A DNA stretch of 64,000 nucleotides from Phycisphaerae bacterium (GTDB lineage Bacteria; Planctomycetota; Phycisphaerae; UBA1845): assembly GCA_029260165.1 (NCBI GenBank), contig JAJDDT010000097.1, forward strand, positions 31,935 to 95,934, given 5' to 3'. How positions within the stretch are numbered: the first letter of the stretch is position 1; each line of letters begins with the position of its first letter. Both the position numbers and the translations under genes were made by a program. Positions 1 to 64,000 of this stretch are shown piece after piece. The notes beneath the pieces were generated by a model. It saw only the letters and a list, made by a program, of their open reading frames with translations, did not search any database and was not told the origin of the DNA.

Positions 1-291
1 CTACTTGCGCGACTTGCTGTCTTTCTTTTTGCCATCGCCTCCGGCGAAATACTTCCCGCCGAACTTGTTCTGGAACCGCTGCACGCGACCCAGCGTATCG
101 ACGAACTTCTGCTGGCCTGTGAAGAACGGGTGCGACGCGCTGGAAATATCCAGCCTGACCACCGGATATTCCTTGCCCTCATACTCGATCGTGTCCTTTG
201 GCTTCACGGTCGAGCGGGTCAGAAACATGTGCTTGGCCCCAACGTCGTAGAACACAACGTCGTGGTATTCGGGATGGATGCCTTTTTTCAT
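1..291 (-). CDS. rpmE2: 50S ribosomal protein L31, type B
   Basis: A 96-residue protein of the large ribosomal subunit. The N-terminus ([16 protein letters not shown]) and the segment [17 protein letters not shown] are the hallmark of type B L31. No CxxC zinc pair is present, so this is the zinc-independent form that many bacteria use alone or when zinc is scarce. The tail is lysine-rich ([10 protein letters not shown]), as expected for an rRNA-binding protein. The start is ATG with an AAAGAGGA Shine-Dalgarno site upstream. The stop codon is the first three bases of the window, so the gene is complete. It is divergent from cysS across about 150 bases. Identification is firm by family. Confidence 0.95.
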
Positions 292-447
292 GGGTGCAAA
301 TCCTCTTTCCGGATCAAATCAAGACCGGGAAGTCTACCGTCTTCGGCCACCATTGCAACCCCCCTACTACCATTCCCCCGCCCTGTTGACTATCATGCCG
401 AACGACGATTTCCGGAACGCGACAAAAACAGCAGGAATCACACAACC

Positions 448-1950
448 ATGGCCATCCGCGTTTACAACACGCTTACGAGGCAAAAAGAACCATTCGAGCC
501 GCTGAACCCGCCCAGGGTCGGTATTTACCTTTGCGGGCCGACGGTTTACAAGCCGTCGCACATAGGGCACGCCGTCGGACCGATCATTTTTGACTGTGTG
601 AAGCGATACCTTCAATTTCGAGGGTATGACGTCACGCTCGTGATCAACGTCACTGACGTGGACGACAAACTCATCATCGAGGCAGATGCCCAAAACACGA
701 CGGTCCCCGAATTGGCGGAGCGGATTCTGGGCAGCTATCTGGACGCGATGAACCAGCTCGGTATCGATTCGATCGACCTGATGCCGAAGGCTTCGGAGCA
801 CATCGGGGACATCTGTGACAACATTCAGAAACTGATCGACAACGACGTTGCGTATGTTTCGGGGCAGGACGTTTATTTCGACGTCACGCGCGACGACGAC
901 TACGGCAAGCTTTCCAGCCGCAAGGTCGAAGACCAGACCGAACACCGGGACGTTGTCGGCGAAACGAAGCGCAACCCCAGCGATTTTGCGCTCTGGAAGG
1001 CAGCCAAACCCGACGAGCCTGATTCGGTCATCTACGATTCCCCGTGGGGACGGGGCAGACCCGGTTGGCATATTGAATGTTCCGCGATGAGCACGCGTTA
1101 TCTCGGGGACACGTTTGACATCCACGGTGGTGGGATGGATCTGATTTTCCCACACCATGAAAATGAGATTGCGCAGGCGGAGTCTGCGACGAACAAGACG
1201 TTCGTCAAGTACTGGCTTCATCACGGATTGACGCGATTCAATACGAAGAAGATCAGCAAATCCGACGCGGACATGCAGGAAGCGCTGAAAAAAATGACGC
1301 TTTCGCACCTGCTGACGGAATTCACCGGGGAGCAACTTCGCTATTTTGTTATCAGTACGCATTATCGACGACCTATTGAGTTTTCCGACGCGGAACTCGA
1401 TGCGAAAAAGAAAGGGTTGGCGACGTTCCACCGGTTGTTCGAGCGCATCGAGCGTGTCACGCAAACGGACCTGTTTTCCCAACCGGCGGACTCCGAAGAC
1501 GAATGGAAATCGGCTGAAAAATGCGACGCCGACTTCGCCGGGGAGGTTGACGCGTTTGCCATGCGTTTCGTCGAGATGATGGACGACGACTTCAACACGG
1601 CTGGCGCGATCGCGACGCTTTTCGATTTTGCGAATCGTGCGAACCGCTTCATCGAGGAAAACAAGCTCGAAACCGAGGACAACGTACGGGCCAGGGAAAC
1701 CGCCATCGCGGCTACGCGGGAACTGATGCGCATGGGCCAGCTTCTGGGGTTGTTCCGAAAGCGCGCGGAGGTGTCTGCCGTCGGTGACGACGAACTTGTC
1801 GGTAAACTGATGGGGATTCTCATCGACGCCCGCGCCCAATCCCGAAAGGCGAAACAATTCGACATAGCTGACAGCATCCGCGACCAACTCACGGACGCGG
1901 GCGTCGCGCTGGAAGACCGCCCCGACGGGACGCTTTGGCGGATCGAATAG
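448..1950 (+). CDS. cysS: cysteinyl-tRNA synthetase
   Basis: A 500-residue class I aminoacyl-tRNA synthetase that charges tRNA-Cys in the cytoplasm. The N-terminal catalytic domain carries the zinc cysteine in LCGPTVY, the HIGH-box equivalent SHIGHA, the signature [18 protein letters not shown] (zinc and cysteine pocket) and the KMSKS-box equivalent KKISKS. The C-terminal third is the helical DALR-type anticodon-binding region. The reading frame is open back to base 130, but the family starts at MAIRVYNTL, so I place the start at the ATG at 448. It stands alone, divergent from rpmE2. The length is normal for the family. Confidence 0.96.
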
Positions 1951-2084
1951 GCTGCCCTGTCGAGGGTTGCGGCGATGAGATAGATGATGAGGGCGGCGGC
2001 GAGGTAGAGGTAGACGGCGATTGTGGTGGGGATGGTTGGGGTTGTCTGGCTGTGTCGTGTTTGCGTTGTGGGTTGCCTGGTCAT
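1951..2084 (-). other. possible short membrane-protein ORF entering cysS antisense
   Basis: An ATG at 2082-2084 is preceded at 8 bases by a clean GGAGG. The first 45 or so codons give a Thr/Gln-rich start followed by one strong hydrophobic segment (VYLYLAAALIIYLIAATL). The frame then runs on without a stop antisense through the 3' half of cysS, to 1362, which is not believable as protein. It may be the intact front end of a gene cut off by rearrangement, or chance. I do not recognise it. The coordinates cover only the part outside cysS. Confidence 0.2.
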
Positions 2085-2112
2085 GGTCATTTCCTCCACC
2101 CTAAAGAACGTT

Positions 2113-2150
2113 GCAGGCGATCGGAGAAAAATTTTTGTTCGATCACCTGC
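2113..2150 (-). promoter_or_regulatory. dyad symmetry upstream of the short membrane ORF
   Basis: Arms of ten bases (gcaggcgatc and gatcacctgc) are inverted copies with one mismatch, which becomes a G-U pair in a minus-strand transcript. The centre is itself A/T palindromic (aaaaattttt). It lies about 30 bases upstream of the candidate start at 2084. It could be an operator or an RNA hairpin; the sequence does not decide. Confidence 0.3.
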
Positions 2151-2214
2151 ATGCGCGCCGTGGAGGGTGTTTTTATCGGACTGCGTGGTCGTGTCGGTTT
2201 GGTGTGCGGTGATT

Positions 2215-2327
2215 TGACGGGAATGCGAAACGACGTCCGTTTGCAATTGCGCCGCCCACAAGGGGCGACGCTACAGAATGGGCATCTGTAAGGCATTACG
2301 ATCGTACCCGCCGATTCTGTCATGCAC
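2215..2327 (+). repeat. dispersed repeat family B, copy 1
   Basis: About 113 bases, closely matching a plus-strand copy near 41.9 kb and an inverted copy near 36.5 kb. The core is a hairpin, CGCCGCCCACAAGGGGCG, followed by ACGCTACAGAATGGG and then a conserved block ending CCGATTCTGTCA. It fills most of the spacer between cysS and the FG-GAP gene; the rest of that spacer holds the short ORF and dyad listed above. Confidence 0.8.
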
Positions 2328-2429
2328 CCTGCGATGATTCAGGCGTCGCTTTACTGTTTCATCCGACGGGTACAACTGCTAGAATGCGGCTGGGTTTGTG
2401 TGGGGAAAGTGTCAATCTCTGGGTGGCTC

Positions 2430-4334
2430 ATGATCGATTCATTCTGGTGCAGGGTTGTTGTCCGGGCGGTCCCGGTCGTTCTGGTCTTTGCGCTTTTTTC
2501 GGGTGCGGGGTCGGTTCTGTTCGAGGACGTCACTGTGATGGCTGGCCTGAATACGGCGCATACGGTTCCGGGTTCCGGGTCGGTCTTTTTCTGTGATGAG
2601 GAAGTCCGCATGTCGGCGGGGGCTGCGGCTGTCGATGTGAATCTCGACGGCTGGACGGATTTGTATGTGACGAGGATCGGGTCATCGAATCTGCTCTACA
2701 TTAACAACGGTGACGGCACGTTTTCCGAGCGGGCTGCGGCTGCGGGTGTCGCTCTTGTGGCGAACAGTTCGGGGGTCGCGTTTGCGGACGTGGATAACGA
2801 CGGGGACGATGATTTGTATGTGCAGACGATCCTCGGACTGCGAAAACACCTGTATATCAACGACGGTACGGGGTCGTTTTCGGAGGAGGCCCTTGCCCGT
2901 GGGGTGGGGGTTCCGATTTCCAGTACGCGTGGGACCAGCGCTACGTTTGGCGATTATGAAAACGATGGCGATCTCGATCTGCATGTGCTTGAGTGGTCGA
3001 ACATCTCTGCGCAGAATCTTCTTTTTCAAAACGACGGCAGCGGGCAATTCGCCGACGTCACGATCGCCGCCGGGTTGTCGCTGTCGGGTACGTTTGGTTT
3101 TGCAAATGCCTTTGCGGATATCAACAGCGACGGTTTTTCCGATCTTCTGATTGCGGCTGACTTTGGTACGAGCCGCCTTTTTCAGAACCGTGGAAACGGG
3201 GGGTTTGCCGACATTACGATGTCGGGTTCGGTTGGTACCGACGAGAACGGTATGGGTTCTGCGGTTGGCGACTATGACGGAGACGGTGATCTGGACTGGT
3301 TCGTTACTTCTATTTTCGATTCCAACCAAACGTGCGATACGATGCCTTGTAACTGGGGAAACACGGGCAATCGGCTTTACCGAAATGATTCGGGTGGGAC
3401 GACGTTTTCCGACGTCACGGACCTTGCGGGCGTGCGTGACGGAGCCTGGGGTTGGGGGGCGTCCTTTTTCGACTACGACAACGACGGCGACCTTGACCTT
3501 GGTATGACCAATGGTGTTGTGTTTCCGTGCATTGCCTTTGACGATGCATTCAACGCGGACCCGCTGCGACTGTGGGACAACGACGGTACGGGGGTAATGA
3601 CGGAGGTGAGCGGTGTCGCGGGATTTACGAACACCGGGTCCGGGAAGGGGTTCGTCGTTTTCGATTACGACAACGACGGGGATCTCGACGTTTTCATTGC
3701 CAATAACGGCGACATGCCTGTTCTTTACAGGAACAACGGTGGGAACACGAACAACTGGCTTCGGGTTGACGTGATCGGGGAGATATCGAACCGAATGGGT
3801 CTCGGGGCGCGTGTCAGGGTTCGCGTCAATCCGACTGATTCATTCCAGCTTCGCGAAGTCAATGCGAACAGCAACTACATGTCGCAGAATGAAACCACCG
3901 CGCATTTCGGGGTCGGTCCCGGCGTGACGTCGATCGATCTTGTCCGCGTTGAGTGGCCTGCTTCGGGGTTTGTTCAGGAGTTCAGGAACGTTTTGCCGAA
4001 CCAGACCCTGGTTGTTCAGGAGGGGAACAGTATTGATCTCGACGGGATTGTCGATGGTGCGGACGGGTCAGCGATTGCGACGTGTCTGACCGGACCGGAC
4101 GTTGAATCGATTCCGATCGGTTGCGGGTTTGCGGACCTCGACGCCGACGGCGACGTTGACTGCGTTGACTGGCAAACGTTTCAATCGCTCTGGACCGAAC
4201 CCCTGCCGCCACCGACCATTTTTGAATGCGATGGCGGTATTCCGACAACTTCGGAGTGGGGTCTGGTCCTGATTGCGTTGGGACTTGCCACGGCGGGTAC
4301 GCTTGTTTTTCGGCGACTGCCCTGCCCTCAATGA
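2430..4334 (+). CDS. secreted FG-GAP/ASPIC repeat protein with IPTL-type sorting tail
   Basis: About 634 residues. The frame is open from 2322, but the ATG at 2430 opens directly onto a signal peptide (RVVVRAVPVVLVFALFSGAG), so I prefer it. The body is a string of VCBS/FG-GAP repeats with calcium-loop motifs such as DVDNDGDDDLY, DYENDGDLDL and DYDGDGDLDWF, predicting a beta-propeller. A CRTAC/ASPIC-UnbV domain follows (NRMGLGARVRVRV to the HFGVG segment). A dockerin-like DLDADGDVDCVDW segment comes next. The C-terminus is PTTSEWGLVL, a membrane segment and RR, matching the IPTL-CTERM exosortase-type signal. Probably exported and processed at the cell surface. The ligand is unknown. Confidence 0.85.
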   Translation: MIDSFWCRVVVRAVPVVLVFALFSGAGSVLFEDVTVMAGLNTAHTVPGSGSVFFCDEEVRMSAGAAAVDVNLDGWTDLYVTRIGSSNLLYINNGDGTFSERAAAAGVALVANSSGVAFADVDNDGDDDLYVQTILGLRKHLYINDGTGSFSEEALARGVGVPISSTRGTSATFGDYENDGDLDLHVLEWSNISAQNLLFQNDGSGQFADVTIAAGLSLSGTFGFANAFADINSDGFSDLLIAADFGTSRLFQNRGNGGFADITMSGSVGTDENGMGSAVGDYDGDGDLDWFVTSIFDSNQTCDTMPCNWGNTGNRLYRNDSGGTTFSDVTDLAGVRDGAWGWGASFFDYDNDGDLDLGMTNGVVFPCIAFDDAFNADPLRLWDNDGTGVMTEVSGVAGFTNTGSGKGFVVFDYDNDGDLDVFIANNGDMPVLYRNNGGNTNNWLRVDVIGEISNRMGLGARVRVRVNPTDSFQLREVNANSNYMSQNETTAHFGVGPGVTSIDLVRVEWPASGFVQEFRNVLPNQTLVVQEGNSIDLDGIVDGADGSAIATCLTGPDVESIPIGCGFADLDADGDVDCVDWQTFQSLWTEPLPPPTIFECDGGIPTTSEWGLVLIALGLATAGTLVFRRLPCPQ

Positions 4335-4419
4335 GACGATCCGCCCGTCGTCGCACAAAATCCGGAGCGGATTCATGTTCAACGCAGTGATTGGCCTGCT
4401 GACGTTTTATTGTTCTCAC

Positions 4420-4444
4420 GTCACCCACGAGGGGTGACGCTACA
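4420..4444. repeat. family B core hairpin
   Basis: gtcacccacgaggggtgac followed by gctaca is the short core shared with the larger family B elements. It sits in the 138-base spacer between the convergent ends of the FG-GAP gene and the NTF2-like gene. It might serve as a bidirectional hairpin, but there is no T-tract. Confidence 0.6.
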
Positions 4445-4472
4445 TCAGAACCTGGAAACAAGCTGAAGACGA

Positions 4473-4937
4473 CTACTTTGCTTTGCCGACGTGTTTTTCC
4501 ATGGACAACGTTTTGGTCACGATCATCCATTTTCCGTCCGACTTCAGCAGGGTCAGGAAATCGGTGTAGGTGTTTTGGGGAAACCTGATTGTTGCCTTGA
4601 CCGAGGCGGCGGTTCCGACGACGTCGACGGCGACGATTTTCATTTCCGGATTCATTTTGGCGGTCACGTCGGGCGGGAGCATTTTGAGGCCTTTGTACCA
4701 TTTGGACACGTTGTATTTCTCGATTTTCCCTCGATCGTCGATCCGAAAAATGTCGCAATCGGGATGAAACGATTTTGCAAGCATGTCGAAATCGGTCTTG
4801 ACGAACCCCTTGAAATAGCCATCCACGACGGAGCGAACGGCTTTTCCGTCGTCACTGCCTGTCCCGGTTATTGGTTGGGCAAGCACGATCGCGGCTGGCA
4901 CGACCAACATCAAACTCACCCATCGTCGAATCTTCAC
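4473..4937 (-). CDS. exported NTF2-like (SnoaL/lumazine-binding fold) protein
   Basis: About 154 residues. A near-perfect AAGGAGG lies five bases before a GTG at 4935-4937, which decides the start; longer readings from 5063 or the ATG at 4952 would place that site inside the gene. A signal peptide follows (RRWVSLMLVVPAAIVLAQP). The mature part has the NTF2-like pattern: an early helix (VRSVVDGYFKGFVKTDFDML), the turn SFHPDCDIFRID and late strands ending DGKWMIVTKTL. Members act as small-molecule enzymes or binding proteins. No catalytic residue can be assigned. It is probably periplasmic. The 67-base spacer upstream leads to the aminotransferase stop. Confidence 0.7.
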   Translation of the reverse strand: MKIRRWVSLMLVVPAAIVLAQPITGTGSDDGKAVRSVVDGYFKGFVKTDFDMLAKSFHPDCDIFRIDDRGKIEKYNVSKWYKGLKMLPPDVTAKMNPEMKIVAVDVVGTAASVKATIRFPQNTYTDFLTLLKSDGKWMIVTKTLSMEKHVGKAK

Positions 4938-5004
4938 GGTGTCCTCCTTCATGGTTGTCTTCGCGTTTTCAAACGGACAGCCCGCCGCTTGCGGGTCGGT
5001 GGAA

Positions 5005-6390
5005 CTATTGTCCGGAAACTGCTTCTGAAAGGCAAATGTCCACGCAATCGGCGAGAAAATCACAATCGTCTCTGGTCAGACACATCGGTGGCTTGATCCG
5101 AATCACATTGCCATACAAGCCACCCTTGCCCAGCAGCAGCCCGCGCTTCTTGGCGTTTTCCACCACGTTGGCGGTCTCTGCGACGGCAGGCTCTTTGCTC
5201 ACTCGATCTTTCACCAGTTCGACGCCGAGCATCAGTCCCATCCCGCGGACCTCGCCGATCAGGGTATGTTTGTCCATCAGGGCGGTCAGCTTGTCCTTCA
5301 AATATCCGCCAACCTCTTTCGCATTCTGTTGAATTTTTTCCTCGTCGATGATTTCCAACACGCTCAACCCCTGAAGCACCGATACCGGATTTCCACCAAA
5401 CGTGTTGAAATGCAGGCGTTTGGCCATGTGTTTGCCGATTTCCGGTCGGGTTGTGCACGCCCCCAGCGGTGCGCCATTTCCAATTCCCTTGGCCATCGTC
5501 ACCATGTCGGGCACGACGCCCCAATTCTCAAATCCCCAGTAGTGGTCGCCGGTTCTGCCGAACCCGGTTTGTACCTCGTCGGCGATACACAGCCCGCCAT
5601 ATTTGCGAACGATGTCGTACACGATTCCGAAATACTCCGGTGGTGGGGTTACCGTGCCGCCCACGCCCTGAATGGGTTCGGCGATCATGGCTGCGATCTC
5701 GCCGCTGGTTTCGTATCGAATCACATCCTCGACGCTCTTGGCGCACTTCAAATCGCAGGATGGATACTCGAGACCAAACGGGCATCGATAACAATAGGCC
5801 GGCGGAAGATGTTTGATGCCCGGGGCACTCATCACGGGATACTTCCACGTTCCGACGGCGGTCAAACTCATGGCCTGATGCGACCCGCCGTGATAGCCGT
5901 TGCGAAGGGTTAGCACATCATGACGTCCGGTGTGCAGCCTCGCCATGTGGATGGCCAACTCATTTGAATCGGTCCCTGCGTTGGTTACATAGGTCGATTT
6001 CAGATTGCTTCCGTCGGGCATCCTCTCGGCGAGCGCTTTGCAAAATTCGATCACGTTGGGGTGGAGGTAAATCGTCGTGGTGTGGACGAGCTTTCCCACC
6101 TGCTCGCGTACGCGCTCGGTGATCTTCGGATGACAATGCCCGACGGACACCGTCACGATGCCGGCAATTGCATCCAGATATTGCTTGCCCTTTTCGTCCC
6201 ACAGATATTGCATGTGCCCTTCAACGATCGCGATGGGATCCTTGTAGTACATCAGCATGCCGGGGTTTACATATTCCCTGCGTAATGCGAGCATCTCGTC
6301 GCGCGACGGTCCGTCGTAGGCGACCGGCTTGTGATCACACACGGGCAGGGGTATTCGCTTTTCACTTGTTCCGGTCGATGACATTGTCAT
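5005..6390 (-). CDS. class III PLP aminotransferase (AGXT2/beta-alanine type)
   Basis: 461 residues of the class III (omega) aminotransferase fold. The PLP lysine is in TMAKGIGNGAPLG and the preceding strand carries IADEVQTGFGRTG. The segment NGYHGGSHQAMSLTAVGT and the cysteine-bearing region CYRCPFGLEYPSCDLKC point to the AGXT2-like branch, whose members transfer amino groups from beta-alanine or aminoisobutyrate to pyruvate or glyoxylate. Its start overlaps the permease stop by four bases (ATGA type), so the two are probably translated together. With the amidohydrolase two genes upstream this suggests beta-alanine use at the end of pyrimidine breakdown. The substrate is inferred. Confidence 0.85.
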   Translation of the reverse strand: MTMSSTGTSEKRIPLPVCDHKPVAYDGPSRDEMLALRREYVNPGMLMYYKDPIAIVEGHMQYLWDEKGKQYLDAIAGIVTVSVGHCHPKITERVREQVGKLVHTTTIYLHPNVIEFCKALAERMPDGSNLKSTYVTNAGTDSNELAIHMARLHTGRHDVLTLRNGYHGGSHQAMSLTAVGTWKYPVMSAPGIKHLPPAYCYRCPFGLEYPSCDLKCAKSVEDVIRYETSGEIAAMIAEPIQGVGGTVTPPPEYFGIVYDIVRKYGGLCIADEVQTGFGRTGDHYWGFENWGVVPDMVTMAKGIGNGAPLGACTTRPEIGKHMAKRLHFNTFGGNPVSVLQGLSVLEIIDEEKIQQNAKEVGGYLKDKLTALMDKHTLIGEVRGMGLMLGVELVKDRVSKEPAVAETANVVENAKKRGLLLGKGGLYGNVIRIKPPMCLTRDDCDFLADCVDICLSEAVSGQ

Positions 6391-7856
6391 CCCTCCTTCG
6401 TTGCATGATCCTCATGTATAAACGGTGCTTCAGGCTCACCGGCATGTTCCGTTGACAAACCACGTTCGGCGGGCGTCCCCGCAATCACATTATCCAACAC
6501 AATTCCAATCAACGCAGCCACCGCCATCCCTGTCCTGCCGACCGAATCGATCGTTGTTCTCAATCCTTCCGGTAACCCATCCAGCAAGGCTGCTGCTCCG
6601 GGGGTGTAGGTTGTGTAGCCTTCAAAATAGGCGGGCACTGACAATCCCATGAACAAGCTGAAACCTGCGATGAACAGATTCCGATCGCTCGACAGGTCCG
6701 CCTTGGCGAGCTGTTGAATTCCGACGGCGGCGATCAGGCCGAACAATGCACAATACAACCCGCCGACGACAGGTCCGGGTATCGTGGCTGCGAACGCTCC
6801 GAATTTCGCAAAAATCCCCAGCAGGACCAGCAACACACCCGCTACCTGCACGACGTATCGAGAGGCGACCTTGGTCAACCCCACCAGTCCGATATTTTCC
6901 GAATAGGACGTTGAACTGAAACCTCCCAACATCCCCGTCAGCAAACAACCAATTCCCTCGCAACCAATTCCCCGGGAAATTTGCTTTTCAGTCGGCTCGC
7001 CACCACCAGCCATGTACGAACATGCGTGGTAATCCCCAAACGACTCGATCATCGACGCCAGGAACCCCGCGAACACAGCCACGATGAACCCCATTTTGAA
7101 CGTCGGTACGCCCCAGGGCAGGATCAGTTCGGCTGGATTTGCCCTTAACCATGGTGACGATTTGACGCTCTCCAGACTTACAAATGAAGGATGTCCCTTT
7201 TCAAACACGCCCATCCACGAACAGAATCCCGCGACCGCACAGGCCACCACCACGGCGGACAGGATTGGAAAAATCCGAAAAAACCGGGACCGTCGGGACA
7301 GCACGAGTGAAAACACAATCACCAGCAGTATCGTCAGCCCTGAGATGGGCCAGTGTGTTCCCGCCTTGGGCGCCCCGTGCTGAAACAACGCCAACCCGAT
7401 CAGCATGATGACCGGTCCGATCACGACGGGCGACAGGAATCGTCGCAAATATCCCATCAATCCCGAAAACCCGATCACGATCTCAATCACGGCCCCGACG
7501 ATGATCGACCCTGCGATCATCGCCATCATCCCGGCTGGGTCGAGACCGTTTTCCTTTCCAAAACCAATGATCGCGATGAAGGCTGCCAGGAACGAAAAGG
7601 ACACCCCCTGGATAATCGGCAGCCGCGATCCGAACGTCGCCTGCACAATCGTCGCCAACCCGGAACACAACATCACGGAACTGATCAGGGTCGCAATCTG
7701 CTCCGGCGACATGCCCATCATCGGACCGAGCAACAACGGCACCGCGACGGTTGAACCAAACATTGTCAGCACATGCTGCAGCGCAAGTATGACCGCCTTG
7801 CCCAGCGGTGGCCTGCTGTCCAACGGATACAAAATGTCCGACGCTTTCGCCATCAA
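6387..7856 (-). CDS. NCS2 uracil/xanthine permease
   Basis: 489 residues with about 14 hydrophobic helices, of the nucleobase-cation symporter 2 family. The N-terminal LALQHVLTMFGSTVAVPLLLG is the family signature around TM1, and FAGFLASMIESFGDYHACS in TM8 carries the conserved glutamate of the base-binding site. SSTSYSENIGLVGLTKVASR is the TM10 motif. It would carry uracil, xanthine or a related base inward with protons. It sits between a beta-ureidopropionase-like gene (12-base gap) and an aminotransferase, so uracil is the likelier load. The choice of base cannot be read from the sequence alone. Confidence 0.9.
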   Translation of the reverse strand: MMAKASDILYPLDSRPPLGKAVILALQHVLTMFGSTVAVPLLLGPMMGMSPEQIATLISSVMLCSGLATIVQATFGSRLPIIQGVSFSFLAAFIAIIGFGKENGLDPAGMMAMIAGSIIVGAVIEIVIGFSGLMGYLRRFLSPVVIGPVIMLIGLALFQHGAPKAGTHWPISGLTILLVIVFSLVLSRRSRFFRIFPILSAVVVACAVAGFCSWMGVFEKGHPSFVSLESVKSSPWLRANPAELILPWGVPTFKMGFIVAVFAGFLASMIESFGDYHACSYMAGGGEPTEKQISRGIGCEGIGCLLTGMLGGFSSTSYSENIGLVGLTKVASRYVVQVAGVLLVLLGIFAKFGAFAATIPGPVVGGLYCALFGLIAAVGIQQLAKADLSSDRNLFIAGFSLFMGLSVPAYFEGYTTYTPGAAALLDGLPEGLRTTIDSVGRTGMAVAALIGIVLDNVIAGTPAERGLSTEHAGEPEAPFIHEDHATKEG

Positions 7857-7868
7857 CCCGGACGCCCG

Positions 7869-8738
7869 CTATTCTGCCACGATTTCTTCATACGCGTCGG
7901 GTCTGCGATCACGGAAGAATTGCCATGTATTGCGTACCTCGCGAATCAAATCCAGATTCATGTCCGTCACGACGATCGCGTCCTCGTCGCGAGACCCTTC
8001 CGCGACGATCTTCCCGCGTGGATCGCAAAAATAGCTCGTTCCGTAGAAATGGCCTATGTTCCACGGTGCCTCGGTCCCCGGGCGATTGATCGCACCCACA
8101 TAATACTGGTTGGCCACGGCGTGTGCGGGCTGTTCCAGTTTCCATAAATACTCGCTCAACCCGGCCACTGTGGCTGACGGGTTGAACAATATCTCCGCGC
8201 CGTTCAGTCCCAGACAGCGCGCGCCTTCGGGGAAATGGCGATCGTAGCAGATATAGACGGCCACCTTTCCAACACGCGTGTTAAACACCGGGTACCCGGT
8301 GTTGCCCGGGCGAAAATAAAACTTCTCCCAGAATCCCGGTGCGCAGTGCGGAATATGCGTTTTGCGATACTTGCCAAGGTAGGTTCCATCCGCGTCGATG
8401 ACGGCGGCGGTGTTGTAGTAGACGCCTGTCATGTCCTCCTCGTAAACAGGAATGACCATGACCATCTCGTGTTTTTTGGCCAGCTCGCACATCAACTGCG
8501 TCGTCGGACCGTCGGGCACGCGTTCGGTCAGCGAGTACCACTTCGCATCCTGCTCTGCACAGAAATAGGGTCCATAGAAAAGCTCCTGCAGACAGATCAC
8601 CTGCACGCCCTGATTCGCGGCGTCTGCGATCATGGCTACATGCTTGTCGATCATCGACTTCTTGATCTTTTCCACCGGCGACGTCGCAGGCTCGCACAAC
8701 GTCGCCTGAATCAATCCACCCCGCACGATCCGGTCCAT
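7869..8738 (-). CDS. beta-ureidopropionase / N-carbamoylputrescine amidase-like nitrilase
   Basis: 289 residues of the nitrilase superfamily. The catalytic triad is visible: Glu52 in CLQELF, Lys126 in KYRKTHIP and Cys164 in VYICYDRHFPE. These enzymes cleave N-carbamyl amides to amine, CO2 and ammonia; the close families are beta-ureidopropionase (to beta-alanine) and N-carbamoylputrescine amidase. The frame extends to 8792, but the ATG at 8738 has GGAG six bases before it and fits the family start. It leads a three-gene operon with a base permease and a beta-alanine-type aminotransferase, which favours the pyrimidine role. No dihydropyrimidinase or dihydropyrimidine dehydrogenase gene is in the window. 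Confidence 0.87.
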   Translation of the reverse strand: MDRIVRGGLIQATLCEPATSPVEKIKKSMIDKHVAMIADAANQGVQVICLQELFYGPYFCAEQDAKWYSLTERVPDGPTTQLMCELAKKHEMVMVIPVYEEDMTGVYYNTAAVIDADGTYLGKYRKTHIPHCAPGFWEKFYFRPGNTGYPVFNTRVGKVAVYICYDRHFPEGARCLGLNGAEILFNPSATVAGLSEYLWKLEQPAHAVANQYYVGAINRPGTEAPWNIGHFYGTSYFCDPRGKIVAEGSRDEDAIVVTDMNLDLIREVRNTWQFFRDRRPDAYEEIVAE

Positions 8739-8862
8739 GCCAAACTCCTTCGCAGCTATGCAAAACCCGACAAATTCCAAGCGCACCAGCATAACCCAAC
8801 CAACCCATCAGGCAATAAGAGCCTTCTCCGGGGCGGGTGCGAGCCACCCGGTCGAGCGTGAT

Positions 8863-8909
8863 GATTCGACTCCCCCAGGAAGCTTCCCGCTGAAGCGATG
8901 GGCCACCCA
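8863..8909. repeat. family A palindromic element, diverged half copy
   Basis: gattcgactccccca and later gatgggccaccca match one half of the 82-bp elements at 18479 and 28828, with the inner stem changed. It lies in the spacer between the nitrilase and lipase genes, next to a family B copy. Confidence 0.55.
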
Positions 8910-8935
8910 CCCGGCGCCCCTTTTGGGGCGACGGC

Positions 8936-9004
8936 GCGATTTCAAACGGACATCGTTTCGCGTTCCCGTCACCCACAAGGGGTGACGCTACAGAACAGGC
9001 ACCC
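8936..9004. repeat. family B element, partial copy
   Basis: Contains the core hairpin gtcacccacaaggggtgac and the trailing gctacagaacaggcaccc, preceded by the conserved cggacatcgtttcgcgttcc in the orientation opposite to that seen in the full copies. It looks like a rearranged or inverted half. The remaining 130 bases up to the lipase start show nothing further. Confidence 0.6.
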
Positions 9005-9134
9005 GGCCACGCGGTCGTTTCGGTTTGGGGGTGGTGCGGAATGGTACTGCAATTTAAGCTTTCCGCTGGTGGGCGGTGTTGGTCATTGTTGATGCCCCGG
9101 GGTTTTCGCGTTTATTGAGATGGGAGGTGCACAG

Positions 9135-10427
9135 ATGGCGGTGATGCAGAATCCGGTGATTGTTGTTCCGGGGATTATGGGGACGACGTTGCATGACGCG
9201 TATCCGCTGAAGACGGTGGATTTGTGGACGATGGTGTTGCACAAGGATTATGGTCGGGTGTCGATGCATCCGGATAATTTGAAGTATGAGGCGGTGGAGC
9301 CTGCGCGGGTTTATGCGGGTCGGTTGTTCTCGATTTACAACGATCTGGTTGAGGCATTGCGTCATGACTTAAGCGAGCGTGCTGATGAGCCTACGCCGGT
9401 GTTTGCGTTTCCGTATGATTGGCGTCGTGATGTTCATGAGACGGGAAAGGAGTTGGCGGGGTTTGTGGAGGAGGTTTTGGCGCGGACGAAACTGCTGCGA
9501 CATTATTCGGGTTTTGAGAAGGTGAACAAGGTTGATCTTGTCGGGCATTCGATGGGGGGGATGGTGATTTGCGAGTATCTGGATCAGTTTGGGGACAGGA
9601 AACGTGTGGGGAAGGTGGCGACGATGGGGACGCCTTATCTAGGTTCGATGGAGGCGGTGGTGAAGTTGACGACGGGGTTGGGGAATTTGTCGGGTGAGCG
9701 TCCGAGTGAGCGGGAGCGGGAGACGGCGCGATCGACGCCCGCGGTTTATCAACTGTTGCCTTCCTATGACCTTGCTGCCTACAGGACGAAGGAAGGTATG
9801 GATATGGCGGTCAGTTTGTTTGATGTGAAGAACTGGCAGCCGAGCATTCTGGAGAGTCTGGCGGAGTATGTACGATTGCATTCGGTGGAGGTGATTCGGT
9901 CGAAGAAGGGTCGGTTGAAACGGGCGGGGGAGATTTTGTCGGGACTGTTGTCGGTTGCGAAGAATCATCGTGGGCGTGTGAACAGTCTGAAACTTGCGAA
10001 GGGGAAAAACGGGTTGTCGAACGGGGATTGGTTGGCGGTGGTGGGTGTTGGTGAGCCGACGCGTCAGGAGGTGCAGGTAAAGACGGTTGGCAGGCGGATT
10101 CGGTTTGACATTGGGGATGATCCCACGGTGGATGATGAGGCGTTGAGTGGTGACGGGACGGTGCCGTTGCGTGGTGCGCTTCCGCCTTTTTTGGGGCAGG
10201 AGAAAGTGGTGGCGGTGGATCGTGGCGGGTTTGGGATGTTTGAGGTCGGGGACAGGTTGTTGCTGCGTGCGGCGGGGTTGCATGCGATGTTGCCGACGAT
10301 GAACCTGGTGCAGCGGCTGGTAATCGGTCACTTGCGGAAGCGATTTCGTCCGAGTCTCAAGGGTGCCCGACCTGTGCCCGGGGTGACGAGGAAGAAGTGG
10401 TCGCCGCCGATTTCGGGGTTGGGGTGA
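9135..10427 (+). CDS. LCAT/PGAP1-like alpha/beta-hydrolase (lipase or acyltransferase)
   Basis: About 430 residues. The start is the ATG at 9135, with GGGAGGT six bases upstream, rather than the earlier ATG at 9120. VIVVPGIMGTTL near the N-terminus is the oxyanion-loop strand of LCAT-type enzymes, FPYDWRRD is the family's second motif, and VDLVGHSMGGMV holds the nucleophile serine. Conserved acid and histidine probably lie in the C-terminal part (SGDGTVPLRGA and the segment around LHAML). No signal peptide is visible, so it may be cytoplasmic or membrane-associated. Its coding strand is G/T-rich and low in C, like the FG-GAP gene and unlike cysS. The acyl substrate is unknown. Confidence 0.75.
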   Translation: MAVMQNPVIVVPGIMGTTLHDAYPLKTVDLWTMVLHKDYGRVSMHPDNLKYEAVEPARVYAGRLFSIYNDLVEALRHDLSERADEPTPVFAFPYDWRRDVHETGKELAGFVEEVLARTKLLRHYSGFEKVNKVDLVGHSMGGMVICEYLDQFGDRKRVGKVATMGTPYLGSMEAVVKLTTGLGNLSGERPSERERETARSTPAVYQLLPSYDLAAYRTKEGMDMAVSLFDVKNWQPSILESLAEYVRLHSVEVIRSKKGRLKRAGEILSGLLSVAKNHRGRVNSLKLAKGKNGLSNGDWLAVVGVGEPTRQEVQVKTVGRRIRFDIGDDPTVDDEALSGDGTVPLRGALPPFLGQEKVVAVDRGGFGMFEVGDRLLLRAAGLHAMLPTMNLVQRLVIGHLRKRFRPSLKGARPVPGVTRKKWSPPISGLG

Positions 10428-10501
10428 TGGTGTGGTATGCGGGTGGCGGGACGTTCAGCCTCGGCAGGTGACAGGCCGACGGTGGTCGCCGGCGCGGTGT
10501 G

Positions 10502-11899
10502 CTACATGACCGAGAAGTAGTTTTCGATGGCTGCGTCGAGATTTTCCCTTGTCGCGGTGGTGGGGTTCCCGTGGTACATGGCGGTGTTGCGTATCTGCAG
10601 GAGGATGTCCCGCGGCTGGCAGCAGCGGAAGGGTCGGTCGATGGCTTTGTAGTGGTGCTCGACGAGGTAGTCGAGCGATTCCTGGTCGATATCGACGCCG
10701 ACGATCGGGCTCATGATCTTGAACAGTTTTCGGAATTCTTCCTCGGTCGGATCAATCACGTTGATTTTGTATGGGATTCGGCGGAGGAAGGCTTCGTCGA
10801 CGAGGTCTTTGGGCTCGAGATTGGTTGAGAAAATGATGAGCTGGTCAAACGGCATCTGGATTTTCTTGCCGTTGGCGAGCGTCAGGAAATCGTATCGCTT
10901 TTCGAGCGGGACAATCCATCGGTTGAGCAATTCGAGTGGTTCCATGCGTTGTCGGCCGAAGTCGTCGATGACGAGGGTGCCTGTGTTGCTGCGGAGCTGG
11001 AGAGAAGGTTCGGTGATTTTCGTCTGGTGGTTGTAAATGAGATCGAGTGCGTCCATGGTCAATTCACCACCTGCGACGATGGTTGGTCGTTCGATTTCGA
11101 TCCAGCGGGCGTCCATGACGGTTGATTTTTGCGAGGCGTTTTTCGGTTTTTTGATGGCGACGTGGTTTTCCGGGTCGTAGAACGTGATGAGTTCGCCGCC
11201 GACGGTGATGGCGTATGGGACCCAGACGTTGCCGCCGAAGCTGGCGGTGATGCGTTCGGCGATGCTGGTTTTTCCGTTGCCGGGATAGCCGTAGAGGAAC
11301 AAGCCTCTGCCGGAATTGATGGCGGGTCCGAGTCGTTTGAACATGGTTTCGTTGATCAGGAGGTCGCTGAAGGCGCGTTTGAGGTCTTCGAGCTGCGGCT
11401 TTTCCCTGGTGATGCTCTGGGCGTCGACGGAGGCAATGTAGTCTTCGAGGGTGACAGGGGATTTTCCGGTGTAGGCGCATTCGTTCACATAGCCTCGTGC
11501 GCGGGATCTGCCCTCCTCGGTCAGGGCGTATTCGAAATCCCCCATGGCGGTACTGTCTTTGTAGAAGACGAACTGTCGTGATTTGAGTTGGCTGAGGAGT
11601 TCGATGATCGGTTTTGGAGGCAGGCCTACTGCGGTTGCGATGTCACGACCCGGTGCCTGGCCGACGGAAAGCAGGTATTTGAACACGAGGGCTTCGACCA
11701 TGGTGTCGGTGAGGCCTGTCTGGTCGATCGATTCGATGGGGGGTGGCCTGAAGGAGCCGTCGTCGATGGACGGCTCGGATTCGACAATCCGGGGGATCTC
11801 CGGTTCGACCTCGGGGGTGTGTTTTGAGCTGAGTTCCTTCTTGAGGGCGTTTTTGAGCGCGGCCAGATTGGGTTTCTTGGCGGAGATCATCGCTGTCAT
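10502..11899 (-). CDS. AAA-type ATPase with N-terminal winged-helix region
   Basis: 465 residues. After a basic, low-complexity N-terminus comes a helical region with a winged-helix look (FKYLLSVGQAPGRDIATAVGL, then ALTEEGRSRARGYV). The ATPase core has Walker A GYPGNGKTS, Walker B TLVIDDFGRQ, a sensor in IIFSTNLEP and an arginine in FLRRIPYKINV. Proteins of this form are widespread in environmental bacteria but I do not know a tested function. A target-remodelling or gene-control role is possible given the DNA-binding-like front end. It is divergent from the H1-like gene across about 240 bases in which I find no clear site. Confidence 0.6.
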   Translation of the reverse strand: MTAMISAKKPNLAALKNALKKELSSKHTPEVEPEIPRIVESEPSIDDGSFRPPPIESIDQTGLTDTMVEALVFKYLLSVGQAPGRDIATAVGLPPKPIIELLSQLKSRQFVFYKDSTAMGDFEYALTEEGRSRARGYVNECAYTGKSPVTLEDYIASVDAQSITREKPQLEDLKRAFSDLLINETMFKRLGPAINSGRGLFLYGYPGNGKTSIAERITASFGGNVWVPYAITVGGELITFYDPENHVAIKKPKNASQKSTVMDARWIEIERPTIVAGGELTMDALDLIYNHQTKITEPSLQLRSNTGTLVIDDFGRQRMEPLELLNRWIVPLEKRYDFLTLANGKKIQMPFDQLIIFSTNLEPKDLVDEAFLRRIPYKINVIDPTEEEFRKLFKIMSPIVGVDIDQESLDYLVEHHYKAIDRPFRCCQPRDILLQIRNTAMYHGNPTTATRENLDAAIENYFSVM

Positions 11900-12143
11900 T
11901 CCTTGATTTGGACCGTTATGCTCGGCGGCACCGGGTCCACCGCTGTCATGCGTATCGGCTATGGAGAACGTACGATTTGGTGGCGGTTTCGGGTGTCTAC
12001 TGGTCCGACGGTTTTATCGTCGTTTTTTCGGACGGCTTGTCGAATGGCGGCGTTGGTGATAAAAGTCCGGGGGGTATTAGCGGACGATTGGAATCAGGGG
12101 CAGGTGCGGACCTGCCTGTTGGGTGGGCGATGGAATTTTATCC

Positions 12144-12914
12144 ATGGTGAGTAAGGAAGTGATCAAAAAAGAAACGCCGCAGCCGGGGTCGACATCGGGT
12201 CCTGTCGCGGGTGCTGCGCCTGCTGCTGGTACGGCCCCTGTTGCGGGTACTGCTCCTGCTGCGGGTGCCGCTCCGGTCAAGCGTGGTCCTGGTGCCAAGG
12301 AAATTCCACCGATGGAGTGGAAGCTTATCGGGATGTCCGCGGGGACGCCGGTGGTTCTCCTGAAGTGCATCGATCGGGAAGACGCGGAGGCGCAGATGAA
12401 GCGTCTCGAGACAGAGTGCTACTACGACGAATTGCAGATTTTCGCGATTGATGCGCCGGTAAGGATGTCTGCGGTTCAGGCGAAGGAACGTCAGAAGCTG
12501 TTTGACACGGCGTTTGCGGAGAAGCCCGCCCCCAAAAAACCAAAGACCGGCAAGAAAGCAAAGACAGCTGAGCAACCGATGGTGATCGTCGCCAAGGCGA
12601 AAACACCACGAGGCAAAAAGGTGGAAGAGGTCGAGGCCACTGCGAAGTCGGGTGCGAAAGCGACCAAAAAGGAAGCCGCGTCGAAGAAGACCGCCAAGCC
12701 CAAAACGTCAAAGGCCAGGTCGTCGAAATCGACCCCGACCAAAGCCAAAGCTGCCCCCAAGGCAAAAGTAAAGGCAAAGGCAAAGGCAAAGGCAAAACCG
12801 AAAGCGGCGGCAACGGCCAAAAAGAAGGCGAAAGCCGGGAAAACAGCGAAGAAGGCTGCTTCAAGAGCCACCAAAGCGAAAAAAGTCGGCAGGAAATCGA
12901 AGAAGAAAAAGTAG
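12144..12914 (+). CDS. histone H1-like lysine/alanine-rich protein
   Basis: About 256 residues in three parts. Residues 12-50 are an Ala/Pro/Gly repeat (GAAPAAGTAPVAGTAPAAG). A short folded-looking segment follows, from EWKLIGMSAGTPVVLLKCID to about residue 115. The rest is a long tail of Lys-Ala runs (KAKVKAKAKAKAKPKAA, ending KKVGRKSKKKK), like eukaryotic H1 and bacterial HctA/AlgP tails. Such tails bind DNA without sequence preference and compact the nucleoid. The start is the ATG at 12144; an in-frame GTG lies at 12123, and neither has a good Shine-Dalgarno. It precedes pepP by 75 bases. The central segment is not recognised. Confidence 0.7.
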   Translation: MVSKEVIKKETPQPGSTSGPVAGAAPAAGTAPVAGTAPAAGAAPVKRGPGAKEIPPMEWKLIGMSAGTPVVLLKCIDREDAEAQMKRLETECYYDELQIFAIDAPVRMSAVQAKERQKLFDTAFAEKPAPKKPKTGKKAKTAEQPMVIVAKAKTPRGKKVEEVEATAKSGAKATKKEAASKKTAKPKTSKARSSKSTPTKAKAAPKAKVKAKAKAKAKPKAAATAKKKAKAGKTAKKAASRATKAKKVGRKSKKKK

Positions 12915-12989
12915 AACGCGGCGCAATTCAGCAGCCGCGTCCCCATGCCTCCAATGAGTTGAATCCATCCGACGGAGATCGACCACATC

Positions 12990-14099
12990 ATGGCAAGATC
13001 CAACAGGAAAACGCCGCCCCCCGAGATCAAGGAGCGGATTTCACGCATCCGCCGTGCGATGTCCAGGGCGAAATTACCCGCGTTTCTGATCACCAGTCAT
13101 ATGGACACGTTTTACGCGACGGGGTTCACGGGCGAGGACTCCGCGATCCTTGTTCTGCCTCGAGCGGTTCATGTGATCAGCGACGGGCGATTCGACGAGG
13201 CGATCGATAACGAGGTTCCCTGGGCGACCAAACATCTTCGCAAGGGGGTGTTGTCCGCCGAAATCGGCAACGTTTGCAGGAAACTGGGGTTGAAGCGTGT
13301 GGGTATTCAGCCTGAGGGTATGTCTCTTGCGACGCATCAGGCCATCAAAAAGGCAATTCGGCCCTGTCGCCCTGTCGATGCCCCGCCGATTACGGCGACG
13401 CTCCGCGAGATAAAATCACAGCAGGAACTCACAATTTTGCGCAAATCGATTCGCATCGCTGAAGAGGCCATGAAAGCGACCCTTGCGACGATCGAGCCTG
13501 GGATGAAGGAGATTGAGGCGGCAGCTCGGCTGGAGTTTGAGATGCGCCATCGCGGTGCTTCGGGGGTCGCGTTTGGGACGATATGTGCCACAGACGGCAA
13601 TGCAGCCCATCCGCATGCCCATGCCGGAAACCGGAAATTCAGGAAGTCGTGCATGATTTTATTCGACTGGGGTGCACGGTTTGGGTTCTACTGCAGCGAC
13701 TTGACCCGTGTGTATTTCATCGGTAAGATTCCGCCGCGCATCGGGGATGTGTACGAGATCGTTCTGGAGGCTCAGTTGGCCGCCATTGATGCGATCCGCC
13801 CGGGTCGGCGTTGTTGTGACATTGACGCGGTTGCGCGAAATGTCATCACGAGGGCAGGTTACGGTGAGCAGTTCACCCATGGGCTTGGCCACGGACTGGG
13901 GCTGGATGTGCATGAGGCTCCATCGCTCAGTTGGCGATCTGACAAGCCGTTGAAAGAGGGCATGTTGGTCACCGTGGAACCCGGTATTTATCTGCCCGGT
14001 GTCGGTGGTGTGCGGATTGAGGATGATGTGCTGGTGACCTCTCGCGGTGCGAAGGTGCTGACATCTATCGGCAAGGATTTGGACCAGGCAATTCTGTGA
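12990..14099 (+). CDS. pepP: Xaa-Pro aminopeptidase (M24 family)
   Basis: 369 residues: an N-terminal creatinase-like domain, then the pita-bread M24 metallopeptidase domain. The five metal ligands can be placed: Asp in ILFDWGARF, Asp in YCSDLTRVYF, His in HGLGHGLGLDVHE, Glu in TVEPGIYLPG and Glu in GGVRIEDDVLV. It removes an N-terminal residue that precedes proline. It lies 44 bases upstream of accB; a peptidase followed by efp, accB and accC is a familiar gene order in other phyla, but efp is absent here. A PepQ-type dipeptidase is the main alternative. Confidence 0.88.
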   Translation: MARSNRKTPPPEIKERISRIRRAMSRAKLPAFLITSHMDTFYATGFTGEDSAILVLPRAVHVISDGRFDEAIDNEVPWATKHLRKGVLSAEIGNVCRKLGLKRVGIQPEGMSLATHQAIKKAIRPCRPVDAPPITATLREIKSQQELTILRKSIRIAEEAMKATLATIEPGMKEIEAAARLEFEMRHRGASGVAFGTICATDGNAAHPHAHAGNRKFRKSCMILFDWGARFGFYCSDLTRVYFIGKIPPRIGDVYEIVLEAQLAAIDAIRPGRRCCDIDAVARNVITRAGYGEQFTHGLGHGLGLDVHEAPSLSWRSDKPLKEGMLVTVEPGIYLPGVGGVRIEDDVLVTSRGAKVLTSIGKDLDQAIL

Positions 14100-14143
14100 T
14101 CCGTCGGCGAATCCGGCGATCGTATTCATAGGCAATTCACGGC

Positions 14144-14626
14144 GTGGAAATTGACAAGGTCAAAGAACTCGTGCGGTTGATGGTCGACAATGAGTTGTCG
14201 AGCATCTCGATCCGCAATGGTGGTGAGGAAATCACGCTTCGGCGCCCGGGCAAGGCAGAAGTCGGACCGGCCGTCGTGGAGCATGTTGTGGCAGCGCCGA
14301 TTCTACCTGTGACGGGTGGGGGTGGGGTTGAGCCTCAACCTGCCGCCGGGGTTGAGGCTGCTGCGGAAGCGGATGCCGATGCGGATCTCATTCCGATTCG
14401 CTCGCCCATGGTGGGAACTTATTATTCGTCCGCCAACCCGGATGCATCGTCGTTTGTGCAAGTCGGTGACAAGATCCGCGCGGATTCGGTTGTTTGCATC
14501 ATCGAAGCGATGAAGGTGTTCAATGAAATTCGGGCGGAGGTTGTGGGTGTGATCGAACGCATTCTGGTCGGCAACGAGGAAGCGATCGAATATGGCCAAC
14601 CGTTGTTTCTCGTCCGTGCGAACTGA
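14144..14626 (+). CDS. accB: biotin carboxyl carrier protein of acetyl-CoA carboxylase
   Basis: 160 residues. The C-terminal half is a biotinyl domain with the modification site IIEAMKVFNEI; Lys124 takes the biotin. The N-terminal half (VKELVRLMVDNELSSISI) is the AccB dimer/assembly helix, followed by an Ala/Pro/Glu-rich linker. It carries carboxybiotin between AccC and the carboxyltransferase AccAD at the first step of fatty acid synthesis. The start codon is GTG. It is 30 bases ahead of accC, so one operon. accA and accD are not in the window. Confidence 0.96.
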   Translation: MEIDKVKELVRLMVDNELSSISIRNGGEEITLRRPGKAEVGPAVVEHVVAAPILPVTGGGGVEPQPAAGVEAAAEADADADLIPIRSPMVGTYYSSANPDASSFVQVGDKIRADSVVCIIEAMKVFNEIRAEVVGVIERILVGNEEAIEYGQPLFLVRAN

Positions 14627-14656
14627 TTTCCCGGTGCAGATCGTCAACCCAGCAAA

Positions 14657-16003
14657 ATGTTCAAACGAGTCCTGATAGCCAATCGCGGGGAGATTGCCCT
14701 CCGCATTCTTCGTGCCTGTCACGAACTGAATGTTGAGGCTGTCTGCGTTTATTCTGAAGAGGATCGGGACGCTTCCTATGTGGCGATGGCGGACCGGGCC
14801 ATCTGCATCGGACCGGCTGCTGCCAAAGACAGCTATCTCAAGAGCGACCGAATCATTGCGGCGGCGGAGGTCGCGAATGCGGATGCGATTCATCCGGGAT
14901 ATGGATTCCTTGCGGAAAACGCCGCATTTGCGGACAAATGTCGCGAGTCCAACATTGAGTTTGTCGGTCCCACTTCCGACTCGATGAGAAAACTGGGCGA
15001 CAAAGCCACGGCGATTCAAATCGCGAGATCGGCGAAGGTTCCGACGATTTCGGGTAGTGATGGTGCTCTTGAGAATTCGCGTGAGGCTGCGACGGTCGCC
15101 AAAAAACTGGGTTATCCGGTAATGCTCAAGGCGAGTGCGGGGGGCGGTGGTCGCGGGATGCGCATCGCGCACAATGCCAAAGAGTTGCAGGAAGCCTTCG
15201 CATCGGCACAACAGGAGGCCGGGGCTGCGTTCAATGATTCGACCATCTATCTGGAGCGGTACCTTGAGCATCCGCGACATGTCGAGGTGCAGATTCTTGC
15301 GGACAATCATGGTCACATCGTTCACCTGCACGAACGCGACTGTTCGGTGCAGCGTCGATATCAAAAGCTGATCGAGGAGTCTCCGTCTCCGGGGCTTGAT
15401 GCGCGGACGCGGACGGATTTGCTCAAGGCGGCTGTTCGACTCGCCAAGGTCGGTGGATTTACCAATGCGGGGACCGTTGAGTTTCTCGTGGAGGGGAAAC
15501 GCAGTTTCTATTTTATCGAGGCGAACACGCGTATTCAGGTCGAACATCCCGTGACGGAAATGGTGACGGGGATTGATTTGATCAAGGCGCAATTACGCAT
15601 CGCCGCCAATGAGCCGTTGCCGTTTACGCAGCGGGATATCAAGTCGACTGGAGCCGCCATCGAGTGCCGTATCAACGCGGAAGACCCGGACAACGGATTC
15701 ATGCCCTCGGCTGGTGGTATTAAGACATTTCGCCCGCCGGGTGGGTTTGGTGTTCGTGTCGATACGCATGTTCATGACGGGTATAGAATTTCCCCACGGT
15801 ACGATTCGATGATCGCCAAGCTGCTCGTGCATCAGAAAACGCGCGAAGACGCTATCGACACGATGCTGCGGTGTTTGCGTGAGTTTTCGATCGCGCCCAA
15901 CAAGACGACCATCCCGCTGCATCAGAAGATTTTCGCGATGGAGGCGTTTCGCAAGGGAGAGGTTGACACCGGATTTGTCGCGCGGCACCTCGAAGGCATG
16001 TAA
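14657..16003 (+). CDS. accC: acetyl-CoA carboxylase biotin carboxylase subunit
   Basis: 448 residues, the normal length. It shows the biotin carboxylase N-terminal domain (KRVLIANRGEIALRILRACHEL), the ATP-grasp glycine loop (KASAGGGGRGMRIA), the active-site segment HVEVQILADNHGHIVHLHERDCSVQRR, and EANTRIQVEHPVTEM with the catalytic glutamate and arginine. The usual methionine of NTRMQVEH is isoleucine here, a small change. It uses ATP and bicarbonate to carboxylate AccB. It follows accB closely in the same operon. Confidence 0.97.
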   Translation: MFKRVLIANRGEIALRILRACHELNVEAVCVYSEEDRDASYVAMADRAICIGPAAAKDSYLKSDRIIAAAEVANADAIHPGYGFLAENAAFADKCRESNIEFVGPTSDSMRKLGDKATAIQIARSAKVPTISGSDGALENSREAATVAKKLGYPVMLKASAGGGGRGMRIAHNAKELQEAFASAQQEAGAAFNDSTIYLERYLEHPRHVEVQILADNHGHIVHLHERDCSVQRRYQKLIEESPSPGLDARTRTDLLKAAVRLAKVGGFTNAGTVEFLVEGKRSFYFIEANTRIQVEHPVTEMVTGIDLIKAQLRIAANEPLPFTQRDIKSTGAAIECRINAEDPDNGFMPSAGGIKTFRPPGGFGVRVDTHVHDGYRISPRYDSMIAKLLVHQKTREDAIDTMLRCLREFSIAPNKTTIPLHQKIFAMEAFRKGEVDTGFVARHLEGM

Positions 16004-16063
16004 CGGTTCGCAACCGCTCCAAACCACTCGATGATGATTCTCCGCAAGCGACGATCGCGATCA

Positions 16064-16927
16064 TTACGGCGCGTTCTTGCTCCGTCCCCAATCATTGAGT
16101 CGTCGATCGAATGGAATCCGGTGGACGCTGTATCCGACGGCGGTGTTCAGCCATTGACGGCGAACGGTACTGGCGAGATAGGCGACGACATCGTGCAGAG
16201 TGGCTGACGCCGCGCCGGTGCGCTGCCTGTAGTAGTCGATGAAATCCGACCTGCGATCAAGAATCACCGGGCTGACCATCAACCACTGCTCAACATGATC
16301 GATCGTGACCATCGCGTGGTTGTCCATCGCCCGCTGTGCGATCCGTCTCAGTTGATCCTCCAGTCCTGTCGGACGCAGCGGCGTCCCCTGGATCGCGGGC
16401 GATCCAATGGCTGCATCGCACAAAGCCAACAGCACCCTTGCGTCACCCCCGGCTGCGTCCCACGCCAACGTGCGAACCTCCGCAAGCGTGCGTTTCCTGC
16501 CGTCGATGATCGTACGGAACCGATGGTCGGGGACACCGATGTCGTGGCCATGCATGCTTTGGGGAGCGTCTGAAAGCAGAACGGCTTTCAACATAAGCGC
16601 GTTGTAGACGTTTACATAGTAGCAGGTTTTCTCATTTCGCGTCGGGAACGATTCGGGTGTTGTTTCAGGCCCCGCGTCTGCGACCATCGACAGGTAGTCG
16701 TCCAGTGGTTGGCGGTGTCCGGTCAGGTGATCGTAACGCACCAGATCATCGGTGACGTTTTCGCGGAGGACCGTCGCCCATGCGAAGTCGTTGTATCGCA
16801 CAGGACCATCTTTCGATTGATCCTTTTCGATGACGATGTCCGTGTGATGCTCGCCACACCCCACGAACGTCACCGCCATCGTGACGCCGCATAATATCCC
16901 GACCAGCAGTTTCGATTTCACGTTCAT
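16064..16927 (-). CDS. DUF547 lipoprotein
   Basis: 287 residues. A lipoprotein signal is clear: a hydrophobic stretch ending in VTFVGC, with Cys24 as the lipidated residue. The mature part is a DUF547 domain, recognisable from YYVNVYNALMLKAVL, the RHRFRT-like segment PDHRFRTIIDGRKRTLAEV, and LLALCDAAIGSPAI. The family's function is not established; some members sit near cysteine-protease-like folds. Its ATG overlaps the stop of the DUF1015 gene by four bases, so the two are co-translated. It is convergent with accC across 60 bases. Confidence 0.8.
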   Translation of the reverse strand: MNVKSKLLVGILCGVTMAVTFVGCGEHHTDIVIEKDQSKDGPVRYNDFAWATVLRENVTDDLVRYDHLTGHRQPLDDYLSMVADAGPETTPESFPTRNEKTCYYVNVYNALMLKAVLLSDAPQSMHGHDIGVPDHRFRTIIDGRKRTLAEVRTLAWDAAGGDARVLLALCDAAIGSPAIQGTPLRPTGLEDQLRRIAQRAMDNHAMVTIDHVEQWLMVSPVILDRRSDFIDYYRQRTGAASATLHDVVAYLASTVRRQWLNTAVGYSVHRIPFDRRLNDWGRSKNAP

Positions 16928-18171
16928 ACCAGTGGATTAATCAGCAGCCCGGTTGCGATTTTCGGATAGAAATAGGTGCTCTTTTGCGGCATGACATCAC
17001 CCGATTCGCTGACGGTCCGCATTTCCGCCATGGTCGGTGCTTTGCAAAGAATGGCCAACCCGTTTTCGTCTGCGGCGATCTTTCGAGCCTTCGCCTCCGA
17101 TTTGATGTAGCGGATATTGGGATCGCCATCGAGTTTCGGCGTCAGCAGCTCCTCGAGCAACAACCTGTGCAGATAGGCCAGGTCGAGATTTCGCCATGCT
17201 TCTGATTTGTTCGGTTCAAGCGAACCTAACTTGTCACGCCGGCTGAATCGAACCGGGTTGTTCACACCATCCGCACCGACGACGACCAGGTCAGCCTCGG
17301 ATTCACCACATGCCTCGCACCCGCTCTCCCACGCAGCCAACAGATCGCCAGCCGTCAACCCGCCTGTTTCAACCAACACGCGATGAGTCGGAAGGATCAG
17401 ATTCCCCGGATCGTCCATGCTCGCCAACGCAATCAGGACGAATCGCGCCGGATGATCCTCTGGTAACGAACCCCTGGCCTGCTCGATGGCCCATTCACAA
17501 TAATTCAGTGACGTGGTGTATCGATGATGACCGTCGGCGATGTAGACATTCTCCGATGCGAGCGTTTCCTGTAGTTTTGAAATAATCGCATCGTCGGAAA
17601 TGATCCAAAACCGATTCTCCACGCCCCCCATCGTCGCCGCCGCGTCAGGCGATCCAGCCACCACGGACGCAACAGCCTCACCTGTCGCGTTCTGCGGATC
17701 ACGAAACAACCCGAAAACCGGCGACAGATTGCTCGACGTCGCCTTCATCAACGCCAATCGATCCTCTTTCGGACCGCCGAATGTTGACTCATGCGGCAGC
17801 ACCTTGCCGACGGAAAACGGCTCCAGTCGCAAACGCGCGAAAATTATCGGACGCGTGTAGGTCGTACCGTCGTGGGTGAACGTCTGATGGTAGACGTACA
17901 TCGCCGGCTGATTCTCGCGCACCAGCGTTCCGTCCGCCTTCCATGCGTCGAACGTCCGCGCTGCCTGTTCGTAGCACTCGGCTGGTCCCAGCGCTTTGGG
18001 CGGCATGTGCGGCAGGTCGATGGCGACGATATTGCGGTCGTCCTGTTTCAGCAGTCGGGCCTTGTCCGCCTCGTTGAGCACGTCGTACGGCGGGGCAATC
18101 CGTCCGGACACGTCTCCGCCCAACGCCTGGAAATCATATCGATACGCCCGAAATGGTGCGATTTCAGCCAC
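16924..18171 (-). CDS. DUF1015 family protein
   Basis: 415 residues. The opening IAPFRAYRYD and GRIAPPYDVLNEADKARLL, the segment YVYHQTF and the motif IADGHHRYTTSLNY identify DUF1015, a widespread family of unproven function often found near serine-metabolism genes. The start is GTG at 18169-18171, with AAAGGA eight bases before it. It is followed at once by the DUF547 lipoprotein. No signal peptide is present, so it is probably cytoplasmic. The conserved ADGHHR motif looks like an active site but no reaction can be assigned. Confidence 0.85.
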   Translation of the reverse strand: MAEIAPFRAYRYDFQALGGDVSGRIAPPYDVLNEADKARLLKQDDRNIVAIDLPHMPPKALGPAECYEQAARTFDAWKADGTLVRENQPAMYVYHQTFTHDGTTYTRPIIFARLRLEPFSVGKVLPHESTFGGPKEDRLALMKATSSNLSPVFGLFRDPQNATGEAVASVVAGSPDAAATMGGVENRFWIISDDAIISKLQETLASENVYIADGHHRYTTSLNYCEWAIEQARGSLPEDHPARFVLIALASMDDPGNLILPTHRVLVETGGLTAGDLLAAWESGCEACGESEADLVVVGADGVNNPVRFSRRDKLGSLEPNKSEAWRNLDLAYLHRLLLEELLTPKLDGDPNIRYIKSEAKARKIAADENGLAILCKAPTMAEMRTVSESGDVMPQKSTYFYPKIATGLLINPLV

Positions 18172-18333
18172 GATTACGTCCTTTCCACAATGAACTCAGC
18201 CAAGTCGCTCACCATATAACCCCCCCAACCGACGATCGCAACCAATTCCAACGCCCCGCCTGGGATTTCGCAACGATTACACCGCCCCGCTGCCGATAAT
18301 TCCGATAAGCCGACTGCGCGTCGGCGATGGCAA

Positions 18334-18397
18334 GGGACTACCCGGATTCCGAACTTACGGAGCCTGTCGCATGGAAACAACGCTCGATCTCGCCACG
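18334..18397 (+). pseudogene. duplicated leader and first codons of the QueC-like gene
   Basis: These 64 bases match 18584-18646 closely (cccggattccgaacttacgg, agcctgtcgcatggaaacaa). They include an ATG and the first codons METTL of the gene at 18620, which then run into the tandem repeats and stop making sense. This is a partial 5' duplicate, with the repeat elements lying between the two copies. Confidence 0.7.
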
Positions 18398-18415
18398 GAT
18401 AATGGGTGGCCCACT

Positions 18416-18472
18416 GATGATGGGTGACCCCACGGATGATGGGTGACCCCACGGATGATGGGTGACCCCACG
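18416..18472. repeat. 19-bp tandem repeat, three full copies
   Basis: The unit gatgatgggtgaccccacg occurs at 18416, 18435 and 18454 without change, and a fourth partial unit runs into the palindromic element at 18479. A degenerate earlier unit is visible around 18397-18415. It has no spacer structure and is not CRISPR. Copy number is likely to vary. Confidence 0.85.
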
Positions 18473-18478
18473 GATGAT

Positions 18479-18560
18479 GGGTGGCCCACCTCTTTAGAGG
18501 TGGGGGACTCGATTTGAGTTCCGGATTCGACTCCCCCACGGCTAAAGCCATGGGCCACCC
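18479..18560 (+). repeat. 82-bp two-hairpin palindromic element, family A
   Basis: It begins gggtggcccacc and ends gggccaccc, its near-inverse. Each half has its own stem: CCCACCTCTTTAGAGGTGGG in the left half, and CCCACGGC with GCCATGGG in the right half. The arms ggggactcg and cgactcccc face each other in the middle. An almost identical copy lies inverted at 28828. The paired-hairpin layout is that of REPIN/BIME elements. No RAYT transposase is in the window. Confidence 0.8.
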
Positions 18561-18619
18561 AACCATCAAACGACGGATAACGAAGGACTACCCGGATTCC
18601 GACTTACGGAGCCTGCCGC

Positions 18620-19267
18620 ATGGAAACAACGCTCATTCTCGCCACGGGTGGGATTAACAGCACGGTGGCGATCTCACGTCTGGTCAGCGAATTCCGCGTC
18701 CATGTGCTGCACGTCGATCATGGTCAACCCGCCGCCGCCAAACAGCATGAATCCGTCCAGCGCATCGCCGACGCGATGGCGTGCGAGCTGCACACGATTG
18801 AGATCGGCAGCGGTACGAACGGATTTGAACCACCGCAGGACGGACGCCGCGCACCGGGAACCATGTTGGCCATCCTCGCCCACGCACAGCACCTCGCCCT
18901 GAAAAACAATATACCGCAACTCGTCCTCGGGACGTCGCAGATGTGCAACGAAAAGGACACGGAAACCGAGCACGGGCATGGCGATCCCGACATGAAACAT
19001 GTGTTCCTTCACGCAGCCACGATCGCGATGGAATTGAATCTGCCATCCAAACGAAAGCTGGACGTCGAACTACCCTTCATCGATGTCAGCCGCACCGATA
19101 TCGTGAAGCTCGGACAACGCATCGGCACGCCGTTCCACTTGACGTGGTCCTGCGACGAACCGACCGCAGAACCGTGCGGCCAATGTCGTTCGTGCAATTC
19201 ACGCTCCGCCGCGTTCCAGGAAACCGGCATACCAGACCCGCTTTTCGCAACCGCGGCGTCGGCGTAG
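18620..19267 (+). CDS. QueC-like PP-loop protein with altered nucleotide-binding loop
   Basis: 215 residues resembling 7-cyano-7-deazaguanine synthase (preQ0 synthesis from carboxy-deazaguanine, ammonia and ATP). The fold is supported by the opening PP-loop strand, HVDHGQPAAAKQHES, and the C-terminal zinc site CDEPTAEPCGQCRSC with TWS before it. However, the PP-loop reads ATGGINST instead of SGGxDS: the first Ser is Thr and the catalytic Asp is Asn. The PGRN motif is also PGTM. It may be a divergent or inactive paralogue, or act on another substrate. No other queuosine gene is near. A truncated copy of its 5' end lies upstream. Confidence 0.65.
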   Translation: METTLILATGGINSTVAISRLVSEFRVHVLHVDHGQPAAAKQHESVQRIADAMACELHTIEIGSGTNGFEPPQDGRRAPGTMLAILAHAQHLALKNNIPQLVLGTSQMCNEKDTETEHGHGDPDMKHVFLHAATIAMELNLPSKRKLDVELPFIDVSRTDIVKLGQRIGTPFHLTWSCDEPTAEPCGQCRSCNSRSAAFQETGIPDPLFATAASA

Positions 19268-19269
19268 TA

Positions 19270-20007
19270 TCAGTTCATGAAGTAATACCAGAATCGCGCA
19301 ATTGGATGATATGAGCGCCTTCCCGGCTTCGTTGGTCCCGGATCGTATTCGAAGCCGACATTCTCCCATCCAAAATTTCCCGTATCAAAAATAACGGTCT
19401 TTCGCCCGGATATTCCCGTGCGTAGCTCTGAGAAATAAACAAAGTAGAGCCCGACCCACCTTCGTTGGACTGACATCCCTGATAGTTGATCCTTGACCGC
19501 CTGCTCGAATGCCGTCTGGCTCAGACGAAATCTTACCGTCAATGGCCAGGGTCGAGGCAAGAAACAGGACACCGAAATCATGAAACAAACCGGCAGAGTC
19601 AACCATCGTCGGGACCAGAATCTTGTACTCCATACCGGGTTGGCCTTGCGAAAGAATCCCGCTTTCAAACACCGATAGAATTTCGCGACCCAGATCAACC
19701 CCAAAAAGGCGCAAACCGTGCTGGAGACCAGCTCATAGCCAAGTGCCGCAAGAATGCCAAGCCCGAATGGTCCACTTCTAACAAACGCAAGGACCAATGC
19801 AGCGACAACCGCCAGCCAATTCCCTACGCGAGTCGGCTCGGACCACAGCACTCGACCCAATCCGCCCCTTGATTGCAAAAGGACCGTCGCAGGATCGTTC
19901 GGATCAAATCGCCGGCCACATTCCGGGCATCGCGGTTCGGTCAGATCGCGCAGGAGATAATGGCAATCGAGACAGCGCGGGTACTCTTTTTCAATGGGTG
20001 GTATCAC
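19270..20007 (-). CDS. zinc-ribbon membrane protein
   Basis: 245 residues. The N-terminus has a zinc ribbon, CLDCHYLLRDLTEPRCPEC, a form I associate with planctomycete proteins. Then come about four hydrophobic segments (VGNWLAVVAALVLAFV, LGILAALGYELVSSTVC and WLTLPVCFMISVSCFLP among them) and a soluble C-terminal part. The start is GTG at 20005-20007, inside the last 17 bases of the upstream gene, so the pair is co-translated. It is convergent with the QueC-like gene, with a two-base gap between stops. Function unknown. Confidence 0.6.
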   Translation of the reverse strand: MIPPIEKEYPRCLDCHYLLRDLTEPRCPECGRRFDPNDPATVLLQSRGGLGRVLWSEPTRVGNWLAVVAALVLAFVRSGPFGLGILAALGYELVSSTVCAFLGLIWVAKFYRCLKAGFFRKANPVWSTRFWSRRWLTLPVCFMISVSCFLPRPWPLTVRFRLSQTAFEQAVKDQLSGMSVQRRWVGLYFVYFSELRTGISGRKTVIFDTGNFGWENVGFEYDPGPTKPGRRSYHPIARFWYYFMN

Positions 20008-20506
20008 GAGCTTTCACCATGGCCCCACATTCCGGACACCTGCCCGACTCGTTACCGGTCAGGTCGTATCCGCATTTCTGACATTCCCAGGGACGCCGCT
20101 TTCGAGCACGATACCAGACAACGCCGGTCGGCATCAGACACGCCGCAAACACCGCCCACGATGGCACCACGACCCCCGTTGTCGCGCCATTTCGCAGGCG
20201 GATCATATCGAACCAGTAATTCGATCGCCAATACATGATCGACTGCTCATGGTCCCACCCGGGTTTGACACCTCGATAGATTTTGCCGTTCCAAATGACG
20301 ACGATCCGTCCGCTGCCACCCTGCACGATCCACTGCCTGTCAGCACTGCCCCAGCGCACGCGATGCATCAGGCTCGCCAGCGAACCAAACGCGATCGCCA
20401 GCATCAGGATGACGCCAACCCAAAGCAGAACCCGTCGCACGCGTACCACACCATCCATCGCAACAATCAACCTCAATTTCACGCAACACGCCCGACATGT
20501 TACCAT
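19991..20506 (-). CDS. membrane protein with C-terminal zinc ribbon
   Basis: 171 residues from the ATG at 20506; an inner ATG at 20458 is equally possible and neither has a Shine-Dalgarno. One hydrophobic helix lies near the N-terminus (VLLWVGVILMLAIAFGSLA) and a second near residue 120 (VVVPSWAVFAACLMPTGVVWY). The C-terminus is a zinc ribbon, CQKCGYDLTGNESGRCPEC. It and the next gene carry the same ribbon at opposite ends, which suggests related roles. Function unknown. Confidence 0.55.
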   Translation of the reverse strand: MVTCRACCVKLRLIVAMDGVVRVRRVLLWVGVILMLAIAFGSLASLMHRVRWGSADRQWIVQGGSGRIVVIWNGKIYRGVKPGWDHEQSIMYWRSNYWFDMIRLRNGATTGVVVPSWAVFAACLMPTGVVWYRARKRRPWECQKCGYDLTGNESGRCPECGAMVKARDTTH

Positions 20507-20564
20507 GCGGAGACGAATATCCTACGAATCGAATCACAATACAGCCTAGGGACCGGCCAGAACC

Positions 20565-21605
20565 ATGCCTCAAACGATCGACCTACGCAGCGATACGGTG
20601 ACAAAACCTTCGACCGCCATGCTGGAAGCCATGACCACCGCCGAGGTCGGCGACGACGTCCTCGGCGACGACCCCACGGTCATCAAGCTCCAGGAGCGGA
20701 TGGCCAGGCTGTTTGGAAAAGAAGCCGCCCTGTACGTCCCGTCCGGCTCGATGGCCAACCAGACCGCGATCAAATCCCAGACCGAATCGGGCGACGAGAT
20801 CATCACCCATCAGGACAATCACATCTACCATTACGAAGGCGGCGCACCGGCTGGACTGTCGGGCTGCTCGATGCGACTCCTTACCGGCGACAACGGGCAA
20901 TTCACCGCCAAGGACGTCGAAGCCGCCATCCGTCCGACCGATTCGCACTTTCCGCAGTCCAGGCTCGTCGTGATCGAAAACACGCACAACCGCGGCGGCG
21001 GATCCGTCTGGTCGCTGGACCGGATCAGGGAAATCCACGGCGTCGCCCGCGAGCACGATCTACGCCTCCATCTCGACGGTGCCCGCATCTGGAACGCGTG
21101 CGCGGTCTCGGGATTACCACCCGCCGACTACGCCCAATATTTCGACAGCGTCTCCGCCTGTTTCTCCAAAGGCCTTGGCGCCCCCGTCGGGTCAGCCGTC
21201 ATGGGCGACCACGATCTGATCCGCCGCTGCCATCGCTACCGAAAAATGTTCGGCGGTGGGATGCGCCAGACTGGCATCCTCGCCGCCGCCGCCCTTTTCG
21301 CATTAGACAACAACGTCGATCGGCTCAAAACCGATCACGCCAACGCCGGGAAACTGGCCCGGTCACTGGGTGAAATGCCCCACCTCCGGATCGACCCCAA
21401 ATCCGTCGAATCCAATATCCTGTACTTCGATTTGGACGCTAACTACATGTCGGCAAAGGAATTATGTGACAAGATGGACTCAGCCGGGGTACGCATGCTG
21501 GCTATCGGACCCTACCGCGTCCGCGCCGTGACCCATCTGGACGTATCAAGCAACGACATCGACCACGCCATCGAGATTATTGGCAGGATCGTCCGCGCGA
21601 GATGA
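20565..21605 (+). CDS. ltaE: low-specificity L-threonine aldolase
   Basis: 346 residues of PLP fold type I. The N-terminal IDLRSDTVTKPS and the segment VGDDVLGDDPTV are the family signature. The PLP lysine is in ACFSKGLGAPVGSAV and the cofactor Asp is in LHLDGARIWNA. It cleaves L-threonine or allo-threonine to glycine and acetaldehyde. It is complete and stands alone. The coding strand is C-rich, unlike the G/T-rich genes around 9 kb. Identification is firm, although substrate preference (threonine against phenylserine-type) is not readable. Confidence 0.92.
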   Translation: MPQTIDLRSDTVTKPSTAMLEAMTTAEVGDDVLGDDPTVIKLQERMARLFGKEAALYVPSGSMANQTAIKSQTESGDEIITHQDNHIYHYEGGAPAGLSGCSMRLLTGDNGQFTAKDVEAAIRPTDSHFPQSRLVVIENTHNRGGGSVWSLDRIREIHGVAREHDLRLHLDGARIWNACAVSGLPPADYAQYFDSVSACFSKGLGAPVGSAVMGDHDLIRRCHRYRKMFGGGMRQTGILAAAALFALDNNVDRLKTDHANAGKLARSLGEMPHLRIDPKSVESNILYFDLDANYMSAKELCDKMDSAGVRMLAIGPYRVRAVTHLDVSSNDIDHAIEIIGRIVRAR

Positions 21606-21718
21606 CAGACGTCCACACGATTTCAAAAAGGTGTTTAACCAACGCATCGAATCTGCTATTCTGGCTATCGAATGGAACGGAATACATGAACTGACAATTC
21701 AACGGAAGGGGTAGGAAG

Positions 21719-24250
21719 ATGTTGGCGAGCCACGTACAACACCTTAAGACACCGACTGTCCTGCGGGGGATGCTCGTCGCAATCGCGGCGATTGGCGGAC
21801 TTGCGCAGCCGGTCATTGCTCAACACTCAGTTGCTCGGGAATGGAACGAGGAGCTTCTCGACGCAATTCGAAACGATCTCGCGCGACCAACGATTCATGC
21901 GCGAAATCTTTACCACGTCTCCGCTGCGATGTGGGATGGCTGGACCGCGTACGCAGGGCCCGGCCCTGTTCCGATTTTCCACAGCGAATCCGCCACTGCG
22001 GTGGACATTCAAGCCGCTCGCGACGAAACAATCAGCTACGCAGCCTACCGTCTGCTGAAATCACGATTCGCCAACTCCGTCGGCGCTGCCACCTCGCTGC
22101 CCTCATTCGACGCAAGGATGGTTGCGCTCGGATATGACATGAACTTCACCGACACCATCATGAACACGCCCGCGTCGCTGGGCAACCGCATCGCGGAGAC
22201 GATCATCTCGTTTGGTCTGACTGACGGCGCTAACGAAGCCAATGATTACATCAACCAGTTTTATCAACCCACCAACCCGCCGCTGCTTCCCGCGCTACCG
22301 GGCAATCCCGACATCGTCGACGTGAACCGATGGCAACCGTTGGCGTTGCAGTTTTTCGTTGACCAGGCGGGCAACGTCATCCTTGGTGGATACCCGGAGT
22401 TTCTCGGGCCTGAGTGGGGACAGGTCACGCCGTTCTCGTTGTCTTCAAACGACCTGACGATCTACAACCGCGACAGTTTTGACTATTGGGTGTACCACGA
22501 TCCCGGACCGCCACCCTTTTTTGGGGGTGTCGATGATGACTACTACCGGTGGGGATTTGAAATGGTCGCGGTGTGGTCCTCCCATCTCGATCCCTCGGAT
22601 GGCGTGATGTGGGACATTTCGCCGGCGTCCATCGGCAACGCACCGCTTCCGAATGCGGGCGACTACGAACAATTTTACGACTTCGAAAACGGTGGCGACT
22701 GGGGAACGGGCTACACGGTCAATCCAGTTACCGGACAACCGTATACGCCACAACTGGTTCCGAGGGCAGACTACGCTCGAATTCTGGCTGAGTTCTGGGC
22801 GGATGGTCCGGATTCCGAGACGCCTCCAGGCCATTGGTTCACCCTCGCAAACTACGTTTCGGATCATCCCCTCACCAAAAAGCGGATCGGCGGTCAGGGT
22901 GTGGTCATCGATGACCTCGAGTGGGACGTCAAGCTTTATCTCGCTCTCGGCGGCGCGATGCACGACGTCGCGATTAGCGCGTGGGGTGTCAAGGGCTGGT
23001 ACGACTATATTCGCCCCGTGTCCGCGATTCGATACCTGGCTGATCAGGGACAGTGCACGGACCCGCTGCTCCCGTCGTTTGATCCGAACGGCATCCATCT
23101 GCAGCCCGGTTACATCGAGGTGATAACGTCGGCCACGACCGCTTCCGGAGGCCAACACGAACACCTCGTCGGGCTTGAAGGCAAAATTGCCCTTAACGCA
23201 TGGCGTGGTCCGGATTACATCGCCAACCCCGCCAGCGATGAAGCGGGCGTGGGATGGATACTCGCCGAAAACTGGTGGCCTTATCAACGACCGAGTTTTG
23301 TCACGCCGCCGTTCGCCGGATACGTCTCCGGACACAGCACCTACAGTCGCGCAGCCGCCATCATCATGACCAATTTCACCGGGTCGGAGTATTTCCCCGG
23401 CGGGCTTGGCGAGTTCCAGGCACCGCAAAATCAATTCCTCGTTTTCGAGGATGGACCGAGCATGAATGTCACGCTCCAATGGGCGAAATACAACGACGCC
23501 TCCGATCAATGCAGCCTGTCGCGAATCTGGGGTGGTATTCATCCGCCGGCGGACGATCTTCCAGGACGCATCATGGGGCAACAAATGGGTGAGGATGCGT
23601 ACGCGTTCGCCCAGTCGATTTTTGGATCGGTCTGCGGCAACGGCGTGCCTGAAGACGGCGAGGAATGCGATGACGGAGTCGCCAACTCCGACACGACCCC
23701 CGACGCCTGTCGCATAGATTGCACGAACCCGATCTGCGGAGACGACGTGCAGGATTCGGGCGAAGAGTGCGACAACGGTGCGGGTAATGCGAACGCGCCG
23801 AATTTGTGTCGCACGAGTTGCCAGCTGCCGACCTGCCTGGACGGAATCGTCGACAACGGCGAACAGTGTGACGACGGCGTCGAATCCGCTAATTGCGACG
23901 ACGATTGCACACCGGCGGTCTGCGGTGACGGAGTCGCGAATCAAGCGGCGGGCGAAGCGTGCGACGACGCCGGTGCATCAACGACGTGCGATCTGGATTG
24001 CACGGCTGCGGTGTGCGGCGATGGGACGCTCAATCTTGTCTCCGGCGAGGAGTGCGACGACGGGAACACAAACGACGACGATGGCTGTTCTGCCATCTGC
24101 ACGCTCGACGGCGCCGCACCGATACCTGCCGTTTCCGGTTGGGGCATGATGCTGTTGTTGGCGGGCCTGGCGACCGGGATCATGATTCGTTTCGGAGGAT
24201 TGGCTCGCGTTTCAGTTCGCGTCGAATCGGACGCGCACAACCAGCGATAG
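21719..24250 (+). CDS. secreted vanadium haloperoxidase/PAP2-like protein with cysteine-rich repeat tail
   Basis: 843 residues. A signal peptide (MLVAIAAIGGLAQPVIA) leads into a VCPO-like helical domain. All three PAP2/vanadate motifs are present: KGWYDYIRP near 424, VSGHST near 537 and SRIWGGIHPPADD near 600. The domain could bind vanadate and act as haloperoxidase, or act as a phosphatase. After residue 640 come about five cysteine-rich DUF4215-type repeats (CGDGTLNLVSGEECDDGN and kin). The C-terminus is IPAVSGWGMM with a membrane segment, a variant of the IPTL-CTERM signal. A purine-rich stretch (GGAAGGGGTAGGAAG) precedes the ATG. Probably surface-held. Ligand and reaction are untested. 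Confidence 0.85.
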   Translation: MLASHVQHLKTPTVLRGMLVAIAAIGGLAQPVIAQHSVAREWNEELLDAIRNDLARPTIHARNLYHVSAAMWDGWTAYAGPGPVPIFHSESATAVDIQAARDETISYAAYRLLKSRFANSVGAATSLPSFDARMVALGYDMNFTDTIMNTPASLGNRIAETIISFGLTDGANEANDYINQFYQPTNPPLLPALPGNPDIVDVNRWQPLALQFFVDQAGNVILGGYPEFLGPEWGQVTPFSLSSNDLTIYNRDSFDYWVYHDPGPPPFFGGVDDDYYRWGFEMVAVWSSHLDPSDGVMWDISPASIGNAPLPNAGDYEQFYDFENGGDWGTGYTVNPVTGQPYTPQLVPRADYARILAEFWADGPDSETPPGHWFTLANYVSDHPLTKKRIGGQGVVIDDLEWDVKLYLALGGAMHDVAISAWGVKGWYDYIRPVSAIRYLADQGQCTDPLLPSFDPNGIHLQPGYIEVITSATTASGGQHEHLVGLEGKIALNAWRGPDYIANPASDEAGVGWILAENWWPYQRPSFVTPPFAGYVSGHSTYSRAAAIIMTNFTGSEYFPGGLGEFQAPQNQFLVFEDGPSMNVTLQWAKYNDASDQCSLSRIWGGIHPPADDLPGRIMGQQMGEDAYAFAQSIFGSVCGNGVPEDGEECDDGVANSDTTPDACRIDCTNPICGDDVQDSGEECDNGAGNANAPNLCRTSCQLPTCLDGIVDNGEQCDDGVESANCDDDCTPAVCGDGVANQAAGEACDDAGASTTCDLDCTAAVCGDGTLNLVSGEECDDGNTNDDDGCSAICTLDGAAPIPAVSGWGMMLLLAGLATGIMIRFGGLARVSVRVESDAHNQR

Positions 24251-24276
24251 CCAGCCGCAAAATTCAATAACCATTC

Positions 24277-24319
24277 GCGAGTCGCCGGGCGAATCGTTCC
24301 CCGGCGGCTCGCTGTTTTT
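24277..24319 (+). terminator. rho-independent terminator
   Basis: A 13-base stem, gcgagtcgccggg with cccggcggctcgc (one G-U pair), a ten-base loop, then TGTTTTT. It lies 26 bases after the haloperoxidase stop, between two convergent genes. Confidence 0.85.
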
Positions 24320-24338
24320 CGACGCAATCGTACCTTCG

Positions 24339-25757
24339 TCACGCATTCACCAACTGCTGAGTCTTTGCCCCAATCAACTCGGACTTCTCTACGTCTGACT
24401 GCCCCCTCATCCGTCCGATGATTTCATCCGCCCGATGACGCCAGGTGTGGTGCTCCAGTGCATGTTGTCGCGCTGCATCGGCCTTCTCTCTTATCTCCAC
24501 CGGGGCGCTCAGAAGATCGGCGACGAGACGTTTTGCCTCTGCCGGATGATCAAACACGACGACCTGGTCGCCTGGGAATAACTCATGAATCCCTTCCCTG
24601 TACGCTTGCAGCAGACACGCCCCGGACAGCGTAATCTCGTACGGTTTCAGGTTCAGCCCCACGTCGTCCTGCCATCGCATGACATTCAGTCCGAAATGTG
24701 CGCGACTGTAAGCCCTTGCCTGATCGTCGTAATCGAGCTTCCCGAGGCGCTCCCAATCTCCAGGCCAAGCCTCGAACACGTCGGACAAACCAAACGTCGC
24801 GCACCGAAAATGCCTGCTCAAACCGGCAAATGTGAACGCTCTTTCCCACTGATGAATTGTTCGTAACTTCATTGTGAACTCAACGCATCGCGTCGGGTCT
24901 TTCAGCAAGGCGAGAACGGACGGTGACAATAGCGGATTCTTTTTTGTAACGGACTGGAGCTGTTCGAGGACGGGTCGGTTTCGATTGGCAAGGTGGACGT
25001 CGATCACGGAGTCTACAAACGTCGATGCATCTGCATGCGCACAGATCGGTGACGCTATGTCGCACAACCCCGCATGGATTTTCCCGGCTTCGTCCCTCGT
25101 GATGCGGTTCATATCAGGCTCGTCACGTTCCAGTTCGTCCAACATGACATCCGATGGCTCGGTGTTGTCAGCGCCAACACCAAAAACGATATCGAAATCC
25201 TTGCATGGATAATCGTGCGGGTGAAAACGCCCGGGATCGGCGGCGTGGCCTACATCAAGAACATTTTGAAAGCCGAAAAGCCCCGCAATTTCCTGGCGTG
25301 TCCCAAGGTTGTTGACCCAATGGTATCGATTCGGACTATTCCAAAGCCATGAGGGTGTCGTCATGACGGACCCAGAATGCGCCCACTGCGGTGCATCGAG
25401 CCAATACATGAGCAACGGCAGACCAAGGGTGTCAAAGAGATTTCGGTTGAGGTGCGATTCCAGATAGGCCGGTCCGTTGCCCCACATTGAAAAACAAAAA
25501 TCGATGTTGTTTGCGATGGCGAATGATTGAACGATCGCCGCATGCGTGTCGGCGATATGATATCCGGCAGTTTCGTCCGGAGCGTTGTCCCACTTCTCCT
25601 TGTACGCCGCCAACTGAAAGAGAAACGGTCGGTGACCCGCCTCGCAAAATCCGTCGATCACATCACGGTAGATGTCGGACGTGTTGACACCGTTGTGAAC
25701 CAGAAAAAGAATGTTGAGAGGGGTGTCTGCCGTTCGTTTGGTCGCGTTACAGTCCAT
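24339..25757 (-). CDS. CgeB-like glycosyltransferase
   Basis: 472 residues of the GT-B fold. The N-terminal half begins NILFLVHNGVNTSDIYRDVI, and PLLMYWLDAP and PNRYHWVNNL are typical of the CgeB/SPBc family. The C-terminal half has the donor-binding stretch LNLKPYEITLSGACLLQAY, REGIHELF and a final ALEHHTWRHRADEII, the usual end of these transferases. It lies 64 bases downstream of the SPFH/propeller gene on the same strand, so it may be the last gene of the ESCRT-like operon, but glycan synthesis is not otherwise represented nearby. Acceptor unknown. Confidence 0.75.
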   Translation of the reverse strand: MDCNATKRTADTPLNILFLVHNGVNTSDIYRDVIDGFCEAGHRPFLFQLAAYKEKWDNAPDETAGYHIADTHAAIVQSFAIANNIDFCFSMWGNGPAYLESHLNRNLFDTLGLPLLMYWLDAPQWAHSGSVMTTPSWLWNSPNRYHWVNNLGTRQEIAGLFGFQNVLDVGHAADPGRFHPHDYPCKDFDIVFGVGADNTEPSDVMLDELERDEPDMNRITRDEAGKIHAGLCDIASPICAHADASTFVDSVIDVHLANRNRPVLEQLQSVTKKNPLLSPSVLALLKDPTRCVEFTMKLRTIHQWERAFTFAGLSRHFRCATFGLSDVFEAWPGDWERLGKLDYDDQARAYSRAHFGLNVMRWQDDVGLNLKPYEITLSGACLLQAYREGIHELFPGDQVVVFDHPAEAKRLVADLLSAPVEIREKADAARQHALEHHTWRHRADEIIGRMRGQSDVEKSELIGAKTQQLVNA

Positions 25758-25821
25758 GCATGTACGTCGGACAAACGTCGATCCGGAATCGAGCGAATCG
25801 CACGAAATCCCCTCCAGTGGC

Positions 25822-27588
25822 CTACGAAACCGTGGGCAGGAGGCAGACGTCCTGGACGGAATGTGTCGTCAGCCGCGCAATGGGAAGGACCGCGGACGGT
25901 GTGTCCGGGGTGGAGGTTTTCCAGACGAACAGGCGATCGCGTGCTTCGTTGGTAGCGACGATGAGATCGGCCGCGACTTCGACCCGGCGTAGCGTCTGCC
26001 CACCCGCTTCAAATCGACTGATGAACGAATCGTCAATGATGCGTGCAAAGACCGCCGACGACGTGTCGGTGTAAAACAACCGCTCGATACCATCAAAATC
26101 CACCATGAACACCGATTCGCACGAGCGTCGACGTCCCGTGTGGATCACCGTTGGATCGCCCGGGCGGTCGAGCGACCAGGCGACGACTTCCCCCTCCGCG
26201 TTCCCGGCGTAGACATTGCGATCCGTGACACAAACAGCCGTGATGATCGACCTTGATCCCACGAAAGGCTCCAGATTGGCGCCCTCATCACCGGCGAGCA
26301 TGCGATAGACGACGTGATCCGCTGAAAAGTAGACACCCGTCGGATGGAACCGGGCACACCGTACCGCCTTGGCAGGGTCTGTGACCTCCCGACAAAGACG
26401 CCTGGCTGGTTCGTCCGCACGACGGTCCCAAACCAGCAAACCAAGCTCCGAATGCGTCGCGTAGAGTTGGTCACCCGCAATGGCGACTGAATTCACACCG
26501 CCACGAACCTCGCCGACCTCATCCGCCCGATAGGATATCATCTCCCCGCCAAGGTCGGCCGCCAGCTCGTAAACCCCCACGGACGCACCGATGCACAGTC
26601 GTTGTGCACCGTTCGCATCGAGGTAGGTCTGCACGGATCGGATCGGACCTATGTCACCCGCCACAGTGATGCGATCTTTCGGCGTATCAGACGAACCGGG
26701 TTCAAACGAGAGAAGTTCATCGCCCGAACCGACGATGATGCGATCCGTGGCAAGTGCATTATCGCATGTTGCAAACAACGCTTCATACAGATGACATCGC
26801 TCGGTCTCATCAAACTGCTGAACGAGCGTCGCAAGCGAATCTGACGGCGAAGCCTCCGCCCGCTCGCGAAGCTGTTCCAACAGGGTCGCAACCCGTTCGG
26901 AATTGCTCCGTTCCGCCTGTGCACGCGCTTGTTCGACGCGATCCTTCGCTGAGATTTGTTCACGCCTGCGCTTCAATTCAGCACGAGTTCGCAACGACTG
27001 CCGATACATCGGCGCGTCGATCTGAATGTGAATCTGAGCGTCGATGTGAACCCCCGCACCAAACGCCGCGGGTTTGAGCGACTCAAACAGTTCCCCCCCA
27101 ATCGTCTCGGCATTTTCGGCGTCTATGAGAACACCCACACCCCTCCCGTCCGCCGCACCAGCCAACCCCAACGCGATCTGCGGACGAAAATAGTCCGCGA
27201 CCGTGGAATGATTGGCTGTGTTCGCACTTCCAATTACCCGGTTCCGAAATCCCACCAACTCCGCAGCCTCCGGAATCAGGTGCACGCGAAGCTCAACGTC
27301 AGCATGACACTGATAGTGATCTATCGAATGAACGGCGACGTTGGTGTATTTGAGCGAGAACGTTCCGGTTCGCACCCAGATGACCTCGGCCACCTCGTCC
27401 GACGTAAGGTCCGACCCTGCCGAGCACAAAACGCGATCACCGGTTTTTCGAATGACCACCGCGCATTGACCGACCGGCACACGATACGACCGATTCCAGA
27501 ACCCAAACAAATCCTCCGGATCGACCAGCGCTGCGAGGGCATCCTCGTTCGTGAAAAACGCTTTGACATCGAATGAATTCGTGGACAT
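25822..27588 (-). CDS. SPFH-like/beta-propeller fusion protein
   Basis: About 588 residues. I choose the ATG at 27588, 34 bases after the ATPase stop; a TTG at 27660 would overlap that gene. Residues 35-185 look like an SPFH/band-7 domain of the YdjI type: RVPVGQCAVVIRKTGDRV opens it and HIDAQIHIQIDAPMYRQ closes it. A charged coiled coil follows (RAELKRRREQISAKDRVEQ to about 240). The last 320 residues repeat strands of the WD40/PQQ kind (GQQLYATHS-like GDQLYATHSELGLLVWDRR, RNVYAGNAEGEVVAWSL, DLIVATNEARDRLFVWK). SPFH proteins of this type are known partners of PspA in Bacillus. No membrane helix is seen. Confidence 0.65.
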   Translation of the reverse strand: MSTNSFDVKAFFTNEDALAALVDPEDLFGFWNRSYRVPVGQCAVVIRKTGDRVLCSAGSDLTSDEVAEVIWVRTGTFSLKYTNVAVHSIDHYQCHADVELRVHLIPEAAELVGFRNRVIGSANTANHSTVADYFRPQIALGLAGAADGRGVGVLIDAENAETIGGELFESLKPAAFGAGVHIDAQIHIQIDAPMYRQSLRTRAELKRRREQISAKDRVEQARAQAERSNSERVATLLEQLRERAEASPSDSLATLVQQFDETERCHLYEALFATCDNALATDRIIVGSGDELLSFEPGSSDTPKDRITVAGDIGPIRSVQTYLDANGAQRLCIGASVGVYELAADLGGEMISYRADEVGEVRGGVNSVAIAGDQLYATHSELGLLVWDRRADEPARRLCREVTDPAKAVRCARFHPTGVYFSADHVVYRMLAGDEGANLEPFVGSRSIITAVCVTDRNVYAGNAEGEVVAWSLDRPGDPTVIHTGRRRSCESVFMVDFDGIERLFYTDTSSAVFARIIDDSFISRFEAGGQTLRRVEVAADLIVATNEARDRLFVWKTSTPDTPSAVLPIARLTTHSVQDVCLLPTVS

Positions 27589-27622
27589 CACAGGCTGCTC
27601 TTCGATCGGTATCCGGCCAATT

Positions 27623-28744
27623 TCATGATCCGTCCCCACCAAACGATTCGTATTTGACAAGCGAAGATTTCTCCACCGACGGCGGAATCACCGCGATCAC
27701 GCTTTCAAGGTCCTGCATGTTTATCGGACGTGGATCTCGACCGCCAATCGCGTCGGTAAACGGAATCGCCGCTGCACGCTGAATGATGTTTCGAATATCA
27801 GCACCACTGTAACCCTCTAATTTGTCGCACAACTCACCAAAATCGAGGTCCTCGTCTGCGGGCCTGTCACCAAAATGAATCTCCAACAATCGAAATCGAG
27901 CCGTCGCATCCGGCAGGCCAACGTACACCCTCGTATCCAAACGCCCCGGACGGAGCATGGCTTCGTCGAGCATCCACGGCTTGTTGGTGGCTCCGATAAA
28001 AAGCAACGCCCGATCCGAATCCCGATCAAACCCCTCCAACTCCTGCAAAATCTGAGGCACCACGCGTTGCATGACCGTCGACGACCCACTGCGGCGCTTC
28101 GGCACCAGCGCTTCGCACTCGTCGATGAAAATCACCGACATCGGTTCCTGCCTTGCCGCGTCGAAGAGCTTGCGAATGTTCTGCTCCGCCTCGCCGACCC
28201 ACTTGCTCATGATTTGTGCGGGGCTGATGACGAAATAGGTCGCGTTCAGCTCGAACGCGATCGCCCTGGCCATCATCGTTTTGCCCGTTCCCGGTGGACC
28301 ATACAGCAGCACACCGCCCCCGAGACCGATCCCGTATCGTTTCGCCAATTCCGGGTGCGACAATGGATAGATCATCTTGACGCGGATTTCGTGCTTCACG
28401 TCCTCAAGACCGGCGATGTCGTCGAAACCAATATTCGGTTTCTCGCGAACAATCCATTCGGACGCGTCGCTGCTGTTCTCATCTTCCCTTTCGGATTGAG
28501 CACGTCGTCCACCCGACCGTGGCGACACATGCAACCGCTCGCAATCTTTGGCCAACTCGATCAATTCCGCGGCCAATTCCTCGTGCTGCCGCCTCGCCTC
28601 GTCCGACTTCGTTTCTTCCGCCAGCGAAACCAAACACTCAGCCGCATCAATCAAGTACGCCTTCGCCGTCAGGTACTCGCCCTTCTGATAGGCAGCCACC
28701 CCCCTGGACTTGAGTCGGTCAAATGTGGAAAACGAAACTGACAT
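27623..28744 (-). CDS. Vps4/katanin-type AAA ATPase with N-terminal MIT-like domain
   Basis: 373 residues. Residues 1-72 form three helices resembling an MIT domain (AAYQKGEYLTAKAYLIDAAE), then a charged linker. The AAA core has Walker A GPPGTGKT (149-156), pore loop KWVGEAEQ (181-188), Walker B VIFIDE (204-209), sensor GATN and arginine fingers in RPGR (265-268). GYSGADIRNIIQRAA and the C-terminal helix IPPSVEKSSLVKYESF are the Vps4/katanin C-terminal signature. In eukaryotes and archaea such enzymes pull apart ESCRT-III filaments. Three ESCRT-III-like genes lie just upstream, which fits. RPGR in place of the Vps4 RRRF is more Cdc48-like. The fold is sure; the ESCRT role is inference. Confidence 0.85.
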   Translation of the reverse strand: MSVSFSTFDRLKSRGVAAYQKGEYLTAKAYLIDAAECLVSLAEETKSDEARRQHEELAAELIELAKDCERLHVSPRSGGRRAQSEREDENSSDASEWIVREKPNIGFDDIAGLEDVKHEIRVKMIYPLSHPELAKRYGIGLGGGVLLYGPPGTGKTMMARAIAFELNATYFVISPAQIMSKWVGEAEQNIRKLFDAARQEPMSVIFIDECEALVPKRRSGSSTVMQRVVPQILQELEGFDRDSDRALLFIGATNKPWMLDEAMLRPGRLDTRVYVGLPDATARFRLLEIHFGDRPADEDLDFGELCDKLEGYSGADIRNIIQRAAAIPFTDAIGGRDPRPINMQDLESVIAVIPPSVEKSSLVKYESFGGDGS

Positions 28745-28827
28745 CAGAACTATGGGGACAATCCCTATTAATATGCTAAATCAACAGCAACGCAAAATAG
28801 TGCTTTGCTACTCGTCATTCGATGATT

Positions 28828-28909
28828 GGGTGGCCCATGGCTTCAGCCGTGGGGGAGTCGAATTCGGAATTTCCTTCGAGTCCCCCACCTCTAAAGAGGT
28901 GGGCCACCC
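28828..28909 (-). repeat. 82-bp two-hairpin palindromic element, family A
   Basis: The inverse complement of the element at 18479, differing mainly in the central spacer (aattcggaatttcctt) and a few stem bases. It sits in the 256-base gap between the third ESCRT-III-like gene and the Vps4-like gene, the only large gap in that gene row, and may act there as an RNA hairpin that alters downstream expression. Nothing else is visible in the gap. Confidence 0.8.
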
Positions 28910-29000
28910 ATATGCCATCGATGCATCAAACCATCTTCCATGACACACTGGAACGACGCCCCAAAAGGACAACCAAATCGATCCTACGGGTGGTCAATCA

Positions 29001-29609
29001 CTACTTCTGCTTCTCGCCTTCTTTCTTCAACGCGCTCAACTCCGCACGCAAACCTGCCAGCTTGTCCATTTCCTTTTGATGCTCAGCCTCTGCTTCCGCG
29101 TCGATCAAACGATCGATTTCGTCGTCACTCACGACACTATCAGCATCGCTGACCTCGATATTGTCCGACGCGATCGACTCGACCGAATCGAGGAACATGT
29201 TCATCCGCTCCTCCATCGTCTCCGACTGCAACATCGCTTTTTCCCAGTCCGCCTGCGTCTTCATCAAATCCGTTTCACCGAACAATCGACCAATTTCGCT
29301 GGCCATCAAGCCCATGCTCTTGGAAAAATCCGCCGACGCCTCCGCCTGCCGCTTGATCAACAACGCGTTCTTGACCGTTAGCAACTGCCGTTCCAACATC
29401 TTCTTAACGGTGGCGGTCTTCTTCAGCGAATTGCGAATGAAGTTGTATTGCTGCGTATCGCCGATACGCTTGGCCTGCTGTGCGTTCCTGACAAAATCGT
29501 CCGTAAACTTATTCTGCTCGCGAATGGACTTCTCGATCCGCCGAATCCCCTGGCGAATTTTCATATCCCGCTCGATGCGACGCTCGTCAGCCGACTTGAA
29601 CAAACCCAT
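29001..29609 (-). CDS. ESCRT-III/Snf7-like protein with C-terminal MIM1-like motif
   Basis: 202 residues, all helix. The start MGLFKSADERR (ATG 29609, GAGG seven bases before) resembles CHMP/Snf7 N-termini. Residues 1-92 are basic and form a long helical hairpin (KIRQGIRRIEKSIREQNKF, then NSLKKTATVKKMLERQLL). From 100 the chain turns acidic, with DSVESIASDNIEVSDADS and DDEIDRLIDAEAEAE. It ends DKLAGLRAELSALKK, whose LxxELxxLK spacing matches the MIM1 motif that MIT domains grip. This basic-hairpin, acidic-tail and MIM layout is that of ESCRT-III. A PspA relative is the alternative within the same superfamily. The Vps4-like gene is next downstream. Confidence 0.7.
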   Translation of the reverse strand: MGLFKSADERRIERDMKIRQGIRRIEKSIREQNKFTDDFVRNAQQAKRIGDTQQYNFIRNSLKKTATVKKMLERQLLTVKNALLIKRQAEASADFSKSMGLMASEIGRLFGETDLMKTQADWEKAMLQSETMEERMNMFLDSVESIASDNIEVSDADSVVSDDEIDRLIDAEAEAEHQKEMDKLAGLRAELSALKKEGEKQK

Positions 29610-29633
29610 GAAAAAACCTCGCTGCAACGGCGA

Positions 29634-29828
29634 CTAATAATATTCGCGTTCCGGAATCACCATCCACAAAACGATATAGACCAATACACCCGAAAATGCC
29701 GTGAGTATTGACAACAACACATAGCCGACGCGAACAGCCGTCGGATCAATATCCAGATACTCCGCCAAACCACCACACACCCCGCCGATTTGCCGGTCCA
29801 TTTGAGATCGCCGTAGCGTTTTCGACAT
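29634..29828 (-). CDS. pspC: PspC-domain membrane protein
   Basis: 64 residues. QIGGVCGGLAEYLDIDPTAVR followed by a hydrophobic helix (VGYVLLSILTAFSGVLVYIVLWMVIP) is a complete PspC domain. In enteric bacteria PspC is an inner-membrane anchor and sensor that works with PspA, a member of the same superfamily as ESCRT-III. Here it lies 6 bases from one ESCRT-III-like gene and 13 from another, a strong link by context. GAGGG lies nine bases before the ATG. Confidence 0.93.
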   Translation of the reverse strand: MSKTLRRSQMDRQIGGVCGGLAEYLDIDPTAVRVGYVLLSILTAFSGVLVYIVLWMVIPEREYY

Positions 29829-29841
29829 GATTCAATTCCCT

Positions 29842-30453
29842 CTATTCATCGGTGGCTGCCTGCTGTTGATCGCGAACGCGACGATCCGCCTCATCAAACG
29901 CCTCGGACGTATCCGCAATGGCACCGTTGTCCATCCGCTCCCAAATACCCATCACCTCCGAGCCTGACTCGGACAATCCGCTCGAACCCTCGTCCACCTC
30001 CGCCCCAAGCCTCAACACCTCGTCAAGCCGCTCCTGATACACCTCAGCCCGAATCGAGTCCTTTTCAATCAGCTTCCCGAGCTTGAGCATGTCCCGTTCG
30101 CTCACCAAACCGAGCTTGCCGCCAATTTTGGCAGACCGATCGTGCGACTCCCGCAACATCCGCAACCGCGACACGGTGAGCAATTCCTTCGACCGCAGAT
30201 TCAACTGCCGCGCGACCATCAACTGCTCGGTCGTCTTCATCTCAAACTCTTGGGCGAGCGCCCTGCGAACCTCCGGCGTTCGCTCCGTGGCACCTGTCTC
30301 GAAAACTTTTCGCTTCTCATCCGCCAATTTCCTGATCCGCGACATCATGCGCGAGCGATCCTTCTCGATCAGCAACTCCTGCCGGCGAAGCTCCGTTCGC
30401 GACAGGTCCGCCAACCCCTTCTTCCGATTCGTCAACCAATCCAGCAAACTCAT
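29842..30453 (-). CDS. ESCRT-III/Snf7-like helical protein
   Basis: 203 residues, mostly helical. Residues 10-110 are strongly basic and read as a long hairpin (TELRRQELLIEKDRSRMMSR, then EVRRALAQEFEMKTTEQLMV, ARQLNLRSKELLTVSRLRML). Residues 118-150 give another helix, and the rest is acidic and loosely structured (EVDEGSSGLSESGSEVMGIW, AFDEADRRVRDQ). This follows ESCRT-III architecture, though the sequence match is weaker than for its two neighbours and no MIM motif is clear. It is 21 bases after the winged-helix/ESCRT-III gene and 13 before pspC, so one transcript is likely. Confidence 0.6.
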   Translation of the reverse strand: MSLLDWLTNRKKGLADLSRTELRRQELLIEKDRSRMMSRIRKLADEKRKVFETGATERTPEVRRALAQEFEMKTTEQLMVARQLNLRSKELLTVSRLRMLRESHDRSAKIGGKLGLVSERDMLKLGKLIEKDSIRAEVYQERLDEVLRLGAEVDEGSSGLSESGSEVMGIWERMDNGAIADTSEAFDEADRRVRDQQQAATDE

Positions 30454-30474
30454 TCGCCCAACACGCCTCTCATC

Positions 30475-31899
30475 TTATGACGCTTCCGGGTCCGCCCTTT
30501 TGGACGGTTGCTCTGTATCAGCCACATCCGCATCAGACGATTTCCTTTTTGCGACCGATTCCGATTTGCGAACCGGTGTCGACTCCGCAGGCTCGTCAAC
30601 CGTCTCAAATTCCTTCAGAATCGCCATCTCCTCATCACTCGTGCCGATGTCCGCCAACCCGGTCTCCAAGCTCGCCACCATGGCTGCGTCGGCGTTGAGT
30701 GTCTCAAGCATCTCTTCTGCTTTCACTGCATTTTCGGTCAGCTCCTCCGTATCGGGAAGCTGTGCCACATTGCCCTGCATGATCAACGTCAGATTGTGAA
30801 TGTCCGTCGAAATAATGTTGATCTGCTGATTCAACATGCCAGCCGTCGTGTTCTGACGGGCCACATCCTTGCGAACCTGCGCAAGCTGGGCAGCCACTCG
30901 CCGCCTGACCACGCTCGACGACGCCTCCTTTCCCTGCTTCAACAGGTCAGCCTCCCGTGTCTCCATCCTTCCAATATCTTCGTACAACCGATCACGGCGA
31001 CTCGAAAGCTGCGCCCGACGCTCAGCCAACACATTGATTTTCTCACCCTCGTCGCCCTCTTTGGCGAAGAGCTGGCGAATGCGATCCACAACGCTCATCG
31101 ATGTTTTCTCCGGTTTGGCAGCCACACCCCGATAGAGTAGCACGTCTCCGTCCTTCTGTGTCATGTAAAGTTCGGGATCTTCAGCCGCCATCTGCGCGAT
31201 GGCAGCCGACACCTCTTTTTGGGGAACATTCAATTTCGCCGACATCGTTTCCGCGGAAATTCCACCGGTCAGCAGATCGGCACTATGCGACTGGATTCGC
31301 TCCCTGACACGATCAATTTTCTGATCCGCCACCTCGGGATCAAATATTTCGAGAACATGCGCGGGCAACGACTCGTCCGGCGTGGATATCCGCCATCCCC
31401 CCTCTTTCTGCGGTTCCACAAGAACAAGCGAAACATTCGGCAGATCGATCTTGCAGCGGCGCGCATCCTCCGTGAAACCGCTCGGCGCGCAAATACCGAT
31501 GATGTGCGGCGTCGCGTCATCACCCACGATACGACGGACATGCTCGATCAGCTCGGTCAGATCGATGGGTGGCGGCGTCTGCTCCGGGCTGCCAACGATA
31601 CTGTCGAGCGGGTTCAACACCGATGCGATGGCGACACCCGTTGGATTTTTGCGAAACCACCAGTTCCGCTCAAAACCGTGAATCGCGATCCTGCGGTTGT
31701 GCGGCAATTCGCCGACCTTCCTGCGATCGTAAACGCGATGATTGGCCATGATCGCCCGCAAGCGGTCACTGTCGTCATGCCTGCTGGTCTTCCAGATGGA
31801 CCCGTGAAGCTGTTTGCCCCTGGCGGACTCCAGCCGCGACTCGACAATGGCGAGATAAGCGTACTCAGCTTTGAGCATTTCGCGTGCGTGATCTTTCAT
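30475..31899 (-). CDS. winged-helix/ESCRT-III-like fusion protein
   Basis: 474 residues. The start is the ATG at 31899, which overlaps the stop of the zinc-ribbon gene by four bases. Residues 1-200 are an unrecognised mixed alpha/beta region (IAIHGFERNWW, PHIIGICAPSGFTEDAR, VSLVLVEPQKEGGWRIS). Residues 213-258 look like a winged helix (GGISAETMSAKLNVPQKEV, ELYMTQKDGDVLLYRG). From 268 (MSVVDRIRQLFAKEG) an ESCRT-III-like core follows: a basic hairpin (RRRVAAQLAQVRKDVARQN), QQINIISTDIHNLTLIMQG, then acidic helices (AVKAEEMLETLNADAAMVAS, SDEEMAILKEFE) and a charged tail. Winged helix plus ESCRT-III recalls eukaryotic CHMP7. Function inferred. Confidence 0.65.
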   Translation of the reverse strand: MKDHAREMLKAEYAYLAIVESRLESARGKQLHGSIWKTSRHDDSDRLRAIMANHRVYDRRKVGELPHNRRIAIHGFERNWWFRKNPTGVAIASVLNPLDSIVGSPEQTPPPIDLTELIEHVRRIVGDDATPHIIGICAPSGFTEDARRCKIDLPNVSLVLVEPQKEGGWRISTPDESLPAHVLEIFDPEVADQKIDRVRERIQSHSADLLTGGISAETMSAKLNVPQKEVSAAIAQMAAEDPELYMTQKDGDVLLYRGVAAKPEKTSMSVVDRIRQLFAKEGDEGEKINVLAERRAQLSSRRDRLYEDIGRMETREADLLKQGKEASSSVVRRRVAAQLAQVRKDVARQNTTAGMLNQQINIISTDIHNLTLIMQGNVAQLPDTEELTENAVKAEEMLETLNADAAMVASLETGLADIGTSDEEMAILKEFETVDEPAESTPVRKSESVAKRKSSDADVADTEQPSKRADPEAS

Positions 31900-32114
31900 G
31901 TCAGTCGTTGCCCACAACGCGCACAATACCGTGCCCGTCGCTCATTGGTCGCACCGCACCGCGGGCGAGTGCATAGTCTTGAACTAACGTGCGGTTGTCG
32001 ATGGCGTTCCTTTTCAATCGCATGCGACCCCCAAAAGACCGACCGAATCAATTTGAAAAACACAAACGCGACCGCCAGGAACAGAGAACCGACAAACAGG
32101 ACAAACACCAGCAT
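31896..32114 (-). CDS. one-TM zinc-ribbon protein
   Basis: About 72 residues from the ATG at 32114; a TTG at 32132 would add six. One long hydrophobic helix (MLVFVLFVGSLFLAVAFVFF) is followed by a basic stretch and a zinc ribbon, CTRPRCGATNERRARYCARC. It lies 42 bases after the kinase gene and its stop overlaps the next start, so it is translated in step with the winged-helix/ESCRT-III protein. It may anchor that protein or the kinase, whose C-terminus has two similar ribbons, at the membrane. Confidence 0.65.
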   Translation of the reverse strand: MLVFVLFVGSLFLAVAFVFFKLIRSVFWGSHAIEKERHRQPHVSSRLCTRPRCGATNERRARYCARCGQRLT

Positions 32115-32156
32115 CGCACCAAAAGCCGCCAACGCAGTGTCACCAACCCTTTCGCA

Positions 32157-33188
32157 TCACGACGATCTTACCCGCAAGTCGTTCCCGCAAAAAATACAAA
32201 ACCGATCGGACGCCCCGACAAAACCATCGCACCGCTGACACCGCGGAACGTGCTCGACCACCTGAACCCCGCAATGAGTGCAATACTGATCGTCCGCCTT
32301 GACGCGTTCGTTGCACGCGGGACATTTTCCCGCACGGCGCGACGATGGTGGAATCGGCGGCGGTGTGGCTGCCGCAGCCCCAGCGATCGCCTGCTGCATG
32401 TTACGCGCGTTCGTGAATCGCCGATCGAGCCGAACGTAGCAACGTCTGAACACATCATCCAACCAGCCCGGGACATCAGGGCGAAGATCGCTCGGCATCT
32501 CCGCACCATGAGGCCTGGACCCCGTCAACATCTCAAACAACACAATACCGCACGAGTACAAATCCGCCCGACCGTCAACGTCGCGTCCTTCCTTGTGCTC
32601 CGGAGCCATGTACGCCAACGTCCCGCCGATACCCGTCTCGCCGTCCTCGCCCACGCTCCCCGACTGCATGATCGACTGAGCTGTCACCCCACCGGCCCGA
32701 CCAAGCCCGAAATCCGTGACCTTCACGCACTGCTCGGTAATCAGGTCCAATTCATCCAAACCACGCGTCAGCAGGATATTCGCCGGCTTGACGTCCCGAT
32801 GGATCACGCCCGCCTCATGCGCAACAGCCAGCGCATTTAACACCCCACGCATGATCGCCACCGCCGCGTGGATCGGCAGCCCGTTCGGATGCGCGTCGAG
32901 CGTTTCCCGCACCGACGCACCCTCCACCAGTTCCATCACCAGGTAAGGCGGATCGCCATACGGATCGAGGTCGATCGCCCGCACAATGTTCGGATGACGC
33001 AACCCGTGAATCGTCACACCTTCACGCCGCAGATTCTGCACGAAATCCGCGTTGGTCGGGATTTTGATCGCGACCATCTCATCGAAGACGTGGTGCTTCG
33101 CACGCCACACCTGCCCGAAGCTTCCCGATCCAATCGGTGCTTCAAGCAGATAGTTGCTTATCCGATCACCTTTTTGCGACAACGTCAT
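32157..33188 (-). CDS. Hanks-type Ser/Thr kinase with C-terminal double zinc ribbon
   Basis: 343 residues. The kinase domain has the glycine loop GSGSFG (20-25), the ATP lysine in VAIKIP (42), HRDVKPAN (130-137), DFGLGRA (159-165) and APE (195-197), so it should be active. A short proline-rich linker leads to two zinc ribbons, CPACNERVKADDQYCTHC and CQRCDGFVGASDRFCIFC. No transmembrane helix is present. I use the ATG at 33188 and not the TTG at 33200. It stands close to the head of the ESCRT-like gene row, with 33 bases from the membrane-protein gene upstream and 24 to the coding part ahead, and could control it by phosphorylation; the targets are unknown. Confidence 0.9.
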   Translation of the reverse strand: MTLSQKGDRISNYLLEAPIGSGSFGQVWRAKHHVFDEMVAIKIPTNADFVQNLRREGVTIHGLRHPNIVRAIDLDPYGDPPYLVMELVEGASVRETLDAHPNGLPIHAAVAIMRGVLNALAVAHEAGVIHRDVKPANILLTRGLDELDLITEQCVKVTDFGLGRAGGVTAQSIMQSGSVGEDGETGIGGTLAYMAPEHKEGRDVDGRADLYSCGIVLFEMLTGSRPHGAEMPSDLRPDVPGWLDDVFRRCYVRLDRRFTNARNMQQAIAGAAAATPPPIPPSSRRAGKCPACNERVKADDQYCTHCGVQVVEHVPRCQRCDGFVGASDRFCIFCGNDLRVRSS

Positions 33189-33221
33189 TTCCGTCCACAA
33201 GACAAAATAGAAAAACCCTCC

Positions 33222-33629
33222 TCACGCGGCGTCATCAATCCTCTCAGCCACGAAATCGCACACCAGGAAATTATAAACACCCGCCGCAAGGAAACCAACG
33301 ATGAGCACGACCCACCCGATCGCGTTCGGAACACTCCATCCGCAAAGCCACAACGCCACAACCACATCGACCACCATCAACACGACGAGCAATACTGCAC
33401 TCGCCGCGTTCGAATCCGCCTTCACAACCCTGGCCGTCAGAAAAAACATCCCCCAGGGCAACGCTGTCGCGAATCCAATCCAGAGAATCGCCCCTTTCAC
33501 CGCCGCCCACAACGCCTTCGCATCGTCCGGGTGATTCCAGAACCAGATCAAGGACGCCCCAACGCCAACGACCAGAATCGCGCTAAGCACCTTGCCACCA
33601 ACATATTTCGACGCCGTCGCCCACATCAT
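33222..33629 (-). CDS. small polytopic membrane protein
   Basis: About 135 residues with four hydrophobic segments (VLSAILVVGVGASLIWFW, GAILWIGFATALPWGMFFL, AVLLVVLMVVDVVVALWLC, NAIGWVVLIVGFLAAGVYN) and a short acidic C-terminus (AERIDDAA). I take the ATG at 33629; a TTG at 33647 is also in frame. Not recognised. It lies 33 bases ahead of the kinase gene on the same strand and may be the first gene of that transcript. The 171 bases upstream, to the GGDEF gene, should hold the promoter, but I find no convincing hexamers. Confidence 0.55.
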   Translation of the reverse strand: MMWATASKYVGGKVLSAILVVGVGASLIWFWNHPDDAKALWAAVKGAILWIGFATALPWGMFFLTARVVKADSNAASAVLLVVLMVVDVVVALWLCGWSVPNAIGWVVLIVGFLAAGVYNFLVCDFVAERIDDAA

Positions 33630-33800
33630 CTCAAACCCACACTCCAAATCCTGTCACGAGAACAACCCACCACCTGTATCCTACCACGCCCGCACGAACG
33701 CGGCGATTACAAAGAACACGCCAACCTGGAATGGGCAAAACGCGCACACACCGTGCGCCGATCGCGACCCATCCCCCTATTCGTAATTCCACGGCGATTA

Positions 33801-35165
33801 TTACAAGGCCAGATCAGCCGATACCACACGATTCTTACCCAGACCCTTGGCGTTGTACAACGCTTCGTCAGCCGCCTGAATCAACGCGTTCGCCGACGGT
33901 ATCGCAAGGCGCGACAGACATGAAATTCCCACACTGAGCGTGACCGCAGGCCCCTCAAAATCCGTCGCCTGGTCATGCTCAAATCGATCAATAATGCGCG
34001 CAGCCAACACATGCGCATCGGCGCAACCCGCGCCCGGCATCAGCACGACGAACTCGTCCCCACCGAATCGCGCTGCAACGTCCGTCGCGCGAAGAGCCGT
34101 CAAAATGCTCCGAGCCGTAGCGCCAAGAACCTTGTCACCATACGGATGCCCCAGCGTGTCGTTAACATTCTTGAAATCATCAACGTCGAGCATCAACAAC
34201 GTAACGTCACTACCAAACCGGTCCGCCTCAGCCAATCGACGCACCAACTCCTCGTTGAAGTGACGCCTGTTATACAATCCTGTCAACGGATCCCGGGCAG
34301 CCAACTCGCGCAGCTGAGCAGTACGCTCTTTCACACGCCGCTCCAGTTGAGAATTGAGCGACGCAATTTCCTCCTGCTTGCGCTGCACACGGTCCGCCAT
34401 CTCATTGAACCGACCCGCCAACAGGCCTATCTCATCCCGGCTTTGAATATCAACACGCGCGTGAAGATCACCCCCGGAAAATCGCTCCGCGGCGGATGCC
34501 ATCACACGCAGAGGCTGCGAGACACGACGCACCCCGAGAAACGCCAACGGTATCACCAACAGCAAAATCGCGATGGCAGACCCCACCATCAGATCAGCCG
34601 TCGCATCAAACTCCTGAATTGTCGCACGTCGATCAACCCCGACCCGCAAGTAACCCGCCACCGGAGTATCAACGCCATCTCCCGCATGCCACGGCGCGAC
34701 GGGAAATGTGACCGATACAAACCTGCTCCCCTTGTCCCGGGAGGACCACTCCACGGGCGCTCCGATCAATCCATCCGCCCCATCCCGCAGAGACCCCGAC
34801 GATGGTCCGACCACCTCCCCGGCGTGCGCGATCACGTTCCCCTGAAAATCCGAAACCGTCAGAAAGGCAAACGGACCACCCTCGATCAACCCATCGAGCG
34901 TCGCCTGAATCGATCCACGACCGCCCTCCCCAACCGGTTTCGCAAGGGTGCCAGCCAGAAGACGACCACCAGTCATCACCTCGTCACGGTCCAGCCGACC
35001 CGCCATTCGCCATGCCATACGCGTGGACAAACCACAAAGAAGCGTCGTCACCACGAAAATCAGCGCAACGACCAGAACCGTCGCCCGAAACTGCAATCCC
35101 AGCAATGTGGATCGCAGGCGATCGTGCCACGCTTCCGTCCCTGATTGAGTTGAAATCACCGTCAC
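33801..35165 (-). CDS. membrane-bound diguanylate cyclase (HAMP-GGDEF)
   Basis: 454 residues. One membrane helix (VLVVALIFVVTTLLCGL) and a second at 193-213 enclose a periplasmic sensor region of about 140 residues. HAMP follows (QPLRVMASAAERFSGGDLHA), then a coiled coil (QRKQEEIASLNSQLERRVKE) and a GGDEF domain. The active site FGGDEF (367-372) is intact, and an I-site RATD lies five residues before it, so the enzyme should make cyclic-di-GMP with product inhibition. The start is GTG at 35163-35165. The ligand of the sensor region is unknown. It is the same strand as the ESCRT-like row but separated by 171 bases. Confidence 0.92.
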   Translation of the reverse strand: MTVISTQSGTEAWHDRLRSTLLGLQFRATVLVVALIFVVTTLLCGLSTRMAWRMAGRLDRDEVMTGGRLLAGTLAKPVGEGGRGSIQATLDGLIEGGPFAFLTVSDFQGNVIAHAGEVVGPSSGSLRDGADGLIGAPVEWSSRDKGSRFVSVTFPVAPWHAGDGVDTPVAGYLRVGVDRRATIQEFDATADLMVGSAIAILLLVIPLAFLGVRRVSQPLRVMASAAERFSGGDLHARVDIQSRDEIGLLAGRFNEMADRVQRKQEEIASLNSQLERRVKERTAQLRELAARDPLTGLYNRRHFNEELVRRLAEADRFGSDVTLLMLDVDDFKNVNDTLGHPYGDKVLGATARSILTALRATDVAARFGGDEFVVLMPGAGCADAHVLAARIIDRFEHDQATDFEGPAVTLSVGISCLSRLAIPSANALIQAADEALYNAKGLGKNRVVSADLAL

Positions 35166-35342
35166 GGCTCGAACGTCCGATGCTCACACTGAAAACATGC
35201 CCGTACCCGCGCCGACAACGACATCAGCAACGTCCGGTATCGATCATGTGTTCATCGGCAGTCCGGCGATGCGGCTGGATTCCTACGGACCGCGACCCTC
35301 GAAGTGTCACCATCGTCCGATAATATGAAGCTAATACATTGG

Positions 35343-36383
35343 TCAGGAATGGGTGTCGGCCGGGGCACCAGACTCCTGCGACTTGGCGGTTACCTGAACA
35401 TCCGACGGAATACCCGCGCGCGTCCGCAGAGCACTCATGTGCTCCTCGACCTCCCTGGACATGCGCGAGTTCGGAAACTCCTCAATAATCTGTAAACCAG
35501 CCACCAGCGCATCACGCCAACGACGTTCCTTGACGGCGAACTGAAACGTGATCCCCAGTTGCGTGAGTCGCTCCTTGAACAACTCCCGCGCCGTCTCCTG
35601 CATCTCCTGCGCCTCGTCGCGCGCGATATACTGATCAAGCTCCTTCAGCGTCTCAATACCGGATTCGACGTTGCTGTCGCGAACAGCCTCATTCCACGTT
35701 TGCATCAACGCCTGCTTGCGCAGATCGCGCTTCTCCTCCATCACATGCCACAGATTCTTAACGCGGGACTCGTTTGGAATCAGACGATTCAACCGCTCAA
35801 TCTCATCACTCGCCCGGTCCCAGGACGCCTCGTCCATCAGCTTGTGTACATGCTCCAGAGCAACACGCAGCTTGCTACGCAATGCATCGGCACACATCGA
35901 CCGCGTCTCATCACGCATCTTCTCGGCTTCCTCGCGATAACCGAGGCGACCTTCCAGATCATCGATCAGGTGAAACGCCGCTTCAAAATCCTCGCGACGT
36001 ACCTCTTCATAAATAGCGCCCCGAAGAACCTCGCGCTCATGGCTTCGGTGCGCAACGGATTTCGCCGCATCAGAAATGGAGGTGTTTTCCGCAATCTTCC
36101 CAATGGCCGTTCCGGATCGCTGAACCTGCTCAAACAACTCGAAAACCTGGTTGTAAACACGAGACGTATTCGATTCAATTTTCAGTGCGAGCCGAACGAG
36201 GATCGCCGCAACGGTCACCAGAACTAAAAGCGATCCACCCGTCAGAATCAGCCAGACACCTTGCGGCGAATCCAGTTGGGTCACTCCGTACACCACCGCA
36301 GCCACACCAAGCAGCCCGCCCACTATGACTGCAACGGTCCCAAGGAATCGTACGCGGGAAAGACGGGTTGGAGAGTTCAGCAT
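35343..36383 (-). CDS. membrane protein with long helical-repeat domain
   Basis: 346 residues. Two hydrophobic helices at the N-terminus (FLGTVAVIVGGLLGVAAVVY and WLILTGGSLLVLVTVAAILV) are followed by about 270 residues of helix. Parts read as helix pairs of the TPR kind (REDFEAAFHLIDDLEGRLG, ASWDRASDEIERLNRLI, NVESGIETLKELDQYIA, RWRDALVAGLQIIEEFPNSR). The last 25 residues are disordered. It probably acts as a scaffold on the cytoplasmic face. Not recognised. It is on the same strand, 177 bases upstream of the GGDEF gene. Confidence 0.6.
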   Translation of the reverse strand: MLNSPTRLSRVRFLGTVAVIVGGLLGVAAVVYGVTQLDSPQGVWLILTGGSLLVLVTVAAILVRLALKIESNTSRVYNQVFELFEQVQRSGTAIGKIAENTSISDAAKSVAHRSHEREVLRGAIYEEVRREDFEAAFHLIDDLEGRLGYREEAEKMRDETRSMCADALRSKLRVALEHVHKLMDEASWDRASDEIERLNRLIPNESRVKNLWHVMEEKRDLRKQALMQTWNEAVRDSNVESGIETLKELDQYIARDEAQEMQETARELFKERLTQLGITFQFAVKERRWRDALVAGLQIIEEFPNSRMSREVEEHMSALRTRAGIPSDVQVTAKSQESGAPADTHS

Positions 36384-36487
36384 GATCGCACCTGCCCGGT
36401 CCGATAAGTCCTCATCTGAAATCCACTGTAGAACCGAACAGTTGGCTGGTCAACCGAAAAGACCACCACCCATCGAAACAGGGTGCG

Positions 36488-36618
36488 CAACGGAATCGGC
36501 GGGTACGATCGTAATGCTTTACAGATGCCCATTCCGTAGCGTCGCCCCTTGTGGGCGGCGCGATTGCAAGCGGACGTCGTTTCGTCTTCCCGTCACCCAA
36601 CAAAGAGTAACGCTGCAA
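36488..36618 (-). repeat. dispersed repeat family B, inverted copy
   Basis: The inverse complement of copies near 2.2 and 41.9 kb, sharing aatcggcgggtacgatcgta, the CGTCGCCCCTTGTGGGCGGCG hairpin core and cggacgtcgtttcgtcttcc. It sits in the 302-base spacer between two minus-strand genes; I see nothing else in that spacer. Confidence 0.75.
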
Positions 36619-36685
36619 CGATCAATGGCGTGCCGTCGAAACGGTCATGCACCCATCGAAACACAACCTGGAATCGTCGTCAAAA

Positions 36686-36925
36686 TCAAGCCGCCTGCGT
36701 CTCACTATCAGCGTCGTCTGTCGGTGGTTCGTCCGGTTGAATGACCACAACCTCGCAGGACTCCTTCTCCGCTTCCACCTGAAAAGCCAGCCACTTCTCA
36801 ACCTTGATCTTCCTCCGTTCAAAAACAGCCAGCTCGCGACGCAGGCTGTCCGACGCGATGCTCAGAAACACAAGCACCGCGATCGCCGGAAAAAACAGAT
36901 ACGCCACCCACCAGAAATCGCCCAC
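36686..36925 (-). CDS. small one-TM protein
   Basis: 79 residues from a GTG start. One N-terminal membrane helix (WWVAYLFFPAIAVLVFLSIA) is followed by a basic helix (SLRRELAVFERRKIKVEKWL) and an acidic tail (PPTDDADSETQAA). Not recognised, and short enough that the call rests on the clear membrane-plus-charged design and lack of any competing gene. It lies 96 bases after the end of the ilvE gene's downstream side on the same strand. Confidence 0.45.
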   Translation of the reverse strand: MGDFWWVAYLFFPAIAVLVFLSIASDSLRRELAVFERRKIKVEKWLAFQVEAEKESCEVVVIQPDEPPTDDADSETQAA

Positions 36926-37021
36926 ATCAACCCCTTCGCAAGTTCAACGATCAGAACTATCGGAAGAACCTGCGACACGGTTTTGTGTTCGACGATTTCC
37001 GTTTCAGACGCCCGCGGACGC

Positions 37022-37936
37022 CTACTCCGAACGGTACGCAACGAAGTCCGCCATGAGCTGTTTCGTTATCGGACCGGGCTTGCCATCACCGATCAACCGC
37101 TTGTCCAGCGAAACCACCGGAACAACCTCCGCCGCCGTACCGGTCAGAAAAACCTCGTCAGCCACATAAATATCGTGGCGAATGAGTATCGACTCGCACA
37201 CCTCGATACCACGCCTGCGCGCAAGATCCATGACGATCTCGCGCGTGATTCCGTCGAGAACCCCACAACTCACCGGCGGCGTCCGCAGAACGCCCTTCCT
37301 GAAAACGAACAGGTTGTCGCCGGTCCCCTCGGTCGCATGTCCACTGGGGTTAAACAGGATGGCTTCGTCCGCGCCTGCATTGGTCGCCTCAAGCTTGGCA
37401 AGGATGTTGTTGAGATAATTCAGGGATTTGACGCGCGGACTAACCGTCTGCGGATGATTTCGCAACGTCCCCGCCGTAACGCAGTTCAGTCCGCGTTCGT
37501 AAACCTCCGGTGGGTACAGTTGAATGCTCGCGGCGATCACGATCACCGACGGACACGCCGCCTTCTGAATCGCGATTCCCAACCTGCCCACGCCTCGCGT
37601 GACCAACAGCCGGATATACCCATCGACGATTTCGTTCGCACCCATCGCCTCCCGCATGGCGGCGCTCAACTGCTCCGGTGTCATCGGAATCTCAAGTGCG
37701 ATGCACCTGGCGGACTCGTAGACGCGTTCGATGTGCTCCCGTTCCTTGAATATCTTACCGCCGTAAATCCGAATCCCTTCAAAAACACCGTCGCCATAGA
37801 GCAAACCGTGGTCAAAAACGCCGACCTTCGCCTCCCCCACGGGAACGAGCTGCCCATCCATCCAGACCTGAAGATCAGGATCAGGAGCAAACGGGTTGAC
37901 GCGGGCAGACAGAGACGCCTCGGGAGCGGTGATCAT
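37022..37936 (-). CDS. ilvE: branched-chain amino acid aminotransferase
   Basis: 304 residues of PLP fold type IV. GVFDHGLLYGDGVFEGIRIY is the substrate-binding front end; the PLP lysine is in RVKSLNYLNN; ILFNPSGHATEGTGDNLFVF and GVLDGITREIVMDLARR complete the family pattern. It transfers amino groups between glutamate and the keto acids of Leu, Ile and Val. An upstream TTG or ATG reading to 38038 would overlap lolD; I prefer the ATG at 37936 with AAAGGA nine bases before. It is the last gene of the lysS-lolC-lolD-ilvE row. A D-amino acid aminotransferase is a less likely alternative. Confidence 0.92.
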   Translation of the reverse strand: MITAPEASLSARVNPFAPDPDLQVWMDGQLVPVGEAKVGVFDHGLLYGDGVFEGIRIYGGKIFKEREHIERVYESARCIALEIPMTPEQLSAAMREAMGANEIVDGYIRLLVTRGVGRLGIAIQKAACPSVIVIAASIQLYPPEVYERGLNCVTAGTLRNHPQTVSPRVKSLNYLNNILAKLEATNAGADEAILFNPSGHATEGTGDNLFVFRKGVLRTPPVSCGVLDGITREIVMDLARRRGIEVCESILIRHDIYVADEVFLTGTAAEVVPVVSLDKRLIGDGKPGPITKQLMADFVAYRSE

Positions 37937-37986
37937 AGGCCAGTCCTTTCCAGCAAAAATACCAACGTATTCCAGAAACGGCCTGT

Positions 37987-38694
37987 CTAATCGGTGTCGA
38001 GGTCTTTTGTGATTTGGCCGTCTTTCAACGAAACGCAACGATGGGCATACGAAGCCGACTGTGCATCGTGCGTGACCATGACGATTGTCTGCCCCTGGTC
38101 ATTCAAGCCAGCCAAAAGATCAAGTATCCCTTTGCCGGTTCTGCGATCAAGGTTACCTGTAGGTTCATCGGCGAGCAAGAGCCTTGGGCTGTTCACCAAT
38201 GCTCGTGCAATGGCGGCACGTTGACGCTCACCACCGGAAAGTTCTGTGGGACGGTGACTTGCGCGATTCTTCAGCCCGACAAGATCGACAATTTCATACG
38301 CTTTTTCACGCGCTTTGCCCTTCAAGGAAGGCCAACTCAAGACCCCCTCGGCCACCATGCGCGGCAGGAGGACATTCTCCAGAACGGTCAGTTCAGGCAA
38401 CAAATGGTAAAATTGAAAAATGAACCCAATCTGCAAACAGCGAATTCGCTCACGCTCGCGATTTGACAGCGAGAAAAGATCAACGCCGTCGTAGACAACC
38501 GAACCTGCGTCCGGAATATCCAGTGCCCCGAGAATATGCATCAACGTACTCTTCCCGGAACCGCTCGCACCCCGAATGGCGAGGAATTCACCTGCGTTGA
38601 TGGACACCGACACCCCGTGCAGCACTTCAAGTGTCGCTTTACCCATCTGGTAGCGTTTTTGGACGTTGTTGGCGCGAAGCAGGACTTTACTCAT
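37987..38694 (-). CDS. lolD: ABC transporter ATP-binding protein, LolD family
   Basis: 235 residues. Walker A GASGSGKSTLM, signature LSGGERQRAAIARAL, Walker B LLLADEPTGNLD and the H-loop MVTHDAQSA are all intact. The N-terminal LLRANNVQKRYQMGKATLEV and LHGVSVSINAGEFLAI are typical of LolD/MacB-type ATPases. It drives release of lipoproteins from the inner membrane towards LolA. It overlaps lolC by eight bases. Confidence 0.92.
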   Translation of the reverse strand: MSKVLLRANNVQKRYQMGKATLEVLHGVSVSINAGEFLAIRGASGSGKSTLMHILGALDIPDAGSVVYDGVDLFSLSNRERERIRCLQIGFIFQFYHLLPELTVLENVLLPRMVAEGVLSWPSLKGKAREKAYEIVDLVGLKNRASHRPTELSGGERQRAAIARALVNSPRLLLADEPTGNLDRRTGKGILDLLAGLNDQGQTIVMVTHDAQSASYAHRCVSLKDGQITKDLDTD

Positions 38695-40264
38695 AACGGA
38701 GCGCTTTCACAGGCCAAACCCGTCCGGCGATGATGGCGGGAATCAGCGCGCCGATGCCTGACGCGACGATGGCGATCGCGCAGATGACCAGCACCTCGTC
38801 GAGTTTGACGACATTTGGAATGCTGTCGAACGAGTAAACGTCCGGACTCCAGACGCGTAAATCCTTGTCGAGGCTGACGAGCCAGTTCTGAATGTCGTTG
38901 ATGTACCAGACAAAAACGGCACCGGACACCGCCCCGAGGATGGCCCCCAGAACCCCGACGGCGATCCCGAAACTGACGAAAATCATGGCCACGCCTTGTG
39001 CGGAGGCACCAATACTCTTGATGATTCCGATATCCCGCGTTTTCTGAACAACGATCATCCAGAAAATACACCCGATCAGGACGACGGCGACGAGGCTGAT
39101 GACGCCGAACAACGCGGTAACGAGAATTCGTTCCTTCTCGACCGCGGCGATGAACTGAATCTGCATTTCCTCCCACGTCTGAACGTCGACCATTTGCATC
39201 AGGCGATAGTCAAATCGGCTGACACGGTCCGATAACAAATCCCGGAATTTTTCCCACTCGGTTCCGATGCGTTTTCGCCCCTCAACGATGTCGACGCCGG
39301 GCTTGAGGCTGATGAGCAGTTGGGACGCACGAGCGGGTGTTTTCCCGCCGTCTTCGAGGAGTTGCGGAGACATCAGCAGCCAGTCCTGAAGACGCTTGAA
39401 ATCGACATAGCAACAGACGTCGTCGATTTCAAACACGCGTGTTCGAGAATCGTCGGCCAATCGCGTCACGACCGTCGTGGCTCCTTCGATACCGACCTTG
39501 CCGCTAAGCGTCAGCGGCAGAATAGTCAGGATCATCTTGTCGCCACGTCGGTAGACACGATCGTAGGCTCCGGTTTCCGGAATACGCTCGTTGATGATGT
39601 TGCAACCAACGATGACACCGGGGGCTTTGTCTCGTTCATTTCCGAAATAGCCCGGCTCGCCGTCGAAATTGACGTCAAACGTTCCGGGGCCTGGAAACCT
39701 TCTGTTTGGCAGTCGTTTCCATTCCTTCAGTTGCTCGTCATCGGGATGTGCAAGCGAGTATTTCTTCAGCGCTGCCTCGTGATCCAGCGGCAGGATGGGT
39801 GTGTCCAACTCGTCGAAACCGATGAATGGCTTGTACTGTTCGCCGAGAGTTGTGGTCCCCCTGTAATACTTGTCATAGAACAGGCTGTTGCCGAAATCGT
39901 TGACCGCGCGGTACTCGTCGAGTCGAATCCCGACGATGCGTACGGGTTTGGTGAACGAACTGGATTCGACGCGGAGGATTCCGTAGTTGTAGATAACCGG
40001 GGTGGCGGTCTCGACGATGTCGGGCATCGTTTCGTGGAGACGTTCGATGAAATCCTGATAGTACGGGAATCCCTGAAGTGTCTTGTTGTCGATGACGATG
40101 TCGCTGAGCAGGCCTCGGGAACGCTCCTTGAGCGTGTCGAGAAACCCACCCATCACCGACCCGACGATGATGACCATCGCAACGCAAAGCCACACGCTGA
40201 TGACCGCAAAAACAGCGATGCGCCGCTTGCGCAGGTATCGCAGAGTCAGGAACAGTTTGTACAT
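38687..40264 (-). CDS. lolC: ABC permease of the LolC/LolE family
   Basis: 525 residues, longer than the usual 400. It has an N-terminal membrane helix (RIAVFAVISVWLCVAMVIIV), a large periplasmic MacB-PCD-like domain of about 340 residues, then three helices in the FtsX-like region (ILVTALFGVISLVAVVLIGC, VAMIFVSFGIAVGVLGAILG and VLVICAIAIVASGIGALIPA). It ends with the LolC-type IIAGRVWPVKALRYE. With LolD it should form the lipoprotein release complex. Only one permease is present, so it probably acts as a homodimer (LolF-like). The extra length lies in the periplasmic domain. Confidence 0.87.
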   Translation of the reverse strand: MYKLFLTLRYLRKRRIAVFAVISVWLCVAMVIIVGSVMGGFLDTLKERSRGLLSDIVIDNKTLQGFPYYQDFIERLHETMPDIVETATPVIYNYGILRVESSSFTKPVRIVGIRLDEYRAVNDFGNSLFYDKYYRGTTTLGEQYKPFIGFDELDTPILPLDHEAALKKYSLAHPDDEQLKEWKRLPNRRFPGPGTFDVNFDGEPGYFGNERDKAPGVIVGCNIINERIPETGAYDRVYRRGDKMILTILPLTLSGKVGIEGATTVVTRLADDSRTRVFEIDDVCCYVDFKRLQDWLLMSPQLLEDGGKTPARASQLLISLKPGVDIVEGRKRIGTEWEKFRDLLSDRVSRFDYRLMQMVDVQTWEEMQIQFIAAVEKERILVTALFGVISLVAVVLIGCIFWMIVVQKTRDIGIIKSIGASAQGVAMIFVSFGIAVGVLGAILGAVSGAVFVWYINDIQNWLVSLDKDLRVWSPDVYSFDSIPNVVKLDEVLVICAIAIVASGIGALIPAIIAGRVWPVKALRYE

Positions 40265-40270
40265 ATGTGG

Positions 40271-41749
40271 TCAGCCCTCCGTGGCCTGACGCGGACGTTG
40301 CAGCGGAAACAAGATAACATCGCGAATGCTCTGGCTGTTGGTCAGGAGCATGACAAGCCTGTCGAGTCCGACACCAAGACCGCCCGCAGGTGGCATACCA
40401 TATTCGAGAGCGAGAATGAAATCCTCGTCCATGACCGCCATCGTTTCGTCTTTTTTCTCACCAGCCAGACTGCTGCGGAGGTTTTCCTCCTGGACAATCG
40501 GGTCGTTCAATTCGGTGTAGGCGTTTCCGAGTTCCATGCCGTTGACGAACGCTTCAAATCGCAGAGCGATGTCGGGGTTTTCCGGATGACGTCGTGTCAA
40601 CGGACAGATGGCGGCTGGGTAGTCGTACACGAAGGTGGGCTGGATCAGTTTGTCCTCCACGGTGGCTTCAAAAACCTCGTTGGTGACGACGGCGTCGTCC
40701 ATTTTTTCGTGTTTGATGCCAAGCTCATCCGCTTTCCTGCGGATACCGTCCACGTCGGCCATGTCAACACCAGCATGTTCGCGAAGCAGGTCCGCATATT
40801 TGTGTCTGGCCCAGGGAATCGTGTAATCGATTTCCCTGTCGCCGAAGGGCCGTTTCAGGTTTCCGTCGAGTCGTTCGATCGCCAGCGCGGTCATGCCCTC
40901 GACGCGCTCCATCATGACGTTGTAATCCGCGTAGGCTTCGTACAGCTCAACCATGGTGAATTCGGGGTTGTGTCTGGTGCTGATCCCTTCGTTGCGGAAG
41001 TTGCGACTCACCTCGAAAACGCGTTCCATCCCCCCCACGAGCAGTCGTTTGAGATACAGTTCAGGGCTGATGCGCAGGAACAGGTTGATGTCCAGCGCGT
41101 TATGATGCGTCGTGAAGGGTTTGGCAGCCGCCCCACCGTAGATGGGTTGGAGCGCGGGTGTTTCAACCTCGATGTAGTCGCAACCGATCAAATAGTCGCG
41201 AACCGCCTGGATGATCGTGCTGCGCTGGATGAACGTTTCGCGCACGTCCGGGTTGCTGAATAAATCAACGTAGCGATGGCGGTAGCGAAGCTCGACGTCG
41301 GTCAGGCCATGCCATTTGGACGGTGGTGGTTGAATGGTTTTGCTGAGAATGGTGACGTTGTCCGCCCACAGGGTCAGTTCATCGGTTTTGGTTTTTCCGA
41401 GATCGCCGTCCGCCCCGATGATGTCGCCGAGGTCGAGCAGTTTCAGCGCAGGCCACTGTTCTTTCAGCTTTTTTTTGGACAGACCGAACTGGAGATCGCC
41501 GGATTGATCGCGAATGGTGAGAAAAATGAGATTCCCCATGACACGCTGCAGGACGATTCTGCCGGCGACGCGTGCGCGTTCACCTTCGCGGATTTCGCCG
41601 GTGTCGATATTGAGGGATTTGGCGCGTTCACGAATCGAACCCGTGGATTCAACATCGTCGAATCGTCCGCCGTGGGGATCGACACCCATCTCGCGGAGTT
41701 TTTCAACCTTGGTGATGCGTTCCTGTCTTAGTTCCTCTTCGTAGGTCAT
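40271..41749 (-). CDS. lysS: lysyl-tRNA synthetase, class II
   Basis: 492 residues. An OB-fold anticodon-binding domain (ARVAGRIVLQRVMGNLIFLT) comes first, then the class II core: motif 2 EVSRNFRNEGISTRHNPEFT and motif 3 GGLGVGLDRLVMLLTNS. Charges tRNA-Lys. The frame extends to 41863, but MTYEEELRQERITKVEKL at the ATG 41749 is the family start. Six bases separate its stop from lolC, so it heads a row of four genes with the Lol exporter and ilvE. Confidence 0.96.
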   Translation of the reverse strand: MTYEEELRQERITKVEKLREMGVDPHGGRFDDVESTGSIRERAKSLNIDTGEIREGERARVAGRIVLQRVMGNLIFLTIRDQSGDLQFGLSKKKLKEQWPALKLLDLGDIIGADGDLGKTKTDELTLWADNVTILSKTIQPPPSKWHGLTDVELRYRHRYVDLFSNPDVRETFIQRSTIIQAVRDYLIGCDYIEVETPALQPIYGGAAAKPFTTHHNALDINLFLRISPELYLKRLLVGGMERVFEVSRNFRNEGISTRHNPEFTMVELYEAYADYNVMMERVEGMTALAIERLDGNLKRPFGDREIDYTIPWARHKYADLLREHAGVDMADVDGIRRKADELGIKHEKMDDAVVTNEVFEATVEDKLIQPTFVYDYPAAICPLTRRHPENPDIALRFEAFVNGMELGNAYTELNDPIVQEENLRSSLAGEKKDETMAVMDEDFILALEYGMPPAGGLGVGLDRLVMLLTNSQSIRDVILFPLQRPRQATEG

Positions 41750-41870
41750 GATTTCTGCGTTTTTCGAAGGATGGTTGTTGATTTCTGACCGCGTGGCGGG
41801 ATGGTAGCAGCATCGCCGTTTGGCGGCAAACGGGGAGTTGCCCGCCCCGCTCATTAGCGCCACTTATCGT

Positions 41871-41993
41871 GGGTGACGGGAATGCGAATCGACGTCCGTT
41901 TGCAACCGCGCCGCCCACAAGGGGCGACGCTACAGAATGGGTGCCTGCAGGACATCACGATCGTGCCCACCGATTCTGTCACGCCCTCAACGG
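41871..41993 (+). repeat. dispersed repeat family B, copy 3
   Basis: Nearly the same as the copy at 2215: gggtgacgggaatgcgaa, cgacgtccgtttgcaa, the CGCCGCCCACAAGGGGCG hairpin, acgctacagaatggg and cgattctgtcac. It lies in the divergent spacer between lysS and serA. Confidence 0.8.
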
Positions 41994-42103
41994 TCGAGAT
42001 ATGTGGCTTGTGCTGTTGACGATATTCGCGCATGGGCCGACGATGGCGGTGCGTTGGACGGGGCGGCGGGGTTGGTGGCTCACTGTTCAGAAAGGTCATG
42101 ACC

Positions 42104-43315
42104 ATGAAGGTTCTCATCGCGGACAAATTTCAGGAATGGGGCATCGGCTCCCTGAAGGAAGCGGGTTTCGACGTAACGTGCGATCCGCAATTGCAGGACG
42201 ACGGGTTACGCGATGCGGCCAGAGAATTCGGCCCGGAAGTGCTGATCGTTCGCAGCACGAAGGTCCAATCGTCGGTGTTTGAAGCAGCCGACCGCCTGGC
42301 GCTCGTGGTTCGTGCGGGGGCTGGTTACAACACGATTGATGTCGGGGCAGCCTCGGATCGGGCGATATTCGTAGCCAACTGTCCCGGGAAAAATGCCGTC
42401 GCCGTCGCGGAGCTGACGTTCGCGCTGATCCTGTCGCTGGATCGGCGAATCGTCGAAAACGTCGTCGATCTCCGGAACGGCCAATGGAACAAGAAAGAGT
42501 ACGGCAAAGCCCGTGGACTGAAAGGACGGACGCTCGGTATCCTGGGGATGGGCATGATCGGACAGGCCGTGATAGCACGGGCCATGGCGCTCGAAATGAA
42601 TGTGGCTGCGTGGAGCCGATCGCTGACACCGGAGCAGGCTGAAGCGTTGGGAATCGAGTATTGCGAATCGCCGGAAGCGGTCGCGGGGGTTTGCGACATT
42701 TTGTCCGTTCACGTCGCAGCCACGCCGGAGACGAAGGGTCTGGTCGGTGGCAGCGTTCTTGGAAAACTGAAACCGGGAAGCTTCGTTATCAACACAGCCC
42801 GTGCGGACGTGATGGACTACGACGCTTTGAAAAAGGCCGTTCGGGACAAGGGACTGCGTGTCGGGGTCGATGTTTTTCCCAACGAGCCGGGCAGCGGCGC
42901 GGGCGAATTCGCGCCCGACATCATGAAAGCGGATGGCGTGATCTACGGTTCGCACCACATCGGAGCCTCGACGGATCAGTCGCAGGACGCCATCGCGAGT
43001 GAGGCGGTCCGGATCGTCAAGCATTTCGACGCAACAGGCCGGGTGCTCAATTGCGTCAATCTGCGAGCCAGTGCAGAGGGTGGGTGCAATCTGACTGTTC
43101 GACACGTCAACGCTCCCGGGGTGTTGGCTCATACCCTCAGCGAGCTGCGCTTGGCCGGCCTGAATGTGGAGGAAATGGACAACGTGATTACATCGAGCGC
43201 CAAAGCCGCCTGTGCCCACATCCGGGTCGATTCGGAGCCTTCTCAGGATGTCCTGAAGCGTATTTTTGAAGGCCACGAACACGTCCTTGCGGTGGATCTG
43301 AAGCGTCCCGGGTAG
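42104..43315 (+). CDS. serA: D-3-phosphoglycerate dehydrogenase
   Basis: 403 residues. The NAD-binding motif is GILGMGMIGQAV; the catalytic Arg is in INTARADVMDY-type NTARADVMDY, the Glu in FPNEPGSGAGEF and the His in GSHHIGAST. A C-terminal ACT-like domain (NLTVRHVNAPGVLAHTLSEL) should bind serine or another amino acid for feedback. It oxidises 3-phosphoglycerate as the first step of serine synthesis. Three in-frame starts are near; the ATG at 42104 has AAAGG eight bases before it. A related 2-hydroxyacid dehydrogenase is possible, but the ACT domain favours SerA. Confidence 0.88.
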   Translation: MKVLIADKFQEWGIGSLKEAGFDVTCDPQLQDDGLRDAAREFGPEVLIVRSTKVQSSVFEAADRLALVVRAGAGYNTIDVGAASDRAIFVANCPGKNAVAVAELTFALILSLDRRIVENVVDLRNGQWNKKEYGKARGLKGRTLGILGMGMIGQAVIARAMALEMNVAAWSRSLTPEQAEALGIEYCESPEAVAGVCDILSVHVAATPETKGLVGGSVLGKLKPGSFVINTARADVMDYDALKKAVRDKGLRVGVDVFPNEPGSGAGEFAPDIMKADGVIYGSHHIGASTDQSQDAIASEAVRIVKHFDATGRVLNCVNLRASAEGGCNLTVRHVNAPGVLAHTLSELRLAGLNVEEMDNVITSSAKAACAHIRVDSEPSQDVLKRIFEGHEHVLAVDLKRPG

Positions 43316-43400
43316 TCTGTCCGGGAAACGGGTCAGACCACCTCCACAACCAGCCATCAAAAGGACATCGACAGGGCATCGAAACACCGCGTGTTCCGCA

Positions 43401-43430
43401 CTGGCATCGTGACCAGCTATCGGTTATATT
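43401..43430 (+). promoter_or_regulatory. possible promoter of rpsA
   Basis: CTGGCA (four of six to the -35 box) and TATATT (-10) with 18 bases between. It lies in the 287-base spacer before rpsA and would give a leader of about 165 bases; long leaders are common for S1, which can control its own translation. The rest of the spacer shows no gene. Confidence 0.35.
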
Positions 43431-43602
43431 CCCGGACTTTCCGCCATTCCTTGCGGTGGCGCGGATGGTCCGCGCTCGCGTGGCGGGTTGAACAGGGATT
43501 CGGATTGGTGACGAGCGCGCTTTCGGGGCGACGCAACGATCGGCTGAGTCGAATCAAAGCAAGGTCGTCCGTGTTGGGCGATCGGATCATTGGGAATGTT
43601 TC

Positions 43603-45570
43603 ATGGTAGATTTTAACCTCATCAGTGAACTTGACATCAGTGACGACGTGTTGGCACGCGAGATCGGCGATCTCAACGACGACCTCAGCGATTTGGGGGT
43701 CGGATTCGGCGACGAAGAATCCATGCTCAAGCCCGGATCGATCATTACGGGTCGTGTCATCGGTAAAGCCGGCGACGACTTCATCATCGATGTCGGCCTC
43801 AAGAGCGAGGGGACCATCTCCAGAAACGAGTGGGACGACACGAGCAGCGTCGATATCGGCGATGAGGTAAGCGTGTGGCTGGACTCGATCGAGTCCGAAG
43901 GCGGAACAATTGTCCTTTCAAAGCGCAAGGCTGATCGCCAGCTCAACTGGGAGCGCATTGTCGCGACCAATGACGAGGGTGACGTGGTCGAAGGCCGGGT
44001 GATGCGGAAGATCAAGGGCGGATTGCTGGTGGATATTGGTGTTCCGGTCTTCCTGCCTGCGTCGCAGGTGGACGTCCGCCGACCGGGTGACATCGGCGAA
44101 CTGATAGGCCAATCGATCCAGGCCAAAATTCTCAAGATCGACACGGAACGACGCAACATCGTCATTTCGCGTCGTGAATTGATTGAGGCTGATCGTGCGG
44201 CTGCCAAGGGCAAGCTGATGGCGGAAATCGAAGTCGGCCAGACGCGTTCGGGGCGTGTCAAGAACATCGCCAATTTCGGGGCGTTCGTCGACCTCGGAGG
44301 CATCGACGGATTGTTGCACATCACCGACATGAGCTGGGACCGCGTCGCTCACCCATCGGATGTTCTCCGGATCGATGACACCGTTGAGATCAAAATTCTC
44401 AACATCGACTTCGAGAAGGAGAAAATCGCGCTCGGGCTTAAGCAACTGTCTGAGAACCCGTGGGAGAAGATCGAAGACCGCTACCCGGTCAATACCAAGG
44501 TCAAGGGTGATGTGGTCAACATCATGAACTATGGAGCGTTCGTCAAGCTTGAGGCGGGCGTCGAAGGGCTGGTGCACATCAGCGAGATGAGTTGGACCCG
44601 CCGGATCAACCACCCGTCCGAACTGCTGTCGGCAGGCCAGGAAATCGAAGTCATTGTGCTGGACGTCAATAAGGACAAGCAGGAAATCTCGCTCGGCATG
44701 AAGCAGGTCGAGGAAAACCCGTGGACGAAGGTAGCCGAGAAATATCCGCAAAACACACGCATCAAGGGCGTCGTCCGAAACATGACCAATTACGGCGTGT
44801 TCGTCGAAATCGAGGAAGGCATCGACGGGTTGTTGCACATATCGGACCTTAGCTGGACCAAGAAAATCAGCCATCCGTCCGAATTGCTCAAGAAGAGCGA
44901 AGAGATCGAATGCGTCGTATTGGACGTCGATCAGGACAAACAGCGCATCGCGCTGGGCCTGCGTCAGCTCCATGAGGACCCCTGGGAGCACGCGGTGCCC
45001 GCCAATTACATTCCCGGGCAAATCGTCGAGGGAACCGTTACAAAAATCACGAATTTCGGTGTTTTTGTGGAACTCGAGGAAGATCTGGAAGGGCTGTTGC
45101 ACGTCAGTGAATTGGCCGATCATAAGGTCGAGGACCCACATGACGAGGTCAAAATCGGCGATCGGATTCAGGTTAAGATCCTCCGGGTGGACCCGGTGGA
45201 TCGCAAGATCGGGCTGTCCAAGAAGCGTGCCGAATGGTCGGCTGAGCAGGAGGAAGAGGCCTCCAAAGACGAACCTCGCGAGTTGCGCGGCGGGTTGCAT
45301 ACTTCCGGTGAGGATCACATGACACTGACCGATGTAATGCGAAACATGCAGACCGCAGCCAAGTCAGCCAGCGAGCCGGCACCAACGGAAGCCTCTGTAG
45401 AGGCATCCGGGGAAACCGCCTCAACGGACGCCGAAAGCTCCGATTCCGACGCGGTCGAGACAGCCGACTCCGCCGACACGACGGAATCCGTCGAAGAAGC
45501 TTCCGTCGAAGAAGCTTCCGTCGAAGACGCCTCCGTCGAAGCAGCCGACGAGGTGAAGTCCGAGGAGTAG
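43603..45570 (+). CDS. rpsA: 30S ribosomal protein S1
   Basis: 655 residues with six S1 RNA-binding domains, starting near residues 44, 125, 210, 297, 384 and 471. Domains 3 to 6 are most alike (GAFVDLGGIDGLLHITDMSW, GAFVKLEAGVEGLVHISEMS, GVFVEIEEGIDGLLHISDLS, GVFVELEEDLEGLLHVSEL). It holds mRNA at the ribosome. The last 85 residues are an acidic tail with near-perfect SVEEASVEEASVEDASVEA repeats, made by an 18-base tandem repeat around 45490-45545; ordinary S1 lacks this. The start is an ATG after a short, weak ribosome site. Confidence 0.95.
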   Translation: MVDFNLISELDISDDVLAREIGDLNDDLSDLGVGFGDEESMLKPGSIITGRVIGKAGDDFIIDVGLKSEGTISRNEWDDTSSVDIGDEVSVWLDSIESEGGTIVLSKRKADRQLNWERIVATNDEGDVVEGRVMRKIKGGLLVDIGVPVFLPASQVDVRRPGDIGELIGQSIQAKILKIDTERRNIVISRRELIEADRAAAKGKLMAEIEVGQTRSGRVKNIANFGAFVDLGGIDGLLHITDMSWDRVAHPSDVLRIDDTVEIKILNIDFEKEKIALGLKQLSENPWEKIEDRYPVNTKVKGDVVNIMNYGAFVKLEAGVEGLVHISEMSWTRRINHPSELLSAGQEIEVIVLDVNKDKQEISLGMKQVEENPWTKVAEKYPQNTRIKGVVRNMTNYGVFVEIEEGIDGLLHISDLSWTKKISHPSELLKKSEEIECVVLDVDQDKQRIALGLRQLHEDPWEHAVPANYIPGQIVEGTVTKITNFGVFVELEEDLEGLLHVSELADHKVEDPHDEVKIGDRIQVKILRVDPVDRKIGLSKKRAEWSAEQEEEASKDEPRELRGGLHTSGEDHMTLTDVMRNMQTAAKSASEPAPTEASVEASGETASTDAESSDSDAVETADSADTTESVEEASVEEASVEDASVEAADEVKSEE

Positions 45571-45675
45571 TCCCTCGCGTCAATGTGGTCTCCTTCAGTT
45601 GGGCGGATGCGCGTGGTATCCGCCCCGGCGTTGGTTGCGGCCTGGGGTCGCAACAACCAGACAGGGGAGACTTTT

Positions 45676-46566
45676 ATGGGTGCGTCCGTGGTTGCCGATT
45701 CGGGTATTCAGACATATTTGAAACAAATCAGCAAGGCTCCACTCCTGACGACGGAGGAGGAGCACGAGCTTGCGGGCGCGATCCAATCCGCGCAGGACAT
45801 GGCTGACGAGCCAATCGAATCGGTCGACGACATTCGCCATCGCGAAAAGATCGATCGAGCAGCCGCTGAAGCGCGCGAGAGGCTCGTCAGTTGCAACCTT
45901 CGACTCGTCGTCACGATCGCCAAACGATTCGGACGTCGGGGCATGCCGCTCGCGGACCTGATCGAAGAAGGCAATCTCGGATTGATCCGCGCGGTCGAGA
46001 GCTACGACCCCGCCATGAACACCCGATTCAGCACCTACGCCTCCTGGTGGATCAAGCAATCGATCAAACGCAGCCTGATCAACAGTCGGCAAGCGGTGCA
46101 CATCCCAGCCTACATGGTCGAACTGATTTCAAAATGGAAAGCAGCCCGCGCGCACTTTCTCGACAAGGAAGGTCGCCAACCGTCGGTCAAAGACCTGGCG
46201 GAATTCATGGAAATCCCCGAGCGGAAGGTGCAGATGATCCGTCGCGCGGTCAAGGCCTTTGGCTCGTCATCACAATCTCCGCACGATGACGACGAAATGC
46301 AGCTTTCCGAAATGCTGACCGACGATCGTACCCCGCGCCCCGAGGATGTCATGCTCTTCGAGGCTGAGACGAAAGAGCTTGAGCAATTGCTCGAACAAAT
46401 CGACGAACGCGAAGGGGAAATACTCCGCCTGCGTTTCGGTCTGGATACCGGTGACGCGATGACGTTGAAGGAAATCGGCGAGCACATCGGACTCACCCGC
46501 GAGCGCGTCCGACAGATCGAACGGGAAGCCCTCAAAAAGCTGGCGTCGATGATGGACCCCGATTGA
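45676..46566 (+). CDS. RNA polymerase sigma factor, RpoD/SigA type
   Basis: 296 residues. Region 1.2 (SGIQTYLKQISKAPLLTTEE), region 2 (SCNLRLVVTIAKRFGRRGMP, LADLIEEGNLGLIRAVESYD and RFSTYASWWIKQSIKRSL) and region 4 (LKEIGEHIGLTRERVRQIER) are all present; the N-terminal region 1.1 and the large spacer domain of full primary sigma factors are absent. The start is the ATG at 45676 with GGGGAG seven bases before. It could be a short primary factor or a group 2 factor such as RpoS. It lies 105 bases after rpsA. Confidence 0.92.
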   Translation: MGASVVADSGIQTYLKQISKAPLLTTEEEHELAGAIQSAQDMADEPIESVDDIRHREKIDRAAAEARERLVSCNLRLVVTIAKRFGRRGMPLADLIEEGNLGLIRAVESYDPAMNTRFSTYASWWIKQSIKRSLINSRQAVHIPAYMVELISKWKAARAHFLDKEGRQPSVKDLAEFMEIPERKVQMIRRAVKAFGSSSQSPHDDDEMQLSEMLTDDRTPRPEDVMLFEAETKELEQLLEQIDEREGEILRLRFGLDTGDAMTLKEIGEHIGLTRERVRQIEREALKKLASMMDPD

Positions 46567-46567
46567 T

Positions 46568-48124
46568 TTATTGTGGGCGGGTATCCGATGGCGGGGTTTC
46601 CGCGCCAGCCACCGCAACTCTCGTTACCACAGATGACCCAACGCTCGCCGTGGCGGACTTCGCACGGTTGACCAGATCCGTCGGCCTGATGAACAGAACG
46701 ATCATCGCCAAACTACAAACCGCCAACCCAAGACCCGGCATCACACCGCCGACGCGTTTCAACCCGTCTCCAGGCTCACGCAGGAAACAATAACCGGCTA
46801 TTCTGAGATAATAGACCGCCCCAATGGCAGAGTTGATCACGCCAATGACCGCGAGGGTCACCAAAGGACCGTGAAAAGGATGGGCATCGCTCAGCGAGAA
46901 CGCGCTCGAGAAAATATAGACCTTGCCGAGAAAACCAGCCGTCGGCGGAAACCCCATCAGACTGAACGCGCAAACCGCCATCGCAATCGCCATCATCGGA
47001 GCACGCCGCGACAGACCCGCCAGGTCGTCCAACGTCTCAGCCGCTTCACCACGCACGTTCAGACCGGAAAGCACCGCAAATGCCCCGAGATTCATCAAGC
47101 CATAGATAACGATGTAGAACAGCACGGCAGCCACTCCGTCGTGCATGGGCCCTTCGCCGAGGACAGGCCCGACAAGCAGACCGATCATCATGTACCCGCT
47201 GTGCGAAATACTCGAGTAGGCAAGGATGCGTTTCACATTCGTTTGAAGCAACGCCAACACGTTTCCGAAAATCATCGTCGCTACCGCCATGATCCACATC
47301 ATCCACATCAGCGAATCAGGCAGCGCCCAATGGCAAACCGTCAGCAGGCGAATCAGTGCAACAAACCCGGCCAGTTTCGGCAGGAATCCGAGCAAACCCG
47401 TCAAGGGCGACGCAGCCCCCTCGTAGACATCCGGCGCATACGCATGAAACGGAACCACCGCGACCTTGAACGACAGCCCCGCCATCGCCAGCAGCAGCCC
47501 CACCACCGCAAACGCGTTGATCGCACCAACCTCGGCAAACGTCGCCTGAAGACTATCCCCCCCCGACGCCATCATGGTCGTGGTACCAGCCAATCCATAC
47601 AGGAAACTGAATCCGTAGACCATCACCGCCGCCGACAACGCCCCAAGAAAGAAGTACTTCAAGGCAGCCTCAGACGCCCGCTGATCCGTGCGACTCAATG
47701 CCACCATTACATAGGTCGGCACGCTGACCAACTCAATCGCAAAGAACAGCACGACCAGATCATTGGCTGACGCGGTCAACAAAACCCCTGCGATCGAACA
47801 CAACATCAATCCGAAATATTCGCCCTGCTCGCCGTCGGTCGGCACGCGCCAATTCACGAGCAGCAGCAACACGCCCATCGCAAGCGTGATCCATCGGACA
47901 TAACCGGTCAGCTCATCAAACGCCAGACCGACCAGACCCGAAGCGTCCAGATCGCTGCACATCGCCGTCGCAACCAGCGAGCCGAGCAGAATCACCAACG
48001 TCAACGGCGCGATCGCAGACCGCACCGCAGGTCGCTTTGAAACACCGAGAAGAAAAACCGCGCAAACACCAATGAGCAACGTCAACTCCGGTGCCACCGG
48101 CATGAGCATTTCAGTCAACGTCAT
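46568..48124 (-). CDS. nuoN: NADH-quinone oxidoreductase subunit N
   Basis: 518 residues with about 14 membrane helices; an antiporter-like proton channel of complex I. YFFLGALSAAVMVYGFSFLYGL carries the functional lysine and glutamate surroundings of the ND2 family, and LQTNVKRILAYSSISHSGYM is the TM8 lysine motif. It is the last gene of the operon. Its start overlaps the nuoM stop by four bases, and its stop lies one base from the sigma factor's stop on the other strand. Confidence 0.95.
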   Translation of the reverse strand: MTLTEMLMPVAPELTLLIGVCAVFLLGVSKRPAVRSAIAPLTLVILLGSLVATAMCSDLDASGLVGLAFDELTGYVRWITLAMGVLLLLVNWRVPTDGEQGEYFGLMLCSIAGVLLTASANDLVVLFFAIELVSVPTYVMVALSRTDQRASEAALKYFFLGALSAAVMVYGFSFLYGLAGTTTMMASGGDSLQATFAEVGAINAFAVVGLLLAMAGLSFKVAVVPFHAYAPDVYEGAASPLTGLLGFLPKLAGFVALIRLLTVCHWALPDSLMWMMWIMAVATMIFGNVLALLQTNVKRILAYSSISHSGYMMIGLLVGPVLGEGPMHDGVAAVLFYIVIYGLMNLGAFAVLSGLNVRGEAAETLDDLAGLSRRAPMMAIAMAVCAFSLMGFPPTAGFLGKVYIFSSAFSLSDAHPFHGPLVTLAVIGVINSAIGAVYYLRIAGYCFLREPGDGLKRVGGVMPGLGLAVCSLAMIVLFIRPTDLVNRAKSATASVGSSVVTRVAVAGAETPPSDTRPQ

Positions 48125-49785
48125 GACGCGTGCCCCTCTTTAGTTTCAGGTGCCACCGAATCATCCATCTCTGACGGATCCAACACCAACTGCTCACTCG
48201 TCGCCGGCGATTGATGGAACACGTTGGCCGCTATCGCAGGCTCCATCGTTTCCAGAATCGGTTTAGGCCAAACACCCATCACGACGCACACCACCCCGAT
48301 CGGCACGAGAATCAACTTTTCGCGAAGCGTCAGATCGCGGGTCAGGCCAGTCGACCTATCCGGCGTGTTCACAGGCTCGCGAAGTGGCCCGAACAACACC
48401 CGCTGACACATCCACAACATATAGACCGCACCGAGAATGATCCCGATGGCGGCTGGTATCGCATAACCATACCCAAGCGGACCTGCCGCCAACGCGTCCG
48501 TCTCGGTGTTCGAGGTGGCTGTCCCAAGCAGCACGAGGAACTCACCAATAAATCCGTTCAACCCCGGCAAACCGATACTGCTCAATGTGAAGAAAACCAG
48601 GAAAAACGCCATCCAGGGCATCGGTTTCGCCAACCCCCCGATTTCGTGAATATCCCGCGTGTGATACCGCTCGTACATCATGCCGATGACAAGAAACAAC
48701 GCCCCGGTTGAAAGGCCGTGATTGACCATGTACATCACTGACCCGGTCACCCCCGCCATTTTCAAGCTGAACAACCCCAGCATGCAAAAACCGAGATGCG
48801 ATACCGACGAATACGCAACGAGCTTCTTCACATCCGTCTGCACCCAGGCAGCCAACGCAGCGTAACTGATCCCAACGATCGCCAGCGTCGCCATGAAAGG
48901 CCCAAACACGAACGCAGCATCGGGAAGCACCGGCAAGCTCAATCGGAAAAACCCATAGGTGCCCAGCTTGAGCAGCACACCCGCCAACAGCACACTCCCC
49001 GCCGTCGGAGCCTCCGTATGTGCCAAGGGCAACCATGTGTGCACCGGAAAGAACGGCACCTTGATCGCAAAGCCAGCCGCAAACGCCACAAAAAGCCACC
49101 ACTGCACATCCATCGGCAGCAAGCCCGACTGCCCCATCGCGGTCAGCGTCTGTATATCAAGCGTGAACACCTGGTCCGGACCATGGGCATAACCGTAGTA
49201 AGCAAGGTAGAGCACGCCCGCGAACGTCAGCACGCTGCCCGCCACCGTGTAGATGAAAAACTTGTTCGCCGCCCGCTGTCTGTCCGAACCACCCCAGATG
49301 CCGATCAGGAAAAACAGCGGAATCAGGGTGAACTCGAAACAAACGTAGAAAAGCAGCAAATCCATCGCGCAAAAAACGCCCAACATGCCCACTTCCAAAA
49401 GAAGCAGCAGAGCGTAGTACCCACGTGCCCGTTTCGTGATGGCTGAGAAACTACCCCAGATCGCAAGAGGCGTCAGGAATGTGGTCAACAGCACAAGCCA
49501 AACGCTCACGCCATCGATCCCGACATGGTAGCGAATATCAACGTCGCTCTCGCCACCACCAATCCACGCCACCGACTGCTCCAGGTGAAAACCACCGGCC
49601 TGCCCGCTCGACGTCACCGATTGCCCAAACATCGAAAACGCAACCACCGCGAGAATAAACGTCACAAGCGACGTACCCAATGCGATCAGGCGAAATCGCG
49701 GACCGTCCTCGCCCCTGCCGAGCATCAATAACAGGACGCCCGCCAACGGACTAATCAACACCAATGTCAAGATCCAGTCAGCCAC
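48121..49785 (-). CDS. nuoM: NADH-quinone oxidoreductase subunit M
   Basis: 554 residues, about 14 membrane helices. LLLFYVCFEFTLIPLFFLIG has the conserved glutamate in TM5; FPVHTWLPLAHTEAPTAGSV and VQTDVKKLVAYSSVSHLGF are classic ND4 motifs. Pumps protons in the membrane arm of complex I. The C-terminal 40 residues form an acidic cytoplasmic tail (EMDDSVAPETKEGH) beyond the usual end. It follows nuoL with a 22-base gap. Confidence 0.96.
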   Translation of the reverse strand: MADWILTLVLISPLAGVLLLMLGRGEDGPRFRLIALGTSLVTFILAVVAFSMFGQSVTSSGQAGGFHLEQSVAWIGGGESDVDIRYHVGIDGVSVWLVLLTTFLTPLAIWGSFSAITKRARGYYALLLLLEVGMLGVFCAMDLLLFYVCFEFTLIPLFFLIGIWGGSDRQRAANKFFIYTVAGSVLTFAGVLYLAYYGYAHGPDQVFTLDIQTLTAMGQSGLLPMDVQWWLFVAFAAGFAIKVPFFPVHTWLPLAHTEAPTAGSVLLAGVLLKLGTYGFFRLSLPVLPDAAFVFGPFMATLAIVGISYAALAAWVQTDVKKLVAYSSVSHLGFCMLGLFSLKMAGVTGSVMYMVNHGLSTGALFLVIGMMYERYHTRDIHEIGGLAKPMPWMAFFLVFFTLSSIGLPGLNGFIGEFLVLLGTATSNTETDALAAGPLGYGYAIPAAIGIILGAVYMLWMCQRVLFGPLREPVNTPDRSTGLTRDLTLREKLILVPIGVVCVVMGVWPKPILETMEPAIAANVFHQSPATSEQLVLDPSEMDDSVAPETKEGHAS

Positions 49786-49807
49786 CGATGACGCTTCCTT
49801 AGCTTCC

Positions 49808-51820
49808 TTACGTCCAGGTCCCGAACAAAACGATTACCAGCAACAACGCCAATCCCACAACCATCGACGCAGCGTAACCCTGCAACGCCCCCTGCTGAAG
49901 GCCGCGAAGCCCCCACCCCAACCCTCGCGGGACGGCTGTCACAAACCAGACGATCCCATCGATCACGAAGTTGTCCACACCGACACAGAACCGCCCCGCC
50001 CTCTTCAACGGTTCAACGATCCAACGGATGCAGGCTTCGTCGACATAGTATTTGTTGTAAAGCACCTCATGCGTCCGCGGAAACGCCCGGCGAATCACAG
50101 CCGCCAGCATCGGACTGTCCACGCACAACACATACGCGATCCCGATACCAATCAACGCCAACGCGGACGAGGCGTACATCAATCCATAATGCGAAAGATG
50201 AGCAACAACCCAACCGCTACCCTCACCCACATGCCCAGCCGCGACGTGCCCAACCCCATTCACCTTGAATGGCTCGACGACCGGTTCAAGAAAATGGTGG
50301 AACCAACCATGAGGCTCGAACAATCCGACAAATCCTCCGGGGTGCATCGTTACACCCGCGTACCCCGCGAATATTGCCCCAATCGCCAAAACAACCAACG
50401 GCACCAGCATCCACCCACCCGACTCGTGGGCATGAACACCCTCCGGCACGCGCGTCACACCATGAAACGCCCTGAAAACCATGCGAAACGTGTAGAAAGA
50501 CGTCATCAAGGCTGTCACAAGTCCGACCGTCCCAAGAAGCCAATCCTGCGCAAACGCGGCGTGGATGATTTCATCCTTGCTCCAGAAGCCAGCCAACAAC
50601 GGAAAACCCGCAAGCGCCAGCGAGCCGATCAGCATCGTCGCATAGGTCCAGGGCATGATCCGCCGAAGACCCCCGAACTCGCGAAAATCGATCTTCCCCC
50701 CCATCGCGTGCATCACGCTTCCCGCCCCAAGAAACAGCAATGCCTTGAAAAACGCGTGCGTATACAGATGAAAAACAGCCGCCTCCGCCGCAAAAACACC
50801 CAACCCCAGAAACATGTATCCAAGCTGACTCACCGTCGAGTAGGCTAGAATACGTTTCATGTCCGTCTGCACCAACGCCATCGTCGCCGCGAAAAAAGCA
50901 GTAAACGCGCCCACGCAAGCCACCACCGCCATCGCCGTCGGAGAGGCTGCGAAAATCGCACCGCACCGAACCACCATGTACACACCCGCCGTCACCATCG
51001 TGGCTGCATGAATCAGCGCAGACACCGGCGACGGACCCTCCATCGCATCCGGCAACCAAACGTACAACGGAAACTGTGCACTCTTGCCCACCGCGCCACA
51101 AAACAGCAGCAACGCGATCGCCGTAAACCGACCCGTACTGACCTTATCGCCAGCCGCATCAAACCCCATCTCCACCATCGCAAAGACAGTCTGATAATCC
51201 AGCGAGTTAAACGTCAGATAGATCAGGAGTATCCCAAGCCCGAACCCGAAATCACCAATCCGATTGACCAGGAACGCCTTCTTGGCAGCCGCCGCAGCCG
51301 CGGGCTTGTCGTAATAAAACCCGATCAACAAATAACTACAAAGCCCCACCGCCTCCCAACCGAGATAGAGCAGCAGGAAATTCCCACCCAGAACCAGCGC
51401 ACACATCGAAAACACAAACAACCCGATGTACGCAAAGAACCGCTCGTACCCCCGCACAGGCTCGTTGTGATCCCGCATGTACCCCCGCGCGTAAATCACG
51501 ACCAACAAGGACACACCCGTCACCACCAGCAACATGATCGACGTCAACGGATCGACCAGCACACTCACCGAAAACCACGTCCCCGCCCCCGTCGAAATCC
51601 AATCGTAAAGCGGCACGACCATCTGATGTTCGTCGTGCGCATCACGCACCTGACCGAAAATCACCACCGCCCCAACCAGCGCACCACCCACCCCCAGCAG
51701 CACAGGCCAATGCGACCGACCCTTCAGCACCGTCGGACCCAACGCACCCGCCAACACCGCCCCAAGAAGCGGCAGCAGCATGATCAACATCGACCAGGTT
51801 GAAATCGTTCCCTCAACCAT
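49808..51820 (-). CDS. nuoL: NADH-quinone oxidoreductase subunit L
   Basis: 670 residues with about 16 membrane helices and the long lateral C-terminal helix of the ND5 family. LYLGWEAVGLCSYLLIGFYY, PLYVWLPDAMEGPSPVSALI and VQTDMKRILAYSTVSQLGYM are the key proton-path motifs. I take the ATG at 51820; a GTG precedes it. It stands between nuoK (6 bases) and nuoM. Confidence 0.97.
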   Translation of the reverse strand: MVEGTISTWSMLIMLLPLLGAVLAGALGPTVLKGRSHWPVLLGVGGALVGAVVIFGQVRDAHDEHQMVVPLYDWISTGAGTWFSVSVLVDPLTSIMLLVVTGVSLLVVIYARGYMRDHNEPVRGYERFFAYIGLFVFSMCALVLGGNFLLLYLGWEAVGLCSYLLIGFYYDKPAAAAAAKKAFLVNRIGDFGFGLGILLIYLTFNSLDYQTVFAMVEMGFDAAGDKVSTGRFTAIALLLFCGAVGKSAQFPLYVWLPDAMEGPSPVSALIHAATMVTAGVYMVVRCGAIFAASPTAMAVVACVGAFTAFFAATMALVQTDMKRILAYSTVSQLGYMFLGLGVFAAEAAVFHLYTHAFFKALLFLGAGSVMHAMGGKIDFREFGGLRRIMPWTYATMLIGSLALAGFPLLAGFWSKDEIIHAAFAQDWLLGTVGLVTALMTSFYTFRMVFRAFHGVTRVPEGVHAHESGGWMLVPLVVLAIGAIFAGYAGVTMHPGGFVGLFEPHGWFHHFLEPVVEPFKVNGVGHVAAGHVGEGSGWVVAHLSHYGLMYASSALALIGIGIAYVLCVDSPMLAAVIRRAFPRTHEVLYNKYYVDEACIRWIVEPLKRAGRFCVGVDNFVIDGIVWFVTAVPRGLGWGLRGLQQGALQGYAASMVVGLALLLVIVLFGTWT

Positions 51821-51826
51821 CACGCA

Positions 51827-52129
51827 TCAGCCCCACATGCTCGACCAGCTCTCCGCATCGAGCGTCCCCTTGCGTCGATACAACAAAACCACCAGTCCCA
51901 ACGCGAGACCAGCCTCCACCGCCGCAATCACCAATAGGAACAAGGCAAAAATCTGCCCGTCCACATGCCCATGAAGACGACCCATCGCAACCAAATTCAC
52001 CACCACACCCTGAAACATCAATTCCGTCGAAAGAAAAATCACAATCAGATTCCGCCGGGACAAAAACCCAACCAGCCCGATCGCAAAAAGCAATGCACCC
52101 AGAAAAATGTACGGAGCAATATCGTTCAC
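51827..52129 (-). CDS. nuoK: NADH-quinone oxidoreductase subunit K
   Basis: 100 residues, three membrane helices. LIVIFLSTELMFQGVVVNLV holds the conserved glutamate of TM2, and VIAAVEAGLALGLVVLLYRR the one in TM3. Full family length. It lies 66 bases after nuoJ. Confidence 0.95.
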   Translation of the reverse strand: MNDIAPYIFLGALLFAIGLVGFLSRRNLIVIFLSTELMFQGVVVNLVAMGRLHGHVDGQIFALFLLVIAAVEAGLALGLVVLLYRRKGTLDAESWSSMWG

Positions 52130-52195
52130 AAACCCAATCCACGCCTTGTCTAGTCCAGACTCATCACCGCACGCAAACGCAAAACCAACCTCACA

Positions 52196-52963
52196 TCAGA
52201 ATGGCGGAGCCTCCCGCCCGGACTGCCCCAACGGCAACCCTTCCAACCCGGGACCATCCGCAGGCACCCGCTTCCGCGATACCGCAATCGCACCAATCAT
52301 CGCCACCAACAGCAACAGGCCCGCAATCTCAAGGGCCACCACATATTTGCCCATCATCACACGACCCACCAACTCGATGTTCCCCACACCAACCCCGGTT
52401 ACCGCAACCGCCGAGTTCGCCGAAACCAGCGTCCCACGAATCGCCCAGTCCTGTGGCAACACCGCCATCTGACCGGCCACAACCGCCATCGACACAAACC
52501 CCGCAAACACCGCCAACAAGGGAGACCGCGACCGACGATCATAAATCGATGGACCACTCTGCTGCGACAACATGATCACAAAAACATAGGTCACCAGAAT
52601 CGCACCGGCGTACACGATCACCAGCGCAATCGCCAAAAACTCCGCCTGCTGAAGCAACAACAACGGCGTCACCGCCAAAACCACCAGCACGAAATAGAGC
52701 GCGCTGTACACCGGCTTCTCACTGGTCACCATCAACACGGCCGCCACAATCGCAACGCTCGCAAACAAAAAGAAAACCGCGTTCACACCACTCGCCGCCA
52801 AAAATCGACCACCACACAACACCATCGCACCCGCCAGGGCAGCCATCCCAAACAGCGCACCCGCCATCTTCGTCGACCGCCCCGTCGTCGGCAGCAAAAA
52901 GTACAACCCCAACCCACCAACCACAAATGTGCCGTAAATCAAGATGGCCAACCAATCGGTCAA
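52196..52963 (-). CDS. nuoJ: NADH-quinone oxidoreductase subunit J
   Basis: 255 residues, somewhat long for NuoJ (about 170-200). Five or more membrane helices; the TM3 motif FLAIALVIVYAGAILVTYVF is the conserved pi-bulge region of ND6. The extra length lies in an N-terminal helix pair and a C-terminal proline-rich tail ending SGREAPPF. Its start overlaps the nuoI stop by four bases. Confidence 0.93.
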   Translation of the reverse strand: MTDWLAILIYGTFVVGGLGLYFLLPTTGRSTKMAGALFGMAALAGAMVLCGGRFLAASGVNAVFFLFASVAIVAAVLMVTSEKPVYSALYFVLVVLAVTPLLLLQQAEFLAIALVIVYAGAILVTYVFVIMLSQQSGPSIYDRRSRSPLLAVFAGFVSMAVVAGQMAVLPQDWAIRGTLVSANSAVAVTGVGVGNIELVGRVMMGKYVVALEIAGLLLLVAMIGAIAVSRKRVPADGPGLEGLPLGQSGREAPPF

Positions 52964-53538
52964 TGCGCTTCCCCCCGCTCAGTCACCGTGTGCTCATCCG
53001 CACAACCCGTCCCCGAATAACCCGTAATCTTCGGGTTCTTCCGAGGCTTGGTCTCCTTCGTCCGATCGAACACCATCAACAACTTTTCCTTGTCAAAAAT
53101 CATCTCCTCCCGCGTACGACCCACAAGGTCATACTCAGGCGTCAACTCAATCGCGTCTACCGGACACGCTTCCTCACACATCCCGCAATAAATGCACCGA
53201 AGCTCATCAATATCAAACTGAACCGGATACTTCTCACGGTCCTCCCAGGGTGACTCCGCCCCAACAATATGAATACAATGCGCGGGACAGGCTGTCTGAC
53301 ACATAAAACAAGCCACACAGGCAACCCGACCCTGTTCGTCTCGATTCAACCGGTGCACCCCGCGATAGTTCTCCGTCCGAAGCTCCCGCTTCTGCTCCGG
53401 ATACTGCACCGTGATCTTCTTCTTGAACATATGACGCAGCGTCGTCCGCATCCCACCGGCAATCTGCGGCAAATACAACCGCTCACCAGCCGTCAGCTCG
53501 GGCTCGTCCACATTGATAATATCTTTTTCCTCAATCAT
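52960..53538 (-). CDS. nuoI: NADH-quinone oxidoreductase subunit I
   Basis: 192 residues. Two [4Fe-4S] ferredoxin motifs, CVACFMCQTACPAHCI and CIYCGMCEEACPVDAI, hold clusters N6a and N6b, which carry electrons from NuoG to NuoB. The N-terminus has the amphipathic helix that docks on the membrane arm. The C-terminal tail beyond the second motif is longer than usual and lysine-rich (KETKPRKNPK). Confidence 0.96.
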   Translation of the reverse strand: MIEEKDIINVDEPELTAGERLYLPQIAGGMRTTLRHMFKKKITVQYPEQKRELRTENYRGVHRLNRDEQGRVACVACFMCQTACPAHCIHIVGAESPWEDREKYPVQFDIDELRCIYCGMCEEACPVDAIELTPEYDLVGRTREEMIFDKEKLLMVFDRTKETKPRKNPKITGYSGTGCADEHTVTERGEAH

Positions 53539-53558
53539 AATATCTCACGCCCACGGTA

Positions 53559-54767
53559 TCACCGCGCCCGGACAGCCCCCTCCCACGGCAGTGTCGACAG
53601 ATTCCCCTGACGACCCGACACCGGCACCCCCATCGTGCCAGCCACGATTAACACCAACAAAATCAACACCCCATTGCCACCCAACGTCCACATCAAATCC
53701 GTCTGCCTGCCCAAATACAACAACACCGTCACATACGCAAACAACATCAAACACACCGGCAACAACCCCTTCCAGCTCAACCGCATCAACTGATCAAACC
53801 GAAAACGAGGCAACGTCCACCGAACCCACATGAACAGGAACAGGAAGGCTGCGATCTTCGTCGCAAAAACCGACATCTTCGCCAGCATCGCCCAAACCGA
53901 CGTCGCCTCAGGCTGCAGGAACGAAACCCACGGCAAGTGCCATCCACCCAGGAACAACACAATCACAAACCCGCTGCCAATGATCATGTGCGCATACTCA
54001 CCCAGAAAAAACAGCCCGAACTTCAACGCGCTGTATTCCGTGTGATAACCCCCGATCAACTCCTGCTCCGCCTCAGCCATATCAAACGGTGTGCGATTCG
54101 TCTCCGCAAACAACGTGACCAACATAATGAAAAACGCCACCGGATGGTGACACACATGCCACAAATTCCCCTCACCCATTTGCGATCGCGCTATATCATC
54201 CAATCCCAGTTGCCCCGTTGTCATCACCACAAGCAAAATCACCAACGCCATCGGAATCTCATAACTCAACATCTGCGCCGTCGCCCGCATCGCCGCCAAA
54301 AACGCAAACTTGTTGTTATTCGCCCAACCGCCCACCACCACGCCATAAACCGCCATCCCCCCAACCGCCAACAAATACAACAACCCCACCCCCGGGTCCG
54401 CCACCTGACACATCACATCAACCACACCGTCGCCATCCAGATCAACCATCCCCCCCCACGGCAATATCGCAAACCCCGCCAATCCCATAATCAACGCAAA
54501 CGCAGGAGCCAACACAAACAGCGGCTTGTCCACAAACGCCGGAATAATGTCCTCTTTCAATAAAAACTTCGCGCCATCCGCCATAGGCTGCAACAAACCC
54601 AACGGACCCACACGGTTCGGACCCACACGATCCTGCATCCACGCCGAAATCTTCCGCTCAAAATAAATGCAATACGCGACAGCCGTCATGATCGCGGCGA
54701 ACACCACCAGCGACAGCACCACGCTGAACACCAGTTGATCCTTCAATTGTTCAATCAACCAATCCAT
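53559..54767 (-). CDS. nuoH: NADH-quinone oxidoreductase subunit H
   Basis: About 402 residues, eight to nine membrane helices. ERKISAWMQDRVGPNRVGP is the quinone-chamber signature near the N-terminus, and LFAETNRTPFDMAEAEQELI with GYHTEYSALKFGLFFLGEYA is the conserved acidic loop. The ATG at 54767 is preferred to a TTG at 54776. Links the peripheral arm to the proton-pumping arm. Confidence 0.96.
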   Translation of the reverse strand: MDWLIEQLKDQLVFSVVLSLVVFAAIMTAVAYCIYFERKISAWMQDRVGPNRVGPLGLLQPMADGAKFLLKEDIIPAFVDKPLFVLAPAFALIMGLAGFAILPWGGMVDLDGDGVVDVMCQVADPGVGLLYLLAVGGMAVYGVVVGGWANNNKFAFLAAMRATAQMLSYEIPMALVILLVVMTTGQLGLDDIARSQMGEGNLWHVCHHPVAFFIMLVTLFAETNRTPFDMAEAEQELIGGYHTEYSALKFGLFFLGEYAHMIIGSGFVIVLFLGGWHLPWVSFLQPEATSVWAMLAKMSVFATKIAAFLFLFMWVRWTLPRFRFDQLMRLSWKGLLPVCLMLFAYVTVLLYLGRQTDLMWTLGGNGVLILLVLIVAGTMGVPVSGRQGNLSTLPWEGAVRAR

Positions 54768-54779
54768 GTCAGCCAACCA

Positions 54780-56402
54780 CTAATGCTGATGCGCCGGTTG
54801 CCTCGGCGCCTCCGCAATCTCTCGAAACGCGTCCATTTCCTCAGCCATCAACGCCCGCACACGCGCGCCCGAATACAACCCCTCAAAACCCGCCAACCCA
54901 AACAAATACTGACCGTCCCGCCTCGCACCGTCCGGAACATTGATCGCCCGCTCGAATGGCTGAATCAAACCCGCATGGTTCACAAAACTCCCGTCGCGCT
55001 CCACCCACGCACAAGCGGGCAGCACCAACTCCGCCTCACCGGTCAACGCACTCTCAAACATATCCTGAACAACCAACATCTCAATCTTCGCAAGCGAAGT
55101 CGCCAGCGCTTTCGGAACCCATTCCTCCGAATAACCACCAACCACCCAAACCGCCTCGAACGCCCCCTCCCCCGCCTTCGTCACAAACCCATCAAAATCA
55201 CAGGTGCTCCCCCCAAAATGCTCCGCCACCAGCTCCACACCCCGGCCGTTCGGACATTTCTCCCGACGAATCACAAACTTCGCGTCATCCGCATTGCAAC
55301 CGACCGGGAAACACCGCTCCTCCCCTACCATCGGCACAAACCCGGTCGCAATCGTCGCATCCGGCGCCAGCTCGCGAACGAACTTCGCCAGCAACCACGC
55401 CTCCTCACACGCCATCATCGGCGACAGCAACACCGCCACCTTCGCCGCCCCATGCCTGTCCACCTGCTGCTCAAACCGATAACGAACGATCTCCCCCAGC
55501 GACTCCCACGCAGGCGTCTCCATTTCCGCCCCGCGACGCAACCTCGGACGCGTCACCCGCTCGACATCATGCACATACTTCCAACCAAACCGCCCCTCAT
55601 CACACATCCACCACTCATTCACACCCGGGTTATACCGAGGCTTCAACCGTTGCACGCGATTGTCGCTCTGGTCCACCCGAATCGCACAACCCGTGCTGCA
55701 CCCCGGACAAACTGAATCCCCGCTCTCCAAAAACCACACCCGCTTTTTGAACAAAAAATCCTTGTCCAAAAGCGCCCCCACCGGACAAACATCAACCACA
55801 TTCCCCTGCATCGGATTGTCCAGCGGAATCCCCGGAAAAATATCAATCTCCGCCCGACCACCCCGATTCACAATACAAAGCTCCTCGGTCCCCGAAACCT
55901 CCTCGGCAAACCGAACGCAACGCGTACACATCACACAACGATCCGAATACAACAACGTCTGCGGACCGATGTCCTTCTTCGGGTTCACCTGCTTCTGATC
56001 GTGCATCCGCGACTCGGATTCACCAAATTTGTAACTGTAATCCTGCAGATGACACTCGCCTGCCTGATCACAAACCGGGCAATCCAACGGGTGATTCAGC
56101 AGAAAATACTCCATGCACGCCTTCTGATTCTGCTCCACCGCCCCCGAATCAAACCGCACCACCATCCCATCCTTCACAGGCGTCTGACACGACGGAAACA
56201 ACTTCGGCGCCCAACCCATCTCACGCGTCTTCGGATGAGGCAACTGCATCTCCATCAGACACAACCGACAGGACGCCACCACGCTCAAACCCGGATGATA
56301 ACAATAGTGAGGCACGTCCCAGCCCGCCTCCAGGGCAGCCTGCAACACCGGAATCCCGTCCCGGCACTCAATCTCCTGATTGTCAATCGTTATCTTCGCC
56401 AT
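54780..56402 (-). CDS. nuoG: NADH-quinone oxidoreductase subunit G
   Basis: 540 residues, shorter than the 680-900 of many NuoG. Cluster ligands are complete: [2Fe-2S] in CYHPGLSVVASCRLC, N5 in HPLDCPVCDQAGECHLQD, N4 in CVMCTRCVRFAEEVSGTEEL with DVCPVGAL, and CPGCSTGCAIRV at the start of the molybdopterin-like domain. That last domain is cut short, with only one Rossmann-like part (AKVAVLLSPMMACEEAWLLA). The ATG at 56402 opens MAKITIDNQEIEC, the family start; a longer reading crosses a hairpin. Confidence 0.94.
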   Translation of the reverse strand: MAKITIDNQEIECRDGIPVLQAALEAGWDVPHYCYHPGLSVVASCRLCLMEMQLPHPKTREMGWAPKLFPSCQTPVKDGMVVRFDSGAVEQNQKACMEYFLLNHPLDCPVCDQAGECHLQDYSYKFGESESRMHDQKQVNPKKDIGPQTLLYSDRCVMCTRCVRFAEEVSGTEELCIVNRGGRAEIDIFPGIPLDNPMQGNVVDVCPVGALLDKDFLFKKRVWFLESGDSVCPGCSTGCAIRVDQSDNRVQRLKPRYNPGVNEWWMCDEGRFGWKYVHDVERVTRPRLRRGAEMETPAWESLGEIVRYRFEQQVDRHGAAKVAVLLSPMMACEEAWLLAKFVRELAPDATIATGFVPMVGEERCFPVGCNADDAKFVIRREKCPNGRGVELVAEHFGGSTCDFDGFVTKAGEGAFEAVWVVGGYSEEWVPKALATSLAKIEMLVVQDMFESALTGEAELVLPACAWVERDGSFVNHAGLIQPFERAINVPDGARRDGQYLFGLAGFEGLYSGARVRALMAEEMDAFREIAEAPRQPAHQH

Positions 56403-56410
56403 GTTCCACT

Positions 56411-56434
56411 GTAGGGCAGGTGCTCGCACCTGCC
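56411..56434. repeat. family C hairpin inside the nuo operon
   Basis: gtagggcaggtgctcgcacc continuing to tgcc forms a nine-base stem (GGCAGGTGC with GCACCTGCC). It lies between nuoF and nuoG just before the nuoG start. A related pair occurs at 63714-63788. Confidence 0.6.
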
Positions 56435-56449
56435 GTCTTGCGTCCCAAA

Positions 56450-57757
56450 TCAGTTCAACACCCGCAACACCGCCTCAGCACGACCATCACGCTGCCGACC
56501 CATATGCTCCTCGTACTCGGTCCGAAATTTCTGCACAAGACCGCGTATCGGAAACGCCGCCCCATCCGGCAATCCACAAATACTATACCCAGGCATCATC
56601 CCCATCCGACCCGACACCTGCTCCAATAAATCCAGATCCTCAATCCGACCCGCCCCCATCGCAATCCGCGACGCAATCCTGTACATCCAGCTCGTCCCCT
56701 CCCGACACTGCGTGCACTGCCCACACGATTCATGCGAATAAAACCGCGACACATTCAACAAAACATCACGCATATCCGTCTCAACATCCACCACCACCGC
56801 AGCCGCCGTCCCCAACCCCAGCAACCCGAAATTCCGCGGGTCATCAAAATCCATCTTCATCCCCAACTCATCCCCCGTCAGCACACCCATACTGATCCCA
56901 CCCGGAAACACCGCCTTCACCCCAACATCATCCACCATCCCCCGACCATAGTCGTCCCCATAAATCAACTCCTCGCACGTCATGTCCATCGCCCCCTCAA
57001 AACACCCGGGCCTGTTCACCGGACCACTCAGGCAAAACAGTTTAGGCCCCGTGCTCGACCCCGCCCCGATCGATTGAAACCAATCCGCACCACGCGTCAT
57101 GATGTGCGGCAGATTCGCAAGCGTCTCAACGTTGTTCACCACCGTCGGCAAACCAAACGCACCCTCCACCGCAGGAAACGGCGGCTTGATCCGAGGCCAA
57201 CCACGCTTGCCCTCCAACGACTCAATCAACCCCGTCTCCTCACCACAAACATACGCCCCCGCCCCACGATGCACATAAACATCCAGATCAAACCCGCTCC
57301 CCAAAACATCCTTCCCCAGCAAACCCGCCGCGTAGGCCTCGTCAATCGCCAGTTGCAAAATATGAAACTGCTCGTGAAACTCCACCCGCAAATACACATA
57401 CGCAACCTGAGACCGCGTCGCATACGCAGCGATGATGATCCCCTCGATCAACATATGCGGATCGCTCTCCATCAACACCCGATTTGAAAACGTCGGCGGC
57501 TCAGACTCGTCACCGTTCACACACAAAATTGTCTTCTCACGATCCTTCGGCAAAAAAGACCACTTCACCCCCGCCGGAAAACCCGCCCCACCACGACCGC
57601 GAAGGTTCGCCTTCTTTACCTCCTCGATCACTTCATCCGACGACAACTTCAACGCCTTCTCCGCCCCCGCGTACCCGCCCCCAGCGCGATGCACCTTCAG
57701 TGTGCAGCTACCCTCAACCCCTCGATTCTTCAACAACACAGGCTCGTAGGAACCCAT
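56450..57757 (-). CDS. nuoF: NADH-quinone oxidoreductase subunit F
   Basis: 435 residues. NLRGRGGAGFPAGVKWSFLP is the NADH/FMN site and VNGDESEPPTF-type CVNGDESEPPTFSNRV follows; the N3 [4Fe-4S] ligands are CGQCTQCREGTSW and the later SICGLPDGA. Oxidises NADH. It is separated from its partner nuoE by the 1.2-kb gene at 57804. Confidence 0.96.
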   Translation of the reverse strand: MGSYEPVLLKNRGVEGSCTLKVHRAGGGYAGAEKALKLSSDEVIEEVKKANLRGRGGAGFPAGVKWSFLPKDREKTILCVNGDESEPPTFSNRVLMESDPHMLIEGIIIAAYATRSQVAYVYLRVEFHEQFHILQLAIDEAYAAGLLGKDVLGSGFDLDVYVHRGAGAYVCGEETGLIESLEGKRGWPRIKPPFPAVEGAFGLPTVVNNVETLANLPHIMTRGADWFQSIGAGSSTGPKLFCLSGPVNRPGCFEGAMDMTCEELIYGDDYGRGMVDDVGVKAVFPGGISMGVLTGDELGMKMDFDDPRNFGLLGLGTAAAVVVDVETDMRDVLLNVSRFYSHESCGQCTQCREGTSWMYRIASRIAMGAGRIEDLDLLEQVSGRMGMMPGYSICGLPDGAAFPIRGLVQKFRTEYEEHMGRQRDGRAEAVLRVLN

Positions 57758-57803
57758 CAGACTTCCCTTCGATCGCAGATCAACGTCGCCGCGGCATCAT
57801 CCC

Positions 57804-59033
57804 CTAAAACAGAATGATCCGAAAGTACACCACACCCCAAATCGCCAGCAACGTACTCACCACCCACCGCCGCCCGACAAACGCATGAGGCCCGATCATC
57901 GCCAGCAACACCAACAGAAAATCCAGCGAAAACCGGTTGTACCCCCGCTGCGCAAAGCCCGTCGTGTGATACAACATCAACACCGCATAAATCACCCCCA
58001 CCGAACCCAGCAACCACCGATTCTGCCGCTCCGCCCAGATCCGCTTCACATCCCAAATCACCATCAACAGCAACGGCGTCGTCCACCAGATTCCCGTCGA
58101 TTGCACACTCGGCAACCACCGCCAATTCCCATGCCTCTTCTCGAAAACAGGCCAACCCACATTCATCCAGTACAGGTTGTCGTCGATCCATTTCGAATGA
58201 AACGCCCCATCCGCCGCCGACAACGCCACAACATCCCCTCGACCCTCGTAAATCATCCCGTAACCATGCTGAACCGGGCTCCCGAACTTCAACTCGTTCA
58301 ACATTGCAAACGTCCCCACCAATACCACCACAAACGTCAGCCCAACCCAACGACGCCGTCCGCCCTGCAACCACGCCATCACAACCATCGGCAACGCATA
58401 CGCCACCATCGGCAACCGCGACAACCCCCCAATCAACAACCCGATACCCGACTGCCAAATCCGCCCCCCTCGAAAATACCCGTCCAGAAACAGCAGCAGA
58501 CCCACCTGCGAAATCGCATGATTCAGTTGCCAGACCGCCGCCGACAACGACGCACGATCCAGAATGCAGAACGCACTTGTCCCAAACACATACGCCAGCG
58601 TCAGCACCACCGCCGGAACAATCCGCCCGCACCGCCCCAAAAACAACCGATACGCCAACCCGGGCACCGTCCACACAAACACCACTGTCAGCAACCAATG
58701 AGGAACACCCTTCGGCGACACCATCAGAACCAACGCTGAAAAAATCGTCATCAACGGCGGAAAGTGACTGTACGTCGTGCCGTCCACCTCGGCTGTGTCG
58801 AAATCCGGCGCGGGAAGCGAAAGCTCCCCCTCCAGCCAACGCGACGCTTCGCGAACCTGCACATGATTCGCTGGTGTTAGAAAATCCGTCTGCCACGAAG
58901 GACCAGCCGGATACGGCGGACCACCAAAAAAACTCGCGAATACCACATACACCACCAACAACCCCAACCAGGGTTGCCGGTTCACCTCGGCCTTCAAAAC
59001 CGAACCGCTCGCGTTGTTGTCTGCCTCGTTCAA
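57804..59033 (-). CDS. polytopic membrane protein inserted between nuoE and nuoF
   Basis: 409 residues with about ten to eleven hydrophobic helices (GLLVVYVVFASFFGG at the start, then PHWLLTVVFVWTVPGLAYRL, SQVGLLLFLDGYFRGG and WVVSTLLAIWGVVYFRIILF at the end). The first extracytoplasmic loop has ASRWLEGELSLPAPDFDTAE, and the overall form recalls GT-C sugar transferases of the dolichyl-phosphate mannosyltransferase type, without a clear DD or DE motif. It is on the operon strand with 33 and 46-base gaps. Its relation to complex I is not known; a hitch-hiker in the operon is likely. Confidence 0.7.
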   Translation of the reverse strand: MNEADNNASGSVLKAEVNRQPWLGLLVVYVVFASFFGGPPYPAGPSWQTDFLTPANHVQVREASRWLEGELSLPAPDFDTAEVDGTTYSHFPPLMTIFSALVLMVSPKGVPHWLLTVVFVWTVPGLAYRLFLGRCGRIVPAVVLTLAYVFGTSAFCILDRASLSAAVWQLNHAISQVGLLLFLDGYFRGGRIWQSGIGLLIGGLSRLPMVAYALPMVVMAWLQGGRRRWVGLTFVVVLVGTFAMLNELKFGSPVQHGYGMIYEGRGDVVALSAADGAFHSKWIDDNLYWMNVGWPVFEKRHGNWRWLPSVQSTGIWWTTPLLLMVIWDVKRIWAERQNRWLLGSVGVIYAVLMLYHTTGFAQRGYNRFSLDFLLVLLAMIGPHAFVGRRWVVSTLLAIWGVVYFRIILF

Positions 59034-59066
59034 TCATTCCACACGCTGCCGCGCGCCACACCAAAC

Positions 59067-59705
59067 TCAATTCGAATCCTGCATCTCAACCACATCCGAC
59101 GTCGACGCAATCACACCATCATCCCTGTCATCATCCACCACAGGCCCGTCAAACAAATCACTCCGCGGCAAACCATGATCCGCATTCCCCGCATCCGCCA
59201 ACAACGCCGGAACATCAGCCGCCTTCACGCACTTGTGCATCCGCTCATTCACCAACAAACAAGGCCCATGATCACAACCCGCCAGACACTCCTCAACCGC
59301 AATGCTGTACTTCCCGTCCCCCGTCGTCTCATGCTCACCAATCCCCAAATGATCCTTCACCGCCTCCAACACCTCGCGACCGCCAAGGAGTTCACACGAA
59401 ATACTCCGACACACCGTCACAACCTTCTCACCCCGAGGCTTGGTCCAGAAATGTGTGTAAAACGAGATCGTGTCGAACACCGCCGACGGATGAATCTCCA
59501 GCAAATCCGCCACTTCCTTCATCGCCTGCCAACCGATAAACCCCAACGCATCCTGAATCACATGCAACGCAGGCAGCAACACCGCCCGCTTCGTCGGATA
59601 CCTCGGAAAAAAAGATTCGATCTTCCCCCGAATTGCCTCCGTCAGCACCGGCGTCGCGCCCGCGTCCACCACAGGCTCATTTCGATCAATTGTCTTCCAC
59701 GCCAT
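59067..59705 (-). CDS. nuoE: NADH-quinone oxidoreductase subunit E
   Basis: 212 residues. The thioredoxin-like [2Fe-2S] domain has ligands in VCRSISC and EECLAGCDHGPC (cluster N1a). The N-terminal helices LLPALHVIQDALGFIGWQAM match the family. A 35-residue acidic tail follows beyond the usual end (PVVDDDRDDGVIASTSDVVE), which is unusual. ATG at 59705. Confidence 0.94.
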   Translation of the reverse strand: MAWKTIDRNEPVVDAGATPVLTEAIRGKIESFFPRYPTKRAVLLPALHVIQDALGFIGWQAMKEVADLLEIHPSAVFDTISFYTHFWTKPRGEKVVTVCRSISCELLGGREVLEAVKDHLGIGEHETTGDGKYSIAVEECLAGCDHGPCLLVNERMHKCVKAADVPALLADAGNADHGLPRSDLFDGPVVDDDRDDGVIASTSDVVEMQDSN

Positions 59706-59720
59706 CACACTCTCCGCACG

Positions 59721-60980
59721 CTACCGATCCAGCTCCGCCGCAATAATATTCAACGAACCCAGAATCGCCACAACATCACTGATCTGATGACCCACCACCA
59801 GTTTCGGAAAACACTGGTAGTTAATAAAACTTGGCGGACGACACCGCGCCCGATACGCACAGCGACCACCATCGCTCGCAAAATAAAACCCCAGCTCACC
59901 ATTGGCTGTCTCATTCGCACCATACGATTCACCCACAGGAGGCGTGAATCCGCGATTCGTCATCACCTGCTCAAAATGATGAATCAATCCCTCAATACTG
60001 AAATAAACCTCGTCCTTGCCCGGCAACGTCTTCTTGTCATTGGGCAACACATTCACCGAACCAGACGGTATATTGTCAATCAACTGTTCAATAATTAAAA
60101 GCGACTGCCGCAATTCCTCAAGACGAACCAGATACCGCGAATAAACGTCCCCACCCGTCGCGATCGGCACCTTGAACTGCACCGCGCTGCTGCCCTTCCC
60201 ATCCCAGTCATCCTCATAGCAAAGATAAGGCTCGTCCTTCCGCAAATCCCGCCGCACACCGCTCGCACGCGCCAACGGACCCGTCAAACCCCAGTTGATC
60301 GCATCGTCGTGACCAATATACCCGACGCCCTTCGTCCGCTCGACGAAAATACGATTGCGATTCAACAGCGACACCATGTCGTCCAGCGTCTTCGGCAGCT
60401 TACGACAGAACGCCTTCACCTTCTCCGCCCATCCGTCGGGCATGTCCTGCATCAATCCCCCAACACGCGTATAACTCGTCGTAAACCGCGCCCCCGAAAT
60501 ATCCTCAAACAAGTCGTATATATCCTCCCGCTCGGAAAATCCATACAAAAACGCCGTAAACGCCCCCAAATCCAGAGCAGCCGTCCCCACACACAACAGG
60601 TGATCCTGAATCCGCGCCAACTCCGCAATAATCGTCCGCAACACCTTACACCGAGGCGTCAACTCAATATTGAAAAGCACCTCAACCGCATGATGCCACG
60701 CAATGTTGTTCGCCATCGGCGAGATATAGTTCATCCGGTCCGTCACAACCACATATTGATTGTAATCCAGATGCTCCCCCAGCTTCTCGAACCCACTGTG
60801 CAAATACCCAATATGAGGCACGCACGACAACACGCGCTCACCGTCCAACTCCAGCACCAGCCGCAACGTTGTGTGCGTCGCAGGATGCTGCGGACCAAAG
60901 TTCAACGTCCACCGGTCACCCCCAGGCTCCTCCGGTGCCAACGTCGCAGGCCGAATCTCACTAGCAGGCTCAATCGCCAT
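59721..60980 (-). CDS. nuoD: NADH-quinone oxidoreductase subunit D
   Basis: 419 residues of the 49-kDa/hydrogenase-large-subunit-like family. NFGPQHPATHTTLRLVLELD carries the quinone-site histidine; IGYLHSGFEKLGEHLDYNQY, and SYTRVGGLMQDMP and FYFASDGG are the other markers. It forms the quinone pocket with NuoB. The ATG at 60980 is preferred to a GTG at 60989. Confidence 0.96.
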   Translation of the reverse strand: MAIEPASEIRPATLAPEEPGGDRWTLNFGPQHPATHTTLRLVLELDGERVLSCVPHIGYLHSGFEKLGEHLDYNQYVVVTDRMNYISPMANNIAWHHAVEVLFNIELTPRCKVLRTIIAELARIQDHLLCVGTAALDLGAFTAFLYGFSEREDIYDLFEDISGARFTTSYTRVGGLMQDMPDGWAEKVKAFCRKLPKTLDDMVSLLNRNRIFVERTKGVGYIGHDDAINWGLTGPLARASGVRRDLRKDEPYLCYEDDWDGKGSSAVQFKVPIATGGDVYSRYLVRLEELRQSLLIIEQLIDNIPSGSVNVLPNDKKTLPGKDEVYFSIEGLIHHFEQVMTNRGFTPPVGESYGANETANGELGFYFASDGGRCAYRARCRPPSFINYQCFPKLVVGHQISDVVAILGSLNIIAAELDR

Positions 60981-61014
60981 AATCACCACTCACACTAATT
61001 CACTCTTCCCTCAA

Positions 61015-61039
61015 TGTAGCGTCACCCCTCGTGGGTGAC
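61015..61039. repeat. family B core hairpin inside the nuo operon
   Basis: tgtagcgtcacccctcgtgg then gtgac, the inverse of the core at 4420. It lies between nuoC and nuoD in the 85-base spacer. Confidence 0.6.
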
Positions 61040-61065
61040 GAGCAAACCAACCGCGTCCACAGGCA

Positions 61066-61608
61066 CTACCGACTCTCCCGAGTCAAAACCTCATAATCCT
61101 CCCGCTCACCACGACCCCGCAAAGGATAATCCTTCCGAAGCGGATGCGCCTCAAACGCCTCCCACGTCAAGATCCGACGCAGGTCCGGGTGATCCGAAAA
61201 CCGAACCCCGAACATGTCCCACACCTCACGCTCCATCCACTCCGCCCCCGCCCAGACCCCCGTCACACTCGGCACCTCCGGACTCGGATCATTCACAAAA
61301 CACTTCACCCATATCCGATGATTCCGCGACAAACTCAACAACGAATAAACCACCCCGTACCGATCCGTCGCCTTCGGAAAATTCAAATAATCCACGCACG
61401 TCAAGTCGCACAACTGCTCAAACGCACACGCCTCGCTATTCCGCAAAAACCGCATCACCTCCAACAACCGATCCGCCGGCACGCGCACATAAATCTGTTC
61501 CGCCCCCACCGCCCCATCAGCGCGATCCATCAGAGGGGAGGGCGAAAAATCAACGTCCGAAAATCCTTCGCTCAACGCCGAAATCACCTGTTGTGTTGCT
61601 TCATGCAT
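61066..61608 (-). CDS. nuoC: NADH-quinone oxidoreductase subunit C
   Basis: 180 residues, separate from NuoD. FEQLCDLTCVDYLNFPKATD and the closing stretch EREVWDMFGVRFSDHPDLRR to LRKDYPLRG are the 30-kDa subunit signature. Structural part of the peripheral arm. Confidence 0.95.
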   Translation of the reverse strand: MHEATQQVISALSEGFSDVDFSPSPLMDRADGAVGAEQIYVRVPADRLLEVMRFLRNSEACAFEQLCDLTCVDYLNFPKATDRYGVVYSLLSLSRNHRIWVKCFVNDPSPEVPSVTGVWAGAEWMEREVWDMFGVRFSDHPDLRRILTWEAFEAHPLRKDYPLRGRGEREDYEVLTRESR

Positions 61609-61638
61609 CGATCCAGATACCTCAACAAAACCGCGAGC

Positions 61639-62256
61639 CTACCGAGGCCCCGCACGCCGCGCCGAATTCAACTGCACCAGAGGCTGAACCGTCAACCCGA
61701 GTCCACCACGCTCCGCGCTCGACTTGATCCCCTCCGTCTCAACCAACCGCTGAATCGCCATGATCCCCTCGATCAGCGTCTCAGGCCTCGGCGGGCAACC
61801 GGGCACATAAACATCCACCGGCAAAAACTGATCCACCCCCTGAACCACCGCGTAGGTATCAAACACACCCCCCGTGCTCGCACACGCACCCATACTCACC
61901 ACCCACTTAGGCTCGCACATCTGCTGATAAATCCGTTGCAAAACCGGCATCATCTTGATCGCAACCCGTCCCGCACAGATCAACAAATCACACTGCCGAG
62001 GCGTGAACCGCATTACCTCCGCCCCAAAACGCGCGATGTCATAACGACTCGCCCCCGTCGCCATCAACTCAATCCCACAACACGCCGTCGCAAAAGGCAT
62101 AGGCCAAAGCGAATGCTTCCGCGACCAGTTCATCCCCATTTGAGGCAGATCACCGCCGACCTCCCGAAGCCGACCCACCAGATGGTCAAGCCGCGTCGTC
62201 AGATGATCACCCTCACCCGCCATGTGCGGATCGATGTCTGCCTTCGTCAATCCCAC
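61639..62256 (-). CDS. nuoB: NADH-quinone oxidoreductase subunit B
   Basis: About 205 residues. Cluster N2 ligands: the tandem CC in [13 protein letters not shown], Cys in [12 protein letters not shown] and Cys in [19 protein letters not shown]2 passes electrons to quinone. Starts are uncertain: GTG at 62256 with AAAGGA nine bases before, GTG at 62277, or TTG at 62250; I take the first. It overlaps the nuoA end by ten bases. Confidence 0.94.
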
Positions 62257-62705
62257 TGAAACGCATCCTTTCGCCACTCATACGCAAACCCCACCAAAAG
62301 CAGCACGAAGAAAATCCCCATCGCCCCCAACATGAAACCCGCCCCCACCGATCCACCATCCGGTGTCGCCACCGTCTCACCCGTCGTCGCCGCCCTGTAA
62401 AACACCACCGCCCAAGGCCAAAGGAAAACCACCTCAACATCGAACAGCAAAAACAGCATCGCCACAATGTAAAATCGCACGTTAAACCGCCGCCGGGCAT
62501 CCCCAAACACCGGCATCCCCGATTCGTAAATGCTGTCCTTGACAGGCCCCTTCTTCGCAGGACGAACAAGGTGCGCTAAAATCAACGCCCCCGCCGCCGT
62601 CGCACAAGCAAGCGCCACGACAAACCCGATCGCCTTCCACGCACCAAAATCAACCTGCATCAGCATCAAATTCATTCCGGAACACCGCAGACCCTCCGCA
62701 GCCAT
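62247..62705 (-). CDS. nuoA: NADH-quinone oxidoreductase subunit A
   Basis: 152 residues, three membrane helices. [20 protein letters not shown] is the family's conserved loop and [20 protein letters not shown] its TM2 with acidic residues. An inner ATG at 62675 ([11 protein letters not shown]) may be the true start, since the promoter below would leave only a very short leader for the outer one. First gene of the operon. Confidence 0.93.
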
Positions 62706-62720
62706 GACCTTCCGCGCGAC

Positions 62721-62750
62721 AGTCTAATTTGCAACAGCCAAATGCGTCAA
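62721..62750 (-). promoter_or_regulatory. possible promoter of the nuo operon
   Basis: On the minus strand TTGACG (five of six) and TAGACT (four of six) with 18 bases between, just upstream of nuoA. It points to a start of transcription near 62713. No regulator site is recognised. Confidence 0.4.
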
Positions 62751-62803
62751 CAACTTCATGACTTTTTTCACAATCTTCGCGCAAACAATTCAAACACAGG
62801 AAC

Positions 62804-63586
62804 TTAACGCAAATCCAAAACGTCCCGCATGTCGTACCGACCCGCAGGTCGACCAGCAACCCAGGCAGCCGCCGCCAACGCGCCCCGCGCGAACGTATCT
62901 CGCGACGACGCCCGATGCTGCAACGTCACCGATTCACCCTGACCACAAAAATGCACCTCATGAAAACCAACCACGTCACCCATCCGAACCGCATGAACAC
63001 CAACCTCCCGCACAGGCCTCAATCCCGTCTGACCCTCCCTGCCATACACCACATCGGCGTTTCGGTCACGATTTGTCGCGTCCAAAACCGACCGCAGCAA
63101 CGACTTGGCCGTCCCGCTCGGCGCATCGACCTTCCGATTGTGATGATGCTCGATGATTTCAATGTCATACCCGCTGCCAAGCTTCCCAGCCGCCTCAGCC
63201 ACAAGCGACAGCAACAAATTGACCCCCAGGCTGAAATTCGTCGCCTTCACAATGGAAACAGACTTGCCCGCCTCGTCGATCGTCGCCAGCTCAACATCGG
63301 AGTAGCCGGTCGGGCCTATGATCATCGACCTGCCTCGTTCAACGCACACCGGCAGCCATTGCATCGTCCCAGCCGGGACCGAAAAATCGACCAGCACATC
63401 AAAATCGACATCACATTGATCGGTGGCCTGAATCGCCTTGTCGCGAAATGAGACAGCCGACCCAAACCTGGGATCACCACGATTGGTCAATGCTGCGACA
63501 ACGTCGAACCGATCGTCATCCGCCGCCAACGACAGAATCCGCGTACCCATACGACCTGTCGCACCAGAAACCGCCAATCTGATCAT
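62804..63586 (-). CDS. dapB: 4-hydroxy-tetrahydrodipicolinate reductase
   Basis: 260 residues. The NAD(P)-binding start is RLAVSGATGRMGTRIL and the catalytic motif is EIIEHHHNRKVDAPSGTA. Third-last branch enzyme of lysine and diaminopimelate synthesis. The ATG at 63586 is clear. It lies 98 bases upstream of nuoA on the same strand, with the nuo promoter between. Confidence 0.95.
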   Translation of the reverse strand: MIRLAVSGATGRMGTRILSLAADDDRFDVVAALTNRGDPRFGSAVSFRDKAIQATDQCDVDFDVLVDFSVPAGTMQWLPVCVERGRSMIIGPTGYSDVELATIDEAGKSVSIVKATNFSLGVNLLLSLVAEAAGKLGSGYDIEIIEHHHNRKVDAPSGTAKSLLRSVLDATNRDRNADVVYGREGQTGLRPVREVGVHAVRMGDVVGFHEVHFCGQGESVTLQHRASSRDTFARGALAAAAWVAGRPAGRYDMRDVLDLR

Positions 63587-63713
63587 GCAACACCTCCACC
63601 AAGAACGACCAACAGCAGCGGGTAGTGTACGCCAATCGCCCGGATTGGGGAACGAATGGCAGGCAATCCCTGCAGGAGAGGGTGCATGACAAGATCAGCG
63701 GGCACAAAAAACC

Positions 63714-63788
63714 GTAGGGCAGGTCGTTGTTCCGCGCGAGCGGAACGTTGACCTGCCGTTCCGGTGCGGCAGGTGCAACCACCTGCCC
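63714..63788. repeat. family C hairpin pair
   Basis: Two inverted repeats side by side: ggcaggtc with gacctgcc at 63718-63757 (which also contains gttccgc and gcggaac), then ggcaggtgcaaccacctgcc at 63768-63787. Related to the hairpin at 56411. They lie in the 414-base gene-free end of the window (63587-64000), where I find no coding region. Confidence 0.6.
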
Positions 63789-63829
63789 TTGTATCTTTCA
63801 GTTTGTGTGTTTTGATACGATTTATTGTT

Positions 63830-63876
63830 GGTTCGGCTCGGCGAAGTGAGCGTAGCGAACGTAGCCGAGTCGAACC
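63830..63876. repeat. 13-base inverted repeat
   Basis: ggttcggctcggc and gccgagtcgaacc are inverse copies with one mismatch around a loop of 21 bases. There is no T-tract. It may be another dispersed hairpin or a transposon end; only one copy is in the window. Confidence 0.5.
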
Positions 63877-64000
63877 GGGCCAATCGCGAGATCGTCCTGC
63901 CCTGGGTCAGTCGAGGCCGTGGTGGTAGCTGGATACCGGTTGGTTTTGTGAGTCACAATCCGTACAGTCGCCCGGGCCACTGCCCACAGCAAGCCCGTAT

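Follow-up and report, generated by a model that had tools for sequence, protein, structure and literature searches.

According to a 2024 survey (PMC10936438), ESCRT homologues occur in archaea and eukaryotes and are not found in bacteria. Two partial resemblances are described in sections of Ravi et al. 2024 (PMC11237479): Vps4-like ATPases that reached bacteria by transfer, and operons in which a bacterial Snf7 homologue is paired with an AAA protein. In these systems, however, an unrelated TPR/6TM protein takes the place of Snf7, or transporter genes accompany the AAA partner; section 18 of that paper does not describe the archaeal-type set considered here. In titles and abstract openings from a mostly open-access set of papers without preprints, we saw none that describes ESCRT-III together with Vps4 in Planctomycetota. 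We interpret the present locus, with a probability of about three in four, as a bacterial counterpart of the archaeal-type ESCRT, in which the helical proteins would assemble into filaments at the inner surface of the cytoplasmic membrane and an AAA ATPase would remodel them.

The locus lies in a stretch of 64,000 nucleotides (the window) from a Phycisphaerae bacterium. The original prediction described a minus-strand row of a kinase, a zinc-ribbon protein, three helical proteins, a PspC protein, an AAA ATPase and an SPFH-like protein. A check of the window found all of these genes on that strand and at that place, as follows.

33222..33647, minus strand: TM141, a 141-aa hydrophobic protein; upstream syntenic gene, by its position possibly part of the operon
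32157..33188, minus strand: Ser/Thr protein kinase with a C-terminal double zinc ribbon, 343 aa from the ATG (Pkinase, 5.6e-39; DZR, 2.8e-06)
31896..32147, minus strand: small zinc-ribbon protein with a single long hydrophobic segment (read from the translation)
30475..31899, minus strand: 474-aa fusion of an alpha/beta domain, a winged helix and an ESCRT-III-like hairpin, E3 (AlphaFold model, profile matches)
30604..31098, minus strand: E3 domain, starting at residue 268 of the fusion (homologue of H203, Prob 94.7)
29842..30453, minus strand: H203, a 203-aa helical protein, predicted second filament-type subunit (profile match to a Thermococcus 198-aa protein)
29634..29828, minus strand: PspC, 64 aa (TIGR02978, 1.8e-14, below cut-off)
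29001..29609, minus strand: H195, predicted ESCRT-III (Snf7-type) subunit, 202 aa (profile, Foldseek, PDB and hhalign matches)
28745..29000, no strand: 256-base gap with a dispersed REP-like palindrome, one arm at 28828-28848 (genome copy count)
27623..28744, minus strand: AAA ATPase (AAA1) with an MIT-like N-terminus and a Vps4_C-type C-terminus, 373 aa (AAA, 7.9e-40)
25822..27588, minus strand: SPFH-like N-domain with a propeller-like C-half (weak Band_7 match; propeller from sequence reading only)

Intergenic gaps from the kinase to the SPFH-like gene were 33, 9, -4, 21, 13, 24, 256 and 40 bases; the last becomes 34 bases if the SPFH-like gene starts at ATG 27588, as we read it. The zinc-ribbon gene overlaps the fusion gene by 4 bases. 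The predicted range of 6 to 42 bases for the short gaps was near the measured values. The 256-base gap holds the predicted repeat: its palindrome had 62 copies in the own genome at up to two mismatches, and the reversed control had 0. All three helical proteins were present (474, 203 and 202 aa), but the largest proved to be a fusion with a winged helix.

The gene row is a real, conserved arrangement and not a chance one, since H195 was present in 32/40 genomes of the family and order (own genome included) and its neighbours recurred. Neighbours were counted on the same strand within 8 kb. The kinase, the winged-helix/ESCRT-III fusion, H203, H195, the AAA ATPase and the SPFH-like protein were kept together in 18 of 25 near loci, which represent 23 distinct contigs (L031/L102 and L032/L101 were taken as the same contigs because each pair has one length). 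The gene set thus recurs in relatives; its failure to do so had been named as grounds for giving up the original prediction. AAA1 lay near H195 in 20/25 near loci. TM141 held the same position in many near loci, and the zinc-ribbon small protein was present in many of them but not all. The locus scan detected H195 in 21 of 22 far loci, and a genome search found H195 in the remaining one (L084). At least one Vps4-like ATPase (AAA1 and/or AAA2) lay near H195 in 18 of these 21. Archaeal contamination was rejected because the locus occurs in single-contig genomes (G030, G034) and is conserved across families.

Profile and fold comparisons identify H195 as an ESCRT-III homologue of the Snf7 type. 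In 4/51 genomes of the phylum's other classes a gene passed the Pfam Snf7 cut-off (PF03357), and in all four it was H195; at E ≤ 0.01 the 51 genomes gave 25 Snf7 matches, 24 of them at H195. H195 of locus L076 scored 27.3 bits, equal to the cut-off. Matches below the cut-off carry less weight, because they also arose in 8/14 control genomes. The window's own H195 copy was unmatched by Pfam Snf7 and was joined to the family through alignment A5. When the family profile was compared with the PDB, 8 of the 9 matches at E ≤ 10 were CHMP3, Snf7 or CHMP2A (best 5.8e-04); a profile of near members only gave no PDB match. The hhalign probability against an archaeal ESCRT-III protein was 98.5, and for one distant H195, 69 of 120 relatives among the matches listed carry a precomputed Snf7 domain. 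The H195 model (mean pLDDT 73.7; helices 7-49, 52-110, 114-128, 132-148 and 162-201) has a long helical hairpin, then shorter helices, and ends in a tail helix. In Foldseek the eight best of 324 matches were ESCRT-III proteins, none of the 324 at E ≤ 0.001; the ESCRT-III hairpin, whose absence was to count against the original prediction, is thus kept in this model. Strict MIM1, as defined in part of PMC5141497, was found in 0/25 H195 tails. A relaxed MIM1 was found in 18/25 tails vs 10% of shuffles, and was absent from the window's own tail.

Only H195 is Snf7-type. H203 and the E3 domain, mutually homologous at Prob 94.7, form a second type. H203 profile A7 matched the 198-aa protein of a Thermococcus ESCRT locus with Prob 95.7 over 180 columns (83.6 for the near-only profile); against the PDB, H203 gave no ESCRT-III match. 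Pfam searches with the fusion and with H203 returned nothing relevant, and the H203 and E3 profiles showed no link to H195. The AlphaFold model of the fusion was weak (pLDDT 64, 8 sequences), with a winged-helix-like stretch at about residues 191-257 and a hairpin at 284-374. The N-terminal part with the winged helix matched an archaeal 607-aa protein (Prob 96.3 over 227 columns), and E3 alone reached only Prob 35 against an archaeal 201-aa protein. E3 resembled CdvB2 (Foldseek prob 1.00, rank 3, E 0.025); in the PDB comparison, whose 12 matches included several designed coiled coils, CdvB ranked second (0.075), and in VIA the matches of the fusion model were mixed with BAR and other helical proteins. 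E3 is a free-standing gene in L071, L073, L075 and L076. A test for an amphipathic N-terminus performed no better than shuffles.

The window ATPase has a single AAA domain with a Vps4-type C-terminal region. Vps4_C matched 13/13 near ATPases at E ≤ 1 (best 3.2e-07); the window copy scored 18.6 bits, below the cut-off of 21.3, and the L069 and L075 copies scored above it. The best NCBIfam model of the window ATPase was CdvC (240.6 bits, below cut-off), with CDC48 at 227.1; one distant AAA1 scored higher with CDC48 (249.1) than with CdvC (218.1). A single clade of the window ATPase and AAA1 with Vps4 was rejected (p-AU 0.0015), and plain Vps4 orthology is ruled out by the tree. In the tree the window ATPase falls with Vps4 rather than Cdc48, but off the Vps4 branch itself, and is best read as a paralogue. 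The Vps4 likeness had thus been rightly seen in the C-terminal region, but does not extend to membership of the branch. A second planctomycete ATPase, AAA2, was the sister of Thermococcus Vps4 (support 100/99) and grouped with eukaryotic Vps4 (96/86). This Vps4 sister was not found in 10/10 tested genomes of the window's order (best 177-197 bits); with profile A9, which includes the Thermococcus Vps4 row, the two positive controls reached 630 bits (G059) and 679 bits (G083). A profile of 22 ATPase N-termini had as its best PDB match chitin synthase 1 (2mpk, 3.9e-05), which we take to be an MIT domain; VPS4B MIT chains followed at 0.07-3.4, and the same list included TPR and designed proteins. 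Pfam matched MIT in 1/22 and TPR_2 in 7/22 of these N-termini. The ATPase aligned with Thermococcus Vps4 from residue 6.

The catalytic motifs of the kinase (VAIK, HRDVKPAN and DFG) are intact, and a same-strand kinase was present within 8 kb in 24/25 near loci. An SPFH-like protein was present in 19/25; Band_7 (PF01145) matched 4/10 members of its family (best 8.9e-05) and the window protein at 0.0097, below cut-off. Both partners, and a near ATPase that lies off the Vps4 branch, would suit a quality-control or signalling complex, in which an ESCRT-derived scaffold serves kinase signalling or membrane-protein extraction without scission. We regard this as unlikely: only 9/22 far loci have the kinase, and the identity of H195 across the order (65-90%) would fit a filament subunit.

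PspC was found in 17/25 near loci, and the window copy matched TIGR02978 with 53.7 bits (cut-off 104). Its place in the row is what a variant phage-shock (Psp) envelope-stress operon would have, with PspA-type helical proteins, PspC as stress sensor and the ATPase as a side player; moreover, PspA itself belongs to the ESCRT-III superfamily according to part of PMC8281802. However, in the 22 far loci no PspC was found. PspA_IM30 (PspA/Vipp1, PF04012) matched nothing in the own genome at E ≤ 0.001, and in 30 genomes it matched no H195 gene at E ≤ 1; 12 of the 30 have PspA elsewhere above cut-off. The nine PDB matches of H195 include no PspA or Vipp1, and eukaryotic ESCRT-III prevails among them. 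The missing PspA_IM30 matches and the ESCRT-III PDB matches rule out the Psp operon as the main reading, and we consider it quite improbable.

A tblastn search of 72,556 plasmid records returned one record (E = 1), a Thermococcus plasmid on which the gene stands in a row with a Vps4-like ATPase, a kinase and a phosphatase. The hhalign probabilities against this locus were 98.5 for H195, 95.7 for H203, 96.3 for the winged-helix protein and 100 for the ATPase, and against 55 plasmid proteins and 110 decoys each of the four profiles put a gene of the Thermococcus locus on top. That H203, the winged-helix protein and the ATPase rank Thermococcus ESCRT genes first argues that the locus is the counterpart of an archaeal-type ESCRT set and not a Psp operon. 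The layout is closer to archaeal ESCRT than to Psp, as had been proposed, and the gene-by-gene match goes beyond the original prediction. The idea of one system, with ESCRT-III subunits, its own Vps4-like ATPase and a kinase, is supported in its core by sequence, but with H195 as the only Snf7-type subunit, a paralogue as the ATPase and membrane function as a prediction. Least plausible is that unrelated coiled coils share the hairpin shape and are acted on by a generic Cdc48-like unfoldase, as the weak fold E-values, the helical background in VIA, the window ATPase's CdvC score barely above its CDC48 score and the reverse order in one distant AAA1 might suggest, since the Snf7 cut-off was passed in four genomes, the PDB list is 8/9 ESCRT-III, the hhalign matches are one-to-one against decoys and a Vps4-sister ATPase occurs in the same loci.

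As a bacterial counterpart of archaeal-type ESCRT, the system may work as follows. The basic hairpins of H195 and the other helical proteins would bind the membrane and polymerise, and H203 and the E3 domain could co-polymerise with H195 or cap it. As an adaptor, the winged-helix half may nucleate the filament or recruit it. The ATPase would grip the acidic C-terminal tails via its MIT-like domain and draw subunits out through a W-containing pore. The SPFH-like and PspC proteins may tie the assembly to the membrane, and the kinase would switch it on or off. With ATP as the driving force, the membrane would be bent, repaired or cut.

Planctomycetota are noted for unusual membranes and division. 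The own genome had no FtsZ match, and FtsZ was above cut-off in 0/392 genomes of the phylum, with 10 weaker matches. Two of 40 relatives had FtsZ matches below cut-off; that in G017 was strong (216.7 bits) though partial. An anticorrelation of FtsZ with H195 was uninformative, because FtsZ was above cut-off nowhere in the sample, with H195 present or absent. It is conceivable, if rather doubtful, that FtsZ-less planctomycetes have as their membrane-scission engine a full ESCRT machine of common inheritance with archaea, which divides cells or pinches off internal membranes. The locus is a candidate for membrane shaping or cutting in such a phylum, and bacterial use of ATP-driven ESCRT filaments becomes directly testable. 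An archaeal-type ESCRT set in a bacterial phylum would alter the map of the machine's distribution, and the planctomycete set would be a new outgroup for the question of whether ESCRT is ancient or transferred. If the reading as a commonly inherited scission engine is true, bacteria share with archaea and eukaryotes the whole ATPase-driven system, beyond ESCRT-III-like proteins.

Among known systems, eukaryotic CHMP3, Snf7 and CHMP2A come closest in sequence to the H195 family within the PDB, but identity is low and H195 is without a strict MIM1. The bacterial Psp system shares the PspC gene and a superfamily kinship through ESCRT-III; the planctomycete row, in contrast, is without PspA and has its own ATPase, a winged-helix protein and a kinase. 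The CdvABC division system of Thermoproteota is similar in that CdvC is the best model of the window ATPase, below cut-off, and E3 resembles CdvB2 and weakly CdvB, but its gene set and order differ. The Thermococcus peptonophilus plasmid NZ_CP014751 has profile-matched counterparts of ESCRT-III, the second protein of ~200 aa, the large protein and Vps4, and by annotation also a Ser/Thr kinase, as many archaeal ESCRT loci have. We assign its locus to the kind called Main clade by Makarova et al. 2024 (PMC10936438), and from its place the 607-aa protein would be arCOG09748, the winged-helix protein specific to such loci in that source. The C-terminal part of this large protein is homologous to the planctomycete winged-helix protein. 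Relative to the plasmid, the window's order keeps AAA1, AAA2 not being found there; the planctomycete winged-helix part is fused to an ESCRT-III-like domain; and planctomycete loci add the SPFH-like protein and, near the window, also PspC and the one-TM zinc-ribbon protein.

The locus lies in a 4.43-Mb assembly rated 100% complete and forms a tight gene row, in which intergenic gaps were -4 to 40 bases with one exception of 256 bases.

Genes of the row
Minus strand: hydrophobic 141-aa protein, the first gene of the tight row
Minus strand: Ser/Thr kinase with a double zinc ribbon, kinase motifs intact
Minus strand: zinc-ribbon protein with one long hydrophobic stretch
Minus strand: 474-aa protein, a fusion of an alpha/beta domain, a winged helix and an ESCRT-III-like hairpin domain (E3)
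Minus strand: H203, a helical protein of 203 aa
Minus strand: PspC
Minus strand: H195, a Snf7-type protein of 202 aa
Minus strand: AAA ATPase (AAA1)
Minus strand: SPFH-like/propeller protein

The 256-base gap (28745-29000), the sole break in the tight spacing, contained a REP-like dispersed palindromic element. A genome-wide count of its 21-mer gave 62 copies at ≤2 mismatches, and the reversed control gave 0. The seven named relatives found were all Phycisphaerae or Planctomycetota MAGs. Upstream of the row, two further proteins kept their positions in many near loci, i.e., those of the window's family and order: one that is HAMP/GGDEF-like by reading (33801-35165) and one membrane/helical protein of 346 aa (35343-36383). 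These two proteins (33801-36383) may be part of the same system.

When one H195 from the far loci (those of other classes of the phylum) was used in a tblastn search of 72,556 plasmid records, only one record was matched, that of Thermococcus peptonophilus (NZ_CP014751), and weakly (E = 1). The match fell in a gene whose row includes a Vps4-like ATPase, a kinase and a phosphatase. Eight planctomycete profiles were then compared with all 55 annotated proteins of this plasmid and 110 reversed or shuffled decoys. The H195 profile ranked the ESCRT-III gene first (hhalign probability 98.5, 146 columns); the H203 profile, a 198-aa gene (95.7, 180 columns; 83.6 for the near-only profile); and the winged-helix profile, a 607-aa gene (96.3, 227 columns). 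Vps4 came first for each of the three ATPase profiles (probability 100), a result that is less informative because the plasmid has no other close AAA relative. E3 alone ranked a 201-aa gene first, weakly (35). For each profile, the top match stood above every decoy. We consider the locus to be a bacterial counterpart of the archaeal-type ESCRT system, with a probability of roughly 0.75; the figure takes into account that Snf7 control genomes also match under the cut-off.

Profile comparison showed that E3 is homologous to H203 (probability 94.7), and no homology of either to H195 was visible. There are thus two subunit types, Snf7-like H195 and H203/E3. For the latter type, the ESCRT-III label depends on the archaeal locus and, in the case of E3 only, on structural likeness to CdvB2. 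H195 and H203 both have basic hairpins (net charge of the first 110 residues +12 and +10, respectively) and acidic tails (-15 and -11). Tests for a strict MIM1 motif in the C-terminal tails and for an amphipathic N-terminal helix gave no support for either. The PspA model did not match H195 genes in 30 genomes, and no PspA was found in the own genome at E ≤ 0.001, despite the presence of PspC. One H195 relative (P0147) carries the source name "phage shock protein A".

Of 40 genomes from the window's family and order (own included), 32 carried H195, with 65-90% identity; two carriers in the order, G030 and G034, are single-contig genomes. Among the sequences scored, 3491 homologues of H195 reached E ≤ 0.001. 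The 25 near loci, which lie on 23 distinct contigs, were scored for neighbours on the same strand within 8 kb. H203 was present in 25/25, the kinase in 24/25, AAA1 in 20/25, the SPFH-like protein in 19/25 and PspC in 17/25. The full fusion protein was found in 24 loci and was truncated by the contig end in the 25th. Kinase, fusion, H203, H195, AAA1 and SPFH-like protein occurred all together in 18/25. Among 22 far loci, several of them short contigs, H195 was found in 21, the winged-helix protein in 14, AAA1 and the second planctomycete ATPase (AAA2) in 13 each, H203 and the SPFH-like protein in 7 each, a separate E3 in 6 and PspC in none. The kinase was found in only 9/22, which argues against an improbable alternative, that the locus is an ESCRT-derived scaffold for kinase signalling or protein quality control. 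In a phylum survey, 56 of 392 genomes (own included), and 15 of 217 high-quality genomes, carried H195. The other 55 carriers were all outside the window's class, and none of the 20 same-class genomes listed in the survey had the gene. The distribution is thus wide but patchy.

In the window ATPase, the Walker A and B motifs are intact, and the protein has a GATN motif, an SKWVGE pore loop and a C-terminal end of the form PPSV...Y..F; Vps4_C was matched in 13/13 near ATPases. Its N-terminus appears MIT-like, yet Pfam favours TPR in more members. Its best NCBIfam model was archaeal CdvC (240.6 bits), followed by CDC48 (227.1), both far under their cut-offs; one far AAA1 scored better with CDC48 than with CdvC. 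In a tree that also included Cdc48 and FtsH, the two planctomycete ATPases split from Cdc48 together with Vps4, one Streptomyces ATPase and three from haloarchaea (97/94, starred). AAA2 was the starred sister of archaeal Vps4, and a starred group was retained once eukaryotic Vps4 joined. Some AAA2 relatives carry the source name katanin p60. Placement of window AAA1 inside the Vps4 group was rejected; AAA1 fell outside (p-AU 0.0015 for the forced placement). How deep these splits lie is uncertain, since the tree contains a single archaeal Vps4 and its haloarchaeal branches are long. AAA2 lies upstream of H195 in loci of other classes (L069, L070, L073, L075, L077, L080, L081, L083, L085, L087), and a profile search did not find it in any of 10 genomes of the window's order. 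The simplest story would be an older planctomycete locus with both ATPases, of which the window's order retained only AAA1.

Besides these homologies and the gene linkage, the sequence shows that the motifs of the kinase and the ATPase are intact, that the hairpins are basic and that the tails are acidic. By analogy with ESCRT biology, an ESCRT counterpart would grow filaments on the membrane, the winged-helix half would recruit the filament, the ATPase would grip the tails and disassemble it, and the kinase would control the system. FtsZ had no match in the own genome (rated 100% complete), and none over the cut-off in 40 relatives or 392 phylum genomes; weaker matches were found in 2 and 10, respectively. 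ESCRT cannot be a general substitute for FtsZ, since most of the 392 genomes also lack H195. Division in carriers, internal membranes and membrane repair are possible jobs.

A search of published papers, by title and opening of the abstract, gave no earlier description of this planctomycete set. Makarova et al. 2024 (PMC10936438) place ESCRT homologues in archaea and not in bacteria; the archaeal loci they describe contain kinase and winged-helix proteins, joined in one clade by SPFH proteins. The set described here sits in an unexpected domain of life, bacteria. According to Ravi et al. 2024 (PMC11237479), Vps4-like ATPases were transferred to bacteria with replacement of Snf7, and some bacterial Snf7/AAA operons exist, of different make-up. 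On a Streptomyces anthocyanicus plasmid (L137), an AAA ATPase similar to that of the window adjoins a TPR protein, a pair that recalls the bacterial Vps4 transfers of Ravi et al.
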